DNA from: Gammaproteobacteria bacterium
GTDB lineage: Bacteria > Pseudomonadota > Gammaproteobacteria > JAABTG01
Direction of reading: 5' to 3'
Assembly (NCBI GenBank): GCA_034522055.1
Contig: JAXHLS010000002.1
Location: 1,798,001-1,862,000 of the forward strand
Length of the DNA: 64,000 nucleotides
The position numbers were made by a program, and so were the translations under genes. The notes below the pieces were generated by a model. It was not told the DNA's origin. It was given only the letters and a program-made list of their open reading frames with translations, and searched no databases. How positions within the stretch are numbered: position 1 is the first letter of the stretch; the number at the start of each line of letters is the position of its first letter. Below, in pieces: positions 1-64,000 of this stretch.

Positions 1-992
1 CCCAGCTCCAGCAGCATGAAGCCCAGCTGGCCGGCGGTAGACCAGGCCAGGGAACTCTTGATGGCGGTCTGGGTGAGCATGGCTAGGGAGGCCACCACCG
101 CGGTGACGAGGCCGACCACCGCGAGGGCTATGAGGGCGTGGCCGTCGGCCAGCAACAGCTCATGGGTGCGCAGTACCGCGATGGCGCCGCTGTAGACGAT
201 GCCGGCGTGGAGCAGGGCGGAGACCGGCGTCGGCGCCTCCATCACCTGCAGCAGCCAGCCGTGGAAGGGAAACTGGCCGCTCTTGAGGATGGTGTAGGCC
301 ACGATGAGCCAGGCGGCGAGATGGAACTGCCAGTCGAGGTCGCCGCCGGAGGCCGCGGCCGTCGCGGCGATGCCCTCGAAGGACACGTCCCCCCCGCCCG
401 CCGCGAGCAGCAGTGCCGCGGCCAGCAGGCAGCCATCGGCTACGCGGCTGAAGAGCAGCTTCTTGTGGGCCACCATCTGCGCCGGCAGCCGTTCCCGGTA
501 GTGGGTGAGCAGGCGGTTGAGGCCGGTACCGGTCACGACCACGGCGATGACGAACATCAGCAGGTTGCCCGCCATCACCACCAGCATGAAGGCACCCAGC
601 GTCAGGGCCAGCCAGCGGAAGAAACGCCCCTGCTCCGCCTCGCCCGCCAGGTAGTTGGTGCTGTAGCGGGCGATGATGGTGGCCAGCAGGGCCACCAGGC
701 CGAGGATGGTGAAGGTCAGGCGGTCGGCCAGCACCGACAGGGCCAGGGGCAGGCTGCCCGCATCCCGGCCCGCCACCACCAGGGTCGACGGCAGGGATGG
801 GGCCGCGAACTCCGCCCACAGCGCCGCGGCGAGGGTGGCGGCCAGGCCGGCCACGGCCGCGCCCTGCACCAGGCGGCCCATGGCCACGGGACGCCGGGCG
901 GCCAGGGCGGCGGGCAGGGCGGCGATCAGCAGCATCGCCGCGGGGGCGATGAGCAACAGATAGCCGGGTGAAATCGCGATGTCTTGGGACAC
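1..992 (-). CDS. dabB: DabB-like (NuoL-family) inorganic carbon transporter subunit, N-terminal part
   Basis: About 330 residues are visible and the gene runs off the left edge. It is a multi-spanning membrane protein of the proton-conducting NuoL/MrpA family. The stretch reading FPFHGWLLQVMEAPTPVSAL followed by LHAG, then LAWSTAGQLGF, matches the DabB branch (partner of DabA in the DAB bicarbonate accumulation system) better than respiratory NuoL. A polar segment LLTHYRERLPAQMVAHKKLL is also typical of DabB. I chose a GTG start at 992 because a GAGGGGG ribosome-binding site lies about 5-9 bases upstream. DabB is thought to use the proton gradient to drive DabA-catalysed CO2 hydration; dabA would lie beyond the left edge. 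The RuBisCO genes in the same window support this role. An ordinary NuoL-like subunit is the alternative. Confidence 0.72.
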   Translation of the reverse strand, partial: MSQDIAISPGYLLLIAPAAMLLIAALPAALAARRPVAMGRLVQGAAVAGLAATLAAALWAEFAAPSLPSTLVVAGRDAGSLPLALSVLADRLTFTILGLVALLATIIARYSTNYLAGEAEQGRFFRWLALTLGAFMLVVMAGNLLMFVIAVVVTGTGLNRLLTHYRERLPAQMVAHKKLLFSRVADGCLLAAALLLAAGGGDVSFEGIAATAAASGGDLDWQFHLAAWLIVAYTILKSGQFPFHGWLLQVMEAPTPVSALLHAGIVYSGAIAVLRTHELLLADGHALIALAVVGLVTAVVASLAMLTQTAIKSSLAWSTAGQLGFMLLEL

Positions 993-1119
993 TTGACCCC
1001 CTCGGGGCAGGGTCGGGACCCTGCCGTCCTGCTTAGGATGTAGTCAGGAGTTTAGGGACGTGCGCCATTGGGTCTACTAGATGTTTTCCATTATTTCCAT
1101 CGACCCAACGCTATGAATC

Positions 1120-1440
1120 GTGGGCCTCGCCCATGCCCCGGAGCACGAGTACTGCGTGTTCATCGACAACGACGTGGTGGTGGGGCCCGGCTGGCTGGTG
1201 GCCTTGGAACGCTGCGCCGGCGAGACGGGCGCGGCCATATCGGGCCCCCTGTACCTCGAGGGGCCGGCGGACCCGCTCCGGGTCCACACGGCCGGCGGCC
1301 GGCTGGCGTGGAATACCGTGGAGGGGGTGGCGCGGCGTGATCCGGCGGCTGCCGCGGGGCTCGGGAAGCCCCTGAGCGAGCGCACGGTCCCCGGTGTAGG
1401 ACGGGGCTTGGAGTCGGCGTTACACGAAGAGGCCGGCTAC
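1120..1440 (+). pseudogene. Glycosyltransferase family 2 remnant
   Basis: From a GTG at 1120 the frame reads HEYCVFIDNDVVVGPGWL and continues ISGPLYLEG. This resembles the DxD-containing segment of a family 2 glycosyltransferase: a hydrophobic strand, the acidic DND metal/nucleotide-sugar motif, then a tryptophan. The N-terminal nucleotide-binding portion is absent, and similarity fades after about residue 75. Beyond that the frame merely reads antisense to dksA. No ribosome-binding site precedes the GTG. I read it as a decayed gene fragment; the end coordinate is approximate. The adjacent 993-1119 has no gene that I can see. Confidence 0.35.
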
Positions 1441-1530
1441 GGCGCTATGGTGGCGGCTTGGCCGCCGCTGCTCGTGGCCGTGACGCCACCCCTGCTGCCT
1501 GGCCTGGGGCTACGGCAGGCCGGCTCGTCC

Positions 1531-1971
1531 TCAGTGCTCGGTGTTGTACTGGCGCTGTTTCTTCTCCCGCTGTTCCTGGGCCTCCACCGACAATGTGGCT
1601 ATGGGACGGGCCTCGAGGCGGGCCAGGCCGATCTCCTCGCCCGTGTCCTCGCAGTAGCCGTAGCTGCCGTCGTCGATGCGCCTCAGGGCCGCGTCGATCT
1701 TCGGCACCAGTTTGCGGTAGCGGTCGCGGGTGCGCAGTTCGAGGATGTTGTCGGATTCCTGGCTGGCCCGATCCGCCTCGTCTCCCACGGAACGCCCTTC
1801 GCCTTCGTTACGCAGGTGCTCCAGGGTACGCTGGGACTCGTCGAGCAGGGATTGGCGCCATTCGAGGAGCTTGCCGCGGAAGTAGGTGAGCTGGCGCGGG
1901 TTCATATACTCCTCGTCGGGGCTGGGCTTGTAGTCTGGCGGCAGTTTCTCTTCTTCTCTGGGCATGATCAT
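1531..1971 (-). CDS. dksA: DksA-family RNA polymerase-binding transcription factor, cysteine-poor type
   Basis: A 146-residue DksA/TraR-family protein. DksA inserts a coiled coil into the RNA polymerase secondary channel and works with ppGpp to adjust rRNA and amino-acid promoters. The tip motif DEADRA (residues 64-69, the DxxDxA motif) is intact. The zinc-finger region at residues 107-131 reads Cys-x2-Thr-x17-Ser-x2-Ala, so three of the four canonical cysteines are replaced. The ATG at 1971 is followed by a second ATG at 1965, and neither has a strong ribosome-binding site, so either may be the start. The divergent M23 peptidase gene begins about 240 bases away. The family assignment is firm; zinc-independence is inference. 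Confidence 0.93.
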   Translation of the reverse strand: MIMPREEEKLPPDYKPSPDEEYMNPRQLTYFRGKLLEWRQSLLDESQRTLEHLRNEGEGRSVGDEADRASQESDNILELRTRDRYRKLVPKIDAALRRIDDGSYGYCEDTGEEIGLARLEARPIATLSVEAQEQREKKQRQYNTEH

Positions 1972-2208
1972 CGAACCACTACATGGTTTGGGGCCGGGGG
2001 CCGTTGAACGGAGCCTTGACGCCGGTCCACGCCGGGGTGAAGGTGCCGGGCCGGCGACTGCGTATCATGTCATCCTGGGACGTAAATTTAGCACCTGACG
2101 GCGCCGGCCGGTCGATAACATAGGGCCTTTTGGTTGCCGATACAAAGTTCCGGCGTCCGGCGGTGCCGGCGAAGCGGCCCACGTGGGGTCAAAGAGCGAG
2201 GTCATCCA

Positions 2209-3072
2209 ATGACAAATTTCGTGAAAGGGCTGGTGGGCGCGGCCCTGGGAGTGGCGGCGATGGCCGCCACGGCCCTCGAGTTGTCCGGGCCCCTGGTCCA
2301 GGGCGCGCTGGTCCAGGGCCGCGTGGACCCCGGGGCCCGGGTGGCCTTCAACGACCGGCCGTTGCGGGTATCGGACGAGGGCGTCTTCGTCTTCGGCCTG
2401 GGACGCGACGCGCCGGCTGCCGGGGTCATCCGGGTAACCCATGCCGACGGCGGCACGGAGGAGCGGCGCCTGGCCATCCGCCAGCGGGACTACGAGATCC
2501 AGCGCATCGACGGCCTGCCGCCGCGCAAGGTAACCCCCCCGGCGGCTGCACTGGAACGTATCCGGGCGGAGGCCAGGCAGGCCCGCGAGGCCCGGCGGCG
2601 GGACGCCCCCCGTACCGATTTCCTCGGCGGCTTCCAGTGGCCCGTGGAGGGTATCATCACGGGGGTCTACGGCTCCCAGCGCATCCTCAACGGCGAGCCG
2701 CGCCGGCCCCATTACGGCATCGATATCGCGGCCCCCACGGGTACGCCGGTGCGGGCACCGGCCGGCGGCGTGGTGACGCTGGTCCACGAGGATATGTTCT
2801 TCTCCGGGGGCACCCTCATCGTGGACCACGGCCACGGCGTGTCCTCCACCTTTCTTCATCTGGAACGCATCCTGGTGGCCGAGGGGGAGCGGGTCCGCCA
2901 GGGCGACGTCATCGCCGAGGTGGGCGCCACCGGGCGGGTCACCGGGGCCCACCTGGACTGGCGCATGAATCATTTCAGCGAACGCCTGGACCCGGTCCTG
3001 GTGGCCGGTCCCATGCCCTCGTCGGGTGGTGGAAAGGGTCCCGCGCCGGAACAGGCTGAAGGCGAGCGATAG
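2209..3072 (+). CDS. Secreted M23-family (LytM-like) metallopeptidase
   Basis: A 287-residue peptidase of the LytM/M23 family, which cleaves or regulates cleavage of peptidoglycan cross-bridges in the periplasm. The start at 2209 is chosen over an in-frame upstream ATG (2134) because GAGCGAGG precedes it and a signal peptide follows directly (basic residue, hydrophobic core, cleavage near residue 22). A beta-rich N-terminal domain and a basic linker lead to the catalytic domain at about residues 140-270. HYGID and HGHG are present, but the usual HxH motif reads GAHLDW, with Asp where the second zinc-binding His is normally found. The gene lies 14 bases before bioA and may be co-transcribed with it. 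Whether it is an active hydrolase or an amidase activator cannot be told. Confidence 0.88.
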   Translation: MTNFVKGLVGAALGVAAMAATALELSGPLVQGALVQGRVDPGARVAFNDRPLRVSDEGVFVFGLGRDAPAAGVIRVTHADGGTEERRLAIRQRDYEIQRIDGLPPRKVTPPAAALERIRAEARQAREARRRDAPRTDFLGGFQWPVEGIITGVYGSQRILNGEPRRPHYGIDIAAPTGTPVRAPAGGVVTLVHEDMFFSGGTLIVDHGHGVSSTFLHLERILVAEGERVRQGDVIAEVGATGRVTGAHLDWRMNHFSERLDPVLVAGPMPSSGGGKGPAPEQAEGER

Positions 3073-3086
3073 GGGGTATCGGGCCC

Positions 3087-4421
3087 ATGGCGCAGCAGCC
3101 GGACGGGTACTACCGGGAATTGGTGGAAGGCGACCGCCGCCACCTCTGGCATCCCTTCACCCAGGAGAAGACGGCACCGGACCCGGTGCCCATCGTCTCC
3201 GGGCGCGGTATCGAACTCACGGATGCCGCCGGCAACACCTACCTGGACATGATCTCCTCCTGGTGGGTGAACATTCATGGTCACGCCCATCCCCACATCG
3301 CCGGGGCCATCGCCCGCCAGGCCGCGACGCTGGAACAGGTCATCTTCGCCGGCTTCACCCATCCTCCGGCGGTGGCCCTGGCAACGGCCCTGGCGCGGTT
3401 GCTGCCGGGGGATCTGGAGCGGGTCTTCTTCTCCGACGACGGCTCCACGGCGGTGGAGGTGGCCCTCAAGATGGCGCTGCAGTTTCATCTCAACCAGGGC
3501 CGGCCCCGTACCCGGTTCCTGGCCTTCGAGGGTGGCTACCACGGCGATACCGTGGGGGCCATGTCGGCGGGCCGGTCGTCGGGCTTCTTCGGGGCCTTCG
3601 AATCCATGATGTTCCGGGTGGACACCCTGCCGTTTCCCCACACCTGGCAGGGTGATGACGAGGTGGAACGTAAGGAGGAGGCCGCCCTGGCGGCCCTGGA
3701 CACCTATCTGGAGCGTTTCGGCGACGACACTGCGGCCATGATCCTGGAGCCCCTGGTGCAGGGTGCGGGGGGCATGCGCATGTGCCGTCCGGGATTCGTC
3801 CATCGGCTGGCGGCGCGGCTACGGGAGGCGGGCGTGCTGGTCATCTTCGATGAGATCATGACGGGCTTCGGCCGCACCGGCAGCCTCTTCGCCTGCCGGG
3901 CCTGTGACGTGACGCCGGACATGATCTGCCTGTCCAAGGGCCTGACGGGGGGCTTCCTGCCCCTGGCGGTGACGGTGGCCCGGGAGCCCATCTATCAGGG
4001 CTTCTACGCGGATGATTTCGACAAGGCCCTGATCCACGGCCATTCCTACACCGCCAATCCCATCGGCTGTGCCGCCGCCCTGGCCTCCCTCGAACTCACC
4101 GAGTCCTCCGACACCGCCGCGCGCCTGGCGGCCATCGCCGCTTGGCATGGAGAGTTCATGGCCGCGGCCCGCGACTGGCCCGGGGTGGCGCGCGCGCGGG
4201 TGACGGGCACCATCGCGGCCCTCGACGTGGAAGTCGCGGGAGCCGGTTATCGCGCCGCGGTGGGGCCATGTCTCAAGGCCTTCTTCATGGAGCGGGGCTT
4301 CCTCATCCGCCCCCTGGGCAACGTGGTGTACCTGATGCCACCCTACTGCGTCACCCGGGAGCAGTTGGCCCGGGCCTACGAGGTCATCGGCGAGGGCATC
4401 GCCCGCTGCCGGGGGGCGTGA
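3087..4421 (+). CDS. bioA: Adenosylmethionine-8-amino-7-oxononanoate aminotransferase (biotin synthesis)
   Basis: A 444-residue class III PLP-dependent aminotransferase. BioA transfers the amino group of S-adenosylmethionine to KAPA to give DAPA, the antepenultimate step of biotin synthesis in the cytosol. Family hallmarks are the N-terminal RHLWHPFTQ, the substrate-site SWWVNIHGHAHP, GSTAVEVALKMA at the PLP phosphate site, FDEIMTGFGRTG with the cofactor-binding Asp, and the Schiff-base lysine in CLSKGLTGG at about residue 284. Length is normal for BioA. It follows the M23 gene closely and is not next to other bio genes here, so in this genome the pathway genes are dispersed. The convergent phasin gene lies downstream. 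Confidence 0.95.
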   Translation: MAQQPDGYYRELVEGDRRHLWHPFTQEKTAPDPVPIVSGRGIELTDAAGNTYLDMISSWWVNIHGHAHPHIAGAIARQAATLEQVIFAGFTHPPAVALATALARLLPGDLERVFFSDDGSTAVEVALKMALQFHLNQGRPRTRFLAFEGGYHGDTVGAMSAGRSSGFFGAFESMMFRVDTLPFPHTWQGDDEVERKEEAALAALDTYLERFGDDTAAMILEPLVQGAGGMRMCRPGFVHRLAARLREAGVLVIFDEIMTGFGRTGSLFACRACDVTPDMICLSKGLTGGFLPLAVTVAREPIYQGFYADDFDKALIHGHSYTANPIGCAAALASLELTESSDTAARLAAIAAWHGEFMAAARDWPGVARARVTGTIAALDVEVAGAGYRAAVGPCLKAFFMERGFLIRPLGNVVYLMPPYCVTREQLARAYEVIGEGIARCRGA

Positions 4422-4435
4422 CCAGGGGGGCGGGC

Positions 4436-4460
4436 AAAAAAAACCCCGGCAGGGCCGGGG
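4436..4460 (-). terminator. Intrinsic terminator of phaP
   Basis: A CCCCGGC/GCCGGGG hairpin (4444-4460) is preceded on the plus strand by eight A residues (4436-4443). These become the U-tract for minus-strand transcripts leaving phaP. The plus strand lacks a T-run after the hairpin, so it serves bioA poorly. Confidence 0.85.
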
Positions 4461-4490
4461 TCTTGGGGTGCTTCGCGGCGGAAACGTTTT

Positions 4491-4859
4491 TCACGCGGCC
4501 TGCTTGGGAGAGGCCTTCTTGACCTCCCCGGCCGCCTGGGCGAAGCCCTTCTCGTAGGCCTTCACCAGCTCGTCGCGGGTGCCCGTGAGGACTTCCACGG
4601 ATTCGCGGCTCTGGGCCACGGCGGACTGGGAGGCGTCCTGGGCCATATCCATCTGCACGTCGACCACGTCCTTGTAACCCTTGGCCTCGGCCAGGCGCCT
4701 GGCCTGGGCGAACCCCTTCTCCACGGCCTCGCTCCACGCCTTGGTTTGGGCGGCCGTGAGGCGGTCGAAGGCGCGCATGTTGATGTCGGCCAGTTGGCGG
4801 CCGAAATCGTAGGCCTGGCGGCCCGCGTCGTTCATGGTATCGAAGTATTGCTTGTTCAT
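4491..4859 (-). CDS. phaP: Phasin (PHA granule-associated protein)
   Basis: A 122-residue protein that is predominantly alpha-helical and amphipathic, with the phasin-2 pattern (repeated Ala/Gln/Glu heptads, WSEAVEKGFAQARRLAE, and a closing KAYEKGFAQAAGEV). Phasins coat PHB granules and control their number and size. The start at 4859 has a textbook AAGGAGG site six bases upstream. It is the last gene of the minus-strand pha cluster. An 116-base gap from phaB, two palindromes and its own terminator suggest it is a separate, PhaR-regulated unit. C-terminal residues are Lys/Ala rich. Confidence 0.9.
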   Translation of the reverse strand: MNKQYFDTMNDAGRQAYDFGRQLADINMRAFDRLTAAQTKAWSEAVEKGFAQARRLAEAKGYKDVVDVQMDMAQDASQSAVAQSRESVEVLTGTRDELVKAYEKGFAQAAGEVKKASPKQAA

Positions 4860-4891
4860 GAGTAGCCTCCTTGACGGCTTGTCTGCAATCA

Positions 4892-4923
4892 TGCTGCGAT
4901 GCAGCATTTGTTGCATTGCAGCA
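4892..4923. promoter_or_regulatory. Two tandem PhaR-like operator palindromes upstream of phaP
   Basis: TGCTGC-GAT-GCAGCA (4892-4906) and TGTTGC-ATT-GCAGCA (4909-4923) are two 15-base palindromes with three-base spacers, centred 17 bases apart. They lie 33-64 bases upstream of the phaP start. PhaR proteins of Paracoccus and Rhodobacter are known to bind TGC/GCA-rich palindromes near phasin promoters. Assignment to PhaR is inference from this and from the phaR gene 1 kb away. Confidence 0.7.
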
Positions 4924-4975
4924 TAGCCCCGCCGGGGGGGGCTGTCAAGGGTCCCGAGGCGGAAAGTCCTCTCCC

Positions 4976-5719
4976 TCAACCCATGCGGAATCCGCCGTTG
5001 ACCGACAGGTCGGTGCCCGTGATGTAGGCCGCATCCTCGCTGGCCAGGAACGCCACACAGGCCGCTACCTCGTCGGGCCGGCCCATGCGGCCGACGGGCA
5101 CGCTGGCGACGATCTGGGCCAGGATCTCCTCGCCCATGTCGGCGGTCATGGCGGTCTCCACGTAGCCCGGCGATACGGTGTTCACGGTGACCCCCTTGGC
5201 CGCGGTCTCCCGCGCCAGGGCCATGGTGAAGCCGTGGACGCCGGCCTTGGCGGCCGAGTAGTTGGTCTGGCCGAACTGGCCCTGCTGGCCGTTGACCGAA
5301 GAGATGTTGACGATGCGGCCCCAGCCCCGGGAGGTCATGCCTTCCACCACCTGCTTGCTGACGTTGAAGACGCTGAACAGGTTGGTCTCGATGACCGCCC
5401 GCCATTGCTCCGGCTCCATCTTGCGGAAGGACTTGTCGCGGGTGATGCCGGCGCAGTTCACCAGTACATCCACCGCGCCCACCTCGGCCTCCAGCGCCTG
5501 CACCATGCGCCGGCTGTCCTCGAAGTCCGCCACGTCACCGGAGGCGAGGGCGAACTCGAAGCCCTTCTCCCGTTCCGCCTGTTGCCAGGCATCGGCCTCC
5601 TCTTTCAGGGCGGGCAGATAATTGGCCACCACCGTCATGCCCTCGCTCGCCAGCCGGCGGCAGATGGCCGTGCCGATGCCCCCGATGCCTCCCGTTACCA
5701 ACGCCACACGCTTGCTCAT
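4976..5719 (-). CDS. phaB: Acetoacetyl-CoA reductase
   Basis: A 247-residue short-chain dehydrogenase that reduces acetoacetyl-CoA to (R)-3-hydroxybutyryl-CoA with NADPH, the second step of PHB synthesis. The cofactor motif TGGIGGIG is at residues 9-16, NCAG follows at about residue 88, and the catalytic Ser and YSAAK lie within NISSVNGQQGQFGQTNYSAA. It ends in GGFRMG, the usual end for PhaB. Length and sequence are closer to PhaB than to FabG. It lies between phaR and phaP. The preceding intergenic region (5720-5830) contains a strong GC hairpin around 5796-5818 but no U-tract. Confidence 0.94.
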   Translation of the reverse strand: MSKRVALVTGGIGGIGTAICRRLASEGMTVVANYLPALKEEADAWQQAEREKGFEFALASGDVADFEDSRRMVQALEAEVGAVDVLVNCAGITRDKSFRKMEPEQWRAVIETNLFSVFNVSKQVVEGMTSRGWGRIVNISSVNGQQGQFGQTNYSAAKAGVHGFTMALARETAAKGVTVNTVSPGYVETAMTADMGEEILAQIVASVPVGRMGRPDEVAACVAFLASEDAAYITGTDLSVNGGFRMG

Positions 5720-5830
5720 ACCCTTGTCTCCAGTCCTATGGTCATATCAATGAATGGCAGTCCGCCTGGCGGCGGATTACCGGGATGCCGCCTGGTCGCG
5801 GCCCGGTGCCGGGCCGGCGGCAGCGAATGC

Positions 5831-6331
5831 TCACCTTTTCGGGTCCGGATCCTCCGTATTGTCTTTTTCCCGCCCCCCGAGTCCGTAAATCCTGAGGGCG
5901 TTCTCCTGCATTTCCCGCCACGTTTCCAGATTCTTTTGGGTGAGTTCCGAGAACGCCTTCAAGGGGTCGTCGGTGCCCAGGGCGCTGCGTACCTGCTGCT
6001 GGTACAGGGATTGCTGCTGCAGGAACATGTCGAAGCTCTTCTCCATGTGCTCATGGAATACGCCGGGTACCGCACCCTGGTAGAGGCGGATGAGCTTTGC
6101 CAGCAGGTCGGTGGAGAACAGGGGGGAATCGCTGTTCTCCTGCTCGGTGATGATCTGCATCAGGATCTGGCGGGTGATCTCCTCCTCGCTGATGGAGTCG
6201 AAGACCTGGATCTGCTCTCCCTCCAGCAGCAGCTCGCGGATGCGGGCGAGGGTGACGTATTTGCTGTCCGTGGTGTCGTAGAGCCTGCGGTTGGGGTACT
6301 TCTTGATGATCCTGGGTTTCTTTGACGTCAT
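5831..6331 (-). CDS. phaR: PHB synthesis repressor PhaR
   Basis: A 166-residue regulator with the diagnostic N-terminal PHB/PHA accumulation DNA-binding domain (IIKKYPNRRLYDTTDSKYVT) followed by the accumulation-regulatory domain (about residues 70-110, LLAKLIRLYQGAVPG). PhaR binds both DNA and nascent PHB. It represses phaP and other pha genes until granule surface is available. Its likely operators are the palindromes upstream of phaP (4892-4923) and phaE (10139-10154). It sits inside the cluster between phaA and phaB. The acidic C-terminus (after about residue 155) is variable in the family. Confidence 0.95.
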   Translation of the reverse strand: MTSKKPRIIKKYPNRRLYDTTDSKYVTLARIRELLLEGEQIQVFDSISEEEITRQILMQIITEQENSDSPLFSTDLLAKLIRLYQGAVPGVFHEHMEKSFDMFLQQQSLYQQQVRSALGTDDPLKAFSELTQKNLETWREMQENALRIYGLGGREKDNTEDPDPKR

Positions 6332-6458
6332 GCCGGCGCTGTCACCTCTGGAAGGGGGCTCGTGGGGTGGGTGGCCGCAGGGGCAGGAACAGGCCCGCCG
6401 CGGCCACGGTGGGAAGAACGATGCTGAACCACCCGGCGAGGGCGTGCAAGGCGGGCCG

Positions 6459-7634
6459 TCAGGGCCGTTCCACGCACAGCGCGATGCCCATGCCGCCGCC
6501 GATGCACAGGGTAGCGAGGCCGCGCCGGGCGTCGCGGCGACGCATCTCGTGGAGCAGGGTCACCAGGGCGCGGGCGCCCGAGGCGCCGATGGGGTGCCCG
6601 AGGGCCACGGCGCCGCCGTTCACGTTCACCCGCTCCAGGTCCCAGCCCATGTCCCGGTTGACCGCCATGGCCTGGGCGGCGAAGGCCTCGTTGGCCTCGA
6701 TGAGGTCCAGGTCATCCACACCCCAGCCCGCCTTCTCCAGGGCCTTGCGGCTGGCGGGTATGGGGCCCGTGCCCATGAAGGCCGGGTCGACACCGGCGGT
6801 GGCCCAGGAGACGATGCGGGCCAGGGGCTGGAGGCCCCGGCGCTCGGCCTCCGCCGCCGACATCACGAGCACCGCGGCGGCGCCGTCGTTGATGCCGGAG
6901 GCGTTGCCCGCCGTTACCGTGCCGTCGGGGGAGAAGGCGGGGCGGAGCTTGGCGAGTCCTTGGGCGGTGGTGCCGGCGCGCGGGAACTCGTCGGTATCCA
7001 CCACCGTATCGCCCTTACGGCCCTTGATGGTCACCGGCACGATCTCCTCCTGGAAGCGACCGGCCTTCTGGGCCGCCTCGGCCTTCTGCTGGGAGGCGGC
7101 CGCAAACTCGTCCTGGGCCGTGCGGTCCAGCCCCCACTCGCGGGCGATGTTCTCGGCCGTGTTGCCCATGTGGCACTGGTTCATGGCGCACCACAGGCCG
7201 TCGCTGATCATGGTATCCACCAGGCTGGCGTCGCCCATCTTGGTGCCGTCGCGCAGGTGGATGGCGTGGACGGCGCGGCTCATGCTCTCCTGGCCGCCGG
7301 CCAGCATCACGGTGGCGTCCCCGAGTTGGATGGCCTGGTGGGCGAGGGCCACGGCCCGCAGGCCGGAGCCGCAGACCTGGTTGATGCCGTAGGCGGTGGC
7401 CTCGGCCGGCAGGCCGGCACCGAGGGCGGCCTGGCGGGCCGGGTTCTGACCCTGGCCGCCGGTGAGCACCTGGCCGAGGACCACCTCGGAGACCTCGGTG
7501 GGGGCCACGCCGGCCCGCCTCAGCACCTCGCCGATGACGATGGTGCCCAACTCGGATGCGGGCAGGGACGACAGCCCGCCGTTGAAGTTGCCGATGGCGG
7601 TGCGGGCACCGGCGACGATTACGGTATCGGTCAT
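6459..7634 (-). CDS. phaA: Acetyl-CoA acetyltransferase (beta-ketothiolase)
   Basis: A 391-residue biosynthetic thiolase that condenses two acetyl-CoA to acetoacetyl-CoA, the entry step to PHB. The acylated cysteine is in [14 protein letters not shown] (about residue 88). The catalytic His is in [16 protein letters not shown] and the second Cys in LCIGGGMG near the C-terminus. A good AGGAG site lies upstream of the ATG at 7634. Length matches PhaA. It is third in the cluster, after phaC. A GC hairpin at 7698-7724 in the phaC-phaA gap may protect or segment the transcript. Confidence 0.95.
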
Positions 7635-7733
7635 GGGGTTCTCTCTCCTGATGTTCGCGGGGGCCCAGCGCCCCGGGGTCTGCGGGCTATCGCTTGAACG
7701 GGGCCGCGGCGGCCCGGGCCCCGTCGGTCCTTC

Positions 7734-8804
7734 TCAACTGCGGGCATCCAGCCATTCGGAGATGGCCGGCGGGATCTCCCGCATGGCGCGGCCACTCACA
7801 TAGATGCCGATATGCCCGCCCTTGAAGGCGATCTCCCGGTAGTCGGAGGTGCCGACGAAGTTCTGGAGGGGGATGGAGGCATTGGGCGGCACCAGGTGAT
7901 CGTTGGTGGCATAGACGTTGAGCACGGGCATGGTGATGTCACCCAGGTCCACGGTGTGCCCGCCGAGCCTGACCTGGCCCTTGATGAGCTTGTTGTCCTG
8001 GAAGAAGTCCTTCATGAACTGCCGGAAGGCCTCGCCCGCCTGGTCCGGACTGTCGAAGATCCACTTCTCCATGCGCATGAAGTTTCTGGCGGAGTCGGAT
8101 TGCTCCAGCTGGTCCACCATCTGCAGATACTTCTGGCCCATCAGGCGATAGGGCTTGAGCATCAGGTAGGTCCAGTTGAGGAGTTCGCCCGGGACGTTGC
8201 CCAGGGTGTCCACCACCAGGTCCACATCCACGTGCTTGGACCAGTGGCCCAGCAGGTTGTCCGGGGTGTGGAAATCCACCGGGGTGACCATGGTGATGAG
8301 GTTCCTGACCTTGTCGCCGTGGAGCGCCGAGTAGCACAGGCTGAAGGTGCCGCCCTGGCAGATCCCCAGGACGTTGACGGCATCGACGCCATGGCGCTCC
8401 CGCAGCACGTCCACGCAACGGTCCAGGTAGCCGTTGATGTAGTCGTCCAGGGTGAGGAAGCGGTCGGCCCGGTCGGGGTAGCCCCAGTCGATGAGATAGA
8501 CGTCCTGGCCGCCGTGCAACAGGCCCCGCACCATGGAACGGTCCTCCTGGATATCTGTCATGTAGGGACGGTTCACGAGGGCGTAGACGATGAGGGTGGG
8601 CACCGGGTTGGTCGGGGCGTCGCCATCGGGGTGGATGAAATGGTAGAGCCGCAGCTTGTCCTCCCGGTACACGGTCTCCTTGTCCGTGACCCCGGTCTCG
8701 ATCTCGTCGAGTTCCAACAGGTGCTTCATGCCCTCGCCCAGCTTGCGCCCGAATTCCATGACCTCCTGGGTTGCCTGGTCGGGTCTGATATTCACTGGAA
8801 TCAT
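7734..8804 (-). CDS. phaC: Class III PHA synthase catalytic subunit
   Basis: A 356-residue class III PhaC, much shorter than class I enzymes, which needs PhaE to polymerise 3-hydroxybutyryl-CoA. The lipase-like box GICQGG with nucleophilic Cys lies near residue 148. The Asp of YATNDHLVP (about residue 302) and the His of FKGGHIGIYV (about 331) complete the triad. The start ATG at 8804 overlaps the phaE stop in ATGA, giving translational coupling and near-stoichiometric synthesis. An in-frame upstream extension lies within phaE and is discarded. Class III synthases are typical of Chromatiaceae and relatives. Confidence 0.96.
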   Translation of the reverse strand: MIPVNIRPDQATQEVMEFGRKLGEGMKHLLELDEIETGVTDKETVYREDKLRLYHFIHPDGDAPTNPVPTLIVYALVNRPYMTDIQEDRSMVRGLLHGGQDVYLIDWGYPDRADRFLTLDDYINGYLDRCVDVLRERHGVDAVNVLGICQGGTFSLCYSALHGDKVRNLITMVTPVDFHTPDNLLGHWSKHVDVDLVVDTLGNVPGELLNWTYLMLKPYRLMGQKYLQMVDQLEQSDSARNFMRMEKWIFDSPDQAGEAFRQFMKDFFQDNKLIKGQVRLGGHTVDLGDITMPVLNVYATNDHLVPPNASIPLQNFVGTSDYREIAFKGGHIGIYVSGRAMREIPPAISEWLDARS

Positions 8805-9937
8805 TTGCTGGCCCCCTTGGTGGTGGTGGCGCGGCGCTTCCGGGGCGCCGCCTTCTTCTTGACTGCGGCCCGTTTGGGGGCCGTCGCCCTCGCCGCGGCG
8901 GGCGGTGCCTCGGCGCGGGGTGGTGGTGACGGGCTGGCCGCCGGGGCCTGGGCCGGCGCGGCGGCGGGGGCCCTGGCGTGGATCTCCCGGCGCAGTTGTT
9001 GGACGCGTTTCTCGATGCTGTCCACCTCTCGGCGGGTGGGCAGGCCTAGGGTGCCCACCGCCTCGTCCACCATGGTGCGGCCCTGGAGCTTCACCGCCAT
9101 GAGGGCGTTCACCAGCTTGCCGTGGGCGGCGCTGTACTCCTCGGTGAAGACCTGCTCGGCGTAGACCTCTTCGCACACATCCACCCACAGGTCGTAGAGC
9201 CCGCGCAGGGTGGTGATGGTGTCATCGCCGCCGCCCTTCGCCAACAGGGTCTCGCGGAAGCGGTCCACCGAGTTCATGGCGATCTTCGTGAACTGCTCAT
9301 TGTACTCCTGTAAGGCCGCCTGATAGGCCATCAAGGCACGCATGAAGGTCTGGTGTTGCTCCTGGTGCTCGCGGGTGTAGCCGAGGCCCGGGGCCGATAG
9401 GAAACGCTCCACATGCTCCTGGAACATCTCCGTGCCGTCGCCGGGGTCGCTGCCGGGCTTGAAGGCGCCGAGGGCGTCGCCCGGGAAACCGCACAGTACC
9501 GAGGCGCAGCGCTGCCAGGTGTCAACCGGCAGTTCCCAGAAGCTGAACATCTGGTGCAAGGCCTCGCGGCCATCCTTGTCCTTGCCTTGGGCACCCTGGG
9601 CGAACAGGTCCCGCAGGGCGTTCAGGGAGCCCTCCACGGCGGTGGCCCACTGGTTGGGCGGGACAGCGGCGTCCGGCATCAGGCTGTGGCGCAGGGTCTC
9701 TGACGTGCGCATGAACTGCTTGCCCTGTTCCACGAGTTGGTTGTAGAAACCCTGCACCGGATCGGGCGCGGCCGGGGATACCGCCTTCCACCATTGGTCG
9801 AGAGCTTCGCTCCAGGGGTCCTTGCGCGGTTCGGGCTGGGGGCTTCCCAGCTTGGACAGTTGCTGCCAGGCATCCCAGTAGCGGTGTTGGGCCTGGAGCC
9901 AGTTGGTGGTCCAGTCGGTGATGGGGTCGTCAGCCAT
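8801..9937 (-). CDS. phaE: Class III PHA synthase subunit PhaE with a basic Ala/Pro/Lys tail
   Basis: A 378-residue PhaE, the non-catalytic partner that stabilises and activates PhaC. The body is helical, opens with DWTTNWLQAQHRYWDAW and includes the conserved YNEQFTKIAMNSVDRF stretch. From about residue 320 it becomes an Ala/Pro-rich linker and ends in a strongly basic tail (KRAAVKKKAAPRKRRATTTK) reminiscent of histone H1-like or PhaF tails. I start at 9937 (MADDPITDW): GGAGA lies upstream, and 26 in-frame codons further upstream look non-coding. It is first in the pha cluster, with a PhaR-like palindrome about 200 bases upstream. It overlaps phaC by four bases. Confidence 0.93.
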   Translation of the reverse strand: MADDPITDWTTNWLQAQHRYWDAWQQLSKLGSPQPEPRKDPWSEALDQWWKAVSPAAPDPVQGFYNQLVEQGKQFMRTSETLRHSLMPDAAVPPNQWATAVEGSLNALRDLFAQGAQGKDKDGREALHQMFSFWELPVDTWQRCASVLCGFPGDALGAFKPGSDPGDGTEMFQEHVERFLSAPGLGYTREHQEQHQTFMRALMAYQAALQEYNEQFTKIAMNSVDRFRETLLAKGGGDDTITTLRGLYDLWVDVCEEVYAEQVFTEEYSAAHGKLVNALMAVKLQGRTMVDEAVGTLGLPTRREVDSIEKRVQQLRREIHARAPAAAPAQAPAASPSPPPRAEAPPAAARATAPKRAAVKKKAAPRKRRATTTKGASK

Positions 9938-10138
9938 GGGCGGTGTCTCCGTTTCTTGGATAAATGTCGATTCGATTCGTCCTGGATTGAATCGGCCGCG
10001 CCGGACGCGGTTCATGCCCGGGCCGGGCTTACGCGATTGCTGTAATGGCCCGTCCCTGGATCACTCGGGAAAGGCCGTATACCTCCACACCTTCACGGAG
10101 GTTGTTACACCAATCGACGGGTTATGCTAGCAGCGTAA

Positions 10139-10154
10139 TTGCTGCATCGCAACA
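10139..10154. promoter_or_regulatory. PhaR-like operator palindrome upstream of phaE
   Basis: TTGCTGC-ATC-GCAACA is a near-perfect match to the phaP palindromes. An adjacent GCAGC at 10129-10133 could form a second half-site. It lies in the 318-base gap between the divergent phaE and the SufE-like gene; the rest of that gap (9938-10255) has no gene. Confidence 0.6.
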
Positions 10155-10255
10155 TACGCGGTGCCGGTTACGGGAGGGCGCTGGGTTGCCGATGACAGGC
10201 AAACCCATAGCCCTGTTATGGTGAAAAGCCGGCGGCTCGTTTCTAGTATGCGGCT

Positions 10256-10681
10256 ATGAATCTTGAAGATCTGGTGGAGACTTTCGATTTCCTGGGGGAC
10301 TGGGATGCCCGCTATGAATTCATCGCCGAACTGGGCGAGAAGGCGCCGGGGCTGCTCGAGGATGAGAAGACTCACGACACCCAGGTCCACGGTTGCATGA
10401 GCAACGTGTGGATCGTGGGCAATCGGCGCGGCCCGGAGGATCCTGCCATGACCTTCCGGGTGGACGGCGAGGCGCCCATCGTACGGGGTCTGGCGACCCT
10501 GCTCGCCATCATGTACGAAGGTCGCAGCCCGGAAGAAGTGGAGGCCTTCGATGCCGACGCGATGTTCGACCAGCTGGGGCTGTTCGACCACCTCAGTCCC
10601 CAACGCCACGTGGGCATGTATGCCATGGTCCAGCGGCTCAGGGACATCGCCCGCAGTTGTGAGCCCAAAGAGGTGGTCTGA
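10256..10681 (+). CDS. sufE: SufE-family cysteine desulfuration protein
   Basis: A 141-residue SufE/CsdE-family protein. SufE accepts persulfide sulfur from a cysteine desulfurase (SufS or CsdA) on a conserved cysteine and passes it to the Fe-S scaffold. Here that residue is Cys47 in VHGCMSNVW (usual form GCQSxVW), and RGLATLLAIMYEGRSPEEV matches the following conserved helix. No sufS or scaffold gene is adjacent, so the partner is encoded elsewhere; CsdE is an equally possible specific name. It is divergent from phaE. A 211-base AT-rich gap to the OmpA-family gene follows. Confidence 0.88.
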   Translation: MNLEDLVETFDFLGDWDARYEFIAELGEKAPGLLEDEKTHDTQVHGCMSNVWIVGNRRGPEDPAMTFRVDGEAPIVRGLATLLAIMYEGRSPEEVEAFDADAMFDQLGLFDHLSPQRHVGMYAMVQRLRDIARSCEPKEVV

Positions 10682-10892
10682 GGGGCGGCCATGGCCCAGG
10701 GGCCCTTTGTAGCGCCGGAACCACGATTATTCATCTGGAAAGCCACAAATACTTAATATTTTCCATATTTTTGCGTTATGCTTGCCTGCAAGTACTGTGT
10801 AGGGCGGTTTGGCCGTGCTTAGGGATGGCGCCGCGCCGTAAAGTAGCTTAAATAAGTTTTAGAATCTTCAAGCAACTAGAGGGAGAGCCTCA

Positions 10893-11699
10893 ATGATAGC
10901 AACAAAGAAATTCAACAAGGCGGTAATGATTTCCGCCGCGGCCTTCGGCTTGGCCTTCACCGGCCAGGTGGTCGCGGAGCCCACCTACCTCGGCGTCGGC
11001 AAGGACGGCATCCCCACCAATGCCTACGGAGAATGCTGGGAAGTGAAGGGTGGACGCACCTCCCCCGAGTGCGCTGGTATCATGCCGGACGGCGACGCGG
11101 ACGGCGACGGCGTGCTGGACAGCAAGGACCGCTGCCCCGGTACCCCCAAGGGTGTGGCCGTGGACGCGGTGGGTTGCCCTCTCGATAGCGACGGCGATGG
11201 CGTACCGGACTACAAGGACAAATGCCCCGGCACCCCGCGGGGGACCCCGGTGGATGATCGCGGCTGCCCCCTGGACAGTGACGGCGACGGCGTGACCGAT
11301 GCGCTGGATCAGTGCCCCGGTACCCCGAAGGGCGTGAAAGTGGACGCCGTCGGTTGTGAGCAGGCCATCGTGCTCGGCGACGTCAATTTCGACCTCGACA
11401 AGGCCACCCTGACCACCGCCGGCAAGGCGGCGCTGGACAACATTGCCAGCAGTCTCGAGTCCAGCAACTTCAAATCCGCGACGGTGGTCGGTCATACCGA
11501 TAGCACCGGTACGGCGGACTACAATATGGACCTGTCCGAGAAGCGCGCGGTGAATGCCATGCACTACCTCATCGACAAGGGCGTGCCCTCCAGCAAGCTG
11601 AAGGCCGAAGGCAAGGGTGAATCCATGCCCATGGCCGACAACAGCACCAAGGAAGGGCGGGCCAAGAACCGTCGCGTGGAGTTCAAGGTCAGCCGCTGA
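10893..11699 (+). CDS. OmpA-family outer membrane protein with thrombospondin type 3 repeats
   Basis: A 268-residue exported protein. A signal peptide (residues 1-29, ending VVA) is followed by a short N-terminal segment. Three calcium-binding thrombospondin type 3 repeats (DSDGDGVPDYKDKCPGTP type) occupy about residues 65-145. A C-terminal OmpA domain follows (VVGHTDSTGTADYNMDLSEK, then KNRRVEF), which normally binds diaminopimelate in peptidoglycan. The eight-stranded OmpA barrel is missing, so this is a tether rather than a porin. GGGAGAG precedes the ATG by about five bases. It has its own strong terminator and appears monocistronic. Confidence 0.92.
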   Translation: MIATKKFNKAVMISAAAFGLAFTGQVVAEPTYLGVGKDGIPTNAYGECWEVKGGRTSPECAGIMPDGDADGDGVLDSKDRCPGTPKGVAVDAVGCPLDSDGDGVPDYKDKCPGTPRGTPVDDRGCPLDSDGDGVTDALDQCPGTPKGVKVDAVGCEQAIVLGDVNFDLDKATLTTAGKAALDNIASSLESSNFKSATVVGHTDSTGTADYNMDLSEKRAVNAMHYLIDKGVPSSKLKAEGKGESMPMADNSTKEGRAKNRRVEFKVSR

Positions 11700-11723
11700 G
11701 GGGCAGATCCTCGGCAGTGAATC

Positions 11724-11751
11724 AAACGGCGCCCGCGGGCGCCGTTTTTTT
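11724..11751 (+). terminator. Intrinsic terminator after the OmpA-family gene
   Basis: The palindrome AAACGGCGCC-CGCG-GGCGCCGTTT (11724-11747) is followed by a run of T residues to 11751, 25 bases after the stop codon. It is also usable in reverse because of the flanking A residues. Confidence 0.93.
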
Positions 11752-11860
11752 GTCTTGAATGGCCGTTCGCGCCGTCCGGTGATATTGAATGGCGGTGGGG
11801 CTTCACATTCCGACAGAATGGACTAGAATAAAGCCTCGTTTGTATCGATACCCACTGGCT

Positions 11861-11891
11861 AAGGAAGGCTGGGGCGTTGTGCGGCCTTCCT
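11861..11891 (+). promoter_or_regulatory. Leader hairpin upstream of the VPLPA-CTERM gene
   Basis: AAGGAAGGC (11861-11869) pairs with GCCTTCCTT (11883-11891) around a 13-base loop and is followed by TTAATT. It sits 22 bases before the start codon at 11914. It could act as an attenuator or mRNA-stabilising element. A weak terminator for upstream transcripts is the alternative. Confidence 0.5.
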
Positions 11892-11913
11892 TTAATTACA
11901 AAAGGATGCTGCC

Positions 11914-12573
11914 ATGAAAAAAGGACTCGTACTCGCCTCTCTGCTTCTCCCCGCCGCCCCGGCTACCGCCTCCGACCTCATCATCACCGGGATCATGGAC
12001 GGGCCCCTGTCCAGGGGTACGCCCAAGGCCGTCGAACTGTTCGCCCGCTCGGATATCGCCGACCTCTCCATCTATGGATTCGGCAGCGCCAACAACGGCG
12101 ACGGCAGCGATGGACAGGAATTCGCCCTGTCCGGGGACGCCGCGGCGGGCGATTTCCTCTACATCGCCAGCGAGGCCACCAACTTCAACGCAGTATTCGG
12201 CTTCGCGCCGGACTTCACCACCACGAGTGCCACTGTCAACGGCGACGACGCCGTGGAGCTGTTCCGTAACGGTATGGTGGTGGACGTCTTCGGTGAGATC
12301 GACGTGGACGGCGATGGCCAGCCCTGGGAATACCTGGACAGCTGGGCCTATCGCCAGTCCGGAACGGGCCCTGACGGCAGCGCCTTTGCCATCGCCCATT
12401 GGGGCTTCGGCGGGGTGGACGCCCTCGACGACCTGGATGCGGCGGCCACCGCCGCGGCCGTGCCCTTCGGCACCTTCGCCGTGGCCCCGGTCCCCGTGCC
12501 CGCAGCCGTTTGGCTGCTGGGGAGCGCCCTGTTGGGCCTCATAGGCCTTCGGAGTCGTCCGCGAAACGGGTGA
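11914..12573 (+). CDS. Exported VPLPA-CTERM (PEP-CTERM-like) protein, lamin-tail-like
   Basis: A 219-residue secreted protein. The signal peptide covers residues 1-19. The body (IMDGPLSRGTPKAVELFA, GDDAVELF) has the pattern of lamin-tail-like domains often fused to nucleases and surface proteins, but no nuclease domain is present. The C-terminus has a sorting signal: VPVPAAVWLLGSALLGLIG then RSRPR, that is a VPxPA motif, one membrane segment and a basic tail. Exosortase-type enzymes recognise such tails and anchor or release the protein at the surface. A second protein with the same tail type is at 19803-21398, and no exosortase is visible in the window. The exact role is unknown. Confidence 0.8.
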   Translation: MKKGLVLASLLLPAAPATASDLIITGIMDGPLSRGTPKAVELFARSDIADLSIYGFGSANNGDGSDGQEFALSGDAAAGDFLYIASEATNFNAVFGFAPDFTTTSATVNGDDAVELFRNGMVVDVFGEIDVDGDGQPWEYLDSWAYRQSGTGPDGSAFAIAHWGFGGVDALDDLDAAATAAAVPFGTFAVAPVPVPAAVWLLGSALLGLIGLRSRPRNG

Positions 12574-12606
12574 TGCCGGATGCGCGGGCCCCCGAAGCTT
12601 CTGCCC

Positions 12607-13071
12607 TCACTCCAGGGACAGGATGAACTTCCACTGCTCGGGGGTCACGGGCATCACCGACAGGCGGTTGCCCCGGCGCACCAGGGGCATGTCCGCCAGT
12701 TCGGGGTGATCCTTCAGCTCCGCTAGGGGGATGGTGCGTTTGGTCTTGCGCACGAACTTCACGTCCACCAGATACCAGCGCGGGTTCTCGGGGTCGCTCT
12801 TGGGATCGTAGTGGTGGTCTTCTGGATCGAAGGCGGTGGCGTCGGGATAGCTCTTGCCGGCCACCTCGGCGATGCCCGTGATGCCCGGCACATCGCAGTT
12901 GGAATGGTAAAAAAAGATGCGGTCACCCTTCTTCATCTGGTCACGCATCATGTTGCGAGCCTGGTAGTTACGCACCCCGTCCCAGGGTTCCGTCTGGTGG
13001 GGCCGGGCCTCCAGGTCGTCGATGCTGAACTCGTTGGGCTCGGACTTCATCAACCAGTATTGCTTGGCCAT
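12607..13071 (-). CDS. EVE (PUA-like) domain protein
   Basis: A 154-residue single-domain EVE protein. The opening YWLMKSEPNEFS(I) and the WDGVRNYQARN(MM) motif, then GDRIFFYHSNC, are diagnostic. EVE domains share the PUA/YTH fold and are thought to bind modified nucleobases; their role in housekeeping copies is unknown. The start at 13071 is set by homology, because the longer in-frame extension upstream overlaps ygfA. It follows ygfA by 26 bases on the same strand and is probably co-transcribed. Confidence 0.9.
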   Translation of the reverse strand: MAKQYWLMKSEPNEFSIDDLEARPHQTEPWDGVRNYQARNMMRDQMKKGDRIFFYHSNCDVPGITGIAEVAGKSYPDATAFDPEDHHYDPKSDPENPRWYLVDVKFVRKTKRTIPLAELKDHPELADMPLVRRGNRLSVMPVTPEQWKFILSLE

Positions 13072-13097
13072 GGTGCGGGGCTCCGGCGTTTGGTGGT

Positions 13098-13703
13098 TCA
13101 GGAGGATGGCGTGGGCGGTGGCGCCGGGAACAGCCGCAGTTCCCGTTCCGTCACGATGCCTGACAGGGGCACGTCCCAGGGTTGGGCCGGCAGGGCCTCG
13201 ACCTCCTGGAAGGCGTGGGCGACTCCCAGGATGATGGGGCGCCGCCAGCGTCGCCGGCGGCCGAGGTAGGCGAAGGTACGATCGTAGAAGCCGCCTCCCA
13301 TGCCGAGGCGATTGCCCGCCCCGTCGAAGGCCACCAGAGGGGTCAGCACCACGTCCAGGGACTGCAGGCGCCGCCGCCGGCGCGGGTGGACCCGCGGCTC
13401 CGGGATGGCGAAGCGGTTGGGTCGCAGGCGGTCGTGGCGCCGGTAAGGGTAGAACCAGAGTCGCTTGCCGAAGAGCACGGGCAGGTAACAACGTTTGTGC
13501 ATGCGCCACAGGCGCCCGATGAGGGGCACCAGGCTCATCTCACCGTCGTTCGGCAGGTAGACGGCGATATGGGAGCCGTTGCGTACGGGGCCATGCGCCA
13601 GCAGTCGTCGTGCCACCCGATGGGCATGCCGTTTCGCGTCCATGGGCGTGAGGGCACGCCGCCGGGCGCGTATCTCGCGGCGAATGGACTGGCGGATATT
13701 CAT
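13098..13703 (-). CDS. ygfA: 5-formyltetrahydrofolate cyclo-ligase
   Basis: A 201-residue enzyme that converts 5-formyl-THF to 5,10-methenyl-THF using ATP, recycling an inhibitory folate. Signatures are the basic N-terminal RQSIRREIRARRRAL, a YLPNDGEMS stretch in the phosphate/folate site, VVLTPLVAFD, and the GMGGGFYDR motif near residue 150. The start at 13703 (MNIRQSIRR) follows homology; 30 extra in-frame codons upstream overlap the 6S RNA gene and are rejected. Position directly downstream of 6S RNA is the classic gammaproteobacterial arrangement. An unusually Arg-rich linker (RRRRR) precedes LQSLD. Confidence 0.92.
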   Translation of the reverse strand: MNIRQSIRREIRARRRALTPMDAKRHAHRVARRLLAHGPVRNGSHIAVYLPNDGEMSLVPLIGRLWRMHKRCYLPVLFGKRLWFYPYRRHDRLRPNRFAIPEPRVHPRRRRRLQSLDVVLTPLVAFDGAGNRLGMGGGFYDRTFAYLGRRRRWRRPIILGVAHAFQEVEALPAQPWDVPLSGIVTERELRLFPAPPPTPSS

Positions 13704-13742
13704 GACCGGATGCCGCTGCAAAATGGAGCAAGGGCGATGGAA

Positions 13743-13932
13743 GTGCCCCCCGTAGGTGTCGTCTGGGCCCTGACCCTTGAACCAGTGGTTCAAGTGGGGT
13801 TAGGAGTATGGCGCTTCAGGCTTTCCGCTCTGAGACGGACATGCTCAACGGCACCATGACCCAAGACCCCAGGGGCAGTTAATTAGGCTCAAAGGGTTGC
13901 TTAAGCCCTTCGCGAGCACCACAGGGGGCTAC
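13743..13932 (-). ncRNA. ssrS: 6S RNA (RNA polymerase-sequestering RNA)
   Basis: On the minus strand the segment carries CTTGAACC-ACTG-GGTTCAAG-type sequence, the conserved 3'-side hairpin of gammaproteobacterial 6S RNA, followed by GGGTCAGGGCCCAGACGACA. The closing stem forms between GCCCCCTGTGG at the 5' side (13931-13921) and CCTACGGGGGGC at the 3' side, leaving about 190 nucleotides, the normal length. It lies between zapA and ygfA exactly as in Escherichia coli. 6S RNA mimics an open promoter and sequesters sigma-70 RNA polymerase in stationary phase. End points are approximate to a few bases. Confidence 0.9.
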
Positions 13933-13948
13933 TCGGAAGGTACCTCTT

Positions 13949-14257
13949 TTAACCCTGGTTGTCACCCCGCAGTGTGGAATCAATGCGGTCGGTGAGACGC
14001 CGCAGGCCGCCATCCACCGTTGCGGCGTATTCGTCCAGGGACGCCCGGTTCTGCAGCAACTCGTGGGCGAGGTTCAGCGCGGTGATGACGGCGATGCGTT
14101 CGGTGCCGATGACCTTGCCGCTGTCACGCATCTCCCGCATCTTGCCATCCAGGAAGCGGGCCGCGGCGGTCAGCGCCGCTTTCTCCTCTTCCGGGCAGCC
14201 GACGAGATAGTCCTTGTCCAGGATCTGTACGCTGATGGGTTTCGGCTGGTCTTCCAT
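13949..14257 (-). CDS. zapA: Cell division protein ZapA
   Basis: A 102-residue ZapA, a cytosolic protein that cross-links FtsZ protofilaments and promotes Z-ring bundling. The N-terminal ISVQILDKDYLVGCPEEE and the central ALNLAHELLQ preceding a C-terminal coiled coil are characteristic. It starts two bases after the zapB-like stop codon on the same strand, so the two are translated together. The 6S RNA gene begins 16 bases downstream of its stop. Confidence 0.94.
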   Translation of the reverse strand: MEDQPKPISVQILDKDYLVGCPEEEKAALTAAARFLDGKMREMRDSGKVIGTERIAVITALNLAHELLQNRASLDEYAATVDGGLRRLTDRIDSTLRGDNQG

Positions 14258-14258
14258 C

Positions 14259-14462
14259 TCAGAGCTCCATGGACTTGAGACGGGAGATCATGGATTCGAC
14301 ACGTGAGCGCGCCTGTTCGGATTTCTCGATGAGGGCGGCCCGCTCGGTGATGAGATTGCCTTGTTGCTGGCGCAATGCGTGGTTCTCTTCCTGCAGCCGG
14401 CGATATTTTTCGATCAGCAATTCTATGCGTTTTTCGAGGGCTTGCAGGTCCTCGTTTTCCAT
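14259..14462 (-). CDS. ZapB-like / TIGR02449-type coiled-coil cell division protein
   Basis: A 67-residue protein predicted to be one continuous coiled coil (LQALEKRIELLIEKYRRLQE with heptad Leu/Ile). It corresponds to the small conserved protein encoded upstream of zapA in many gammaproteobacteria, and to the ZapB type that links ZapA to the nucleoid-anchoring protein MatP. I start at the ATG at 14462 with AGGG ten bases upstream; a TTG at 14471 is in frame but badly spaced. ZapB identity is likely but not certain at this length. Confidence 0.75.
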   Translation of the reverse strand: MENEDLQALEKRIELLIEKYRRLQEENHALRQQQGNLITERAALIEKSEQARSRVESMISRLKSMEL

Positions 14463-14542
14463 TGGCGTCAAACCCTGTTAACTCTCATGGCGATACACGC
14501 CACCCGAAATGATGAAAGCGGAGCGCGTATCGCCATGTTCGT

Positions 14543-14580
14543 TCCCTCACCCCATCCCTCTTCCAGAGGGAGAGGGGGAG
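14543..14580. repeat. Short palindromic CCCTC/GAGGG repeat
   Basis: CCCTCACCCCATCCCTCTTC is followed by CAGAGGGAGAGGGGGAG, forming an imperfect hairpin of the extragenic palindrome type seen in many GC-rich proteobacteria. It lies in the 366-base gap 14463-14828 between the divergent zapB-like and ygfB genes. The rest of that gap contains no gene that I can support and presumably holds both promoters. Confidence 0.55.
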
Positions 14581-14828
14581 TTCGTGCTTCGCGACTTTCA
14601 CGTTAATGAATGCATAGAAGCGCTTCGAATGGACGCTCCGCGATCCCGGGCGACCCGAATTTGTCAGTGAATATAGAGGGATTCGCGGGGTGGGTCAATT
14701 GCTTGCGTACTGTTTTTACTAGGGTTTGTGAGGTGCTTTTCAGGTCGGAAGGCCCCTTTCGGGATTGCGCCGCCATTGCCCCCCGGCGGCCAAGTGGTAG
14801 CATGACACCCAAAGCACAGAGGTGATGA

Positions 14829-15389
14829 ATGAGCGATAAACAGACGCCGGCCCACGCCCAGGTGAGCGCCGCCCTCGATCGGGTATCTTCTCCCGTCAGT
14901 GCCTCCGGTTGCCACGGTCTCATGTGCGGGATCCTGAGCATTCGGCCTGCCGCCCGTCCCGAGTCGTGGTTGGGGGAGGTGATGCCCGATGCCGATCCGG
15001 CGGATCTCCTGGTGCAGGAAAGTAGCCAGCTCCTTCAGCTGCTGTTCGATCACGCCAGGGACGTGCTCGCCAGCCCGGAAATGGGCTTCACTCCCCTGCT
15101 TCCGGGCGACGACGAGCCCCTCCTCCAGCGCAGCCGCGCCCTCGCCGAGTGGTGCGACGGGTTCCTTTATGGCCTCGGCCTCGGTGGTTACGATGGCGGC
15201 GCGGACCGGCACCCCGAGGAGCAGGAGTTCGTCGCCGATCTCCATGAGTTCACCAAGATCGGTGCATCCCAGGGCGGCGAGGCGGATGAGCAGGCCCTGG
15301 TGGAGCTGATCGAATACATTAGAATCGGCGTATTGATGATAAGCACCATGCCGGCCGCCGCCGGCGGGCAGACGAATACCCTGCACTGA
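14829..15389 (+). CDS. ygfB: YgfB/YecA (UPF0149) family protein
   Basis: A 186-residue alpha-helical UPF0149-family protein. Family features are ASGCHGLMCGIL near the N-terminus, then WCDGFLYGLGL and the late LVELIEYIRIGVLMI helix. YgfB is a cytosolic protein encoded ahead of pepP and ubiH in gammaproteobacteria. In Pseudomonas it acts as an antagonist of an expression regulator, but its general function is unsettled. It is first in the ygfB-pepP-ubiH-ubiI operon, with 23 bases to pepP. Confidence 0.92.
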   Translation: MSDKQTPAHAQVSAALDRVSSPVSASGCHGLMCGILSIRPAARPESWLGEVMPDADPADLLVQESSQLLQLLFDHARDVLASPEMGFTPLLPGDDEPLLQRSRALAEWCDGFLYGLGLGGYDGGADRHPEEQEFVADLHEFTKIGASQGGEADEQALVELIEYIRIGVLMISTMPAAAGGQTNTLH

Positions 15390-15412
15390 CCCAGACGGAG
15401 AGCGTTGATTCC

Positions 15413-16726
15413 GTGGACCGCAAAGAGTTTGCCCGCCGGCGCAAACGCCTCATGGACCTCATGGGCGAGGACAGCATCGCCGTGCTGCCCACTTCGCCGG
15501 TGCGTCCCCGCAACCGCGATGTGGAGTACCCCTTCCGCCCGGACAGCGACTTTTACTACCTCACGGGCTTCGCGGAACCCGACGCCGTAATGGTGCTCAT
15601 CCCCGGGCGTTCCGGGGGCCAGTACCTGATGTTCTGTCGCGAGCGCGATCCCGACAAGGAGCAATGGGACGGTTATCGTAGCGGGCTGGAGGGCGCGGTG
15701 GCGTCCTACGGTGCCGACGATGCCTTTCCCATCGGCGACCTGGACGACATCCTGCCCGGCCTCATGGAAAACCGCGAACGGGTCTACTACGTCATGGGCG
15801 TGTATCCGGACTTCGACCGCCGGGTCATGGACTGGGTCAACCGGGTGCGCTCGCGGGCGCGGGCCGGTGTCAATGCACCGGGGGAATTCGTGGCTCTCGA
15901 CCATCTCATCCACGAGTTGCGTCTGTTCAAGAGCAAGGCGGAAGTGAAGGCCATGCGCCAGGCCATGGCGGTTTCCTGTGCCGCCCATGTGCGCGCCATG
16001 CAGGCGTGCCGGCCGGGCATCAAGGAGTATCAGCTCGAGGCCGAGCTGATCCACGAGTTCATGTCCGGGGGGGCCCGCTCCCCCGCCTATCCTTCCATCG
16101 TCGGCAGTGGCGCCAATGCCTGCGTCCTGCATTACATCGACAATGCCGATACCGCCCGCGACGGCGAGCTGGTGCTCATCGACGCCGGCTCGGAGTTCGA
16201 TTACTACGCCTCGGACATCACCCGCACCTTTCCGGTCAACGGGCGTTTCAGGCCGGCCCAGCGGGCCCTCTACGAGGTAGTGCTGGAGGCGCAGAAGGCC
16301 GCCATCGACAAGGTCCGCCCCGGTAACCACTGGAACGATCCCCACGAGGCGGCGGTGGCGGTGATCGCCGAAGGTCTGAAGGACCTCGGCCTGGTGAAGG
16401 GCCGCCTGAACAAGATAATCGCCGACGGCACCTACAAACCTTTCTACATGCACCGCACCGGCCACTGGCTGGGCATGGACGTGCACGATGTCGGGGACTA
16501 CAAGGTGGAGAATGAATGGCGCCTGCTGGAGCCCGGCATGGTGATGACCGTGGAACCCGGTGTCTACGTCTCCGCCGCCCACGCCAAGGTGGCCCGGAAG
16601 TGGCACGACATCGGCATCCGCATCGAGGACGATGTGCTGGTGACCGCCGACGGCAGCGAGGTGCTCACCGCGGCGGCGCCCAAGGAGATGGATGACATCG
16701 AGGCTACCATGGCGGGCGGAGCCTGA
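15413..16726 (+). CDS. pepP: Xaa-Pro aminopeptidase P
   Basis: A 437-residue dinuclear-metal M24B peptidase that removes N-terminal residues preceding proline. The N-terminal creatinase-like domain (residues 1-170) includes RNRDVEYPFRPDSDFYYLTG. The pita-bread catalytic domain supplies LIDAGSEFDYYASDITRTFP (two Asp), HRTGHWLGMDVHD (His), MVMTVEPGVY (Glu) and GIRIEDDVLV (Glu), the complete metal-ligand set. The start is a GTG at 15413 with GGAGAG upstream. Its stop overlaps the ubiH start by one base (TGATG), showing translational coupling. Confidence 0.95.
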   Translation: MDRKEFARRRKRLMDLMGEDSIAVLPTSPVRPRNRDVEYPFRPDSDFYYLTGFAEPDAVMVLIPGRSGGQYLMFCRERDPDKEQWDGYRSGLEGAVASYGADDAFPIGDLDDILPGLMENRERVYYVMGVYPDFDRRVMDWVNRVRSRARAGVNAPGEFVALDHLIHELRLFKSKAEVKAMRQAMAVSCAAHVRAMQACRPGIKEYQLEAELIHEFMSGGARSPAYPSIVGSGANACVLHYIDNADTARDGELVLIDAGSEFDYYASDITRTFPVNGRFRPAQRALYEVVLEAQKAAIDKVRPGNHWNDPHEAAVAVIAEGLKDLGLVKGRLNKIIADGTYKPFYMHRTGHWLGMDVHDVGDYKVENEWRLLEPGMVMTVEPGVYVSAAHAKVARKWHDIGIRIEDDVLVTADGSEVLTAAAPKEMDDIEATMAGGA

Positions 16727-17946
16727 TGTCCGGGTTGGATGCCGATGTCATCATCGCCGGCGGCGGCCTGGTGGGGGCCAGCCTGGCCACCGCGCTGGCG
16801 GGCCAGGGGCTCAGGGTGACCGTCATCGAGGCGGTGCCCTACGGCGGCGACGATCACCCGGGTTTCGATGACCGGGTCATCGCCCTGGCCTACGGCTCGA
16901 TGCGGATCCTCGACGGCCTCGGGCTGTGGCGGGAACTGGCGCCGGGAGCCACTCCCATCCGGCGCATTCACATCTCCGATCGCGGCCATTTCGGCGCCAC
17001 CCGTTTGACGGCCCGCGAGGAGGGCGTGCCGGCCCTGGGTTATGTGGTAGCCGCCCGCGCCATGGGGCGAGCCCTGGAACGGGCCCTCGGCGCGGGCGGC
17101 GTGCGAGTGGTGGCGCCGGCCCTGGTGGTGGCGGTGACGCCGGAGGACGATGCGGTAGAGGTCACGGTGGAGAGCGGCGGCGAAGAGCTGCGGTTGCGGG
17201 CGGCGTTGCTGGTGGCCGCCGACGGTGGAGAATCCACCGTGCGTGCCGCGCTGGGCATCGGTGCGCGCACCCGGGACTACGGCCAGTCCGCGGTGATCGC
17301 CAACGTGCTGCCCGATCGCCCCCACCAGCAGACGGCGTTCGAACGGTTCACCGACACCGGTCCCCTGGCCTTGTTGCCCATGCCCGACAATCGGTACGCC
17401 ATGGTATGGACGGTGGCTCACCGCCAGGTGGAAGATCTGCTCGCCCTGTGCGACACGGACTTCCTGGCGGCCCTGCAGGAGCGCTTCGGTGCGCGGGCCG
17501 GGCGCTTCGTGCGCACCGGCAGCCGCGCCGTTTACCCCCTGCGGCTGATCCGGGCGCGGGCGCAGGTGGCGGCGCGTGCCGTGGTGATCGGCAACGCCGC
17601 CCATACCCTCCACCCGGTGGCGGGCCAGGGCTTCAATCTGGGGTTGCGGGATGCCGCCGCCCTGGCGGAGACCGTGGTGGATGCCCGCCGCCGCGGCGTG
17701 GACCCCGGCAGCCCGCAGGTGCTCCGTTCCTACGCCCGGTGGCGCGGTGCCGACCAGAACCGCGCCGCGCTGTTCACGGACGGTCTGGTGCGGCTGTTCT
17801 CCCACCCCTTCCCGCCCCTGGCCCTGGCGCGCAACCTGGGCCTCGTGACCCTGGACCTGCTGCCCGCCCTCAAGCACGGCCTGGCCCGCACCACCATGGG
17901 CCTCGTGGGGCGGCAGTCGCGGCTGGCGCGGGGGCGTTCGCTATGA
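16726..17946 (+). CDS. ubiH: 2-octaprenyl-6-methoxyphenol hydroxylase (ubiquinone synthesis)
   Basis: A 406-residue FAD-dependent aromatic hydroxylase. UbiH performs a late ring hydroxylation (C1) in ubiquinone synthesis, on the inner face of the cytoplasmic membrane. The FAD-binding GGGLVGASLA is at residues 8-17. DDRVIALAYGS and the second FAD motif GNAAHTLHPVAGQGFNLG are family markers. It is coupled to pepP upstream and overlaps ubiI downstream by four bases. Assignment as UbiH rather than another UbiF/I/L paralogue rests on gene order and the NAAHTLHP variant. Confidence 0.92.
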   Translation: MSGLDADVIIAGGGLVGASLATALAGQGLRVTVIEAVPYGGDDHPGFDDRVIALAYGSMRILDGLGLWRELAPGATPIRRIHISDRGHFGATRLTAREEGVPALGYVVAARAMGRALERALGAGGVRVVAPALVVAVTPEDDAVEVTVESGGEELRLRAALLVAADGGESTVRAALGIGARTRDYGQSAVIANVLPDRPHQQTAFERFTDTGPLALLPMPDNRYAMVWTVAHRQVEDLLALCDTDFLAALQERFGARAGRFVRTGSRAVYPLRLIRARAQVAARAVVIGNAAHTLHPVAGQGFNLGLRDAAALAETVVDARRRGVDPGSPQVLRSYARWRGADQNRAALFTDGLVRLFSHPFPPLALARNLGLVTLDLLPALKHGLARTTMGLVGRQSRLARGRSL

Positions 17947-19214
17947 TGGTGCGGCGCCACGAGGTAGCCGTCGTGGGCGGCGGCATGGTGGGGGCGTCCC
18001 TGGGCCTGGCCCTCGGCCGGGCGGGTTTCGACGTGGTGATGGTGGAGTCTCGGGAGCCGGAGTCGGAGCCGGTCCCGGCAAAAGGTCCCTTCGACAACCG
18101 GGTCAGCGCCATCAGTCGTGCCAGCGAACGCCTGTTCCGCCACTTGGGGGCCTGGGACGCCATGGCGGAGGCCCGTATCGCGCCCTATCAGGCCATGGAG
18201 GTCACGGACGTGGCGAGCGGTGCGTGTATACGCTTCGACAGCGCCAACATCGGCGAACCGGACCTCGGCTGCATCATCGAGAACAGGGTCGTGGTGGCCG
18301 CCCTCGAAGCCTGCATCCGCGAGCTGGACAACGTGACCTGGCGGCGGCCGCGGCGTGTCCGCCAGCTCGGGGAGTGTGTCGACGGCAGCCGTATCCTGAC
18401 CCTGGACGAAGGCGAGGTGCAGGCCGGTCTGGTGGTGGGGGCCGACGGCGCCCATTCTGTGGTGCGGCGGTTCGCGGGGATCGCCGACGGCGCCTCAGAC
18501 TACGGGCACCATGCCCTGGTGGCCACCGTTCGTCTGGAGAAGTCTCACGATGATGTGGCCCGCCAGTGGTTCCTCGAGGACGGACCCCTGGCCCTGTTGC
18601 CCCTGCCCGAGGCCCATACCTGTTCCATCGTCTGGTCCACGGTGCCCGAGGCGGCGGCCGAGTTGGTGGCTTTGGAAGAGGGGGAGTTCCTGGAGCGCCT
18701 CGGCGCGGCCACCCAACAGGGTCTCGGCCGTCCCCTGACGGTGACGGGACGGGCGGTGTTCCCGCTGATACGGCGCCACGCGGAACGCTATGTTGCATCG
18801 TGTCTGGCCCTGGTGGGGGATGCGGCCCACACCATCCATCCCCTGGCCGGCCAGGGGGTGAACCTGGGCCTGCTGGATGCCGCTGCCCTGGCGGAGGTGC
18901 TGGTGGCGGCCCGCGAGGCCGGCCGGTCCCTGGGTGGCGAGGCGACCCTGCGCCGTTACGAGCGCTGGCGGCGGGGTCACAACCGGGTCATGCAGGGGGC
19001 CATGGCGGGGTTCAAGGGACTCTTCGGCCTGTCTATCACCCCGGCGCGTGTGGTGCGCGGCCTGGGCATGGCGCTGTTCGATCGCGCCGCACCCGTTAAG
19101 AACGCCATCATCCGCCAGGCCATGGGCCTCGACGGCGACCTGCCCGCCCTATGCCGGGCCGCAAGCTCGGCCCAACCTGCAGGCTCTACCGACCTCCAGG
19201 AAAAAGAAGGTTAA
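17943..19214 (+). CDS. ubiI: UbiI/VisC-type FAD-dependent ubiquinone hydroxylase
   Basis: A 423-residue paralogue of UbiH. UbiI hydroxylates C5 of the ubiquinone ring. FAD motifs are GGGMVGASLGLALG at residues 10-23 and GDAAHTIHPLAGQGVNLG at about 296. The start ATG at 17943 is inside ATGATG, overlapping the ubiH stop. A long in-frame extension upstream lies within ubiH and is discarded. The stop codon TAA at 19212-19214 is itself the first bases of the adjoining repeat element, so the last residues (about 15, QEKEG end) may have been shaped by that insertion. Confidence 0.9.
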   Translation: MMVRRHEVAVVGGGMVGASLGLALGRAGFDVVMVESREPESEPVPAKGPFDNRVSAISRASERLFRHLGAWDAMAEARIAPYQAMEVTDVASGACIRFDSANIGEPDLGCIIENRVVVAALEACIRELDNVTWRRPRRVRQLGECVDGSRILTLDEGEVQAGLVVGADGAHSVVRRFAGIADGASDYGHHALVATVRLEKSHDDVARQWFLEDGPLALLPLPEAHTCSIVWSTVPEAAAELVALEEGEFLERLGAATQQGLGRPLTVTGRAVFPLIRRHAERYVASCLALVGDAAHTIHPLAGQGVNLGLLDAAALAEVLVAAREAGRSLGGEATLRRYERWRRGHNRVMQGAMAGFKGLFGLSITPARVVRGLGMALFDRAAPVKNAIIRQAMGLDGDLPALCRAASSAQPAGSTDLQEKEG

Positions 19215-19740
19215 CCACGAAAGACGCGAAAAAACGCGAAAGTATCTGTAGGTTGGGGTGAGCTTGCGAACCCCAACGGGTATTCGCGAAATTCATGGTC
19301 ATGTTGGGGTTCGTTCCTCACCCCAACCTACGGGCCTGTCGGGCTGAAGCCCGACCTACAGCCCGACCTACACATTACCCCCACCGCCCGTTCCTTTGGC
19401 ACGGATGTAGGTCGGGATTCATCCCGATAATCAAACTCGCCGCGCATACCGCGGGCCGGGCCGGTGCCATCCGCTAGCGTTGGGTGTCGGGCTGAAGCCC
19501 GACCTACAGCCCGACCTACACATCACCCTCACCGCCCATTCCTTTGGCACGGATGTAGGTTGGGATTCATCCCGACATTAACGCCCGCCGCGCACGCCAC
19601 AGGCCGGGTCGGTGCCACCCGCCAGCGTTGGGTGTCGGGCGTCGCGGCCACCCCGTTACGGGAGAGCTGCTCCTCTCGTTGCCTACACTTCTTCCCGGCC
19701 TTTCCCCTTTTCGCGTTCTTTTGCGTTTTTCGTGGTTCAA
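19211..19740. repeat. Composite repeat cluster A with inverted AACCACGAAA ends
   Basis: The left end reads AACCACGAAAGACGCGAAAA (19213-19232). The right end, read in reverse, gives AACCACGAAAAACGCAAAAG (19737 backwards), so the block has imperfect inverted termini. Inside is a tandem unit of 148 bases starting at 19338 and 19486, with a truncated third copy at 19634. Each unit contains the palindromes GTCGGGCTGAAGCCCGAC and TCGGGATTCATCCCGA. Clusters B (31447-31891) and C (43290-43530) are relatives in the opposite orientation. No protein is encoded. This accounts for the whole ubiI to choice-of-anchor gene gap. Confidence 0.85.
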
Positions 19741-19751
19741 CTGCTTTTAAC

Positions 19752-19784
19752 AAAAAAACCCCGTGCGGCTTGGCCGGCACGGGG
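19752..19784 (-). terminator. Intrinsic terminator of the choice-of-anchor protein gene
   Basis: CCCCGTGC/GCACGGGG hairpin with seven A residues on its plus-strand left side, which give the U-tract for the minus-strand transcript. It sits about 20 bases after the stop codon at 19803. Confidence 0.9.
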
Positions 19785-19802
19785 CTTGGAGGGCGGGATG
19801 GC

Positions 19803-21398
19803 TTAGGTGCGGCGGCGTGCCACGCTTAGCAGACCCAACAGGGCGGGGCCCATGAGCCACACTGCCGCCGGCAGGGGCACGGCGCTCACGCTGTAGGCGG
19901 TGGTGGTGCCACTCACCTCGTTGGTGACGATGAGCAGGGGGTTGCCCGTGGGGCTGTCGCCGGCGGCCACGAAGGCCAGGCCCTCGGGGCTGACGTCGAA
20001 GCCGTTGAACAGGTGGGATACGAACTGCGGCGCATTGGGATCGGTGATGTTATAGACCACCACGCCGTTGGTGCGCTCCAGGCCCACGAAGGCATAGGTC
20101 TTGCCGTTGAGGATGCCGATGGTCAGACCCTCGGGCTCCGGTCCCTTGTCGTCGCTGCGGTTCTCCGCGAAGGTGCCGTCGGCCAGGGTGATGTTCTCCA
20201 GGGCGTCGGCGCTGTCCCACACCAAGTTGCCGTCGCCGTCCCAGATGGAGAAGGAGCGGGCGCCGAAGGCCAGCAGCTCGTCCAGATCGCCGTCGCCGTC
20301 GGTGTCGGCGGTGGTGGTGGTGCGCAGGCGCCCGAGGTTCTCGTCGGCCTGCCAGTCGGTCCCCAGGGAGGCCGTCAACAGGGCATCCAGGGCCGGGTCG
20401 ATGGCCTCGTCGCCGATGCGGGTCTCCTCTGAGAAGCCGTCGTAGTCCCGGGCGTCACCTTCGTTGGCGGTCACGAAGTAGGTCTCGCCACCCGCCTCGT
20501 AGCTGGCGATGGTGTCGGGCTGGAACATGCCCTTCACCGGCCAGTTCTGGAAGTTGCCTTCCACGCCGTCCCGGTTGCTGGCGTCGATCTGGTTGGCCGG
20601 GTCGATGAAGTCCTTGGTGCCGAGGCCGCGGATGGCGGTGACGGTGGCCGAGGCGATGTCCACCACGGCCACGGCGTTGTTCTCCTGCAGGGTCACGAAG
20701 GCGGTGGCGCCATCGGGGGAGACGGCGATGTATTCGGGCTCCAGATCCTGAGCGACGCCGGCACCGGGGCCGAAGATGCGCACCCCGGCGTTGTTCATGT
20801 CGGCGGCCGAGAAGGCGCCGAAGCCGGCGGTGGTCACGGTGGCTCCGGCCACGCCGCCACTGATGTCGATGATGCTGATGGAGCCAACGGGATCGTTGTC
20901 GAAGTCGTCATTGGGCTCACCTTCGTTGGCCACCAGCACGCGATTGCCGTCGGGGGTGAAGGTGACCATGTCGGGCAGGGCGCCCGCCGTCACCGCGTTG
21001 AGGAAATTGCCGTCGGTGTCGTAGAACTCCACGAAGCCATTATCCTGCTTGTTGGCCGCCTCCACGGCGACGGCCACGATGCCATTCCTCACCGCCACGC
21101 TGTTGGGCCCGCCGCCGAGGGCGATGGACGAGATGCTGGTGATGTCGCCGCTGGTGTTGGCGTCGAAGTAATCGAGCCGCCCGAGTCCGCCGTTGGTGAC
21201 GAATACCCGCCCGCTGGCGGCGTCGAAGGCCCCGATCTCGGCGCCACCGTCGAGGCTGCTTCCGGCGGTGCCCGAGGCCCAGGCCCGCCACAATTCACTG
21301 AACACCAGCTCGTTGGTAGGAATAGGGGCTGCGCCCTGCGCCGCGACGGCGGGGGCCAGCACCAGGGCAGCGATGACGGCTTTGCGTACCTTGTTCAT
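19803..21398 (-). CDS. Choice-of-anchor I domain protein with VPLPA-CTERM sorting signal
   Basis: A 531-residue exported protein. The signal peptide covers residues 1-23. The bulk is a beta-propeller-like choice-of-anchor I domain (alkaline phosphatase/phytase-like WD-type repeats). Markers are PDMVTFTPDGNRVLVANEGE, LEPEYIAVSPDG, YFVTANEGDARDYDGFSE and KGPEPEGLTIG. The C-terminus is a sorting tail, AVPLPAAVWLMGPALLGLL followed by ARRR. Such proteins are surface-attached; the enzymatic role is not established. The start has a GGAGCC-type site seven bases upstream. A sigma-54-like sequence lies 50 bases upstream, consistent with regulation of PEP-CTERM genes in other bacteria. Confidence 0.88.
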   Translation of the reverse strand: MNKVRKAVIAALVLAPAVAAQGAAPIPTNELVFSELWRAWASGTAGSSLDGGAEIGAFDAASGRVFVTNGGLGRLDYFDANTSGDITSISSIALGGGPNSVAVRNGIVAVAVEAANKQDNGFVEFYDTDGNFLNAVTAGALPDMVTFTPDGNRVLVANEGEPNDDFDNDPVGSISIIDISGGVAGATVTTAGFGAFSAADMNNAGVRIFGPGAGVAQDLEPEYIAVSPDGATAFVTLQENNAVAVVDIASATVTAIRGLGTKDFIDPANQIDASNRDGVEGNFQNWPVKGMFQPDTIASYEAGGETYFVTANEGDARDYDGFSEETRIGDEAIDPALDALLTASLGTDWQADENLGRLRTTTTADTDGDGDLDELLAFGARSFSIWDGDGNLVWDSADALENITLADGTFAENRSDDKGPEPEGLTIGILNGKTYAFVGLERTNGVVVYNITDPNAPQFVSHLFNGFDVSPEGLAFVAAGDSPTGNPLLIVTNEVSGTTTAYSVSAVPLPAAVWLMGPALLGLLSVARRRT

Positions 21399-21448
21399 GA
21401 CGGCTCCTTCGTGAATTCATGGGGAATCGATAAGAACCATCATTAGAG

Positions 21449-21464
21449 TGCATGGGTATGACCA
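21449..21464 (-). promoter_or_regulatory. Possible sigma-54 (-24/-12) promoter
   Basis: On the minus strand TGGTCATACCCATGCA keeps the GG-N10-GC spacing of sigma-54 promoters (consensus TGGCAC-N5-TTGCA). It would start transcription about 40 bases before the ATG at 21398. Match quality is moderate, and no enhancer-binding protein gene is nearby. Confidence 0.4.
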
Positions 21465-21574
21465 GCCCATGGCGAGCAGATGACGAAACGGTTACGGCTG
21501 TCCGCTCTGCCACCTGGGGTGGCATCGCGCCATGCAAACGCGTCGATATCGTCACACGTCTGCCGGGGCCCGTT

Positions 21575-21594
21575 GGGGTGCGCAAGCGCACCCC
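21575..21594. repeat. Palindromic repeat GGGGTGCGC-AA-GCGCACCCC
   Basis: A perfect 9-base-arm palindrome in the 375-base gap 21399-21773. It resembles REP-type elements, with degenerate relatives near 19249 and 31828. Nearby 21646-21680 resembles a widespread GGAGGCGCAGAGGCACGGAG repeat. Apart from the sigma-54-like site, nothing else is seen in this gap. Confidence 0.6.
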
Positions 21595-21773
21595 ACCCTA
21601 CGGGCTTGCCCCGGGCCATGGGATAGTGAGCAGGCTTGTAATAGATGTCTCACGGAGGCGCAGAGGCACGGAGAAAGACAGATGGCGGGGCCTGTATGGT
21701 GGCCTTGGCGAAAGCCCATCCATGTACCCACAAATTCAGCGGGGGAATCAAAAGCCCTGAGGGGGCCGGTGCT

Positions 21774-22577
21774 TCAGACCTTGGGCAGGTTCCTGCCGTA
21801 GAAGATGTCCGCCATCTCGCGCTTGAGGCGCCTCTCGATGGACTGCTGTTCCCTGGCGGGAAGCTGGCCCTTGTCGATGGCGAAGAGGTAATCGTCGAGA
21901 TCGAAACCCTTCAGGATCATCTTGGTGTGAAACAGATTCTCCTGGTACATGTTGGTGTCGATCATCTGATAGCGGGCCTTGGTGTCGCGGGCCAGATAGT
22001 TCTGGATGGAGTTGATCTTGTGGTCGATGAAATGCTTCTTGCCGTGGACGTCCCGGGTGAAGCCCCGCACCCGGTAATCGAGGATGACGATATCCGATTC
22101 GAAGGAATGAATCAGATAATTCAATGCCTTGAGGGGTGAAATGCGGCCGCAGGTGGAGACGTCGATGTCGGCCCGGAAGGTGCTGATGCCGTTATGGGGG
22201 TGGCTCTCGGGGTAGGTATGGACGGTGATGTGGCTCTTGTCCAGGTGGGCTACCACCGCGTCGGGCAGGGGCCCGGGGGACTCGGAGTTGGAGACGTCCA
22301 CGTCCTCCACGAATTCTTCGGAAATCAACATGGTGACGCTGGCGCCCTGGGGCTCGTAGTCCTCGCGGGCGATGTTGAGGATGGTGGCGCCGATGATGTT
22401 GGCCACGTCCGTCAGGATCTGGGTCAGGCGCCGGGCGTTGTACTCTTCGTCGATATAGGCGATGTACTCGCGCCGTTCCGCATCGCTCTGGGCATAGCAG
22501 ATATCGTAGATGTTGAAGCTCAGGGTCTTCGTCAGGTTGTTGAAGCCATGGAGCTTGAGCTTCTTGCGCTTGGTCAT
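21774..22577 (-). CDS. speD: S-adenosylmethionine decarboxylase proenzyme
   Basis: A 267-residue SpeD of the Escherichia coli (class 1) type. It is cleaved autocatalytically at the Lys-Ser bond in [14 protein letters not shown], turning Ser115 into the pyruvoyl cofactor. It supplies decarboxylated SAM for spermidine synthesis. The N-terminal [20 protein letters not shown] is highly conserved. I start at 22577 (MTKRKK); the longer in-frame extension to 22802 is not conserved and overlaps the divergent gene. No speE is adjacent. Confidence 0.96.
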
Positions 22578-22758
22578 TCCACCGTTTCCGCTTATGGTTC
22601 GTTCGATCCGCGGATTATCCAGAAAACGCGGGGCCGGATACAGTGCCAGGCGGGGCGTCTCGTATTGATGGCGCCCGTATGCGAATATTCCGGGCCAATA
22701 TTGCGCACCAACATCCCGGCTGTCGCTACCATCCTGCAACCTCGACGGAAAGGCCAAT

Positions 22759-23799
22759 ATGACCTCTGAAAGCGACGCCAGCGTGGCCCGGCTCCAGGAC
22801 ACGGCCTATCAGCTGGCCCGCCTGAGACACCGCTACACGCTGGTGGCCGGCCTTGCAGTCGTGGCGGTGATGGTGGCCCTGGGCGCCCTGGCCCTGGCCG
22901 TCCAGCTGGCTCTTCAGCCCCAGCAGCGGGCCGGCGCCTTCGTGGTGGAGGACGCCGACGGCAATGCGGTGGCCCGCCTCGGTCTTAGCAGTGAGGGCCA
23001 GCCCGCCCTCTACCTCTATGACGGTGAGAATCGCAACCGCATGTGGTTCGGCCTCGCTGCCAGCGGGCAACCGCAGCTCATGCTGGCCGATGCCACGGGC
23101 CAGGCCCGCATCTCCCTGCTGTTGGATGACGAGCACGCGGGACAGGCCCGGCTCTATCTGCGGGACGAGGAGGGTCGGGATCGCCTCGCCCTGGGGCTCG
23201 CCGACGGCGGTGGCCCCGCGGCGGTGTTTAGCGATGAGGAGGGCCAGCCTCTGCTGGCCCTGCCGTCCTCGGCCGGCGCCACTCCCGAGGAGCGCTGGGC
23301 CAACTACAATGCCGCGGGCACCCGGGCCCTGGTTCAGGGACGCCTGGCGGAGGCCGAGCGCTTCTACGCCGCCGCCGTCCAGGAGGCCCGCGCCCTCGGG
23401 GCCGAGGATCTGCGGGTGGCGGCCTCCCTGAACAATCTCGGCGCCTTGTATGTCAAGGCCAACCGGTTGGAGGATGCCGATCGGGTCTATCAGCGCTCCC
23501 TGCAGATGCGCCGCAAGGCCCTGGGCGAGCACCATCCCCAATTGGCCCAGAGCCTCGCCAACATCGCCTTTCTGCGCCGGGCCCAGGACCTGCCGACCGA
23601 GGCCGAGGAACTCTACCGGCAGGCCATCGCCATGTGGGAGCGCCTGGACGTCCGGGACGACCCGCGCCTGGCGGGCACCCTGGCGGGCTTCGCCGAGTTG
23701 CTGGAGGCGCGGGGCGAGGAAGATGAAGCACAGGCCCTAAGGGCGCGGGCGCAGGCCATCCAGGAACGGGCCGCGGCCGCCGAGGCCGGCGGCGGTTGA
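22759..23799 (+). CDS. Membrane-anchored protein with 23-residue beta repeats and TPR domain
   Basis: A 346-residue protein of unknown function. One transmembrane helix (about residues 28-52) orients the rest outside the cytoplasm or, less likely, inside. Residues 61-169 consist of about four and a half tandem units of 23-25 residues with the pattern hxhxDxxGxxRhxhxhxxxGxP (for example [20 protein letters not shown]). Residues 180-330 form tetratricopeptide repeats ([33 protein letters not shown]). The gene stands alone between speD (divergent) and cbbR (convergent). I do not recognise a characterised homologue. Confidence 0.8.
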
Positions 23800-23866
23800 G
23801 CGGCCGCCGCCGCTGTCACCACCCAACCGATGGCACCATGGGCGCCCGGTGCAAAGCGCAGGGGCT

Positions 23867-24835
23867 TCAATCCGTGCCGGCCTGGACCGGCGGCGTCCGC
23901 GGTTGCCCTTCCTGGTCGGGCTCGGGGGTGGTGACACTCGAGTTCTTGTCGGCCGTCACCTCCAGCAGGAAGGCCATGAAGGCCTGGGCGATGACGGGCA
24001 GGCGTTTGCCGCGCCGGTAGACCACGTACCATTCCCGGCGGATGGGAAAAGACTCCACGTTCAATACCTTGAGCTGACCGGTCTCCAGTTCCGTGCCCAC
24101 GGTATGCAAAGACACCACGCCGAGGCCGAGGCCGGCCTCCACCCCCTGTTTGATGGCCTCGTTTGTATTCATCTCCATACCCGTGGCGAAGGAGATGTCC
24201 CGTTCCGTGAAAAAGCGCTCCATGGCGGTGCGGGTGCCCGATCCGGCCTCCCGTAACAGGAAGCTCTCGTCCCTGAGTGCCGACAGGGGAATGTCGTCCA
24301 TCCCCGTCAGACGATGGCCGGGCGGTGCGATCACCACCAGCGGATTCTCCATGAAGGGGGTCCATACCAGGTCGCGGGTGTCGGGGGGGCGGCCCATGAG
24401 CACGATATCGGTGCCGTTGTTCTCCAACAGGTTGAGCAGGCCCTCCCGATTGGTCACCTCCAGGCGCACCTGCACCTGGGGGAAGCGCTGGCAGAAATCC
24501 CCCAGTAGCCGGGTGGCGAAGTAGTTGACGGTGCTCGCCACCGCCACCTTCAGCCGCCCTCCGGCCGTACCCTTCACCTCGTTGATGACCTGATCCGCCT
24601 CCTCCAATTGCTGGCTTATATTACGGCTGTAGCGGAACAGTTCCCGTCCCACCTCGGTGAGGTAGAGCCGTTTGCCGAGCTGCTCGAACAGGGGGGCGTC
24701 GATGTTGGCCTCGAGCTGTTTCACCTGCATGGACACGGCGGGCTGGGACAGGTGCAGCTCCGCGGCGGCGCGGGTGAAACTCAGGTGCCGGGCCACGGCT
24801 TGGAATACGTCGAGCTGTCGAAGGGTGCAGTGCAT
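23867..24835 (-). CDS. cbbR: LysR-family transcriptional regulator of CBB genes
   Basis: A 322-residue LysR regulator. The winged helix (residues 3-62, TLRQLDVFQAVARHLSFTRA and LSQPAVSMQVKQLE) is followed by a periplasmic-binding-protein-like effector domain containing TNREGLLNLLENNGTDIVLMG and REAGSGTRTAMERF, both typical of CbbR. It is transcribed away from cbbL across a 183-base gap containing LysR-type sites, the standard cbbR-cbbLS arrangement. CbbR activates cbb operons in response to metabolites such as PEP, RuBP or NADPH. The last 30 residues are a low-complexity tail. Confidence 0.95.
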   Translation of the reverse strand: MHCTLRQLDVFQAVARHLSFTRAAAELHLSQPAVSMQVKQLEANIDAPLFEQLGKRLYLTEVGRELFRYSRNISQQLEEADQVINEVKGTAGGRLKVAVASTVNYFATRLLGDFCQRFPQVQVRLEVTNREGLLNLLENNGTDIVLMGRPPDTRDLVWTPFMENPLVVIAPPGHRLTGMDDIPLSALRDESFLLREAGSGTRTAMERFFTERDISFATGMEMNTNEAIKQGVEAGLGLGVVSLHTVGTELETGQLKVLNVESFPIRREWYVVYRRGKRLPVIAQAFMAFLLEVTADKNSSVTTPEPDQEGQPRTPPVQAGTD

Positions 24836-24865
24836 GGTAGGACTATAACAATAACCTTATGCAAC

Positions 24866-24910
24866 TTATCAATAATCGTGAATGTGTCTTATAGATAAAC
24901 GCACTATACT
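24866..24910 (+). promoter_or_regulatory. CbbR operator region and cbbL promoter
   Basis: Two AT-rich palindromes, TTATCAATAA (24866-24875) and TTATAGATAA (24889-24898), lie 23 bases apart centre to centre. They fit the T-N11-A/TNA-type recognition of LysR regulators. A -10-like TATACT follows at 24905-24910. There is no good -35 box, as expected for an activator-dependent promoter. The leader to cbbL would then be about 100 bases. Confidence 0.65.
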
Positions 24911-24970
24911 CTGTGTCCGAGGATGGCTATAACCCCACAGATTGACAGGGTTGGCCATTACGGTCCTACA

Positions 24971-24997
24971 GACGGCACCGGGATTCGAACCCGGGCC
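24971..24997 (-). other. tRNA T-arm-like remnant in the cbbL leader
   Basis: Read on the minus strand, CCGGG-TTCGAAT-CCCGG forms a five-base-pair stem with a consensus T-loop, followed by seven further bases TGCCGTC as in a tRNA acceptor. There is no anticodon arm, D arm or CCA, so this is not a tRNA gene. On the plus strand it is a hairpin (24978-24994) about 24 bases before the cbbL start. Confidence 0.55.
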
Positions 24998-25018
24998 ACA
25001 TAAAGATGGAGTAATCTC

Positions 25019-26443
25019 ATGGCAAAGACCTACAGCGCGGGTGTTAAGGATTATCGCGAAACCTACTGGATGCCCGAATATACCCCCCTGGATACCGATT
25101 TACTGGCCTGTTTCAAGATCACCCCTCAGCCGGGCGTGCCCCGCGAGGAGGCCGCCGCCGCCGTGGCGGCCGAGTCCTCCACCGGCACCTGGACCACGGT
25201 GTGGACCGACCTGCTGACCGACATGGACTACTACAAGGGCCGTGCCTACTCCATCGAGGACGTGCCCGGCGACGACGAGTCCTTCTATGCCTTCGTCGCC
25301 TACCCCATCGACTTGTTCGAAGAAGGCTCGGTGGTGAACGTGTTCACCTCCCTGGTGGGCAACGTGTTCGGCTTCAAGGCCCTGCGCCACCTGCGCCTGG
25401 AGGACGTACGCTTCCCCATCGCCTACGTCAAGACCTGCGGCGGTCCGCCCCATGGCATCCAGGTGGAGCGCGACATCATGAACAAGTACGGCCGTCCGCT
25501 GCTGGGTTGCACCATCAAGCCCAAGCTCGGTCTGTCGGCCAAGAACTACGGCCGCGCGGTCTATGAATGCCTGCGCGGCGGTCTGGACTTCACCAAGGAC
25601 GACGAGAACGTCAACTCCCAGCCCTTCATGCGCTGGCGCCAGCGTTTCGACTTCGTCATGGACGCCATCCACAAGGCCGAGAAGGAGACTGGCGAGCGCA
25701 AGGGCCATTACCTGAACGTCACCGCCCCCACCCCCGACGAGATGTTCAAGCGTGCCGAGCGCGCCAAGGAGCTGGGCGCCCCCATCATCATGCACGACTA
25801 CATCACCGGTGGATTCTGCGCCAACACCGGCCTGGCCGACTGGTGCCGCGACAACGGCATCCTGCTGCACATCCACCGCGCCATGCATGCGGTTCTCGAC
25901 CGTCATCCCAAGCACGGCATCCACTTCCGCGTGCTGGCCAAGATCCTGCGTCTGTCCGGTGGCGACCATCTGCACTCCGGCACCGTGGTGGGCAAGCTCG
26001 AAGGCGACCGCGAGGCCACCCTGGGCTGGATCGATATCATGCGTGACTCGTACATCAAGGAAGACCGCACCCGCGGCATCTTCTTCGATCAGGACTGGGG
26101 CTCCATGCCCGGCGTGTTGCCGGTGGCCTCCGGCGGTATCCACGTGTGGCACATGCCCGCCCTGGTGACCATCTTCGGCGACGACTCCGTGCTGCAGTTC
26201 GGCGGCGGTACCCTCGGCCACCCCTGGGGTAACGCGGCCGGTGCCGCGGCCAACCGCGTGGCCGTCGAGGCCTGTGTGGAGGACCGCAACAAGAACGGCA
26301 ACGAGGGCCTGGAAAAGCGTGGCGGCGACGTGCTGCGCGAGGCCGCCAAGTCGAGCCCCGAGCTGGGGGCCGCCATGGAAACCTGGAAGGAGATCAAGTT
26401 CGAGTTCGATACCGTGGACAAGCTGGACGTGGCCCATAAGTGA
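25019..26443 (+). CDS. cbbL: RuBisCO large subunit, form IA
   Basis: A 474-residue large subunit that fixes CO2 onto ribulose 1,5-bisphosphate. The catalytic KPKLGLS is followed by the carbamylated lysine in DFTKDDE (Lys at about residue 193) with its Mg ligands Asp and Glu. HIHRAMHA and the phosphate-site [11 protein letters not shown] are intact. The opening [15 protein letters not shown](MP) is form IA. Because cbbS is followed by cbbQ rather than carboxysome genes, this is the IAq (cytosolic) type. GGAG lies seven bases before the ATG. CbbR sites and a probable promoter are upstream. Codon use is strongly biased, as expected for a very highly expressed gene. Confidence 0.99.
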
Positions 26444-26458
26444 TTCGCTTCGCGAATC
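26442..26458 (+). promoter_or_regulatory. Hairpin immediately after the cbbL stop
   Basis: GATTCG-CTTCG-CGAATC starts inside the cbbL stop codon. With no U-tract it is unlikely to terminate; it may stabilise the cbbL mRNA 3' end, which would favour L over S transcript. The rest of the 130-base cbbL-cbbS gap has no gene. Confidence 0.45.
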
Positions 26459-26573
26459 GTTGGTAGCAGCGGTGGCGGCCGCGATGGGGGCCTCGCCCCT
26501 GTCGCGGCGGCCACCCCACCGGACAGTATTCAGGGCGCCCCGGCGCCAGACCCTAAATTCGAGGAATTAACAA

Positions 26574-26933
26574 ATGAGTGACATGCAAGACTACAGTTCA
26601 CGGCTTTCCGACCCCTCCAGCCGCAAGTTCGAGACCTTCTCCTACCTGCCGGAACTGTCCAAGGAGGACATGCGGGCCCAGGTGCAGTACATCGTGGACC
26701 GCGGCTGGAACCCGGCCCTCGAGCACACCGAGCCCGAGAACGCCTTCGACTATTACTGGTACATGTGGAAGCTGCCCATGTTCGGCGAGACCGACGTGGA
26801 CCGCATCCTGGCCGAGGCCGAGGCCTGCCACAAGGCCAACCCGGACCACCACGTGCGCCTCATCGGCTATGACAATTACGCCCAGTCCCAGGGCACGTCC
26901 ATGGTGATCTTCCGGGGCCCCATCAAGGTCTGA
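26574..26933 (+). CDS. cbbS: RuBisCO small subunit, form IA
   Basis: A 119-residue small subunit that caps the L8 core. Conserved features are [12 protein letters not shown], the [11 protein letters not shown] segment, [12 protein letters not shown] and the C-terminal [33 protein letters not shown] leader gives a strong ribosome-binding site. Terminator-like structure follows 24 bases after the stop, so cbbLS is probably the main transcript, with reduced read-through into cbbQ. Confidence 0.98.
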
Positions 26934-26956
26934 GCCGGTCAGGATCAGAAGTGCCG

Positions 26957-26997
26957 AGGGTCCCTGCTCCGTCCCGCGGGGCAGGGGCCCTTTCTTT
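26957..26997 (+). terminator. Terminator or attenuator between cbbS and cbbQ
   Basis: GGGTCCCTGC pairs with GCAGGGGCCC around a 13-base loop and is followed by TTTCTTT. It probably reduces rather than abolishes transcription of cbbQ downstream. Confidence 0.8.
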
Positions 26998-26999
26998 AC

Positions 27000-27027
27000 G
27001 AATTTTGAATTTTGAATTATGAATTGG
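27000..27027. repeat. AT-rich AATTTTGAATTTTG repeat
   Basis: AATTTTGAATTTTGAATTAT followed by GAATT, a tandem array of GAATTTT-like units that is strikingly AT-rich for this genome. The same sequence occurs at 61257-61288, and an inverted relative at 61329-61357, in the gap between gap and pgk. Confidence 0.75.
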
Positions 27028-27101
27028 GGAGTGGCAACGTCCTGGATATTCCAGTTTGGAATTCACAGTTCTAAATCAGTCCTAATTTTAGGGAGTGCGA
27101 G

Positions 27102-27908
27102 ATGAGCGAAAGCGAGCAAGAAAAATACCTTGTCAAGGATGAGCCCTATTACCGGCCGGTGAGCAACGAGGTGGAACTCTACGAGGCGGCCTACGGTGCC
27201 CGCATGCCGGTGATGCTGAAGGGCCCCACGGGGTGCGGCAAGTCACGCTTCGTGGAGTACATGGCCTACAAGCTCGGCAAGCCCCTCATCACGGTGGCCT
27301 GCAACGAGGACATGACGGCCTCCGACCTGGTGGGCCGCTTCCTGCTCGATGCCAACGGCACCCGGTGGCAGGACGGCCCCCTCACGGTGGCGGCCCGCAT
27401 CGGCGCCATCTGTTATCTCGACGAGGTGGTGGAGGCCCGCCAGGACACCACGGTGGTGATCCATCCCCTCACGGATCACCGCCGGGTGCTGCCGTTGGAG
27501 AAGAAGGGCGAGGTGGTGGAGGCCCATCCGGACTTCCAGATCGTCATCTCCTACAACCCCGGCTACCAGAGCCTGATGAAGGACCTCAAGCAGTCTACCA
27601 AGCAGCGCTTCGGCGCCCTGGACTTCGACTATCCCGGCGCCGACATCGAGGCCGAGATCGTCAGCCACGAGGGTGGTGTGGATGCCGAGGTGGCGGCCAA
27701 CCTGGTGCAGGTGGCCCAGCGCTCCCGCAACCTCAAGGGCCACGGCCTGGACGAGGGCATGTCCACACGGTTGCTGATCTATGCGGGCCAGCTCATCGGC
27801 AAGGGCATCGACCCCGTGGCCGCCTGCCAGATGGCCCTGGTGCGCCCCCTCACGGACGACCCGGACATGCGGGACACCCTGGACGCCGCCGTGGGCACCT
27901 TTTTCTGA
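27102..27908 (+). CDS. cbbQ: RuBisCO activase AAA+ subunit CbbQ
   Basis: A 268-residue MoxR-class AAA+ ATPase. CbbQ hexamers with CbbO remodel inhibited RuBisCO and release tight-binding sugar phosphates. Walker A is [10 protein letters not shown] (about residues 37-46), Walker B is [11 protein letters not shown] (about 104-114), and the arginine-finger region follows [15 protein letters not shown]. Length is the family norm. It lies 168 bases after cbbS. Two unrelated genes separate it from cbbO. Confidence 0.96.
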
Positions 27909-27910
27909 TC

Positions 27911-28414
27911 ATGGCCGCGGGCGGTATGGAACGCGCCCTCGAAGGTGCTCTCTATGCCAGTCGCTGGCTGCTGGCGCCCATCTACCTGGGCCTCAGCCTC
28001 GCCCTGCTGCTGTTGGGCATCAAGTTTTTCGAAGAGGTGTTCCACATCTTCCCCGCCATCATCGGCATGAAGGAGGCGGACCTGCTGCTGGCGGTGCTGA
28101 CCCTGGTGGACATCGCCCTGGTGGGCGGCTTGCTGGTGATGGTGATGCTGTCGGGCTACGAGAATTTCGTGTCCGCCATCGACATCAGGGAGGGCAGCGA
28201 GAAGCTGGCCTGGCTGGGCAAGCTGGACTCTGGCTCCCTGAAACAGAAGGTGGCGGCCTCCATCGTCGCCATCTCCTCCATCCACCTGCTCAAGGTGTTC
28301 ATGAACGCCCAGCAAATCCCCGACAGCAAGCTCATGTGGTACGTCATCATCCACATGACTTTCGTGCTCTCCGCCATGGGCATGGCGTTCCTGGACCGCA
28401 TGAACCGGCACTGA
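27911..28414 (+). CDS. UPF0114 (YqhA-like) integral membrane protein
   Basis: A 167-residue protein with about four transmembrane segments. The family hallmark, two helices around [21 protein letters not shown] followed by [12 protein letters not shown], is clear. YqhA/UPF0114 proteins are widespread and of unknown function. The ATG at 27911 follows the cbbQ stop by two bases, and the gene overlaps the next by one base (TGATG). It is therefore built into the cbbQ-cbbO operon. Function in carbon fixation is only an inference from position. Confidence 0.88.
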
Positions 28415-29016
28415 TGTCTGACCGGCCCACAGGCGGCGATCCGGTGGCCCATCTGCGGGCGGATATCGTCTTCGAGGCGCGCCTCAAGGGCCGGCCCCTG
28501 ACCTTCCGTTCCACCTGGGGCCTGTTCTCGCCCCGGGAGGTGGACGAGGGCAGCCGCCTGCTGCTCGACCACCTGGAGGTGGAGGACCATCATGATTGCC
28601 TGGATGTGGGCTGCGGCTACGGGCCCCTCGGCATCACCCTGGCGGCCCTGGCCCCGCGGGGCCGTACCCTGCTGGTGGACAAGGACTTCGTGGCGGTGGA
28701 TTACGCCCGGCGCAATATCCACGGCAATGGCCTGGCCAACGCCGAGGCCGTCCTGAGCAATGGCTTCGGGGCGGTGGGAGACCGTTGCTTCGACGTGGTG
28801 GTCTCCAACCTGCCGGCCAAGGTGGGCAAGGAGCTGCTGTCCATCCTGCTTCACGATGCCCGCCGCCATCTCAGGCCGGGCGGCCGCCTGTGCGTGGTGA
28901 CGGTGAGCGGGCTGCGGCGATTCATCGAACGCAATCTCAAGGACGTGTTCGGTAACTACGACAAGCGCAAACAGGGCGCCCACTACACGGTGGCCCTGGC
29001 CACAAAACAGGACTAG
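28414..29016 (+). CDS. RsmC-like small class I methyltransferase
   Basis: A 200-residue SAM-dependent methyltransferase resembling the catalytic half of RsmC (16S rRNA G1207). SAM motif I is DVGCGYGPLGI (about residues 63-73). Motif IV, normally NPPF in nucleic-acid methylases, reads SNLPAKVGKELL, so substrate specificity may differ. N-terminal TFRSTWGLFSPREVDEGSRL matches the family. The start ATG overlaps the preceding stop. Stop-to-start distance to cbbO is four bases, so it is in the operon. The substrate is unknown. Confidence 0.82.
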   Translation: MSDRPTGGDPVAHLRADIVFEARLKGRPLTFRSTWGLFSPREVDEGSRLLLDHLEVEDHHDCLDVGCGYGPLGITLAALAPRGRTLLVDKDFVAVDYARRNIHGNGLANAEAVLSNGFGAVGDRCFDVVVSNLPAKVGKELLSILLHDARRHLRPGGRLCVVTVSGLRRFIERNLKDVFGNYDKRKQGAHYTVALATKQD

Positions 29017-29020
29017 ACCC

Positions 29021-31402
29021 GTGAGCATCGACTTTTCCGAATACATCAACTGCCTGGACGAGGGCGACCACGAACACCGCCAGGCCCTGGAGTCCGCCTA
29101 TCATGAGGCCGGGCGCGTGATGTCGCCCCGCGGCCTGCAGAATTATCTCGAGGGCATGCGCGCCATGTGCACCCTCGGGCGCGGCCAGGACCTCGTCCTT
29201 ACCTACGTGCAGGAGATCCCCGAAGTGGCCCGGGAGGTGGGGGAGGACATCATCCCCGACATCGTCACCAGCCTCATGAAGCTGGCTTCTCATACCTCCG
29301 GCACCGTGCTCACCCAGATGATGGCCAACATGCCCCTGGCCGCGCGCCGCCTCGGCGACGTGGACGTCATGCGCGGTTATCTCAAGCTGCTGCACCAGCT
29401 CGCCGGCAAGGCCCCCCGGGGACTGCGGCCCATGATGGAGCACCTGGACGAGCTGCTGTCCAAGCTGACCCTGGGCGGCCTGCGGCGCTGGGCCAACTGG
29501 GGCATGCAGGCCCACCAGCGGGACCTCGAAGGCCAGCTGGCCTATTTCGGCCTCAAGACCGAGTCGTCCCGCTCGGTACTCCAGAAGGAGCGTCGCGGCA
29601 CCCTGTTCATCGACAACCAGCGGCGCCTCAACTTCTACCTGCGGGCCCTGTGGGCGCGCGCCTTCTTCATGCGCCCCACCTCGGGGGATTATGAGAAGCG
29701 CGAGGGCCTCCGGCCCTTCATTGAGGAGTTCCAGATCCACCTCCCCGACGCCTTCGACGATTTCCACGGTATTTCGGGCATCGAGGTCTACCGTGCCGCC
29801 GCCGCCCACTGCGCGGCTCATCTGGTGTATACCCGCGAGCCCATCAGCGCCGAGCAGTTGTCGCCGGCCCAGATGAAATTCATCGAGTTGTTCGAGGACG
29901 CCCGGGTGGAACACCTGGCCATGCGCGACTTCCCCGGCCTCAGGAAACTGTGGCTGTCCTTCTTCGCCACGCCCCCCGGCCCCGACGACGACGTGCCGGA
30001 GGTCCATCCCGTCATGAACCTCATGATGCGCATGTCCCGCGCCCTGCTGGACGCGGACTACCGGGACGACAACGCCTTCGTCAACGAGGCCGCGGCGGGT
30101 TTCCGCGACGACCTGGCGGCCGGGGCCGACGACAACCGCATCAGCTGGATGGCCGGTGTCGGCCTCTACAACCGTGTGGCCGAAAAGATGTCCCTGCCCG
30201 GCGTCCGTCAGCTGGCGGAGATGCCCATCCCCTACCGGGATGACAACCGTTACGTGTGGGCCTTCGCCGAGAATATGTTCGAGTCCCGCGGGGTGGACTA
30301 CATACCCCAGAAGGATCGCCAGGTGCGGCGCACCGTCAGCATCATCGAGATGGCCAACGAGCTGGATGTGCCGGGGGCCGGCGACGACGCTCAGGAGATC
30401 TGGACCTGCGAGACCGAGGTCTTCCCCTACGAGGACGAGGGCAAGAGCCTCAACGAACTGGAGGGCAAGGAGCCCGTGTCCGAGCCCTACCACTACGACG
30501 AGTGGGACTACCACGTACAGCTGGCCCGGCCCGACTGGGCCACCGTGATGGAGCGCCGCCAGCCCAAGGGCGACCCCGAACTCATGGACGAGATCCTCAC
30601 CAAGTACAAGCCCGTGGCCAGCCGCATCCGCCATCTTATCGATGCCCTCCAACCCCAGGGTATCGTGCGGCGCCGGGGCTACGAGGAGGGCGAGGAGCTC
30701 GATATCAACGCCGCCGTGCGTGCCATGATCGACATCCGTCGCGGCGTCACCCCGGACCCGCGCATCAACATCCGCATCACCCGCCATGTCCGCGACCTGG
30801 CCATCGTGGTGCTCATGGACCTCTCGGAATCCACCAACGAGAAGGTGGGGGATGTCAAAGAGGGGACCGCCGACTACGACGAGGCCGCCAGCATCCTCGA
30901 CCTCACCCGCGAGTCCACCGGTCTGCTGTCCTGGGCCATCGATGCCATCGGCGACGCCTTCGCCGTCCACGGCTTCGCCTCCGACGGGCGCCACGACGTC
31001 CGATACTATCGCTTCAAGGATTTCGACCAGCCCTACGATGACGACGCCAAGTCTCGCATGGCCGGCATGCAGGGCGGGCTGTCCACCCGCATGGGCGCGG
31101 CCCTGCGCCACGCCGGCTGGCACCTGGCCCAGCAGGCCGCCAGCAAGCGGCTGGTGCTGCTCATCACCGACGGCGAGCCCGCCGACATCGACGAGCGCGA
31201 CCCCCAATACCTGCGCCACGACGCCAAGAAAGCGGTGGAGGACCTGCAGATGCAGGGGATCCACACCTATTGTCTGACCCTAGACCCCATGGCCGATCGC
31301 TACGTGGCGCGGATCTTCGGCGAGAACCGTTATTCCATCGTGGACAACGTGGAACGGCTCCCGGAGCGCCTCCCGGCGGTGTTCGCCACCATCACCGGTT
31401 AG
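29021..31402 (+). CDS. cbbO: RuBisCO activase adaptor CbbO (von Willebrand factor A domain)
   Basis: A 793-residue CbbO. The large N-terminal helical region binds the CbbQ hexamer. The C-terminal VWA domain (about residues 590-780) carries the MIDAS motif MDLSESTNE and contacts RuBisCO. GTG start at 29021; the end DNVERLPERLPAVFATITG is typical. Length agrees with known CbbO (about 780-800). The protein is acidic, with a charged linker near residues 440-500 (YEDEGKSLNELEGKEP). It completes the CbbQO activase, though displaced from cbbQ by two genes. Confidence 0.95.
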   Translation: MSIDFSEYINCLDEGDHEHRQALESAYHEAGRVMSPRGLQNYLEGMRAMCTLGRGQDLVLTYVQEIPEVAREVGEDIIPDIVTSLMKLASHTSGTVLTQMMANMPLAARRLGDVDVMRGYLKLLHQLAGKAPRGLRPMMEHLDELLSKLTLGGLRRWANWGMQAHQRDLEGQLAYFGLKTESSRSVLQKERRGTLFIDNQRRLNFYLRALWARAFFMRPTSGDYEKREGLRPFIEEFQIHLPDAFDDFHGISGIEVYRAAAAHCAAHLVYTREPISAEQLSPAQMKFIELFEDARVEHLAMRDFPGLRKLWLSFFATPPGPDDDVPEVHPVMNLMMRMSRALLDADYRDDNAFVNEAAAGFRDDLAAGADDNRISWMAGVGLYNRVAEKMSLPGVRQLAEMPIPYRDDNRYVWAFAENMFESRGVDYIPQKDRQVRRTVSIIEMANELDVPGAGDDAQEIWTCETEVFPYEDEGKSLNELEGKEPVSEPYHYDEWDYHVQLARPDWATVMERRQPKGDPELMDEILTKYKPVASRIRHLIDALQPQGIVRRRGYEEGEELDINAAVRAMIDIRRGVTPDPRINIRITRHVRDLAIVVLMDLSESTNEKVGDVKEGTADYDEAASILDLTRESTGLLSWAIDAIGDAFAVHGFASDGRHDVRYYRFKDFDQPYDDDAKSRMAGMQGGLSTRMGAALRHAGWHLAQQAASKRLVLLITDGEPADIDERDPQYLRHDAKKAVEDLQMQGIHTYCLTLDPMADRYVARIFGENRYSIVDNVERLPERLPAVFATITG

Positions 31403-31446
31403 CCGGGGTGTCGGTTGCCAGGAGCAACCGACCTACAGATTTTTGT

Positions 31447-31891
31447 AACCACGAAACACACGAAAATTGCGAAAGACGTAGGTCGGGTTGTAGGCCGGGC
31501 TGTAGGTCGGGCTGTAGGTCGGGCTTCAGCCCGACACCGAACCCTGGCCGGTGGTACCGACCCGGCGCGCGGTATGCGCGGCGGGCTTGAATGTCGGGAT
31601 GAATCCCGACCTACATTCGTGCCAAAGGAATGTGCGGTGGGGGTGTTGTGTAGGTCCGGTTGTAGGTCCGGTTGTAGGTCGGGCTTCAGCCCGACACCGA
31701 ACCCTGGCGGGTGGTACCGGCCCGGCGCGCGATATGCGCGGCGGGTTTGATTGTCGGGATGAATCCCGACCTACATCCGTGCCAAAGGAATGTGCGGTGG
31801 AGTCCGTTGAGAATATCCGCTGGGATTCGCAAGCACACCCCACCTACAGTCCTCCCCAAAAATTTCGTGTGATTTCGAGTATTTCGTGGTT
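31447..31891. repeat. Composite repeat cluster B with inverted AACCACGAAA ends
   Basis: The left end is AACCACGAAACACACGAAAA (31447-31466). The right end, read in reverse from 31891, is AACCACGAAATACTCGAAAT. Inside, a unit of 160 bases occurs twice (landmark GGGCTTCAGCCCGAC at 31521 and 31681). It is the reverse complement of the cluster A unit and includes short GTAGGTC(G/C)GG iterations. The following 31892-32322 shows no supportable gene; it may hold degraded sequence ahead of the glucan synthase gene. Confidence 0.85.
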
Positions 31892-32322
31892 AAAAATGGT
31901 CTTTGCATCCTTTCGCGGTTACCGTATGCGAGTATCATCGTTCGCGGGCATCGCAGATGCCCGGTGGCGATGATGATCTCGACCGGTTTGCGCCACACTA
32001 CGCGGGGTCTCGGCGGTGATTCATAGAGGACACCATCAGGTATCTGCTCTCGCCTCGTGCGGATACCGGTCGCGGCGTGTTTGGCGGTTCCAGCCGGCTA
32101 TCGGTCGGCTACCCTGGCCTGAGGTCCTTTTAGTGCCCTCCAGCATCTCCCATGCCCATGGTTCCTGACAGGCCCGCGTAATCACCTCCCGAGCGTATCT
32201 ACAGGCATCAGGCCCGTTCCGCAATTACTTGTCATACCAACAAGGGGCAGGTCATAGACAGCAAATTTTGGGATTTCTTCTCAGGCACTGGCACTGCGCT
32301 GCGCCACGACCACGACACCGAG

Positions 32323-35300
32323 TTGCTGCGGTCGGAGCTGTTCAGCATCGATCAGCTGAAGCGCCACGCCCTCACCCTGGCGGGCCGGCACCGGATCGAC
32401 CCAGGCCCCGGCCCGGACCGCTTGCTGCCGCGGCTGGCGGACAATGAACGCGTCCTGCTGACGGCCTATGACGTCGTTACCGCCGCTGCCGCCACGCCGG
32501 GGCAGCGCATCGTGCCGGCCGAGGCCTGGCTACTCGACAACTTCTATCTGATTGAGCAGCAGATCAGTCTGGCGCGCCGGCATCTGCCGCGCGGCTACAG
32601 CCGGCAACTGCCACGGCTATCCGATGGTCCGCTGGCCGGTTTCCCGCGCATCTACGAACTGGCCCAGGAACTCATCTCCCATATGGACGGCCGCGTCGAC
32701 AGCGACAACGCCACTCAGTTCATCTCCGCCTACCAGGCCGCCGAGCCCCTGAAGCTGGGCGAACTGTGGGCCTTCCCCATCATGCTCCAGTTGGCGCTGC
32801 TCGAAAACCTGCGCCGCGTCGGCGTCCGCATCGCCCAGCGGCGCGAAGAGCGCGACGCCGCCACCATCTGGGCAGACCGCATGTTCGCCGCGGCCGAAAG
32901 AGATCCGAAGCAGCTGATCCACCTGCTGGCCGAATTCGCCTACGCTGACGTGCCGTTGACGGCGCCGTTCGTCGAGGAATTCTACGGCCGACTGCAGGCG
33001 CAGGGATCTGCCATGGCTTTCGTTCAGACCTGGGTCGAGCAGAAGCTGCTCGAACAGGGGGTGACTGCCACCGGGTTGTCTGAAGCGGCCAGCCGCACCG
33101 CCGCGGCCAACCAGATCTCCATCGCCAACAGCATCGGTAGCCTGCGCTTCATTGGCGCCATGGACTGGAAGCAATTCGTCGAATCTCTCAGCCTCGTCGA
33201 GCGGGCCTTGCGCGAAGACCCGCTGGACAGTTACGCCAGCCAGGATTTCGCCACCCGCGACCGCTACCGGCACGCCATCGAGGACGTGGCGCGCCACAGC
33301 ACGGCGAGCGAATGGGTGGTGGCGCGCGAAGCCATCGCCCTCGCGCAGGCCGCGCACCGCGGGTCCCATGATCGCAGTGCGCATGTCGGGTACTTTCTGA
33401 TCGGTCGCGGCCGCTCCCAGCTGGAGCACGCAGTCGGCTGCCGGGTGCCGTGGAAGTCCCGCATGAGTCGCGTGGCCCAGCCCATCCGCCTGTTCCTCTA
33501 TCTGGGGCCCATCCTCCTGCTGACCGCACTATCCATTGACATCGTACTGTCCGCGCTCGGCAGATATGACGTGCATGACGAACGGCTTTGGCTTCTGGCC
33601 CTGCCCCTCCTCATCGCCGCCTCCGCCCTGGCGGTCCCGCTGATGAACCGGCTGGTCACCCTCGTCCTGCCGCCGCGCGCCCTGCCGCGCATGGATTTTT
33701 CCGCCGGGATACCGGATCGCCACCGCACCATGGTGGTCGTACCCACCCTGATAACCAGGACGCAGGACATCGATAACCTGATCGAAGCGATGGAGATCCG
33801 CTATCTCGGTAACCGCGACCCCAATCTGTTCTTCGCGTTGCTGACGGACTTTGCCGACGCCCCGGTACAGACGCTGCCGGAAGACAGCGCCCTGCTTGCC
33901 CATGCACGCGCCGCGGTCGACGCGCTCAACGCGACTTACCGCGACGACCGCCCCTGTATCTTCTACCTGTTTCATCGGCCCCGGCTTTGGAACTCCGTAG
34001 AGGGGGTATGGATGGGCTACGAGCGCAAGCGCGGCAAGCTGGAGCAGTTCAACGCCCGACTGCGGGGCGATGCCCGAAAGGCATTCTCGGATATCGTCGG
34101 CGACCCATCCATCCTCGAATCCATTCGGTACGTCATCACCCTGGACACCGATACCCAGTTGCCGCGGGATGCGGCCCGGACTCTGGTCGGCAATCTGGCG
34201 CATCCCCTCAACCGGCCGGTCTACGATGCTGCCAGGGGCCGAATCGTCGACGGCTACGCGATCCTGCAACCGCGCGCCTCGATCAGCCTGACCAGCGCCG
34301 GGGGCTCGCGCTTTGCCCGGCTCTTCGCCGGCGACTCGGGGATTGATCCCTATACCCGCGAAGTGTCGGACGTCTACCAGGACATGTTCGGCGAGGGTTC
34401 CTTCATCGGCAAGGGCATCTACGACGTCGACGCGTTTCGTCAGGCTGTCGACGGCCGTTTTCCGGAGAACCTCATTCTCAGTCATGACCTGTTGGAAAGC
34501 GGCTATGCGCGTTCGGCCCTGGTGAGCGACGTCGATCTCATCGAGGAACATCCGGCCGGCGTCAACGTCGATGCCAGCCGCCGCCACCGCTGGATACGGG
34601 GCGACTGGCAGCTGGCCGGCTGGTTGCTGCCGCGCGTGCCTGGTCCGCCCAACGGCACGCAGGCAAGGCGGCTACCCAATCCGCTGTCGGCACTGTCACG
34701 GTGGAAGCTGTTCGACAACCTGCGGCGCAGCCTGGTGGCGCCGGCGTTGCTGGCCCTGTTGGCGGGGGGATGGCTACTGGGCCTGGGACCCGTGTGGCTA
34801 TGGACCCTGGTGGTCGTGGCCGTGGTGCTCCTGCCGCCCCTGCTGTCCACCCTGCTCGAGCTGGTGCGCAGGCCACCCGAACGCGCCTGGCTGGTGCACC
34901 TGAACGTGACCGGCCGATCCGCCGGTCGCCCGCTCATGCTCGGCCTGCTGACCCTCGTGTTCCTGCCCAACGACACACGGATCTGCCTGGGGGCAATCCT
35001 GGGCTCTGGCGTCCGCATGCTGTTCACGCGGCGCGGTCTGTTGTTGTGGCAACTGCCGGCCTACGGGCGCCGCAACGCCCGCCGCACCCTGCCCGAATTT
35101 TTTCGCGAAATGTGGATCGCGCCGGCGCTCGCGACGGCGCTGGGCGGGGCCCTGGCCGTGGCGGGGACACCATGGCACGCCGCGGCGCCGTTGCTGCTGC
35201 TATGGCTGGCATCGCCGGCAATCGGCTGGTGGATCAGCCAGCCGCTGGTGGCCCCTGCACCAGGCCTGAGTGCCGATCAGCACGCCTTCCTGCGGACATC

Positions 35301-38300
35301 GGCCCGACGCACCTGGCGCTACTTCGCGGACTTCGTCGGCCCGCAGGACAACTGGCTGCCACCCGACAACTTCCAGGAATATCCGGCGCCGGCCGTCGCT
35401 TCCCGCACCTCGCCCACCAACATTGGCATGTCTCTCCTGGCTGACTTGGCTGCGGTCGATTTCGGCTACATCACGGTTGGGGAATGCCTGCAGCGCATCG
35501 GCAACACCCTGGCCGCCATGGAAAAGCTGGAACGCTACCGCGGCCATCTTTACAACTGGTACGACACCCGCACGCTGCAACCGCTGCATCCGCAATACGT
35601 CTCCTCTGTGGACAGCGGCAACCTGGCGGGCTGCCTACTCACCCTGCAGGCGGGGCTGGCCGAAATGACGCATCAGCCGGTGCTGTCAGGCAGCGCCTTT
35701 CAGGGACTGCGGGACACCCTGCAGATACTGGCCGAACAGTGGCCCGCCGCGGCCGCTCCCGAGCCGGCGAAAGGCATCGACCTGCTGCAGGACACCCTGC
35801 GCGCACTCACAGCCGACGGGCCGCCGCTGACCCTGGCTGGCGCCGCCAGTGCGCTGGAGCAGATTCGACGCGCGAGCGGCATGTTGCTTGAATCGCTGCC
35901 CACGGACACCGATAGCGACCATGAAGGGGTTTACTGGGCGCAGGCGTTCGACCGGCAGTCCCGAGCCCTCCAGGACGAACTCGCATTCCTGGTGCCCGCT
36001 TCGTGGCAGGGCAGCGCCATCCCGACGCGCATGGAACTGGCCGGCGCGGGGACAGCCGGCGCTGTCGTGCTGACACAACTGGACTCCATCCATGACCTGA
36101 TGAAACGGTGCCGCGACCTGGCAGCGATGGACTTCGGATTTCTCTACGATGCCGCGCGTGATCTGCTGGCCATCGGCTATGACATCGGCGAGCGACGGCG
36201 CGATCCTTCCTGCTACGACCTTCTGGCATCGGAATCGCGGCTGGCCAGTTTCCTGCTCATCGCTCAGGGACAGGTGCCACAGAAGCACTGGTTCTCGCTC
36301 GGCCGCCTGCTCACCAGGCACGGCGCCGACCTCAGCCTGATCTCGTGGAGCGGCTCGATGTTCGAGTACCTGATGCCGCTGCTGATCATGCCGAGTTACC
36401 CGAACACCCTGCTGGAGCAGACCTGCAAGGCGGCGGTGGCGCGCCAGGTCGAATACGGCCGCCAGCGCGCGGTGCCATGGGGGATCTCCGAGTCCTGCTA
36501 CAACGCTACTGATCTCAACCAGGTGTACCAGTACAGGGCCTTCGGCGTGCCGGGCCTCGGCTTCAAGCGCGGGCTGGGCGAAGACCTGGTCATCGCGCCC
36601 TATGCCAGCGCCCTGGCGTTGACGGTGATGCCGCGGGACGCCTGCCGCAACCTGCAGACCCTGGCCAATCAGGGCTTTCTCGGCGCCTACGGTTTCTACG
36701 AGGCCATCGACTACACGCCGTCGCGGGTGCCGCGTGGCAAGCCGCACGCCATCGTGCGTTCGTTCATGGCGCATCACCAGGGCATGAGCCTGCTGGCGTA
36801 CGCGCATGTCCTGCTCGACCAGCCGATGCAGCACCGCTTCATGTCCGACCCATTCGCGCGGGCGACCGAACTGCTGCTGCAGGAGCGGGTGCCGAAGAAG
36901 GGCGCCACCCTGCACCCGCACGCGGCCGAAGTGAGTGCCGCCGCCCGCCCGCCCAGCGCGGACGTCGGTTCGATCATGCGCGTGTTCACCGAACCGAACA
37001 CCCGGCTGCCCGAAGTGCACCTGTTGTCGAACGGCCGCTATCACGTCATGGCAACCCATGCCGGCGGCAGCGCCAGCCGCTGGCGCGACCTCGCCATCAC
37101 GCGCTGGCGCGAGGACGCCACCACCGACGGCTGGGGTACCTTCATCTACCTGCGCGACCGCGACAGCGGCGAGTACTGGTCGGCCGCGCATCAGCCGACC
37201 CTGCGCCCTGCCGAACATTACGAGGCGATCTTCGTGCAGGGGCGTGCCGAATACCGGCGGCGCGATCACGCCATCGAGGCGCATACCGAAATCTGCGTGT
37301 CGCCGGAGGACGATGTCGAGATCCGTCGCGTCACCCTCACCAACCAGTCGGCCCGCGGCCGTCGCATCGAGGTGACGAGCTATGGGGAAGTGGTGTTGGC
37401 GCCGCCCCATGCCGACCTCGCGCACCGCGCCTTCAGCAACCTGTTCGTGCAGACCGAAATCCTGCCCGAGCTGCGAGCGATCCTCTGCACGCGGAGACCG
37501 CGCACGCCGGGTGAGCAGCCCCCCTGGATGTTTCACCTGCTGGCCGCGCCGGGGGCCACTGCGGACGAACCATCCTTCGAGACGGACCGCGCCCGCTTCA
37601 TCGGGCGCGGCCGCACCGCGGCCAACCCGCTGATGCTCGATAACCGGGACGGTCCAACCCGTCTGTCGAACACGGACGGCCCGGTGCTCGACCCCATCGT
37701 GTCGATCCGCCGTGCCCTGATCCTGTCACCCGACGAATCGGCCACCGTGCAAGTCATCTCCGGAGTGGCCGATACGCGCGAGGCCGCACTGGCGCTGCTG
37801 GAAAAATACAACGACCGCCACTTCGTCGAGCGCGCGTTCGAGATGGCCTGGTACCAGAGCCAGGAGGTGCTGCGCCACCTCAACATAACCGAAGCCGAGG
37901 CGCAGCTCTTCGGCCGTATGGCGAACTCCGTCGTCTTCGGCCATGCCCTGCGCCGTGCTTCACCGGATATCCTTGCACGCAACCAGTTGGGGCAGGCCGG
38001 GCTGTGGCGGTTCAGCATTTCGGGCGATCTGCCCATCGTGTTGTTGCACATCGGCGGTATCGGTCGCATCGATCTGGTCAAACAGGTCCTGCAGGCCCAT
38101 GCCTATTGGCGCATGAAGGGTCTGGCCGCCGATCTGGTGATCGTGAATGAGGATTTCTCCGGCTACCGGGCGGAGTTGCAGGACCTGATCATGGGCCTGA
38201 TCAACACGGGGTCCGACGCGCACGCGATGGATAGGCCGGGCGGGGTCTTCGTGCGGCGGGCCGAGGAGTTGACGGAGGACGAACGCGTCTTGCTGCAGAC

Positions 38301-40842
38301 CGTTGCCCGCATCGTCTTCAGCGACACTACCGAAATGCTGATCGAGCAGGTGGAACGCCGCAGGTCGGCGAAGCGTCCGTCGGACCTACTGGAGCCCGTG
38401 CGGCGGGCGGCTCACGATCCGATCTATCCGCTGGCGGCGCGCCAGCGTATTTTCAGCAACGGGCTGGGCGGGTTCACACCCGACGGGCACGAATACGTGA
38501 TTACCCTCGAACCCGGCCAGGACACACCGGCACCGTGGTCCAACGTCATCGCCAGCCCGTACATGGGCACGGTCGTCAGCGAGGGTGGCAGCGCCTACAC
38601 CTGGGTGGAGAACGCCCACGAATTCCGGTTGACCAGCTGGCACAATGATCCCCTCTCCGACAGCAGCGGGGAAGCGGTTTACCTGCGCGATGAGGAGACC
38701 GGCGCATTCTGGTCGCCGACGCCGCTGCCCGCTCGTGGCAGATCCGGCTATGTGTGCCGACACGGCTTCGGCTACAGCGTGTTCGAGCATTTCGAGTCCG
38801 GCATCGCTTCCGAGTTGCGTACCTACGTCGCCATGGACGCGCCGGTGAAGTTCGTGGTCGTGAAGCTGCGCAACGCCTCGCAGTACAAACGCCGCCTATC
38901 CCTTACCGGCTATTGGGAACTGGTGCTCGGCGAATGGCGGCACACCAACCAGATGCACATCGTCACTGAAACCGATCCGCACAGCGACGCGCTGTTTGCC
39001 CGCAATGCCTACGGCCGTGAATACGCCGACCGCGTGGTGTTCGCCCACGTCAGCGAACGCGGGCGTACGGTGAGCGGAGACCGTGTCGAGTTCATCGGTC
39101 GTAACGGCTCGCTGGCGAGCCCGGCGGCCATGGGACACAAGCGCCTGTCGGGCCGGACCGGCGCGGGCTTCGATCCATGCGCCGCGATCCAGACCGGGGC
39201 CGAGCTGGCGGTCGGGGAGGAACGCGAGATCGTGTTCATCTTCGGCGCGGCCCGTGACACCGGCGAAGCGCGGCGCTTCATTCAGCGCTTCGGCGGATGC
39301 GCGAGCGCGCGGCAGGCGCTGGAAGCGGTGTGGGAACACTGGAACCGTACCCTCGGTGCGGTAAATGTCGACACACCCGATACCGCGCTCAACATGCTGG
39401 TCAACGGTTGGCTGGTTTACCAGACATTGTCATGCAGGTTGTGGGGACGCAGCGGTTATTACCAGTCCGGCGGCGCTTACGGTTTCCGCGATCAGCTGCA
39501 GGACACCATGGCGCTGATCCATGCGACGCCCGGGCTCGCCCGCGAGCAACTGATCCGACACGCCGGGCGACAGTTTCCCAAAGGCGACGTGCAGCACTGG
39601 TGGCACCCGCCCGGCGGACAGGGTGTGCGCACGCGTTTTTCCGACGACTATCTATGGCTGCCGTACGCCGCTTGCCGCTATGTGCGGGCGACCGGCGACA
39701 CCGGCGTGCTTGACGAACTCATCCATTTTCTGGAAGGCCGCGAGCTGTATGCCGAAGAAGAGGCCTATTACGATCAGCCGCGACGTTCGCCCGACGCCGC
39801 CAGCTTGTACGAGCACTGCGTGCGTGCCCTCAAGCACGGGCTGCGTTTCGGCGAGCATCATTTGCCCCTGATGGGATGCGGCGACTGGAATGACGGTATG
39901 AATCTCGTCGGCAAGGATGGCAAGGGCGAAAGCGTATGGCTGGCGTGGTTCCTGCTCGAAAACCTGGAACTATTTGCCGGCCTGGCGCGCGATCGCGAAG
40001 ATACCGACTTTGCCGAGCTGTGTACCGCCCAGGCAACCCGGCTGCGCAGCAACATCGAGGACCAGGCCTGGGATGGTCAATGGTACCGGCGCGCCTGGTT
40101 CGACGACGGCACCCCGCTGGGATCGGCCGCCAACGAAGAATGCCAGATCGATTCCATCAGCCAGAGCTGGGCGGTCATTTCCGGCGGAGGCGCCGCCGGG
40201 CGGGCCCACCAGGCGATGACAGCGGTCGACCAGCGTCTGGTGCGGCGTGACCATCGGCTCATCCAGCTGCTCGACCCGCCTTTCGATACCGCCGACCTGG
40301 AACCAGGCTACATCAAGGGTTACATCCCGGGCGTGCGCGAGAACGGCGGTCAATACACCCACGCGGCGATCTGGGCCACGATGGCCTTCGCCATGCTGGG
40401 CGATACGGAACGCGCGTGGGAATACTTTGATCTGCTCAATCCCGTCAACCACGGCAGCACACCTGAGCGGATCGCGCGCTACCGCGTAGAGCCCTACGTC
40501 ATGTGTGCCGACATCTATGGTGTGTCACCGCATATCGGCCGTGGTGGGTGGACCTGGTACACCGGCGCGGCCGGCTGGATGTACCGGCTGGCCGTGGAAA
40601 CCCTGCTCGGCCTCAACCTCGAAGTGGACCATCTGCGCATAGCGCCCCGCATCCCGGCCGATTGGGATTCGTACAAGATCCATTACCGCTATCGCGACAC
40701 CGTCTATCACATCACCATCAGACGTGCCGGCACGCAGGGGCACGTGAGCCGCGTAACGCTGGACGGTGCCGAGTGTCCCGACACGCTCATTCCACTCGTC
40801 GACGACCGCCGCGAACACACCGTCGAAGTAGGGCTGGGTTGA
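32323..40842 (+). CDS. ndvB: Cyclic beta-glucan synthase (NdvB/ChvB-like, GT84 plus GH94)
   Basis: A giant membrane enzyme of about 2,839 residues that builds periplasmic cyclic beta-glucans used in osmoadaptation and surface interactions. Order: N-terminal domain with DNFYLIEQQ; membrane helices near residues 388-445; GT84 glycosyltransferase (VVVPTLITRTQDIDNLIEAM, then TLDTDTQLP with DxD); membrane helices near 803-845; glycoamylase-like domain about 1020-1500 (MAHHQGMSLLAY); tandem carbohydrate-binding and GH94 phosphorylase-like domain to the end, with catalytic Asp in GCGDWNDGMN near residue 2519. No ATG or GTG start exists. TTG at 32323 lacks a ribosome-binding site, while the frame stays open upstream to 32182, so the true start is uncertain. 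Confidence 0.9.
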   Translation: MLRSELFSIDQLKRHALTLAGRHRIDPGPGPDRLLPRLADNERVLLTAYDVVTAAAATPGQRIVPAEAWLLDNFYLIEQQISLARRHLPRGYSRQLPRLSDGPLAGFPRIYELAQELISHMDGRVDSDNATQFISAYQAAEPLKLGELWAFPIMLQLALLENLRRVGVRIAQRREERDAATIWADRMFAAAERDPKQLIHLLAEFAYADVPLTAPFVEEFYGRLQAQGSAMAFVQTWVEQKLLEQGVTATGLSEAASRTAAANQISIANSIGSLRFIGAMDWKQFVESLSLVERALREDPLDSYASQDFATRDRYRHAIEDVARHSTASEWVVAREAIALAQAAHRGSHDRSAHVGYFLIGRGRSQLEHAVGCRVPWKSRMSRVAQPIRLFLYLGPILLLTALSIDIVLSALGRYDVHDERLWLLALPLLIAASALAVPLMNRLVTLVLPPRALPRMDFSAGIPDRHRTMVVVPTLITRTQDIDNLIEAMEIRYLGNRDPNLFFALLTDFADAPVQTLPEDSALLAHARAAVDALNATYRDDRPCIFYLFHRPRLWNSVEGVWMGYERKRGKLEQFNARLRGDARKAFSDIVGDPSILESIRYVITLDTDTQLPRDAARTLVGNLAHPLNRPVYDAARGRIVDGYAILQPRASISLTSAGGSRFARLFAGDSGIDPYTREVSDVYQDMFGEGSFIGKGIYDVDAFRQAVDGRFPENLILSHDLLESGYARSALVSDVDLIEEHPAGVNVDASRRHRWIRGDWQLAGWLLPRVPGPPNGTQARRLPNPLSALSRWKLFDNLRRSLVAPALLALLAGGWLLGLGPVWLWTLVVVAVVLLPPLLSTLLELVRRPPERAWLVHLNVTGRSAGRPLMLGLLTLVFLPNDTRICLGAILGSGVRMLFTRRGLLLWQLPAYGRRNARRTLPEFFREMWIAPALATALGGALAVAGTPWHAAAPLLLLWLASPAIGWWISQPLVAPAPGLSADQHAFLRTSARRTWRYFADFVGPQDNWLPPDNFQEYPAPAVASRTSPTNIGMSLLADLAAVDFGYITVGECLQRIGNTLAAMEKLERYRGHLYNWYDTRTLQPLHPQYVSSVDSGNLAGCLLTLQAGLAEMTHQPVLSGSAFQGLRDTLQILAEQWPAAAAPEPAKGIDLLQDTLRALTADGPPLTLAGAASALEQIRRASGMLLESLPTDTDSDHEGVYWAQAFDRQSRALQDELAFLVPASWQGSAIPTRMELAGAGTAGAVVLTQLDSIHDLMKRCRDLAAMDFGFLYDAARDLLAIGYDIGERRRDPSCYDLLASESRLASFLLIAQGQVPQKHWFSLGRLLTRHGADLSLISWSGSMFEYLMPLLIMPSYPNTLLEQTCKAAVARQVEYGRQRAVPWGISESCYNATDLNQVYQYRAFGVPGLGFKRGLGEDLVIAPYASALALTVMPRDACRNLQTLANQGFLGAYGFYEAIDYTPSRVPRGKPHAIVRSFMAHHQGMSLLAYAHVLLDQPMQHRFMSDPFARATELLLQERVPKKGATLHPHAAEVSAAARPPSADVGSIMRVFTEPNTRLPEVHLLSNGRYHVMATHAGGSASRWRDLAITRWREDATTDGWGTFIYLRDRDSGEYWSAAHQPTLRPAEHYEAIFVQGRAEYRRRDHAIEAHTEICVSPEDDVEIRRVTLTNQSARGRRIEVTSYGEVVLAPPHADLAHRAFSNLFVQTEILPELRAILCTRRPRTPGEQPPWMFHLLAAPGATADEPSFETDRARFIGRGRTAANPLMLDNRDGPTRLSNTDGPVLDPIVSIRRALILSPDESATVQVISGVADTREAALALLEKYNDRHFVERAFEMAWYQSQEVLRHLNITEAEAQLFGRMANSVVFGHALRRASPDILARNQLGQAGLWRFSISGDLPIVLLHIGGIGRIDLVKQVLQAHAYWRMKGLAADLVIVNEDFSGYRAELQDLIMGLINTGSDAHAMDRPGGVFVRRAEELTEDERVLLQTVARIVFSDTTEMLIEQVERRRSAKRPSDLLEPVRRAAHDPIYPLAARQRIFSNGLGGFTPDGHEYVITLEPGQDTPAPWSNVIASPYMGTVVSEGGSAYTWVENAHEFRLTSWHNDPLSDSSGEAVYLRDEETGAFWSPTPLPARGRSGYVCRHGFGYSVFEHFESGIASELRTYVAMDAPVKFVVVKLRNASQYKRRLSLTGYWELVLGEWRHTNQMHIVTETDPHSDALFARNAYGREYADRVVFAHVSERGRTVSGDRVEFIGRNGSLASPAAMGHKRLSGRTGAGFDPCAAIQTGAELAVGEEREIVFIFGAARDTGEARRFIQRFGGCASARQALEAVWEHWNRTLGAVNVDTPDTALNMLVNGWLVYQTLSCRLWGRSGYYQSGGAYGFRDQLQDTMALIHATPGLAREQLIRHAGRQFPKGDVQHWWHPPGGQGVRTRFSDDYLWLPYAACRYVRATGDTGVLDELIHFLEGRELYAEEEAYYDQPRRSPDAASLYEHCVRALKHGLRFGEHHLPLMGCGDWNDGMNLVGKDGKGESVWLAWFLLENLELFAGLARDREDTDFAELCTAQATRLRSNIEDQAWDGQWYRRAWFDDGTPLGSAANEECQIDSISQSWAVISGGGAAGRAHQAMTAVDQRLVRRDHRLIQLLDPPFDTADLEPGYIKGYIPGVRENGGQYTHAAIWATMAFAMLGDTERAWEYFDLLNPVNHGSTPERIARYRVEPYVMCADIYGVSPHIGRGGWTWYTGAAGWMYRLAVETLLGLNLEVDHLRIAPRIPADWDSYKIHYRYRDTVYHITIRRAGTQGHVSRVTLDGAECPDTLIPLVDDRREHTVEVGLG

Positions 40843-40853
40843 AAGGCCCTAAA

Positions 40854-41050
40854 GGGGTCAGTATCCGAGGCATCTCCACGAATTTTGATGTCTCGATTCC
40901 AGTCGAGCCCCAAGACGTCCAATTCGGCGAGGCGCTCATGGAGAACGGCATCACCCGCTTCGTCAATCGGCTGGAAGACCATTGCTGTTCCCTTGGCGCT
41001 CTTGGCGTCTTGGCGAGAGGAAATTCATGGGGATCCCACAGTGTCTGACC
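40854..41050. repeat. Element flanked by inverted GGGGTCAG / CTGACCCC
   Basis: GGGGTCAG at 40855-40862 and TCTGACCCC at 41044-41052 face each other about 190 bases apart. Inside is CTTGGCGCTCTTGGCGTCTT-type iteration (40993-41016) that recurs in degenerate form at 53982-54004, next to the AbiE hairpin. This accounts for most of the ndvB-mscS gap. A minus-strand frame here (FQPIDEAGDAVLHERLAEL) may be a gene remnant. Confidence 0.5.
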
Positions 41051-41082
41051 CCGTTACTTGCGCGCCCTTCCCAGCCGGAAAG

Positions 41083-42426
41083 TCAGCCGCCTTTCTTCAG
41101 CAGGTTCTCTTCGTCGGAGGTGCGCAGGTCATCGGCCACTTGCTTGTCGATCGTATGGTCGGCCGTCACGTCGCTGTCTGCAGCCATGGCAGCGGCCTGG
41201 CGCGGCGGCGGTGCCGGTGCGGGGCGTGCGGCCCCGCCTTCGCCGGGCGATAGAGGAACCGCATCGCGCAGGTGGATGCGGTAGATGGGTTCGGGCATCT
41301 CGATGCCAGCGGCGTCGAACGCGGCCTTCACCAGGCGGATGGCCTCGCTGCGCGCCTTCGAGATGTCCGTTTCACGCTGGTCGATCCAGGCGAGGAAACT
41401 CAGTTGCACCGTACTGTCGCCCAGTTCCGAGATCAGCACTTGCGGTCCCGGGGCGGGCAGGATCCCGTTTATCCGCCCCAAGGTCGTCATGCCGAGGTCC
41501 CGGGCGGCCGCTACGTCCAGGTCCACGGATACACCCACCTTGAACTCGAAGCGACGCAAGGGATTGCGGGTAAAGTTCAACATTGCCGAGGTGATGATAG
41601 TGCTGTTGGGAATGCGCAAGTGGTTGCCATCCAGGGTCATCAGCACCGTATCGCGTGAGGTCAGGCGCACCACCTTGCCGAGGAATTCTCCGATCTGCAC
41701 CTGGTCACCGATGGAAAAGGGGTTGCGGGCGCTGAGCAGCACGCCGGCAAGGTAGTTTTCCGCGATATTGCGGAAGGCGAAGCCCAGCGCAATCCCTGCG
41801 ATCCCAGCGACACCGAGCAGCGCCCCGACCACGGCGATGGCGTCCAGGATCTCCAGGGCGATCAGCAGCCCGATGCCGATGACCAGCAGGCGAACGACGC
41901 GCAGCCCCAGGTTCACGGCAAGGTCGGATAGGCCGGCGCGCCGCAACCAGGCACCACGCGACCCCGCCCACTGGCCGAGGAACCAGAACAGCACCACCAC
42001 GAGCAGGGCGACCAGGCCCACTGGTAAGGCTCGCAGCAGGTCGGCGCCAATTTTCTGAAACTTGCGGCTGGCCGGGCGCAGGCGACTGGCCACGTCCGCC
42101 TCCTCGCTGAGGCGGTTCAAGACATAGACGACGCCCTCGGTGTGGCTCGCGATCGCGAAGGCGTCGCGGTTGAGGCGGGAGCTGGGGACTTCGCCGGCAA
42201 GGGTGACGACACCCGAAGTGACCTGGACATCGATGTCCTGCAGGCCGTCGATGGCGCCCAGCACGGCGAGGAGACGGTTGCGGATCAGGGCGTCCTCCGG
42301 GACGTCCAGCACCTGGATCGCCGGGGCCGTGACGTTGGTTTCGGATGTATACAACTCCTGGCCCCAAGCCGGTTGCTGCCAGGACATGAGGACCAGCAAG
42401 AGCATCGTCAGTATTCGTTTCATCAT
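41083..42426 (-). CDS. MscS-family mechanosensitive channel with N-terminal BON domain
   Basis: A 447-residue inner membrane protein. The signal peptide is residues 1-22. A periplasmic BON domain (about 40-112, DIDVQVTSGVVTLAGEVPS) is followed by three or more membrane helices (128-230) and the MscS pore and beta domain (GIAGIALGFAFRNIAENYLAG, NPFSIGDQVQIGEFLGKV, IPNSTIITSAMLNFTRNP). A cytoplasmic alpha-beta domain and a hydrophilic tail complete it. Such channels release solutes on hypo-osmotic shock. Its convergent neighbour makes osmoregulated glucans, suggesting a local osmotic-response theme. Upstream 42427-42559 separates it from the divergent fitA-like gene. Confidence 0.93.
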   Translation of the reverse strand: MMKRILTMLLLVLMSWQQPAWGQELYTSETNVTAPAIQVLDVPEDALIRNRLLAVLGAIDGLQDIDVQVTSGVVTLAGEVPSSRLNRDAFAIASHTEGVVYVLNRLSEEADVASRLRPASRKFQKIGADLLRALPVGLVALLVVVLFWFLGQWAGSRGAWLRRAGLSDLAVNLGLRVVRLLVIGIGLLIALEILDAIAVVGALLGVAGIAGIALGFAFRNIAENYLAGVLLSARNPFSIGDQVQIGEFLGKVVRLTSRDTVLMTLDGNHLRIPNSTIITSAMLNFTRNPLRRFEFKVGVSVDLDVAAARDLGMTTLGRINGILPAPGPQVLISELGDSTVQLSFLAWIDQRETDISKARSEAIRLVKAAFDAAGIEMPEPIYRIHLRDAVPLSPGEGGAARPAPAPPPRQAAAMAADSDVTADHTIDKQVADDLRTSDEENLLKKGG

Positions 42427-42559
42427 GAGTAACTATGGCACCTTCACGCCCTTCACGTCCGGTCAGCGGCGACGCGGCGAGGCTGCCTGATGGTCGCTTG
42501 ATCGCTGATCAGTCAATGACTAATATGCATGCATTGCTGTCAACTGGAGGCCTGCACCC

Positions 42560-42808
42560 GTGGCAACGATGACCATTCGCAATATCGATGATCGTCTGAA
42601 GGCACGGCTGCGCGTGCGCGCCGCCCAGCATGGCCGATCGATGGAGGATGAAGTCCGGGATATCCTGCGCTCGGCCCTGTCTGTCGAGTCCGCAGCAAAG
42701 CCGTCCCTGATCGATTCGATCCGTTCCCGGTTGGCACCCCTGGGGGGCGTGGAACTCGAGGAACCGCCGCGTGAACTCATCCGGGAGCCGCAGGATCTGG
42801 GTCGGTGA
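42560..42808 (+). CDS. FitA-like ribbon-helix-helix antitoxin
   Basis: An 82-residue antitoxin. The N-terminal RHH DNA-binding domain reads MTIRNIDDRLKARLRVRAAQ and HGRSMEDEVRDIL, the FitA/VapB type. The C-terminal part wraps the toxin. GGAGG at 42546-42550 suits the GTG start at 42560; an internal ATG at 42569 is the alternative. The pair would autorepress its own promoter. Its stop overlaps the toxin start by four bases (GTGA). Confidence 0.9.
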   Translation: MATMTIRNIDDRLKARLRVRAAQHGRSMEDEVRDILRSALSVESAAKPSLIDSIRSRLAPLGGVELEEPPRELIREPQDLGR

Positions 42809-43224
42809 TCGTTCTGGATACCAACGTCCTGTCCGAAACCCTGCGCCCGGCGCCGACGCTCCGCATCCTGGAGTGGCTGGAAGGGCAATGGCGTGGTGCA
42901 TTGTTCACCACGACGGTGACCCGGGGAGAACTCTTCTACGGCGTGCGCCTGTTGCCGGATGGCCGGCGGCGCCGTGGATTGATGGCGGCGTTGCAGGCGA
43001 TTTTCGACCAGGACTTCGCGGGACAGGTGCTGAGCTTCGACGCGGACGCTGCGGATGGTTACGCGGAGATCGCCGCCTCCCGCAGGCTGCTGGGCCGCCC
43101 CATCAGCCAGTTCGACGCCATGATCGCAGCGATGGCGCGGTCGAGGGGGGCTGTCCTGGCCACCCGCAACGTTCGCGATTTCGCGGACTGCGGCCTGGAA
43201 TTGATTGACCCGTGGAACGCCTGA
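42805..43224 (+). CDS. FitB/VapC-type PIN-domain toxin
   Basis: A 139-residue PIN ribonuclease, predicted to cleave tRNA or other RNA when free of antitoxin. The four acidic residues are in place: Asp in VLDTNVLSE, Glu in TRGELFYGV, Asp in ISQFDAMIAA and Asp in RNVRDFADCG, the last motif being typical of FitB. GTG start overlapping the antitoxin stop. Immediately downstream is repeat cluster C, so the module sits at a repeat-rich junction. Confidence 0.93.
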   Translation: MIVLDTNVLSETLRPAPTLRILEWLEGQWRGALFTTTVTRGELFYGVRLLPDGRRRRGLMAALQAIFDQDFAGQVLSFDADAADGYAEIAASRRLLGRPISQFDAMIAAMARSRGAVLATRNVRDFADCGLELIDPWNA

Positions 43225-43289
43225 GGCCGGTGGCGTGCGCATGCCTGCGGCAGGTCACATCATCAGCCCTCGCAAAGGGGGCAGCACCG

Positions 43290-43530
43290 GGTCGCGCGTG
43301 ATGCGCGGCGGGTTTGAATGTCGGGATGAATCCCGACCTACATCCGTGCCAAAGGAATGGGCGGTGGGGTGTTGCGTAGGCCCAGCTGTAGGTCGGGCTG
43401 TAGGTCGGGCTTCAGCCCGACACCGAACCCTGGCCGGTGGTACCGACCCGGCGTGAGGTATGCGCGGCGGGTTCGAATGTCGGGATGAATCCCGACCTAC
43501 GAAAAGCGTAACCGCGAAAGACGCGAGTGA
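43290..43530. repeat. Composite repeat cluster C
   Basis: One and a half units of the cluster B type: GGGTTTGAATGTCGGGATGA at 43310 and a second copy at 43468, with GTCGGGCTTCAGCCCGAC between them. An AACCGCGAAAGACGCGAGTG end (43510-43529) is present on one side only, so the inverted partner is lost. The remaining 43531-43716 holds a short CCTTTCCCATTTCC direct repeat (about 43633-43662) and no gene. Confidence 0.8.
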
Positions 43531-43716
43531 CGCGAAAAGGGAGAAGGTCAGGGAGGAGTGGCCGTTTGAAAAGGCGCAGCGGATCCACCGTTTCGACCTC
43601 AGCAGAGCGGACGCACGGGTGGTAATCTTTTCCCCTTTCCCATTTCCCCTTTCCCATTTCCTCGGGGGAGAAGGACAGAGGCGTAGGTCCGCTGCTCTTG
43701 GCAGCCGACGGAAACT

Positions 43717-45645
43717 CTAGGCTTGCAATGCCGTTCGTCCGTGCGCTGGGTGCGACCCTCGCTCCGCGTCGTGAGGCGCGCCGATGGTCGACCACCGGGC
43801 CCACGCCGACGCCGGCGGCAGCGGTGGTGCGAACAGAAAGCCCTGGGCGAAATCGCAACCGGCAGCGCGTACGAAGTCGCGCTGCGCCACCGACTCGACC
43901 CCTGTGGCGACCACACGAATGCCGAGGGCATGGGCCACGGCAACGATGGCCTCGACCAGGGTGCGCTGTCTCGCATCGGTGTCGACCCCGCGAATAATGC
44001 TGCGGTCGATCTTGAGGGAGTCGATACCTCGTGCCGTCAGACAGGACAGCGCAGACGTACCGGTGCCGAAGCCGTCGATGGACACGGTAATGCCGCTCTC
44101 GCGGACACGACGCAGTTCGTCCTCGACCTCCGGGGCGTCATCCAGCAGCAGGGCCTCGGTGACGTCGATACCGACCTGGCTGCAGGCCAGGCCCAGGTCG
44201 CTCAGCACCCCGCCCCAGCGCGCGGCCCTGCCCGCAACCGCGAACCGTCTCGTCGACACGTTGATGCTCATCTGTATGTCGTGCCCCGGTTCGTCCCGCC
44301 ACTGCCGTGCCAGGCGTGTTGCGTCGGCAAACACCGCGTCGTCGATGGCACCGCTCAACCCCGCATCCTCGGCGACGGCGATGAATTCGCCCGGACTGAG
44401 CAAGCCGCGCTGCGGGTGATGCCAGCGCAACAGCCCCTCGGCCCTGACAACGCTTCCGGTTCCGAGATCGACGATGGGCTGAAAATACAGTTCGAACTGC
44501 CCGTGCTCCACGGCGAGGCGCAGCTCCTCGATCAGGGTCAGTCGCTGCTCCGCGGCAAGCTGCAGGCTGGGCGTGAAATAGTGGAATCGGTTGCGCCCAT
44601 CGGCCTTGGCGACGTACATCGCGCGGTCCGCGTTGATGAGCAGTTGACTGGCGTCCTGCGCGTCGCTCGGATACAGGGTAATGCCGATGCTGGCCGACAC
44701 GTGCACGGCGGTCTCGCCGATCAGGAACGGCTGCGCGAGGGCCTCGCCGATCTTGCGTGCGACCGTGCCGACGCGATCCGTATCGGTCAGTGCCGGCAGA
44801 AAGATCGCAAACTCGTCACCGCTGAGTCGCGCCACGGTGTCGGTGGAACGCACACATTCGCCCATGCGCCGCGCCGCCTCGACCAGTAGCCGGTCACCCG
44901 CGTCATGGCCGAAGGTGTCGTTGACCTCTTTGAAATGGTCGAGATCGATGAACAGCAGTGCCAGCATCTGGCCGGCGCGCTGCGCCACGCTGATTTGATG
45001 GCCCAGGCGGTCGATGAACAGGCGGCGGTTGGGGAGTTGCGTGAGCGTATCGTAGTTGGCCTGCCGCCAGATGAGGTCTTTCAAGTGCCTCTGCTCGGTA
45101 ATGTCGAATACGATGGCGCGGAAACTGGTATCCGAGTCCGTGGCGACGGCCTCGATGCGCATATGGGCTTGCGCGTCCGGGCTGTCGGGCCGCAGCAGCC
45201 CGACCTCGCAGGTCTCGCGGGTCTCCTGAGTCCGATTCGCCACGACCCTGGCGACGAAATCCTCGAAGGAGGAGAGATCGCCGGGGGCGACGAAGCGGCT
45301 GAAGCGCTCCCCGATCAGCTGCGTGCGTTCGGTTCCGAGCAGGTCGGCCCCGATGAGGTTGATCTGGCGGATGATGAAATCCTGGTCGAGGACCAGGTAG
45401 GCCACCGGAGCGAAGTCGTAGAGTTCGGCGTAGCGGCGCGCGCCGTCTTCGATCTCGTCACGCGCCCGAGCCAGTTCCGTGTTCTGCAGTTCCAGTTCTA
45501 TCTGGTGCACCTGCAGTTCGTTCAGTTGTCTGAGGACGTCGGCATACTTGCCGTGGGTCACGCCCTCTCGTTGCTGCTGGCGCAGCAATGCCTCTGCCCG
45601 GCGGCGCAGCACAGCTGCATCCTTCTTCTTGTCGATACCGTCCAT
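43717..45645 (-). CDS. PAS-GGDEF-EAL signalling protein with degenerate EAL
   Basis: A 642-residue cytosolic protein. It has an N-terminal coiled coil (LNELQVHQIELELQNTEL), a PAS domain (about 75-180), a GGDEF domain with active-type SGDEF preceded by an RSTD inhibitory site five residues before, then an EAL domain. The EAL shows substitutions at key sites: EGL for EAL (tolerated), DGF in place of DDF and ATGVE in place of AEGVE, so phosphodiesterase activity is doubtful. It is probably a diguanylate cyclase tuned by PAS and by c-di-GMP binding. It lies downstream of the CheB-CheR gene after a 208-base gap. Confidence 0.92.
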   Translation of the reverse strand: MDGIDKKKDAAVLRRRAEALLRQQQREGVTHGKYADVLRQLNELQVHQIELELQNTELARARDEIEDGARRYAELYDFAPVAYLVLDQDFIIRQINLIGADLLGTERTQLIGERFSRFVAPGDLSSFEDFVARVVANRTQETRETCEVGLLRPDSPDAQAHMRIEAVATDSDTSFRAIVFDITEQRHLKDLIWRQANYDTLTQLPNRRLFIDRLGHQISVAQRAGQMLALLFIDLDHFKEVNDTFGHDAGDRLLVEAARRMGECVRSTDTVARLSGDEFAIFLPALTDTDRVGTVARKIGEALAQPFLIGETAVHVSASIGITLYPSDAQDASQLLINADRAMYVAKADGRNRFHYFTPSLQLAAEQRLTLIEELRLAVEHGQFELYFQPIVDLGTGSVVRAEGLLRWHHPQRGLLSPGEFIAVAEDAGLSGAIDDAVFADATRLARQWRDEPGHDIQMSINVSTRRFAVAGRAARWGGVLSDLGLACSQVGIDVTEALLLDDAPEVEDELRRVRESGITVSIDGFGTGTSALSCLTARGIDSLKIDRSIIRGVDTDARQRTLVEAIVAVAHALGIRVVATGVESVAQRDFVRAAGCDFAQGFLFAPPLPPASAWARWSTIGAPHDAERGSHPAHGRTALQA

Positions 45646-45853
45646 ACGAACCCTCTTTGCAGACCGCGCTCCTTGCAGTGGGGCGATCCCTTAGCCGAGG
45701 CTTGGACTATTACCGGCAATGGTATGGCGCTGATCCTCGGCATTCCGTGCGGCAGCGCACATAGCGATGGCCGTGGGGGCTAGATCGGCGCCTGCCGGAC
45801 GTCCCGGGCGCCGCAGGGCGCCCCGTCTTCGGCCAGGGGCGAAAGGCGGCCGG

Positions 45854-48472
45854 TCAGTGGCCCGCCTCCTGACGCAGTGTGGACTCAAGCTTCTTAGTCG
45901 CGGTGATGTCGACCAGCGTGATTACGACCCCGTCGATGACGTTGTCCAGCCTGCGATAGGGCATGATGCGCACGGCAAACCATCGTCCGTCGTCGGCGAG
46001 GACCTCCTTTTCCGTAAACACCAGGGTGCGCAAGGTCTCCAGGGCATCTTCATGGAGCCCCGCGTATTGCAGGGTGGTGGTCAGGTCGCTGAGGGGCCGG
46101 CCGACGTCGCTTTCGCGCAGGTTGATGATCTTCGCCGCCCGGTCGGTATAGCGTCTTACATGCAGGTTCTGGTCGAGAAACAGGATGGCGATCTCGATGC
46201 TGTTGAGCACGTTCTGCATGTCGCTCTGGGCGAGGGAGAGATCGTCCAGCTTGGTCTGAAGTTCGACGTTGATGGTCTGCAGTTCCTCGTTCATGGACTG
46301 CATCTCTTCCTTGGAGGTCGTCAGTTCCTCGTTGGTCGACTGCAGTTCCTCGTTGGTGGATTGTAATTCCTCGTTGGCCGACTGCAGTTCCTCCCCGGAT
46401 GCGCGTGCCTGATCGTTCAGTATCTCGATCTCGTGGCGCAATTGCTGTACCTCGGCCTCGTGGGCCGCATCCCGCGCACCCTTGGCCTTGCCCCGGCCGG
46501 TCGGGATCGCGGCGACATCACGAAACACGACCATGGTCATGTCCCGCAGCGCAGCCGGTTCGCGAAAGGCGTGCACGGTGACGTCGACGGACTGCTGGGT
46601 GTCGCCCGGAAGCTCCACCCGGAGGCCGTGCAGATGCAGTGGTTCGATCCGTGCAGAGACCCTTTTAAGGGCGTCGGTGAGGGGCACGCGTAGACTGTCG
46701 CGTACCATGGAATAGAAATTCCAGTTGGCCTTGCCGGCTGCCGGTTCCAGGTACTTTCCGGTGCGCCCGCTGATATAGACGATATCGGCGTCCCTGTTGA
46801 GCACGACGGCTGCAGGGGCGTACACCTGCAACAATACCTCATCGGCCGCCGCTTGCAGGCTGTCCGGCGGGTGGCTGGGTGGGCTGGGAGGCGACACGTG
46901 GTGCTCCTTGGTTGGCCGGTATATTTGGGGGAACGCGTTGAGTGTGAAGTGTGGGTCCCGCACGGAGACATCGTCCTGGCGGAGGTAGAGGCGTAGCCTG
47001 GACACGACCGGGACAAACAGGTAATCGAGCTGCCCCACCGTCTCCGCACTTCCAAGCTGCAGTAGGCCACCCGGGCGCAGACAGTAGTGAAACAGCGGCA
47101 GCAGTCGGCGTTGCAACCGGGGATCAAAGTAGATCAACAGGTTGCGGCAGGCGATCAGGTCCAGCTTGGTGAAAGGCGGGTCGAGCATCACGTCGTGCTT
47201 GGCAAACAGCACCATGTCGCGGATGCGCGCGTCGATCTGATAGTGGTTCTCGTGCCGAACGAAGTAGCGGGCCAACCTGTCCGCGGACACGTTGGCGTCG
47301 ATAGACAGGGGATAGCTGCCGCGCCGTGCCGTCGCGATGGCGTCCTGGCTCAGGTCCGAGGCGAAGATCTGCAACCGGAATTCGTCTGCCGACGTCACCC
47401 GCCGCGCCGCCTCCCGGAAGACCATGGCCAGCGAATAGGCCTCCTCGCCGGTCGAACAGCCCACGACCCAGGCCCGCAGCGGGTGCTTAGGCTCGCGACG
47501 CGCCAGCAGGTCCGGTATGGCGACCTGGGCGAGATACTCCCAGACCTTCGGGTCGCGAAAGAAGCTGGTTACTCCGATCAGCAGCTCATTGAACAGCAGG
47601 TCGAGCTCCTGGGCATTGTGTTCGATGAACTCCGCGTAGAGTGCCATCGAGGCGATCTTGTGGATGGTCATGCGCCGTTCGATGCGGCGATGCAGGGTGC
47701 TGTTCTTGTACAGCGAAAAGTCGTGCCCGGTGTGCGTCTGCAGCAGGTTGACAACCCGCTCCAGCGGTGCTGCGGCCGCTTCGGCCGGTTTCTGCTCCTC
47801 GGTAGTGTCCGGGCCCGACACCTTGGCGACAGAGGCCAGGATGTGGGCCGGCAACTCGCCGGGTGGCGCGACGATGTCGGCGCAGTTCGCGGCGATGGCG
47901 CTCCTGGGCATCGAATCGAACTGTGCCGAGTCGGGTGCCTGCACCAGGGTCAGTCCGGCCACCGCCTTGATGGCCTGCAGGCCCAGGGTGCCGTCCGTTC
48001 CCATGCCGGACAGGACTACCGCGATGGCATCCTCACCCTGCGCCTTGGCCAGGGACGAGAACAGCACGTTGATGGGCAGCCGCATGCCGCGCGGCTCGCT
48101 GGGTCTCGCCAGGTGCAGCGTGCCGTCGACCACGCTGAGTTCGGCATTCGGCGGGATCACATAAACGCAGTTCCGCTCGACGCGCATGTCCTGCTGCGCC
48201 TCGTGGACGGGCATTTTCGTGGCCCGCTGCAACAGTTCCGGCAGTAGCGCGCGTTGCGTGGGATCGAGATGCTGCACCACGATATAGGCCATGCCGCTGT
48301 TGCGCGGTATCGGCGCCAGGAACTGCTCCAGTGCCACCAGCCCACCCGCCGAGGCACCGATGCCGACGATGCGGATCGAGGCGGCCGCTTCGGCGGCGCC
48401 ATCAGCGGCCGCCGGGGAGTCCATGCCGGACCGGCTCTCGGTAGATCCGGGGGTGCGGCCGGGGGACGTCAC
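45854..48472 (-). CDS. CheB-CheR fusion with PAS domains
   Basis: An 872-residue fusion of a CheB-type methylesterase without receiver (IGASAGG Ser, VVQHLDP His, SGMGTDGTLG Asp) and a CheR methyltransferase (TSFFRDPKVWEYL, VGCSTGEEAYSLA, CRNLLIYF). These are followed by a PAS-like domain, a long coiled coil of ELQSxNEELQSTNEEL repeats (about 690-745) and a final PAS domain. Such proteins usually feed chemosensory or two-component pathways; no chemoreceptor is nearby. GTG at 48472 overlaps the upstream gene's stop (GTGA), and I prefer it to the ATG at 48424, though either is possible. Confidence 0.9.
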   Translation of the reverse strand: MTSPGRTPGSTESRSGMDSPAAADGAAEAAASIRIVGIGASAGGLVALEQFLAPIPRNSGMAYIVVQHLDPTQRALLPELLQRATKMPVHEAQQDMRVERNCVYVIPPNAELSVVDGTLHLARPSEPRGMRLPINVLFSSLAKAQGEDAIAVVLSGMGTDGTLGLQAIKAVAGLTLVQAPDSAQFDSMPRSAIAANCADIVAPPGELPAHILASVAKVSGPDTTEEQKPAEAAAAPLERVVNLLQTHTGHDFSLYKNSTLHRRIERRMTIHKIASMALYAEFIEHNAQELDLLFNELLIGVTSFFRDPKVWEYLAQVAIPDLLARREPKHPLRAWVVGCSTGEEAYSLAMVFREAARRVTSADEFRLQIFASDLSQDAIATARRGSYPLSIDANVSADRLARYFVRHENHYQIDARIRDMVLFAKHDVMLDPPFTKLDLIACRNLLIYFDPRLQRRLLPLFHYCLRPGGLLQLGSAETVGQLDYLFVPVVSRLRLYLRQDDVSVRDPHFTLNAFPQIYRPTKEHHVSPPSPPSHPPDSLQAAADEVLLQVYAPAAVVLNRDADIVYISGRTGKYLEPAAGKANWNFYSMVRDSLRVPLTDALKRVSARIEPLHLHGLRVELPGDTQQSVDVTVHAFREPAALRDMTMVVFRDVAAIPTGRGKAKGARDAAHEAEVQQLRHEIEILNDQARASGEELQSANEELQSTNEELQSTNEELTTSKEEMQSMNEELQTINVELQTKLDDLSLAQSDMQNVLNSIEIAILFLDQNLHVRRYTDRAAKIINLRESDVGRPLSDLTTTLQYAGLHEDALETLRTLVFTEKEVLADDGRWFAVRIMPYRRLDNVIDGVVITLVDITATKKLESTLRQEAGH

Positions 48473-49071
48473 GCCCCCTGCGACCCCTCGTTCTCGAAGG
48501 CCATCATCATGATGGCCTCGCCGCCCGGAGAGACCTTCGCGATGATCCTCAGGGGGCGCGGAGCGCCTGTGCCGGACTGCACCGTGCAGGCCGCGTGCGC
48601 ATTGCCGTCGCGCAGCTCCTCCAGCAGCCCGGCAAGGGCCGGCCGGCTCGCGGGTTCCAGCAGGCTGGCCATCGCGCGGTCCGCCAACGCGTCCCTTGCG
48701 ATACCCAGCAGGTCGGCTCCGGCCGGGTTGGCCTCGATGACCTGGCCGTTGAGATCGACGACGAAGTATCCCAATGGTGCACAATCGTAGAGGGCCTTGT
48801 AGTGCGCCAGGGCCTGCGCCATCTCGCGCTCATTCACCTCGAGTTGCCCGCGCTGAAGATCCAGCTCCACCTGGTGAACCTGCAGCTCGTGCAGGAGCTT
48901 GAGGGCGTCACCGGCGGTGGCGGGCGCACTGGCGAGGCGGTGGAGCATGGCCAGGGCGTCGACGCTTACGGACCAGTCGCCGGAGGAGGGCGCCGTACCC
49001 TGCTTCAGCCAGGTCTCGGCGTCGATGCGCAAACTGAACGGGTCGTTCTGCTCACGGGTGGATTTGGACAT
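48469..49071 (-). CDS. Single PAS-domain protein
   Basis: A 200-residue protein: a coiled coil (LHELQVHQVELDLQRGQLEV) then one PAS domain (about 90-190, YDCAPLGYFVVDLNGQVIEA). The coiled coil and PAS start closely resemble residues 40-110 of the GGDEF protein at 43717-45645, so the two are paralogous modules. It has no output domain and overlaps the CheB-CheR gene by four bases, so it probably works as a sensory partner to that protein. Confidence 0.85.
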   Translation of the reverse strand: MSKSTREQNDPFSLRIDAETWLKQGTAPSSGDWSVSVDALAMLHRLASAPATAGDALKLLHELQVHQVELDLQRGQLEVNEREMAQALAHYKALYDCAPLGYFVVDLNGQVIEANPAGADLLGIARDALADRAMASLLEPASRPALAGLLEELRDGNAHAACTVQSGTGAPRPLRIIAKVSPGGEAIMMMAFENEGSQGA

Positions 49072-49159
49072 ATAACCTCCGTTTATCTACAGTGGCGCAA
49101 GACACCCCGGCGCCGGACTACTCCGGCACTCGCGGCCGGGCGTCCATGATGCATCGTCC

Positions 49160-49213
49160 AATGCCGTTCGTAAGACCAATGCAGTTCGTAAGGCCCATGC
49201 AGTTCGTAAAAGT
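49160..49213. repeat. Three tandem 18-base units
   Basis: AATGCCGTTCGTAAGACC, AATGCAGTTCGTAAGGCC and CATGCAGTTCGTAAAAGT follow one another without gaps. They lie in the 378-base gap 49072-49449 upstream of the PAS gene. No gene or promoter is otherwise evident there. Confidence 0.75.
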
Positions 49214-49449
49214 TGTGCCGTGATACCCGTGTCCCCATAGACAGAATGTGCCAATGTCACCCAGCATCATACCCTCACTGGAAGGATAGGAGGCCATCAT
49301 GGGACGAAGCAATCGTGGCGCACGCCCGGGGCCGCCTCGTCCTGCCCGGCTTACCCCGTCGTATTCAGTTCCCCGCGATGGCAGGCCCCTGGCAGGGCGG
49401 GGCGGTCGAACGCAAACGTTCAGTGGGCCCCGGGCACCATCCCCCGTCG

Positions 49450-50217
49450 TCACAGGTTAAGTTCCGGGAGCAGGCGGGCGAACTCGATCTTGACGACCCG
49501 GTAGCATTCACAAGCGCGCGCCTCCAGGCCGCCGCGGTCCCGCACCGTGAGGTGGCCACGATGGTGATCAATCAGGCCCGCACGCTGCAATTTTCCAACG
49601 GCTGCGGTGACCCCCTCGCGACGGACCCCGAGCATGCTGGCGATCAGTTCCTGGGTCATGGTCATTTCGTCCGAATCCAGGCGGTCCACTTGCATCAGCA
49701 ACCAGCGGCACAGTTGCTGGTCGATAGAGTGGTGACGGTTGCACGCCGCCGTCTGGGCCATCTCGGTGATCCGGGCCTGAGCATAGCGCAGCAGGAGGCG
49801 GTGCAGCGGGCCACCAGGATCGCAGGTATCCTTCAGCACCTGCGCCGGCAGGCGGTGAGCGTGGCCGGCATTGCGTACCATGGACTGGGTAGTGGTGGAC
49901 TCGCTGCCCATGAATGCTGATATGCCGACCATGCCTTCGTTGCCGACCGCGACGATCTCGTTCGACTCGCCATCCCTGGTCACGTAGAGCAGGGATACGA
50001 TACAGCTGGTGGGAAAATAGACGTGGCCCATTGCCCTGCCAGGCTCGCAAATCACCTCGCCCAACGCCATCGGCACCCGCTGCAGATGCGGCAGGAGGCG
50101 CCGGCGCGTCTCGGCCGGCAACGCGTCGAGCAGTCGATTCCCGGTCGCGGCATCGAACCGGGCAACGGCACTGCGACCTGCCGTACTTACATTCCTTGGT
50201 CTGGCCTCGCGATTCAC
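49450..50217 (-). CDS. Crp/Fnr-family transcriptional regulator
   Basis: A 255-residue regulator. A cNMP-binding-like beta-roll (residues 20-140, LGEVICEPGRAMGHVYFPTSCI) is followed by a long helix and a C-terminal winged helix (TMTQELIASMLGVRREGVTA). There are no Fnr-type cysteine clusters, and the cAMP phosphate-binding motif is incomplete, so the ligand is unknown. The GTG at 50217 is chosen because AGGAGGG ends five bases before it; an in-frame GTG seven codons upstream lacks such a site. The gene is alone, divergent from the acyl-CoA synthetase gene. Confidence 0.9.
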   Translation of the reverse strand: MNREARPRNVSTAGRSAVARFDAATGNRLLDALPAETRRRLLPHLQRVPMALGEVICEPGRAMGHVYFPTSCIVSLLYVTRDGESNEIVAVGNEGMVGISAFMGSESTTTQSMVRNAGHAHRLPAQVLKDTCDPGGPLHRLLLRYAQARITEMAQTAACNRHHSIDQQLCRWLLMQVDRLDSDEMTMTQELIASMLGVRREGVTAAVGKLQRAGLIDHHRGHLTVRDRGGLEARACECYRVVKIEFARLLPELNL

Positions 50218-50430
50218 AGCATCCCTCCTGTGACCCACAGAAAATCAATATTATAGCCCCTCGACAACCCTATGTTGTCCAGCGCACCGAAGCGCGGGCC
50301 GCGATCGTCCATCATCAACTGGCACGCTCACGGCCCCTCCGGGGGAAGGCACTCGAAATCGTGCCCATCGTCGCCGGCACGGTGGGCCTGGCCGACGGCG
50401 GGTTCAGCCTGTAGGGTGGGCCTTGATCTG

Positions 50431-50447
50431 TTGCTGCGATGCAGCAA
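50431..50447. promoter_or_regulatory. Perfect PhaR-like palindrome upstream of the Pat-like gene
   Basis: TTGCTGC-GAT-GCAGCAA, a 17-base perfect palindrome that shares the TGCTGC-GAT-GCAGCA core with the phaP-proximal site at 4892-4906. It lies 34 bases before my chosen start codon and overlaps an alternative ATG at 50439. The rest of the 263-base gap 50218-50480 holds no gene. Confidence 0.6.
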
Positions 50448-50480
50448 GAATGTCTCTGGACCTTTCTGGGGCGAATCCAC

Positions 50481-53189
50481 GTGACCAAGCCGCGCAGCAC
50501 GCAGCCCAATGCCCTGCGGGACATGGAGGGCTTTTTCAATCCGCGCGCCATCGCGGTGTTCGGGGCCAGCGACAGCCCGGGCAGCGTGGGTGGGCGGGTG
50601 TTCAGGAACCTCACGGACAGCGGCTATCGTGGCACCCTGTACGCGGTCAATCCCAAGCACAAGCGGGTGCTGGACGGCGACTGCTATCCCGATCTCAAGG
50701 CCATCGGCCATGCTGTGGACCTGGCGGTGGTGGCCACGCCGGCCCGTGCCGTGCCGGGCATCATCCGCCAGTGTGGGGAGCGGGGCACGCCCGCCGCCAT
50801 CGTGTTGTCGGCCGGCTTCGCCGAGACGGGGGCCAAGGGGCAGGCCCTGGAGGAGCAGGTGATGGACCTCGCCCGCAAACAGGGCGTGCGCATCCTCGGC
50901 CCCAACTGCCTCGGTCTCATCCGTCCGGATGCCGGCATCAACGCCACCTTCAGTAACGGCTCGGCCCTGGCGGGGGACCTCGCCCTGGTGTCCCAGTCCG
51001 GTGCGGTGGTGACGGCGGTGCTCGACTGGGCCCAGGAGCGCAACCTGGGCTTCTCGGCCATGGTGTCCCTCGGCAATGCCGGCGACGTGGACTTCGGCGA
51101 GGTGCTGGACTACCTGGCCCTGGACCGCAAGACCCACAGCATCCTGCTCTACGTGGAAGGCATACAGCACAGCCGCGGCTTCATGAGCGCCCTGCGGGCC
51201 GCCGCGCGGGTCAAGCCCGTCATCGTGGTGAAGGCCGGGCGCAACCCGGCGGGTTCGGCGGCGGCGAAATCCCATACCGCCGCCCTCATGAGTGGCGATG
51301 ACGTCTTCAGCGCCGCCCTGGAACGGGCGGGTGTCATCCGCGTGCGGGACCTGGACGGCCTGTTCGCCGCCGCGGCGGTGCTGGGCAGTGGGGCGCGGGC
51401 CCTGGGCAACCGCCTCGCCATCGTCAGCAACGCCGGCGGCTTGGGGGTGCTGGCCACGGACCGGCTGGGTGACATGAAGAACCTCGCCCTCGCGGCGCTG
51501 GACCCCAGCACCGTCAAGCGCCTCGACCGGCTGTTGCCCGACCATTGGTCCCATGGCAACCCCGTGGACATCCTGGGGGATGCCGATGCGAAGCGCTATC
51601 AACAGGCCACCGCCCTGTGCTTCGAAGACCCGGGGGTGGACGGCGTGCTGGTGTTGCTCACCCCCCAGGCGGTCACCGATCCCCTGGCGGTGGCCAGGGA
51701 TGTGGCGGAGACGGCGAAGGGCCAGAAGAAGCCCGTGCTCATGTGCTGGATGGGGGGCGCCCAGGTGGCGGCGGGGCGGGAACTGTTCCAGAGCCATTGC
51801 ATACCCCACTTCGAGACCCCCGAGTCCGCCGTCGAGGCCTTCTCGTATCTGGCGGAGTACTGCCTCAACCAGAAGCTGCTGATGCAGGTGCCCGGTCCCC
51901 TGGGCTACGAGAGCCACCCCGATGCCGAGGGCGCGCGCATGATCATCCAGGGGGTGCTGGAGGAGGGCCGCTCCAACCTCAGCCTCACCGAGTCCAAGGC
52001 AGTGCTGGCCGCCTTCGGTATCGAGGTGGCACGCTCGGTGGAGACCCATTCCGCCAACGAGGCCCTGGTGGCGGCGGAGAGCTTGGGTTTTCCGGTGGCC
52101 CTGAAGATCAGCTCCCCCGACATCACTCACAAATCGGATGTGGGTGGGGTGCGTCTGAACCTGGCCACCCCGCAGGCGGTGCGCACCGGCTACGGGGAGG
52201 TGGTGAAGGCGGTGCAGCAAGTGATGCCCGATGCCCGTATCAGCGGCGTCACCGTGGAGCGCATGGCCCGCGTCCCCAACGCCCGGGAACTGATGGTGGG
52301 CGTGGCCCGCGACCCCGCCTTCGGCCCTACCATCAGCTTCGGTGCCGGCGGCGTCACGGTGGAGATCATGGGCGACCAGGCGGTGGCCCTGCCGCCGCTG
52401 AATCGCTTCATCATCAGGAACCTGATATCCAGGACCCGGGTGGCGGCCATGCTGGGGGCCTTCCGCAACCTCCCCGCCATCGACATGACCGCCCTGGAGA
52501 CCCTGTTGCTCCGGGTCTCGGAGATGGCCTGCGAGTTGCCCGAACTGGTGGAGATGGATCTCAACCCGGTGATGGCGGATCACGAGGGGGTGCTGGTGGT
52601 GGATGCCCGCATCGTGGCGGCTCATCCGCCGCCGGGAACGGCGCCCTATGCCCACATGGCCATCTATCCCTACCCGTCCCACCTGGTGAGCGTATGGCAA
52701 TTGGCTGACGGCACCAACATCGAGATCCGACCCATCCGTCCCGAGGATGCCAACATCGAGCGGGACTTCGTAAACAACCTCTCCCAGCAGTCCAAGTATT
52801 TCCGCTTCATGCAGAACATCGGCGATCTGTCCGACACCATGCTCATCCGTTTCACCCAGATCGACTATGACCGGGAAATGGCCCTCATCGCGGTGATCGA
52901 GGAGGATGACGGCGAGCGGGAGATCGCCGTGGCCCGCTATGCCATCAACCCGGACGGCCAGTCCTGCGAGTTCGCCATCGTGGTAGGAGACGAGTGGCAG
53001 GGCCGCGGCCTCGGCACCCGCCTCATGACCACCCTCATGGAGGCCGCGCGGGCCCGCGGCCTGGCCACCATGACGGGGGATATCCTGGCCAACAACCGCC
53101 CCATGCTCGAGTTGTTGAAGTCACTGGGTTTCCGCTTGACCACGAATCCCGACGATCCGGTCCTTCGGCAGGCGGAGAAGCAGCTTTGA
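50481..53189 (+). CDS. ADP-forming acyl-CoA synthetase-like protein with GNAT domain (Pat/YfiQ type)
   Basis: A 902-residue protein: CoA-binding domain (about residues 15-140, AIAVFGASDSPGSVGG), succinyl-CoA-ligase-like domains (LVSQSGAVVTAVLDWA; AAAKSHTAALMSG), ATP-grasp domain (PVALKISSPDITHKSDVGG) and a C-terminal GNAT acetyltransferase (FAIVVGDEWQGRGLGTRLM). This is the Pat/YfiQ architecture that acetylates lysines, notably of acetyl-CoA synthetase. Many homologues have lost ligase activity. The start GTG at 50481 has GGGGCGA upstream; ATG at 50439 lies inside the palindrome and is less likely. Position suggests control by PhaR. Confidence 0.9.
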   Translation: MTKPRSTQPNALRDMEGFFNPRAIAVFGASDSPGSVGGRVFRNLTDSGYRGTLYAVNPKHKRVLDGDCYPDLKAIGHAVDLAVVATPARAVPGIIRQCGERGTPAAIVLSAGFAETGAKGQALEEQVMDLARKQGVRILGPNCLGLIRPDAGINATFSNGSALAGDLALVSQSGAVVTAVLDWAQERNLGFSAMVSLGNAGDVDFGEVLDYLALDRKTHSILLYVEGIQHSRGFMSALRAAARVKPVIVVKAGRNPAGSAAAKSHTAALMSGDDVFSAALERAGVIRVRDLDGLFAAAAVLGSGARALGNRLAIVSNAGGLGVLATDRLGDMKNLALAALDPSTVKRLDRLLPDHWSHGNPVDILGDADAKRYQQATALCFEDPGVDGVLVLLTPQAVTDPLAVARDVAETAKGQKKPVLMCWMGGAQVAAGRELFQSHCIPHFETPESAVEAFSYLAEYCLNQKLLMQVPGPLGYESHPDAEGARMIIQGVLEEGRSNLSLTESKAVLAAFGIEVARSVETHSANEALVAAESLGFPVALKISSPDITHKSDVGGVRLNLATPQAVRTGYGEVVKAVQQVMPDARISGVTVERMARVPNARELMVGVARDPAFGPTISFGAGGVTVEIMGDQAVALPPLNRFIIRNLISRTRVAAMLGAFRNLPAIDMTALETLLLRVSEMACELPELVEMDLNPVMADHEGVLVVDARIVAAHPPPGTAPYAHMAIYPYPSHLVSVWQLADGTNIEIRPIRPEDANIERDFVNNLSQQSKYFRFMQNIGDLSDTMLIRFTQIDYDREMALIAVIEEDDGEREIAVARYAINPDGQSCEFAIVVGDEWQGRGLGTRLMTTLMEAARARGLATMTGDILANNRPMLELLKSLGFRLTTNPDDPVLRQAEKQL

Positions 53190-53207
53190 AGGGTGGGGGA
53201 TGGGAGG

Positions 53208-53373
53208 TGGGAATAGTGAATAGGGAATAGTGATTAGTGAATAGTGAATGGTGAATAGGGAATAGTGGGTGGTGAATGGTGAATAGTGGATGGTGAATAG
53301 TGAATGGTGAATAGGGAAATGGGAATGAGGGGTAGGGAGTAGGGAATAGGGAATGGTGAAAGGGACATGGGTG
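53208..53373. repeat. Heptad minisatellite (GTGAATA/GTGAATG)
   Basis: Some 160 bases made almost entirely of degenerate seven-base units GTGAATA, GTGAATG and GGGAATA, nearly devoid of C on the plus strand. It fills the gap between the Pat-like gene and the convergent secreted-protein gene. No hairpin terminator is evident. Confidence 0.85.
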
Positions 53374-53423
53374 ATGGGGAGTGGGCCCGTCCGTGGGCCG
53401 TGGGGGAGGCGCTGACTATTCCC

Positions 53424-53798
53424 TCAGTACCGATAGTGCTTGCGGTAGCCGCGGTAACTCCCGTGGTCCCGGTAATCGCGGTAGCCGTGGCCGTAGTCGG
53501 ATCGATAATGGCTGCGGGGGCTGATGATGATTACCTTGGCTCCGCGGGAGCGATGACCGCGCTTGTAGTGTTTGGGGCCGTGCTCGCGGTGGTAGTCTTT
53601 CTTGCCGTGGTAGTAGTCTTTTTTGCCGTAGTAGTGGTCTTTTTTCGAATAGCGGCCGCGATAGGAGTGGTGGCGGTCCGATGGGTGGTAGTCGCCGATA
53701 TACAGCCCGAACTTGGTCCCCGCCTGGGTCGGGGCTGCGGGCAGCAGGAAGACGCTCAGGGCCGTGACGGCCAGCAGACTGCCGATCTTGCTTTTCAT
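53424..53798 (-). CDS. Small secreted His/Tyr/Arg/Lys-rich protein
   Basis: A 124-residue protein. Signal peptide (1-27, ending TQA), a short GTKFGLYIGDY strand, then a tail of about 80 residues dominated by His, Tyr, Lys, Arg and Gly. The tail includes KKDHYYGKKDYYHGKKDYHR, an eight-to-nine-residue repeat. GGAGGTG lies six bases before the ATG at 53798. The His content suggests metal binding, and the positive charge suggests wall or nucleic-acid association. I do not recognise a characterised family. Confidence 0.75.
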   Translation of the reverse strand: MKSKIGSLLAVTALSVFLLPAAPTQAGTKFGLYIGDYHPSDRHHSYRGRYSKKDHYYGKKDYYHGKKDYHREHGPKHYKRGHRSRGAKVIIISPRSHYRSDYGHGYRDYRDHGSYRGYRKHYRY

Positions 53799-53900
53799 GG
53801 TGTTCACCTCCAGGGGTTCGATGGCGGCCGAGGATTCGACCTTGGAGAGCATCATTCCATGGTGGGGATGAACGGGAACTGAACGCGTATCTGGGGTCGT

Positions 53901-53967
53901 ATTTGGGGTCAGAGTAAAAACCTGCTGTTTTTACTCTGACCCCAAATGTTCTGACCCCAAATGTTCA
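53901..53967. repeat. Perfect 20-base-arm hairpin repeat, copy 1
   Basis: ATTTGGGGTCAGAGTAAAAA (53901-53920) pairs perfectly with 53928-53947 around the loop CCTGCTG. It is followed by a direct half-repeat CTGACCCCAAATGTT (53951-53965). The type is known from REP-like elements mobilised by RAYT (IS200-like) transposases. Copy 2 is at 55788-55853, on the far side of the AbiE pair. Confidence 0.9.
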
Positions 53968-54024
53968 GGATGATCTCAAACTTGGCGCTCTTGGCTTGGT
54001 GAGAGGAACTTCTCCTCTCTACAC

Positions 54025-55020
54025 TCACGAATTCTGCTGGCGAGCCCCGTTTATTTCGTCTTGGAGTCCTTGGATGGCCGTCAGCACCTCGCCGATCTTC
54101 GGCTGCTCCCCGAATATCATAGTCGCCATAGACCGGTAGTCAGCCTCTATGGCGGCAAGCACGTGTCCTTCCGGAACCAGGCGCATGGTTCCCGGCGCCG
54201 CCAAATCGTAGCGCGCCCATCCACGAGGATAGAACCGTTGCTTGAACTCCACCACGTTGGCCAGCAGTTCCAGATCGGCGAGCGCGGCGTCCTTTGCCGG
54301 TGATCGCGCCATTCTCGCCAGGTCATAGTAATGGCGCGAGTAACGGGGTGGCTGGGGCCTGTCCTCCGGCCGATGGGCCTCATGATGAAGGATGGTGGCC
54401 TTTTCCCAGAACGTCCGTTCCGCCTTGATCACCCGGACAGCGCAACTCGAGCGCTCGAACACGTTTGGAAAGGCCTCGGCGGCATAGCTGCTGATGGTCC
54501 GTTCCTCGTTGGGAAGCCAGGAAGCGAGCGGACCAATCTCCAGGCGTACCTCGGGGCGCAGATAGCCCGCGTTAAAGGCCGCCGGGTACCGGACGTTGAT
54601 GACGTGCCCATCGGCGCCATCGACCCCGCAATGGCAGACACCGTCCAGGGCCATGGCGATCAACGCGAGCAACTCCCTGGCGATATACGTCTCCGCCTGT
54701 TCGTCGATGGCCTTGTTCAGCGAGTCCTGCTTCGTCTTCGACCGCTCGGCCAAGGGGTCCTCCCCTTCTAGCACCCGCCAGTCCAGGATCAAGTCGATGT
54801 CTTCGGAGAACCGCTCGATCAAACCGTAGACCTTGGACAGGCTGGTGCCGCCCTTGAACATCAGCAACGGCGCTAGCTGGGGCGCCTGGAAGATCCGACC
54901 GAGAACCCAGGTCACCCAGAAGTCCTTCTCCACCACCGCCGGGGTGGTCCCCTTGACGGCCGCTGTCTCGGAGAACAGGTCGCGCCGTTCTCCAGGGGAA
55001 AGGCGGGCGACTCGGTCCAT
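54025..55020 (-). CDS. abiEii: AbiEii-type nucleotidyltransferase toxin
   Basis: A 331-residue toxin of the AbiEii/AbiGii (DUF1814) family. The nucleotidyltransferase motifs are clear: FKGGTSLSKVYGL and, just after, RFSEDIDLILD with two catalytic Asp. A later conserved KAERTFWEKATILHHEAHR supplies the Lys/Glu motif. These toxins transfer nucleotides (to tRNA in studied relatives) and act in phage abortive infection. The ATG overlaps the antitoxin stop by one base. Confidence 0.93.
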   Translation of the reverse strand: MDRVARLSPGERRDLFSETAAVKGTTPAVVEKDFWVTWVLGRIFQAPQLAPLLMFKGGTSLSKVYGLIERFSEDIDLILDWRVLEGEDPLAERSKTKQDSLNKAIDEQAETYIARELLALIAMALDGVCHCGVDGADGHVINVRYPAAFNAGYLRPEVRLEIGPLASWLPNEERTISSYAAEAFPNVFERSSCAVRVIKAERTFWEKATILHHEAHRPEDRPQPPRYSRHYYDLARMARSPAKDAALADLELLANVVEFKQRFYPRGWARYDLAAPGTMRLVPEGHVLAAIEADYRSMATMIFGEQPKIGEVLTAIQGLQDEINGARQQNS

Positions 55021-55628
55021 CAGTTGGCCTCCCGGCAGGCCCGTTTGATGACCTGGAGGACCCAGGTGGTCACAGTTCGGGTTTCCTTGAGGATACGCCG
55101 GCAGGTATTGCGGTCCAGCCGCTTGCGTAGGGCCTCGACGACGGTCTCGTTCACGTGCTCGGGGCCGAGGGCCTTGATAGCCTGGACCAAGAGGCCGCTT
55201 TCCCTGACCTGGAACCCCACGTCTTTCAGTGCGGACTTCTTGAATGCCAGGGTGGTTCCCCGGACGTCGTACAGGCGGTTCGGCCCATCGGAGAGATAGA
55301 CCCAGCGCCCCGGCACTTGGCTGGACAGCCCCAGCAGGTTCAACGCCGCATCCCCGGATGGGAGGATTCGCCAGTTGAACTTCCGAGCCAAGGCGTGGGC
55401 CACTTGGTCCATGTCCGGGCTCAGAATCTGGCCCAGCAACTCACTGTAGCGGGGATAGTCATAGACACCGCGGTACACCCGCCGGATGGTGCCGGCGCGC
55501 GCGAGGCTGGACAGGGCCTGGTGGATGTTGGCCTCACTGAAATCCGGGGCGAAGTCCGCCTTGGTGAAGGCCCACCCCCTGCCGCGCCCGTATATCCTTG
55601 ATATTATTTTTTTTTCAACAGGTTGCAC
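55020..55628 (-). CDS. abiEi: AbiEi-type (DUF6088) antitoxin
   Basis: A 202-residue antitoxin with an N-terminal winged helix (IISRIYGRGRGWAFTKADFA, then HQALSSLARAGTIRRVYRG) and a C-terminal domain (VYLSDGPNRLYDVRGTTLAF). AbiEi antitoxins bind inverted repeats in their own promoter and silence the pair. Translation is coupled to the toxin gene. Upstream DNA (55629-55787) is AT-rich and unlike the neighbouring genes, consistent with horizontal acquisition. Confidence 0.9.
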   Translation of the reverse strand: MQPVEKKIISRIYGRGRGWAFTKADFAPDFSEANIHQALSSLARAGTIRRVYRGVYDYPRYSELLGQILSPDMDQVAHALARKFNWRILPSGDAALNLLGLSSQVPGRWVYLSDGPNRLYDVRGTTLAFKKSALKDVGFQVRESGLLVQAIKALGPEHVNETVVEALRKRLDRNTCRRILKETRTVTTWVLQVIKRACREAN

Positions 55629-55787
55629 GATTTTTGAGTGCTGATCTTTTCAGGAAAAACGAGTGCTTTTTCTGAAATGTAGCGCGCCAAGGGTCGAGAT
55701 GCCAAATAATAGAATAACAGGGCAGGATAACAGGGGAAGATGATGAAACGGTTGGGGCAGCGGTATGTCCAGTACGTCAACCGGAAG

Positions 55788-55853
55788 ATTTGGGGTCAGA
55801 GTAAAAACAGCAGGTTTTTACTCTGACCCCAAATGTTGTGACCCCAAATGTTG
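55788..55853. repeat. Perfect 20-base-arm hairpin repeat, copy 2
   Basis: Arms identical to copy 1 (55788-55807 and 55815-55834), but the loop is CAGCAGG, the reverse complement of copy 1's CCTGCTG. It is followed by TGACCCCAAATGTT in the same orientation as in copy 1. Together the two copies bracket 54025-55628. The rest of the 270-base gap 55629-55898 holds no gene. Confidence 0.9.
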
Positions 55854-55898
55854 GAGCCAGCGGCCGTCGGTCGCTGGCGCGTCCATGAGTCGGGGGGG

Positions 55899-56354
55899 CT
55901 ACTCGCGGAGAAGGGGGACTACCTGGGCACCCTGCGCCGGGATGGCGCCGTCGCGGTAGCGTTCCTCCATGCGGTCCAGGGCTGGGCCCAGTTCGCTCAC
56001 CAAACGCTGCTGAATGTCATCGAGGCCTTCCCGGTAGTAGATGACTTCGCAGGGGACGCCGGCCTCCAGGCTGTTGCGCGCGGCGCCTGCCGCGGCCCGC
56101 CAGGAGATGAGTATGGGGCGGCCCCAGTCTTCGTCGTGGCGCACATGGCCGCCCTGGCTATCCACGAAGACGATCTCCTCGGCGTCTACCACCCCCACGT
56201 ACTGCATGGTGCGGATGGGTATGAACACGCAACCGGTCTCACTGCGGGCCAGGAACAGCCGGCAGCGGTTGTAGTAGCGGGCGGGCATGGTCCACGCCAA
56301 CCTGTCTACCTCGGGCAGGCGCACGAAGGTCTCGGTGGTGTGGCCGGACGCCAT
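55899..56354 (-). CDS. Unrecognised conserved-looking protein (partner of 56364 gene)
   Basis: A 151-residue soluble protein with no signal peptide or membrane segment. Residues 20-110 look beta-rich (RYYNRCRLFLARSETGCVFI, MQYVGVVDAEEIVFVDSQGG, HDEDWGRPILISW). A C-terminal helix follows (LDDIQQRLVSELGPALDRME). It starts ten bases after the stop of the 56364-56678 gene and is surely co-transcribed with it. I do not recognise the family and assign no function. Confidence 0.7.
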   Translation of the reverse strand: MASGHTTETFVRLPEVDRLAWTMPARYYNRCRLFLARSETGCVFIPIRTMQYVGVVDAEEIVFVDSQGGHVRHDEDWGRPILISWRAAAGAARNSLEAGVPCEVIYYREGLDDIQQRLVSELGPALDRMEERYRDGAIPAQGAQVVPLLRE

Positions 56355-56363
56355 GGTGGTGGC

Positions 56364-56678
56364 TCAGGCCTCGTCCTCGAGGTCGGCTGAGGGGTCCCAG
56401 CCGTCCTCCCGGGCCTGGTGGATGGCCTCGTCGTAGATGCGCTGGTGACGCTCCCGCAAGTCCGGCGGCAGCCTGGATACCAGGTGGCCGTACTTCATCC
56501 ACTCCTTGTAGACCTGGTCGTAGAGTTCCTGGATACGGTCGTAGCTCCAGCCCGCCCCGTCCTCCGTCTCGGGCAGGAGTTCGAACAACCAGGCGTCCCG
56601 GATTATGCGCTCGGCGTCGCTGATGCCGGCCTTGCGGTCGTTACGCACGCCGACGTAATTGACTTTCGTTCTCTTCAA
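56364..56678 (-). CDS. Unrecognised small helical protein
   Basis: A 104-residue protein, basic at the N-terminus (MKRTKVNYVGVRNDRK) and acidic at the end. It appears mostly helical (DRIQELYDQVYKEWMKYGHL, LRERHQRIYDEAIHQARE). Codon pattern and coupling to the next gene support real coding. No family recognised. The upstream region 56679-56829 holds no further gene but separates it from the CPCC gene. Confidence 0.68.
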   Translation of the reverse strand: MKRTKVNYVGVRNDRKAGISDAERIIRDAWLFELLPETEDGAGWSYDRIQELYDQVYKEWMKYGHLVSRLPPDLRERHQRIYDEAIHQAREDGWDPSADLEDEA

Positions 56679-56829
56679 TTTCGTAACCTTGCACGCTGCA
56701 GTGGTGGGGTATCGGGGGAGTACACCGCGGTGGCCGGCTCCGCGGGAGCCCTATTCTAGGGCCATTCGCGCCGGCACGGGCAAGTTTCGTCTGCCCGCCC
56801 CGGGGGCGATACGCGCGGTACCCGGATCA

Positions 56830-57240
56830 TCAGCTGGACAGCCGCCGCCAGTAGGTGTCCCGCCAGTAGTAGAGCACGGTGGTGTCGGCGAGGGGATAGG
56901 AGTCGCCGTATCGGACCCCGCGCCGGGGTTCCTCGATGTTGTCGCGGCGGGCATCCAGGGGCCGCCAGGCGGCCTCCCGGGGCTCCTGCTCCAGGGGGGG
57001 GCGGGTGGTGCCGCGATTGCGGCGCTCCGCGGCGCCGTGGCTGGAGTAGTTTATCTGACCATCCTCCAGGGATATGCCGTTGGCACTGCCGGGCATGCGC
57101 GGAAAACGCAGCTGGGCGAGGTCGTCCTCCCAGGCACACACCGGGCAGACCTGGTGGCTGCCGGGGGCCATGCTGAACACCAGATGCCCGCAACAGGGGC
57201 AGGGGAAGCGTTCGGGCGTCGAAGGCGGCACGAGATCCAT
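56830..57240 (-). CDS. CPCC-type cysteine-rich protein
   Basis: A 136-residue protein with the Cys_rich_CPCC motif FPCPCCGHLVF followed by QVCPVCAWEDD, i.e. two CxxC-like pairs forming a probable zinc ribbon in the first 45 residues. The remainder is hydrophilic and ends in TVLYYWRDTYWRRL. Function of CPCC proteins is unknown. They are common in polymorphic-toxin and accessory regions, which fits the adjoining AbiE segment. I start at 57240 (MDLVPP) rather than six codons upstream. Confidence 0.8.
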   Translation of the reverse strand: MDLVPPSTPERFPCPCCGHLVFSMAPGSHQVCPVCAWEDDLAQLRFPRMPGSANGISLEDGQINYSSHGAAERRNRGTTRPPLEQEPREAAWRPLDARRDNIEEPRRGVRYGDSYPLADTTVLYYWRDTYWRRLSS

Positions 57241-57291
57241 GGCCCGATCTAAGCACACCGCGGGGGCGGGATGAAAGAATGTCCCCCGAAC

Positions 57292-57316
57292 AAAAAAAGG
57301 GGCCCGCAGGCCCCTT
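57292..57316 (-). terminator. Intrinsic terminator of fba
   Basis: AAGGGGCC-CGCA-GGCCCCTT hairpin (57297-57316) with an A-run at 57292-57298 on its left, which gives the U-tract for the minus-strand fba transcript. It is 30 bases past the fba stop. Confidence 0.92.
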
Positions 57317-57345
57317 CACACTTTGCCAAGTGTTTTATGGTCGGG

Positions 57346-58410
57346 TCAGTTCACCCGCGGGTCCAACTCGCCCTTGATGTAGCGGTCGGTCATGGCCTCC
57401 AGGGACAGGACCTTGATGCTGGAGGCATTGCCGGCCGTGCCGAAGGCCTCGTAGCGGGCCTTGCATACGCTCTTCATGCCGTCGGTGGCGGCCTGGAGGT
57501 ACTTGCGCGGGTCGAAGTTCTTGGGGTTTTCCGCCAGGTGCTTGCGGATGGCGCCCGTAGAGGCCATGCGCAGATCGGTGTCGATGTTCACCTTGCGCAC
57601 GCCGTTCTTGATGCCCTCGGCGATCTCCTCCACCGGCACACCGTAGGTTTCGCCCATGTCGCCGCCGTGGTCGTTGATCATCTTCAGCCAGTCCTGAGGC
57701 ACCGAGGAGGAGCCGTGCATCACCAGGTGGGTGTTGGGGATGCGGGCGTGGATCTCGCGGATGCGCTCGATGGCCAGGATGTCGCCCGTGGGTGGGCGGG
57801 TGAACTTGTAGGCGCCGTGGGAGGTGCCGATGGCGATGGCCAGGGCGTCCACCTGGGTGTCCTTGACGAACTGGGCGGCCTCTTCGGGATCCGTGAGGAG
57901 CTGGTCGTGGGACAGCTTGCCTTCGGCACCGGAGCCGTCCTCCTCGCCGGCCATGCCCGACTCCAGGGAGCCGAGGCAGCCCAGCTCACCCTCCACGGAC
58001 ACGCCGCAGGCGTGGGCCATGTCCACCACCTGACGGGTGACGCGGGCGTTGTAGTCGTAGTCCATGGGGGTCTTCATGTCCTCGCCCAGGGAGCCGTCCA
58101 TCATCACCGAGGAGAAGCCGAGCTGGATGGATCGCTGGCATACGGCGGGCGACGAGCCATGGTCCTGGTGCATCACCACCGGGATGTGGGGCCACTCCTC
58201 GATGGCGGCCAGGATCAGGTGGCGCAGGAAGGGTGCGCCGGCGTATTTGCGGGCGCCGGCCGAGGCCTGGACGATGACCGGGCTGTCGGTCTCGTCGGCG
58301 GCCTCCATGATGGCCCGCATCTGTTCCAGGTTGTTCACGTTGTATGCAGGCACGCCATAGCCGCGTTCGGCGGCGTGGTCCAGCAACTGGCGCAGGGAAA
58401 TCAATGCCAT
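57346..58410 (-). CDS. fba: Class II fructose-1,6-bisphosphate aldolase (CbbA type)
   Basis: A 354-residue zinc-dependent aldolase of the CALVIN-type class II subgroup. It condenses DHAP with GAP (or erythrose 4-phosphate in the CBB cycle). The zinc His of HQDHGSS, the GEDMKTP segment, [18 protein letters not shown] and the phosphate-binding VNIDTDLR are all present. AGGAG precedes the ATG. Last gene of the minus-strand tkt-gap-pgk-pyk-fba block, with its own terminator; 25 bases separate it from pyk. Confidence 0.97.
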
Positions 58411-58435
58411 TGTCTTCTCTCCTCTCGAATAAGAA

Positions 58436-59893
58436 TCACTGCTGTTTCCTAGTTGTGCGTGTGACCTCCTGGCCCACGCGGATGATTTTCATCAGGTTGG
58501 TGCCGCCCTCGATGCCGCGGCGATCCCCCTTGGTGATGATGACGAGGTCGCCTTCGCGGACCGTGCCGCGCCGCACCAGCTCGTCCGTAACCTCCTTGTT
58601 GGCCTCGAGAATATCGTCCGTGGAGAGCTCGAAGCTGACCGGGTACACACCGCGGTAAAGGGTCACTTTTCTACGCGTAGCGACGTGCTTGGTCAAGGCG
58701 TAGATGGGAATGCCGGAGCTGATGCGACTCATCCACAGGGGCGTGGAGCCCGACTCCGTGAGGGCGGCGATGGCCTTCACCCCCAGGTGGTTCGCGGTGT
58801 ACATGGTGGCCATGGCGATGGCTTCGTCGATATGGCCGAATATGGTGCCGATGCGGTGGGCGGAGGTGCGGGCGGAGCGCTGTTTTTCCGCCTCCACGCA
58901 GATGCGGTCCATGGCCTGCACCACGATGGCGGGGTACTTACCGGTGGCGGTCTCGGCGGACAGCATCACGGCGTCGGTGCCGTCCAGCACGGCGTTGGCC
59001 ACGTCGAACACCTCGGCGCGCGTGGGGATCTGGTTGTCCCGCATGGATTCCATCATCTGGGTGGCGGTGATCACCAGGCGGTTGGCCTCGCGGGCGCGGT
59101 GGATGAGGTCCTTCTGCACCGGCGGCAGGGCGGCATCGCCGATCTCCACGCCGAGGTCGCCGCGGGCCACCATGATGGCGTCGCAGGCCTCGAGGATCTC
59201 GTCGATGTTCTGCAGGGCCTCGGCGCGCTCGATCTTGGCGACGATGCTGCCCTTGCCGCCGGCCTCCCGGAACAGCCGGCGTGCCTCGAGGACGTCGTTG
59301 GCGTCGCGGGGAAAAGAGATGGCCAGGTAGTCCGCCTCCAGTTCCGCCGCCACCACGATGTCGTCGCGATCCTTCTGGGTGAGGGCCTGGGCCGACAGCC
59401 CGCCACCCTGGCGGTTGATGCCCTTGCAGTCGTAGAGGATACCCCCCACCGTCACCTGGCATTCCACCCGCGGGCCTTCCACCCCCGTCACCCACAACAC
59501 GATGCGGCCGTCGTCCAGCAGCAGGATGTCGCCCCGGCTCACGTCGGCGGGCAGGGCCTTATAGGTGACGCCCACCCGGTGCTGATCACCCTCGTCGGTC
59601 GGGCATTCGGCGTCGAGCACGAAGGCGGCCCCTTCCTCCAGCACCACCTCGCCACCCTTGAAACGCTCGATGCGGATCTTGGGGCCCTGGAGATCCATCA
59701 GCAGCCCCACCTGGCGGCCGAAGGCGCGGGCGCGGTTGCGCACGGTCTCGGCGCGCACCCGATGGGTGGCCCAGTCGCCGTGTGAAAAGTTGAGGCGGGC
59801 CACATCCACGCCGGCCTCGATGACGCGGTCCATGCTCTTGGGGTCGTCCGTTGCCGGCCCGAGGGTGGCGACTATCTTTGTTCTTCTCAGCAT
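58436..59893 (-). CDS. pyk: Pyruvate kinase
   Basis: A 485-residue type II (PykA-like) pyruvate kinase. [15 protein letters not shown] opens the barrel, KIERAEAL carries the catalytic Lys, [12 protein letters not shown] is the signature with Mg ligands, and a C-terminal allosteric domain with [12 protein letters not shown] follows. It makes ATP and pyruvate from PEP, linking fixed carbon to acetyl-CoA and so to PHB. I start at 59893 (MLRRTK), the conserved start; an upstream extension is not homologous. Confidence 0.96.
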
Positions 59894-60052
59894 GGGATGC
59901 CTTGGTAACCCTGTGAAATGGTACGAATGGACCCGGAGTGTCGAAATCCCGGGGGCCATGGCCGGGCGGTGGCCGGGGAGGACCGCCGCCGCCAAGGCGC
60001 CAGGATACGCGCCTTCGGTTGCCAGGGGGTTACCGGCGAAGGCGCGGGGGCC

Positions 60053-61231
60053 TCAGGCGCCCCGTTCCTCCAACATGGCCACCGCCGGCAGGGTCTTGCC
60101 CTCCAGATACTCCAGGAAGGCACCGCCGGCGGTGGAGATGTAGGATACCCGGTCGTAGATGCCGTACTTCTGGATGGCGGCGATGGTATCGCCGCCGCCG
60201 GCCAGGGAGAAGCCGTTAGACTCGGCGATGGCCATGCCCATGGCCCTGGTGCCGGCACCGAACTGGTCGAACTCGAACACCCCCACGGGGCCGTTCCACA
60301 CGATGGTGCCGGCGTTCTTCAGCATGTCGGCGTACTGGGCCGCGGTCTCGGGGCCGACGTCGAAGATCATGTCGTCGTCCGCCACCTCGTCCACCTTCTT
60401 CACGGTGGCCGCGGCGGACTCGGAGAACTCCTTGCCCACCACCACGTCCAGGGGCACCGGGATGTCACCGCCCTTGGCGCGGGCAGCCTCCATCAGGCGT
60501 TTGGCCTCGTCCACCAGGTCCGCCTCGTAGAGGGACTTGCCGACGTTGTGGCCCATGGCGGCGATGAAAGTGTTGGCGATGCCGCCGCCCACGATGAGCT
60601 GGTCCACCTTGGTGGACAGGGACTCGAGCACCGTGAGCTTGGTGGAGACCTTGGAGCCGCCGACGATGGCCACCATGGGGCGGGCCGGATTGGCCAGGGC
60701 CTTGGCCAGGGCGTCCAGCTCTTCGGCCAGCAACAGGCCGGCGCAGGCCACGGGCGCGAACTTGCCGGCGCCGTGGGTGGATGCCTGGGCGCGATGGGCG
60801 GTGCCGAAGGCGTCCATCACGAAGACGTCGCACAGGGCCGCGTATTTCTTCGCCAGGGTCTCGTCGTCCTTGCCCTCGCCCTTGTTGAAGCGCACGTTCT
60901 CCAGCAGCACCACCTCGCCGTCATCCATCTGCGGGGCGTGTTCCAGGTAGTCCTTCACCAGGGGCACGGTGCGGCCCAGCTTGGCGGACATGTCGTCGGC
61001 GATGGGCTGCATCGAGTTCTCCTCGTCCACGATGCCCTCCTCGGGGCGGCCGCGGTGGGAGAACACCATCACGTTCGCCCCGGCCTTCATGCAATGCTCG
61101 ACGGTGGGCATGGAGGCGGTGATGCGGGCGTCGCTGGTCACCTTGCCGTCCTTCACGGGGACATTCAGGTCGGCACGGATGAGGACCCGCTTACCCGCGA
61201 GGTCGAGGTCGGTCAGTTTGATAAAGGACAT
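60053..61231 (-). CDS. pgk: Phosphoglycerate kinase
   Basis: A 392-residue kinase working in the CBB direction (3-phosphoglycerate to 1,3-bisphosphoglycerate) and in glycolysis. [34 protein letters not shown] and GGGIANTFI mark the substrate half. The nucleotide half ends with [20 protein letters not shown] about ten bases before the ATG. The 59894-60052 gap to pyk carries no gene. Confidence 0.98.
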
Positions 61232-61256
61232 GAAGTACGAACTCCTTCGTCGTTCG

Positions 61257-61357
61257 AATTATGAATTTTGAATTTTGAATTCTGAATTGCGGTCCCGGCG
61301 AAGCCCATGCGTTGGCCAGTGCCGGTTTTCAATTCAAAATTCACAATTCACAATTCA
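61257..61357. repeat. Inverted pair of AT-rich AATTTTGAATT repeats
   Basis: AATTATGAATTTTGAATTTT (61257-61276) continuing to 61288 faces an inverted copy TTCAATTCAAAATTCACAAT (61328-61347) continuing to 61357. They could pair as a long stem across about 40 bases. The same sequence follows cbbS at 27000-27027. It lies between gap and pgk. Confidence 0.75.
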
Positions 61358-61362
61358 TGTGT

Positions 61363-61410
61363 GATTGGGCACTGCCGGAGTGGGGCGAGCCCACTCCGGC
61401 AGCAGCCCAA

Positions 61411-61412
<2 letters not shown>
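61363..61412 (-). terminator. Long hairpin overlapping the gap stop codon
   Basis: ATTGGGC-(A)-CTGCCGGAGTGGG pairs with CCCACTCCGGCAG-(CA)-GCCCAAT, about 20 base pairs with a CGAG loop. The stem includes the last bases of the gap stop. The adjacent AT-rich repeat follows but no clean U-run, so it may be a processing or stabilising element rather than a full terminator. Confidence 0.6.
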
Positions 61413-62427
<1,015 letters not shown>

Positions 62428-62495
62428 CTAACGGGTTGAAGGCCAGGACGCGGGTCGCACGGGCGCCGCTCCGGCGCCGTGCCCCCGCGCGTCGG

Positions 62496-64000
62496 TTAAA
62501 TGATCTCTTGCACCGTTGCGGCCACGTTGTCCGCGGTGAAGCCGAACTCCTTGAAGAGGTCGCCGGCGGGGGCGGATTCGCCGAAGCGATCGAGGCCGAT
62601 CACCTTGCCGTCCAGACCCACATACTTGTACCAGAAGCCGGTGATGCCGGCCTCCACCGCCACGCGGCGGGTGACGGCGGACGGGAGCACGGACTCTCGA
62701 TAGGCGGCGTCCTGGGCGTCGAAGCGGTCACAGCTCGGCATGGACACCACCCGCACCTTGCCGCCGGCGCCGTTGAGCTGGTTGGCCGCTTCCACGGCGA
62801 TGCCGACCTCCGAGCCGGTGGCGATGATGATGGCCTCCGGGCTGCCGCCGTCGGGGTCCACCAGCACGTAGCCGCCGCGGGCGATGTCCGCCAGTTGCTG
62901 GTCACTCCGGTTCTGGTGAGCCAGGGCCTGACGCGAGAAGATGAGGGCCGTGGGGCCGTCGGTGCGCTCGATGGCCGCCTTCCACGCCACCGCCGATTCC
63001 ACCGCGTCGCCGGGCCGCCAGGTGGACATGTTGGGGGTGATGCGCAGGGTGGAGACCTGCTCCACCGGCTGGTGAGTGGGGCCGTCTTCCCCGAGGCCGA
63101 TGGAGTCATGGGTGTAGACGAAGATGGTGCGCAGCTTCATGAGGGAGGCCATGCGCACGGCGTTGCGGGCGTACTCCATGAACATCAGGAAGGTGGCGCC
63201 GTAGGGGATGAAGCCGCCGTGGAGGGCGATGCCGTTCATGATGGCGGACATGCCGAATTCCCGCACGCCGTAATACATGTAGTTGCCGCCGGCATCGTTC
63301 TTGGAGATGCCCTTGCTGCCGGACCAGATGGTGAGGTTGGAGCCCGCCAGGTCGGCGGAGCCGCCCAGGAACTCCGGCAGCGCAGGACCGAAGCCGTTCA
63401 AGGTGTTCTGGGAGGCCTTGCGTGAGGCGATGGTCTCGGCCTTCTCGTTGACCTGCCTGATGAAGGCGGCGGCGGTCTCCTCCCAGTCGGCGGGCAGGTC
63501 GCCGGCCATGCGGCGCTCGAACTCGGCGGCCTCGGCCGGGAACTCGGCGCGATAGGCCTCGAAGCGTTTCTGCCAGGCCGCCTCGGCGCTGCTGCCCGAC
63601 TCCTTCGCCGACCAGCCGTCATAGATATCCTGGGGCACCTCGAAGGGCGGGTGGCTCCAGCCCAGCTCCTTGCGCGTGAGTTCCACCTCGTCCTCCCCCA
63701 GGGGGGCGCCGTGGCATTCCTCCTTGCCCGCCTTGTTGGGGGAGCCGAAACCGATGACCGTCTTGCAGCAGATGAGGGTGGGCTGGTCGGTGTTGGCGCG
63801 GGCCTGTTCGATGGCCGCCTTCACGGCGGCGGCATCGTGACCGTCCACATCGCGGATGACGTGCCAGTTGTAGGCCTCGAAGCGGGCCGGGGTATCGTCG
63901 AGGAACCAGGCCGGTGTTTCGGCACCGCCCCGCACCTCGCCATCGATGGAGATGTTGTTGTCGTCGTAGAAGGCGACGAGCTTGCCGAGGCCCAGGGTGC
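62496..64000 (-). CDS. tkt: Transketolase, C-terminal part (5' end beyond window)
   Basis: About 500 residues are visible; the gene enters from the right edge and lacks its N-terminal ~165 residues. The Asp-rich [13 protein letters not shown] that contacts thiamine diphosphate/metal is present at the very edge, followed by an insertion-like RGGAETPA before [18 protein letters not shown]. The catalytic-domain motif [18 protein letters not shown] is intact. Transketolase moves two-carbon units in the CBB and pentose phosphate cycles. It leads the minus-strand block, with an 83-base gap to gap. It is the usual cbbT companion of gap-pgk-fba. Confidence 0.97.

Follow-up and report, generated by a model that had tools for sequence, protein, structure and literature searches.

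Hairpins of a TIRtron-like repeat family on both sides of an abiE gene pair, with loops in opposite orientation

In a window of 64,000 nucleotides from a gammaproteobacterial genome (contig JAXHLS010000002.1, positions 1,798,001 to 1,862,000, forward strand), an abiE toxin-antitoxin gene pair lies between two nearly identical hairpins whose loops are reversed relative to each other. Here, we find that the hairpins are almost certainly TIR dimers, that is, back-to-back ends of a TIRtron/TIRYT element. They represent a known kind of small mobile repeat and happen to stand on both sides of abiE; co-mobilisation of the gene pair by the hairpins is unsupported. The whole locus is probably explained by non-autonomous TIR dimers that are independent of abiE, with the reversed loop a property of the palindrome. 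All coordinates below refer to the window unless a genome or contig is named.

The two hairpins and what lies between them

The hairpins belong to a 65-nt unit that occurs twice as a direct repeat, 91% identical, at 53901–53965 and 55788–55852. In each unit, two perfect 21-nt arms (ATTTGGGGTCAGAGTAAAAAC / GTTTTTACTCTGACCCCAAAT) enclose a 5-nt loop to form a hairpin; the loop reads CTGCT in the left hairpin (53901–53947) and AGCAG in the right (55788–55834). Outside the inverted loop, the two units differ by one base. To the right of both hairpins, and in direct orientation, stands a half repeat, GTT[C/G]TGACCCCAAATGTT, which reads TCTGACCCCAAATGTT at 53950–53965 and, 1 nt off the left copy, TGTGACCCCAAATGTT at 55837–55852. 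A degenerate half repeat (ATCTGGGGTCGT), recognised by fold and sequence at 53889–53900 on the left of the left hairpin, is predicted to pair with the right half repeat. These features, like the dispersed repeat and the abiE upstream region below, are given without strand. Repeat and fold analysis bears out much of a preliminary description of this DNA, which had reported the hairpin pair at these positions, the inverted loops, the shared half repeat and perfect arms of 20 nt. The arms are indeed perfect, although their length is 21 nt; the loops given there, CCTGCTG and CAGCAGG, are the 5-nt loops plus the closing C-G pair, and are exact reverse complements; and the half repeat is common to both copies, though with one substitution.

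Folded as single-stranded DNA, the hairpins reach −30 and −26 kcal/mol (z of −10.5 and −8.5 versus shuffles), and chance is excluded as the origin of the arms. An exact 5-nt reverse complement is expected about once in 1024 for unrelated loops. The motif is found at ~8 loci in the genome that contains the window (G000; 5.14 Mb, 7 contigs), where the window pair is the only close pair of dimers. If ~8 loci were placed randomly, the chance of two falling within 1.9 kb would be ~2%. We do not take the hairpins to be ordinary terminators, because no intrinsic-terminator-like site was found within 53.85–55.9 kb. No Rfam family was found in the window at 53.0–56.4 kb, the hairpin had no match among phages, plasmids or viral contigs, and a full-text literature search with the motif letters returned unrelated papers only.

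The gene pair occupies the minus strand. abiEii (54025–55020) encodes a predicted nucleotidyltransferase toxin, 331 aa, of a type IV toxin-antitoxin pair (PF08843, E 1.6e-43; PADLOC AbiEii, E 6.7e-107), and abiEi (55020–55628), with a GTG start, encodes a DUF6088-type antitoxin/regulator of 202 aa (PF19570, E 2.3e-31; PADLOC AbiEi, E 1.4e-59). Position 55020 is shared by both ORFs. Upstream, an AT-rich region (55629–55732) contains an imperfect inverted repeat, TTTCAGGAAAAA/TTTTTCTGAAA, which may serve as an operator; as a hairpin, it is no stronger than shuffles. We read the abiE genes of the window as a type IV toxin-antitoxin pair in its own right, and not as a passenger that brings its own ends. 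Searches for a donor returned, among long matches, a best AbiEii of 46.5% identity on plasmids and of 38% in viral contigs.

It had been stated that only the AbiE pair lies between the hairpins. AbiE does lie there, but two smaller sequences had been omitted. Directly inside the left hairpin, a dispersed ~80-bp repeat (53967–54052) extends across the final codons and the stop codon of abiEii; this repeat, with stem GAGAGGAacTTCTCCTCTC, has 40 matches listed in its own genome (window copy included) and one in a congener (G001). A candidate for a retained AbiEii tail in that congener (C1:82258) was rejected as a copy of the same dispersed repeat. On the inner side of the right hairpin, and adjoining it, lie 53 bp of RAYT gene remnant (55733–55785, plus strand) that read MMKRLGQRYVQYVNR and are 51/53 identical (96%) to a decayed gene of this type at G000:C2:1452720 (L023). 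The block is a repeat mosaic, and a segment that gathers small repeats in this way fits independent insertions. Elsewhere in the window, a degenerate 7-bp tandem array (GTGAATA/GGGAATA) occupies 53205–53370; similar arrays recur in the same genome and its family.

A transposase with the same ends

Contig 4 contains an 801-bp element (C4:8165–8965) whose terminal inverted repeats are the 21-nt sequence of the hairpin arms. In this element, the sequence is present as single inverted ends (C4:8165–8185 and 8946–8965) that frame a 296-aa Y1/RAYT-type tyrosine transposase. This protein matches Pfam PF01797 and, with a score below the family cut-off, NCBIfam REP_Tyr_transpos (E 7.5e-20); it carries HVH within TNHVHLLVTP and a tyrosine within QRYIELNPVRAG. 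A near-identical TIRtron, bracketed by the same 21-nt ends, is present in the congener (L160). TIRtrons have been defined as RAYT-like genes that stand between terminal inverted repeats with a GGGGWSAS motif (PMC3733652), and GGGGTCAG, present in every arm, fits this TIRYT consensus. It is because the same ends frame the contig-4 Y1 transposase, and because of the GGGGWSAS fit, that we identify the window hairpins as TIR dimers with near certainty. TIRs have been reported as dispersed singles, dimers and clusters (PMC3733652; PMC6006769), and those of the window family are seen as dispersed singles, dimers and groups.

The suggestion that the hairpins belong to a RAYT-type (Y1 transposase) family, and that the genome be searched for other copies and a RAYT gene, has thus held up well: besides the ~8 motif loci, the genome contains 17 Y1-transposase matches, one of which is flanked by the same 21-nt repeats. 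Six Y1-transposase matches lie within 24 kb (G000:C2:1761579–1784934), shortly upstream of the window. For TnpA_Y1 subclass 2.1, an HTH-like C-terminal domain (Bac_DnaA_C, HTH_23 or HTH_28) has been reported (PMC6006769); in the 296-aa protein, none of the three gives a Pfam match at E up to 0.5. The tetranucleotide GTAG/GTGG is absent from the hairpin foot, which reads GATAT/GATGT/ATTT before TTGGGG.

Several TIR arrangements in the congener deserve mention. Near 1015–1070 of L158 (G001:C209), the TIRs point outward, tail to tail (GTTTTTACTCTGACCCCAAACCT...AGGTTTGGGGTCAGAGTAAAAAC), as if two ends had been joined. At L159 (G001:C284, ~965–1130), terminal half repeats and adjoining sequence are tandemly duplicated at both ends, and at L160 (~1880–1975) this is the case at one end.

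The abiE pair and the question of cargo

It had been proposed that AbiE is cargo carried by the hairpins, and that a relative be searched for an empty site lacking 53.9–55.85 kb. Such a site is found in the one congener genome compared (G001): the flanking genes, 82% and 70% DNA-identical, are separated by ~46 bp that contain neither hairpin nor abiE. AbiEii has no match in this genome at E 1e-30. Because the congener site lacks both, hairpins and abiE are accessory at the window site. Taken alone, the empty site is compatible with a single composite insertion and does not show movement as a unit.

The distribution of hairpins elsewhere speaks more directly to the question of cargo. The hairpin at C2:983889 of G000 is absent from the orthologous intergene of the congener, and the one at C24:9876 of the congener is absent from G000; in both genomes, cargo-free dimers occupy non-orthologous intergenic places. 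The hairpin was also recovered, with unrelated neighbours, in 34 stretches from MAGs of Gammaproteobacteria and related groups; most dimers in these stretches, and in genomes rich in the hairpin, stand alone. No TGGGGTCAGAGT-like site is found near the two other AbiEii matches of G000, or at 14 AbiEii loci in 13 other genomes. Where hairpins do form close pairs elsewhere, they enclose arbitrary genes. For example, the pair of L098 encloses a glycosyltransferase, those of L100, L221 and L222 hypothetical genes, that of L114 a photolyase-like gene and others (named by reading ORFs), and those of L223 and L225 an amidohydrolase-like and a sulfatase-like gene, respectively (named from translation). 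The L101 pair encloses VapBC, the sole such case among the close pairs. At L204 (G376:C504), TIRs ~1.7 kb apart enclose a TIRYT gene together with a flavin-reductase-like gene (named from translation), a possible passenger in a TIRtron. Three TIR dimers ~1.8 kb apart are seen at 945–7359 of L101 (QNFK01000075.1), a contig that also has several toxin-antitoxin pairs (VapBC, ParDE, Phd-ParE and a second PIN toxin).

Carriage of AbiE by the hairpins is thus unsupported, given the cargo-free copies elsewhere, the AbiE genes without hairpins and the arbitrary genes within other pairs. The preliminary description itself took copies elsewhere without cargo to speak against its proposal, and solo hairpins are found in G000, in G001 and in other MAGs. 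Local hairpin clusters in other genomes (L100, L101, L114 and G187 contig 18) point to a local bias of insertion or copying, and the window pair is less remarkable for it. The locus illustrates how far local clustering of small palindromic repeats can account for apparent "cargo brackets".

We therefore consider it likely that the hairpins inserted independently and did not carry abiE as cargo. A Y1 tyrosine transposase (TIRYT, a RAYT/TnpA_REP relative) would act on ends reading ATTTGGGGTCAGAGTAAAAAC and, in trans, would spread dimers via single-stranded DNA. Two dimers with a shared recent parent may have lodged in a repeat-rich accessory segment, and the same segment may also have received the abiE operon. 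The reversed loop would then reflect either insertion in the opposite orientation or inversion of the spacer by polymerase template switching within the hairpin. Several observations run against independent insertion: the whole block is missing from the congener, as a single composite insertion would give; both copies carry the same rare right-hand half repeat, and the proximity of the two has a chance of only ~2%; and a second toxin-antitoxin pair (VapBC) lies between loop-inverted hairpins in L101.

It is also conceivable, though unlikely, that homologous recombination or some other transfer brought the abi locus in between pre-existing hairpins, or that one hairpin was made from the other by local copying and gene conversion, the hairpins serving only as homology. 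In favour of such a scheme are the near identity of the units outside the loop, the local clustering of hairpins in other genomes and the tandem duplication of terminal halves with flank, which recurs in this family (L034, L159, L160). However, the congener's empty site has no hairpin, and the search for a high-identity donor yielded nothing closer than the plasmid AbiEii noted above.

Rather improbable is a composite cargo element, in which TIR dimers served as outer ends and TIRYT moved hairpin-abiE-hairpin as a ~1.95-kb unit into the intergenic site. The absence of the entire block from the congener site agrees with this, as do the unusual third half common to both 65-nt units, the RAYT gene scrap that abuts the right hairpin inside the block, and the VapBC pair of L101. 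Yet known TIRtrons have single inverted ends, not a full dimer per side, and the genome contains one closely matching abiEii and no second copy of the hairpin-abiE-hairpin block. Moreover, dimers as a rule come without cargo, hairpins are missing from the other AbiE loci, and the genes within other close pairs are arbitrary. More generally, TIRYT transposases might move a gene pair that has a full TIR dimer on each side, so that a hairpin-ended composite would disseminate toxin-antitoxin pairs such as AbiE in the window and VapBC in L101; this idea we regard as highly doubtful. Were a composite form to be found, defence genes would have a vehicle in a group of transposases that has received little study.

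Loop reversal and relation to known elements

Exact loop flips are also seen in two other MAGs, at L101 (945 versus 2737) and L098 (2365 versus 3709). The L101 copies keep short outer flanks (gatgt...acct) in direct orientation around an inverted core. The copies of L100 are direct, and the loops of L114 align better directly. Loop reversal is real, recurrent and ordinary for perfect palindromes. A perfect palindrome has no orientation except in its loop, so an inverted loop can reflect insertion in the opposite orientation. In the window, inversion of the core alone is favoured, because the right-hand half repeat is direct in both copies. A study in yeast describes spacer inversion and arm homogenisation through polymerase template switching between inverted repeats (PMC8604942), and we lean towards template-switch inversion as the source of the reversed loop in the window. 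Co-change of the arms, a weak test of template switching, gives 3 paired versus 25 unpaired changes. Pairing between the outer flanks, scored in 71 hairpins, exceeds that of shuffled flanks (0/5000), an excess that may reflect the full repeat length.

The reversed loops had been read as a possible hairpin-flip signature of single-strand processing. The flip itself stands, and recurs; special processing is not called for, since either insertion orientation or template switching suffices. If the transposase actively processed the hairpins, in a flip-flop such as terminal-hairpin replicons show, the exact core inversions in three genomes and the direct outer flanks of L101 would fit; this is improbable, as insertion orientation or template switching yields the same pattern, direct-orientation copies also exist (L100, L114) and no terminal replicon is present. 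In these loci, the core of a TIR dimer can clearly be seen inverted, and a congener supplies both the empty site and a control free of cargo.

How does the locus compare with known systems? Like the AbiE type IV toxin-antitoxin system (PMC3985639), the pair is bicistronic, AbiEi-AbiEii, with overlapping genes and a toxin of the AbiEii nucleotidyltransferase family; it differs in that the antitoxin is of the DUF6088 subfamily. The REPINs or REP doublets of RAYTs are likewise short inverted hairpin doublets with a related transposase and no cargo, whereas the window hairpins lack the GTAG/GTGG foot and their half unit is not itself palindromic. With the TIRtron/TIRYT elements (Di Nocera et al. 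2013, PMC3733652; TnpA_Y1 subclass 2.1, Quentin et al. 2018, PMC6006769), the family shares a Y1 gene between long inverted repeats with GGGGWSAS, and repeats dispersed as singles, dimers and clusters. Set apart from these, the present family has a low copy number, ~8 loci; the HTH-like C-terminal domain of subclass 2.1 goes undetected in its transposase by Pfam search; and here two dimers flank an unrelated gene pair.
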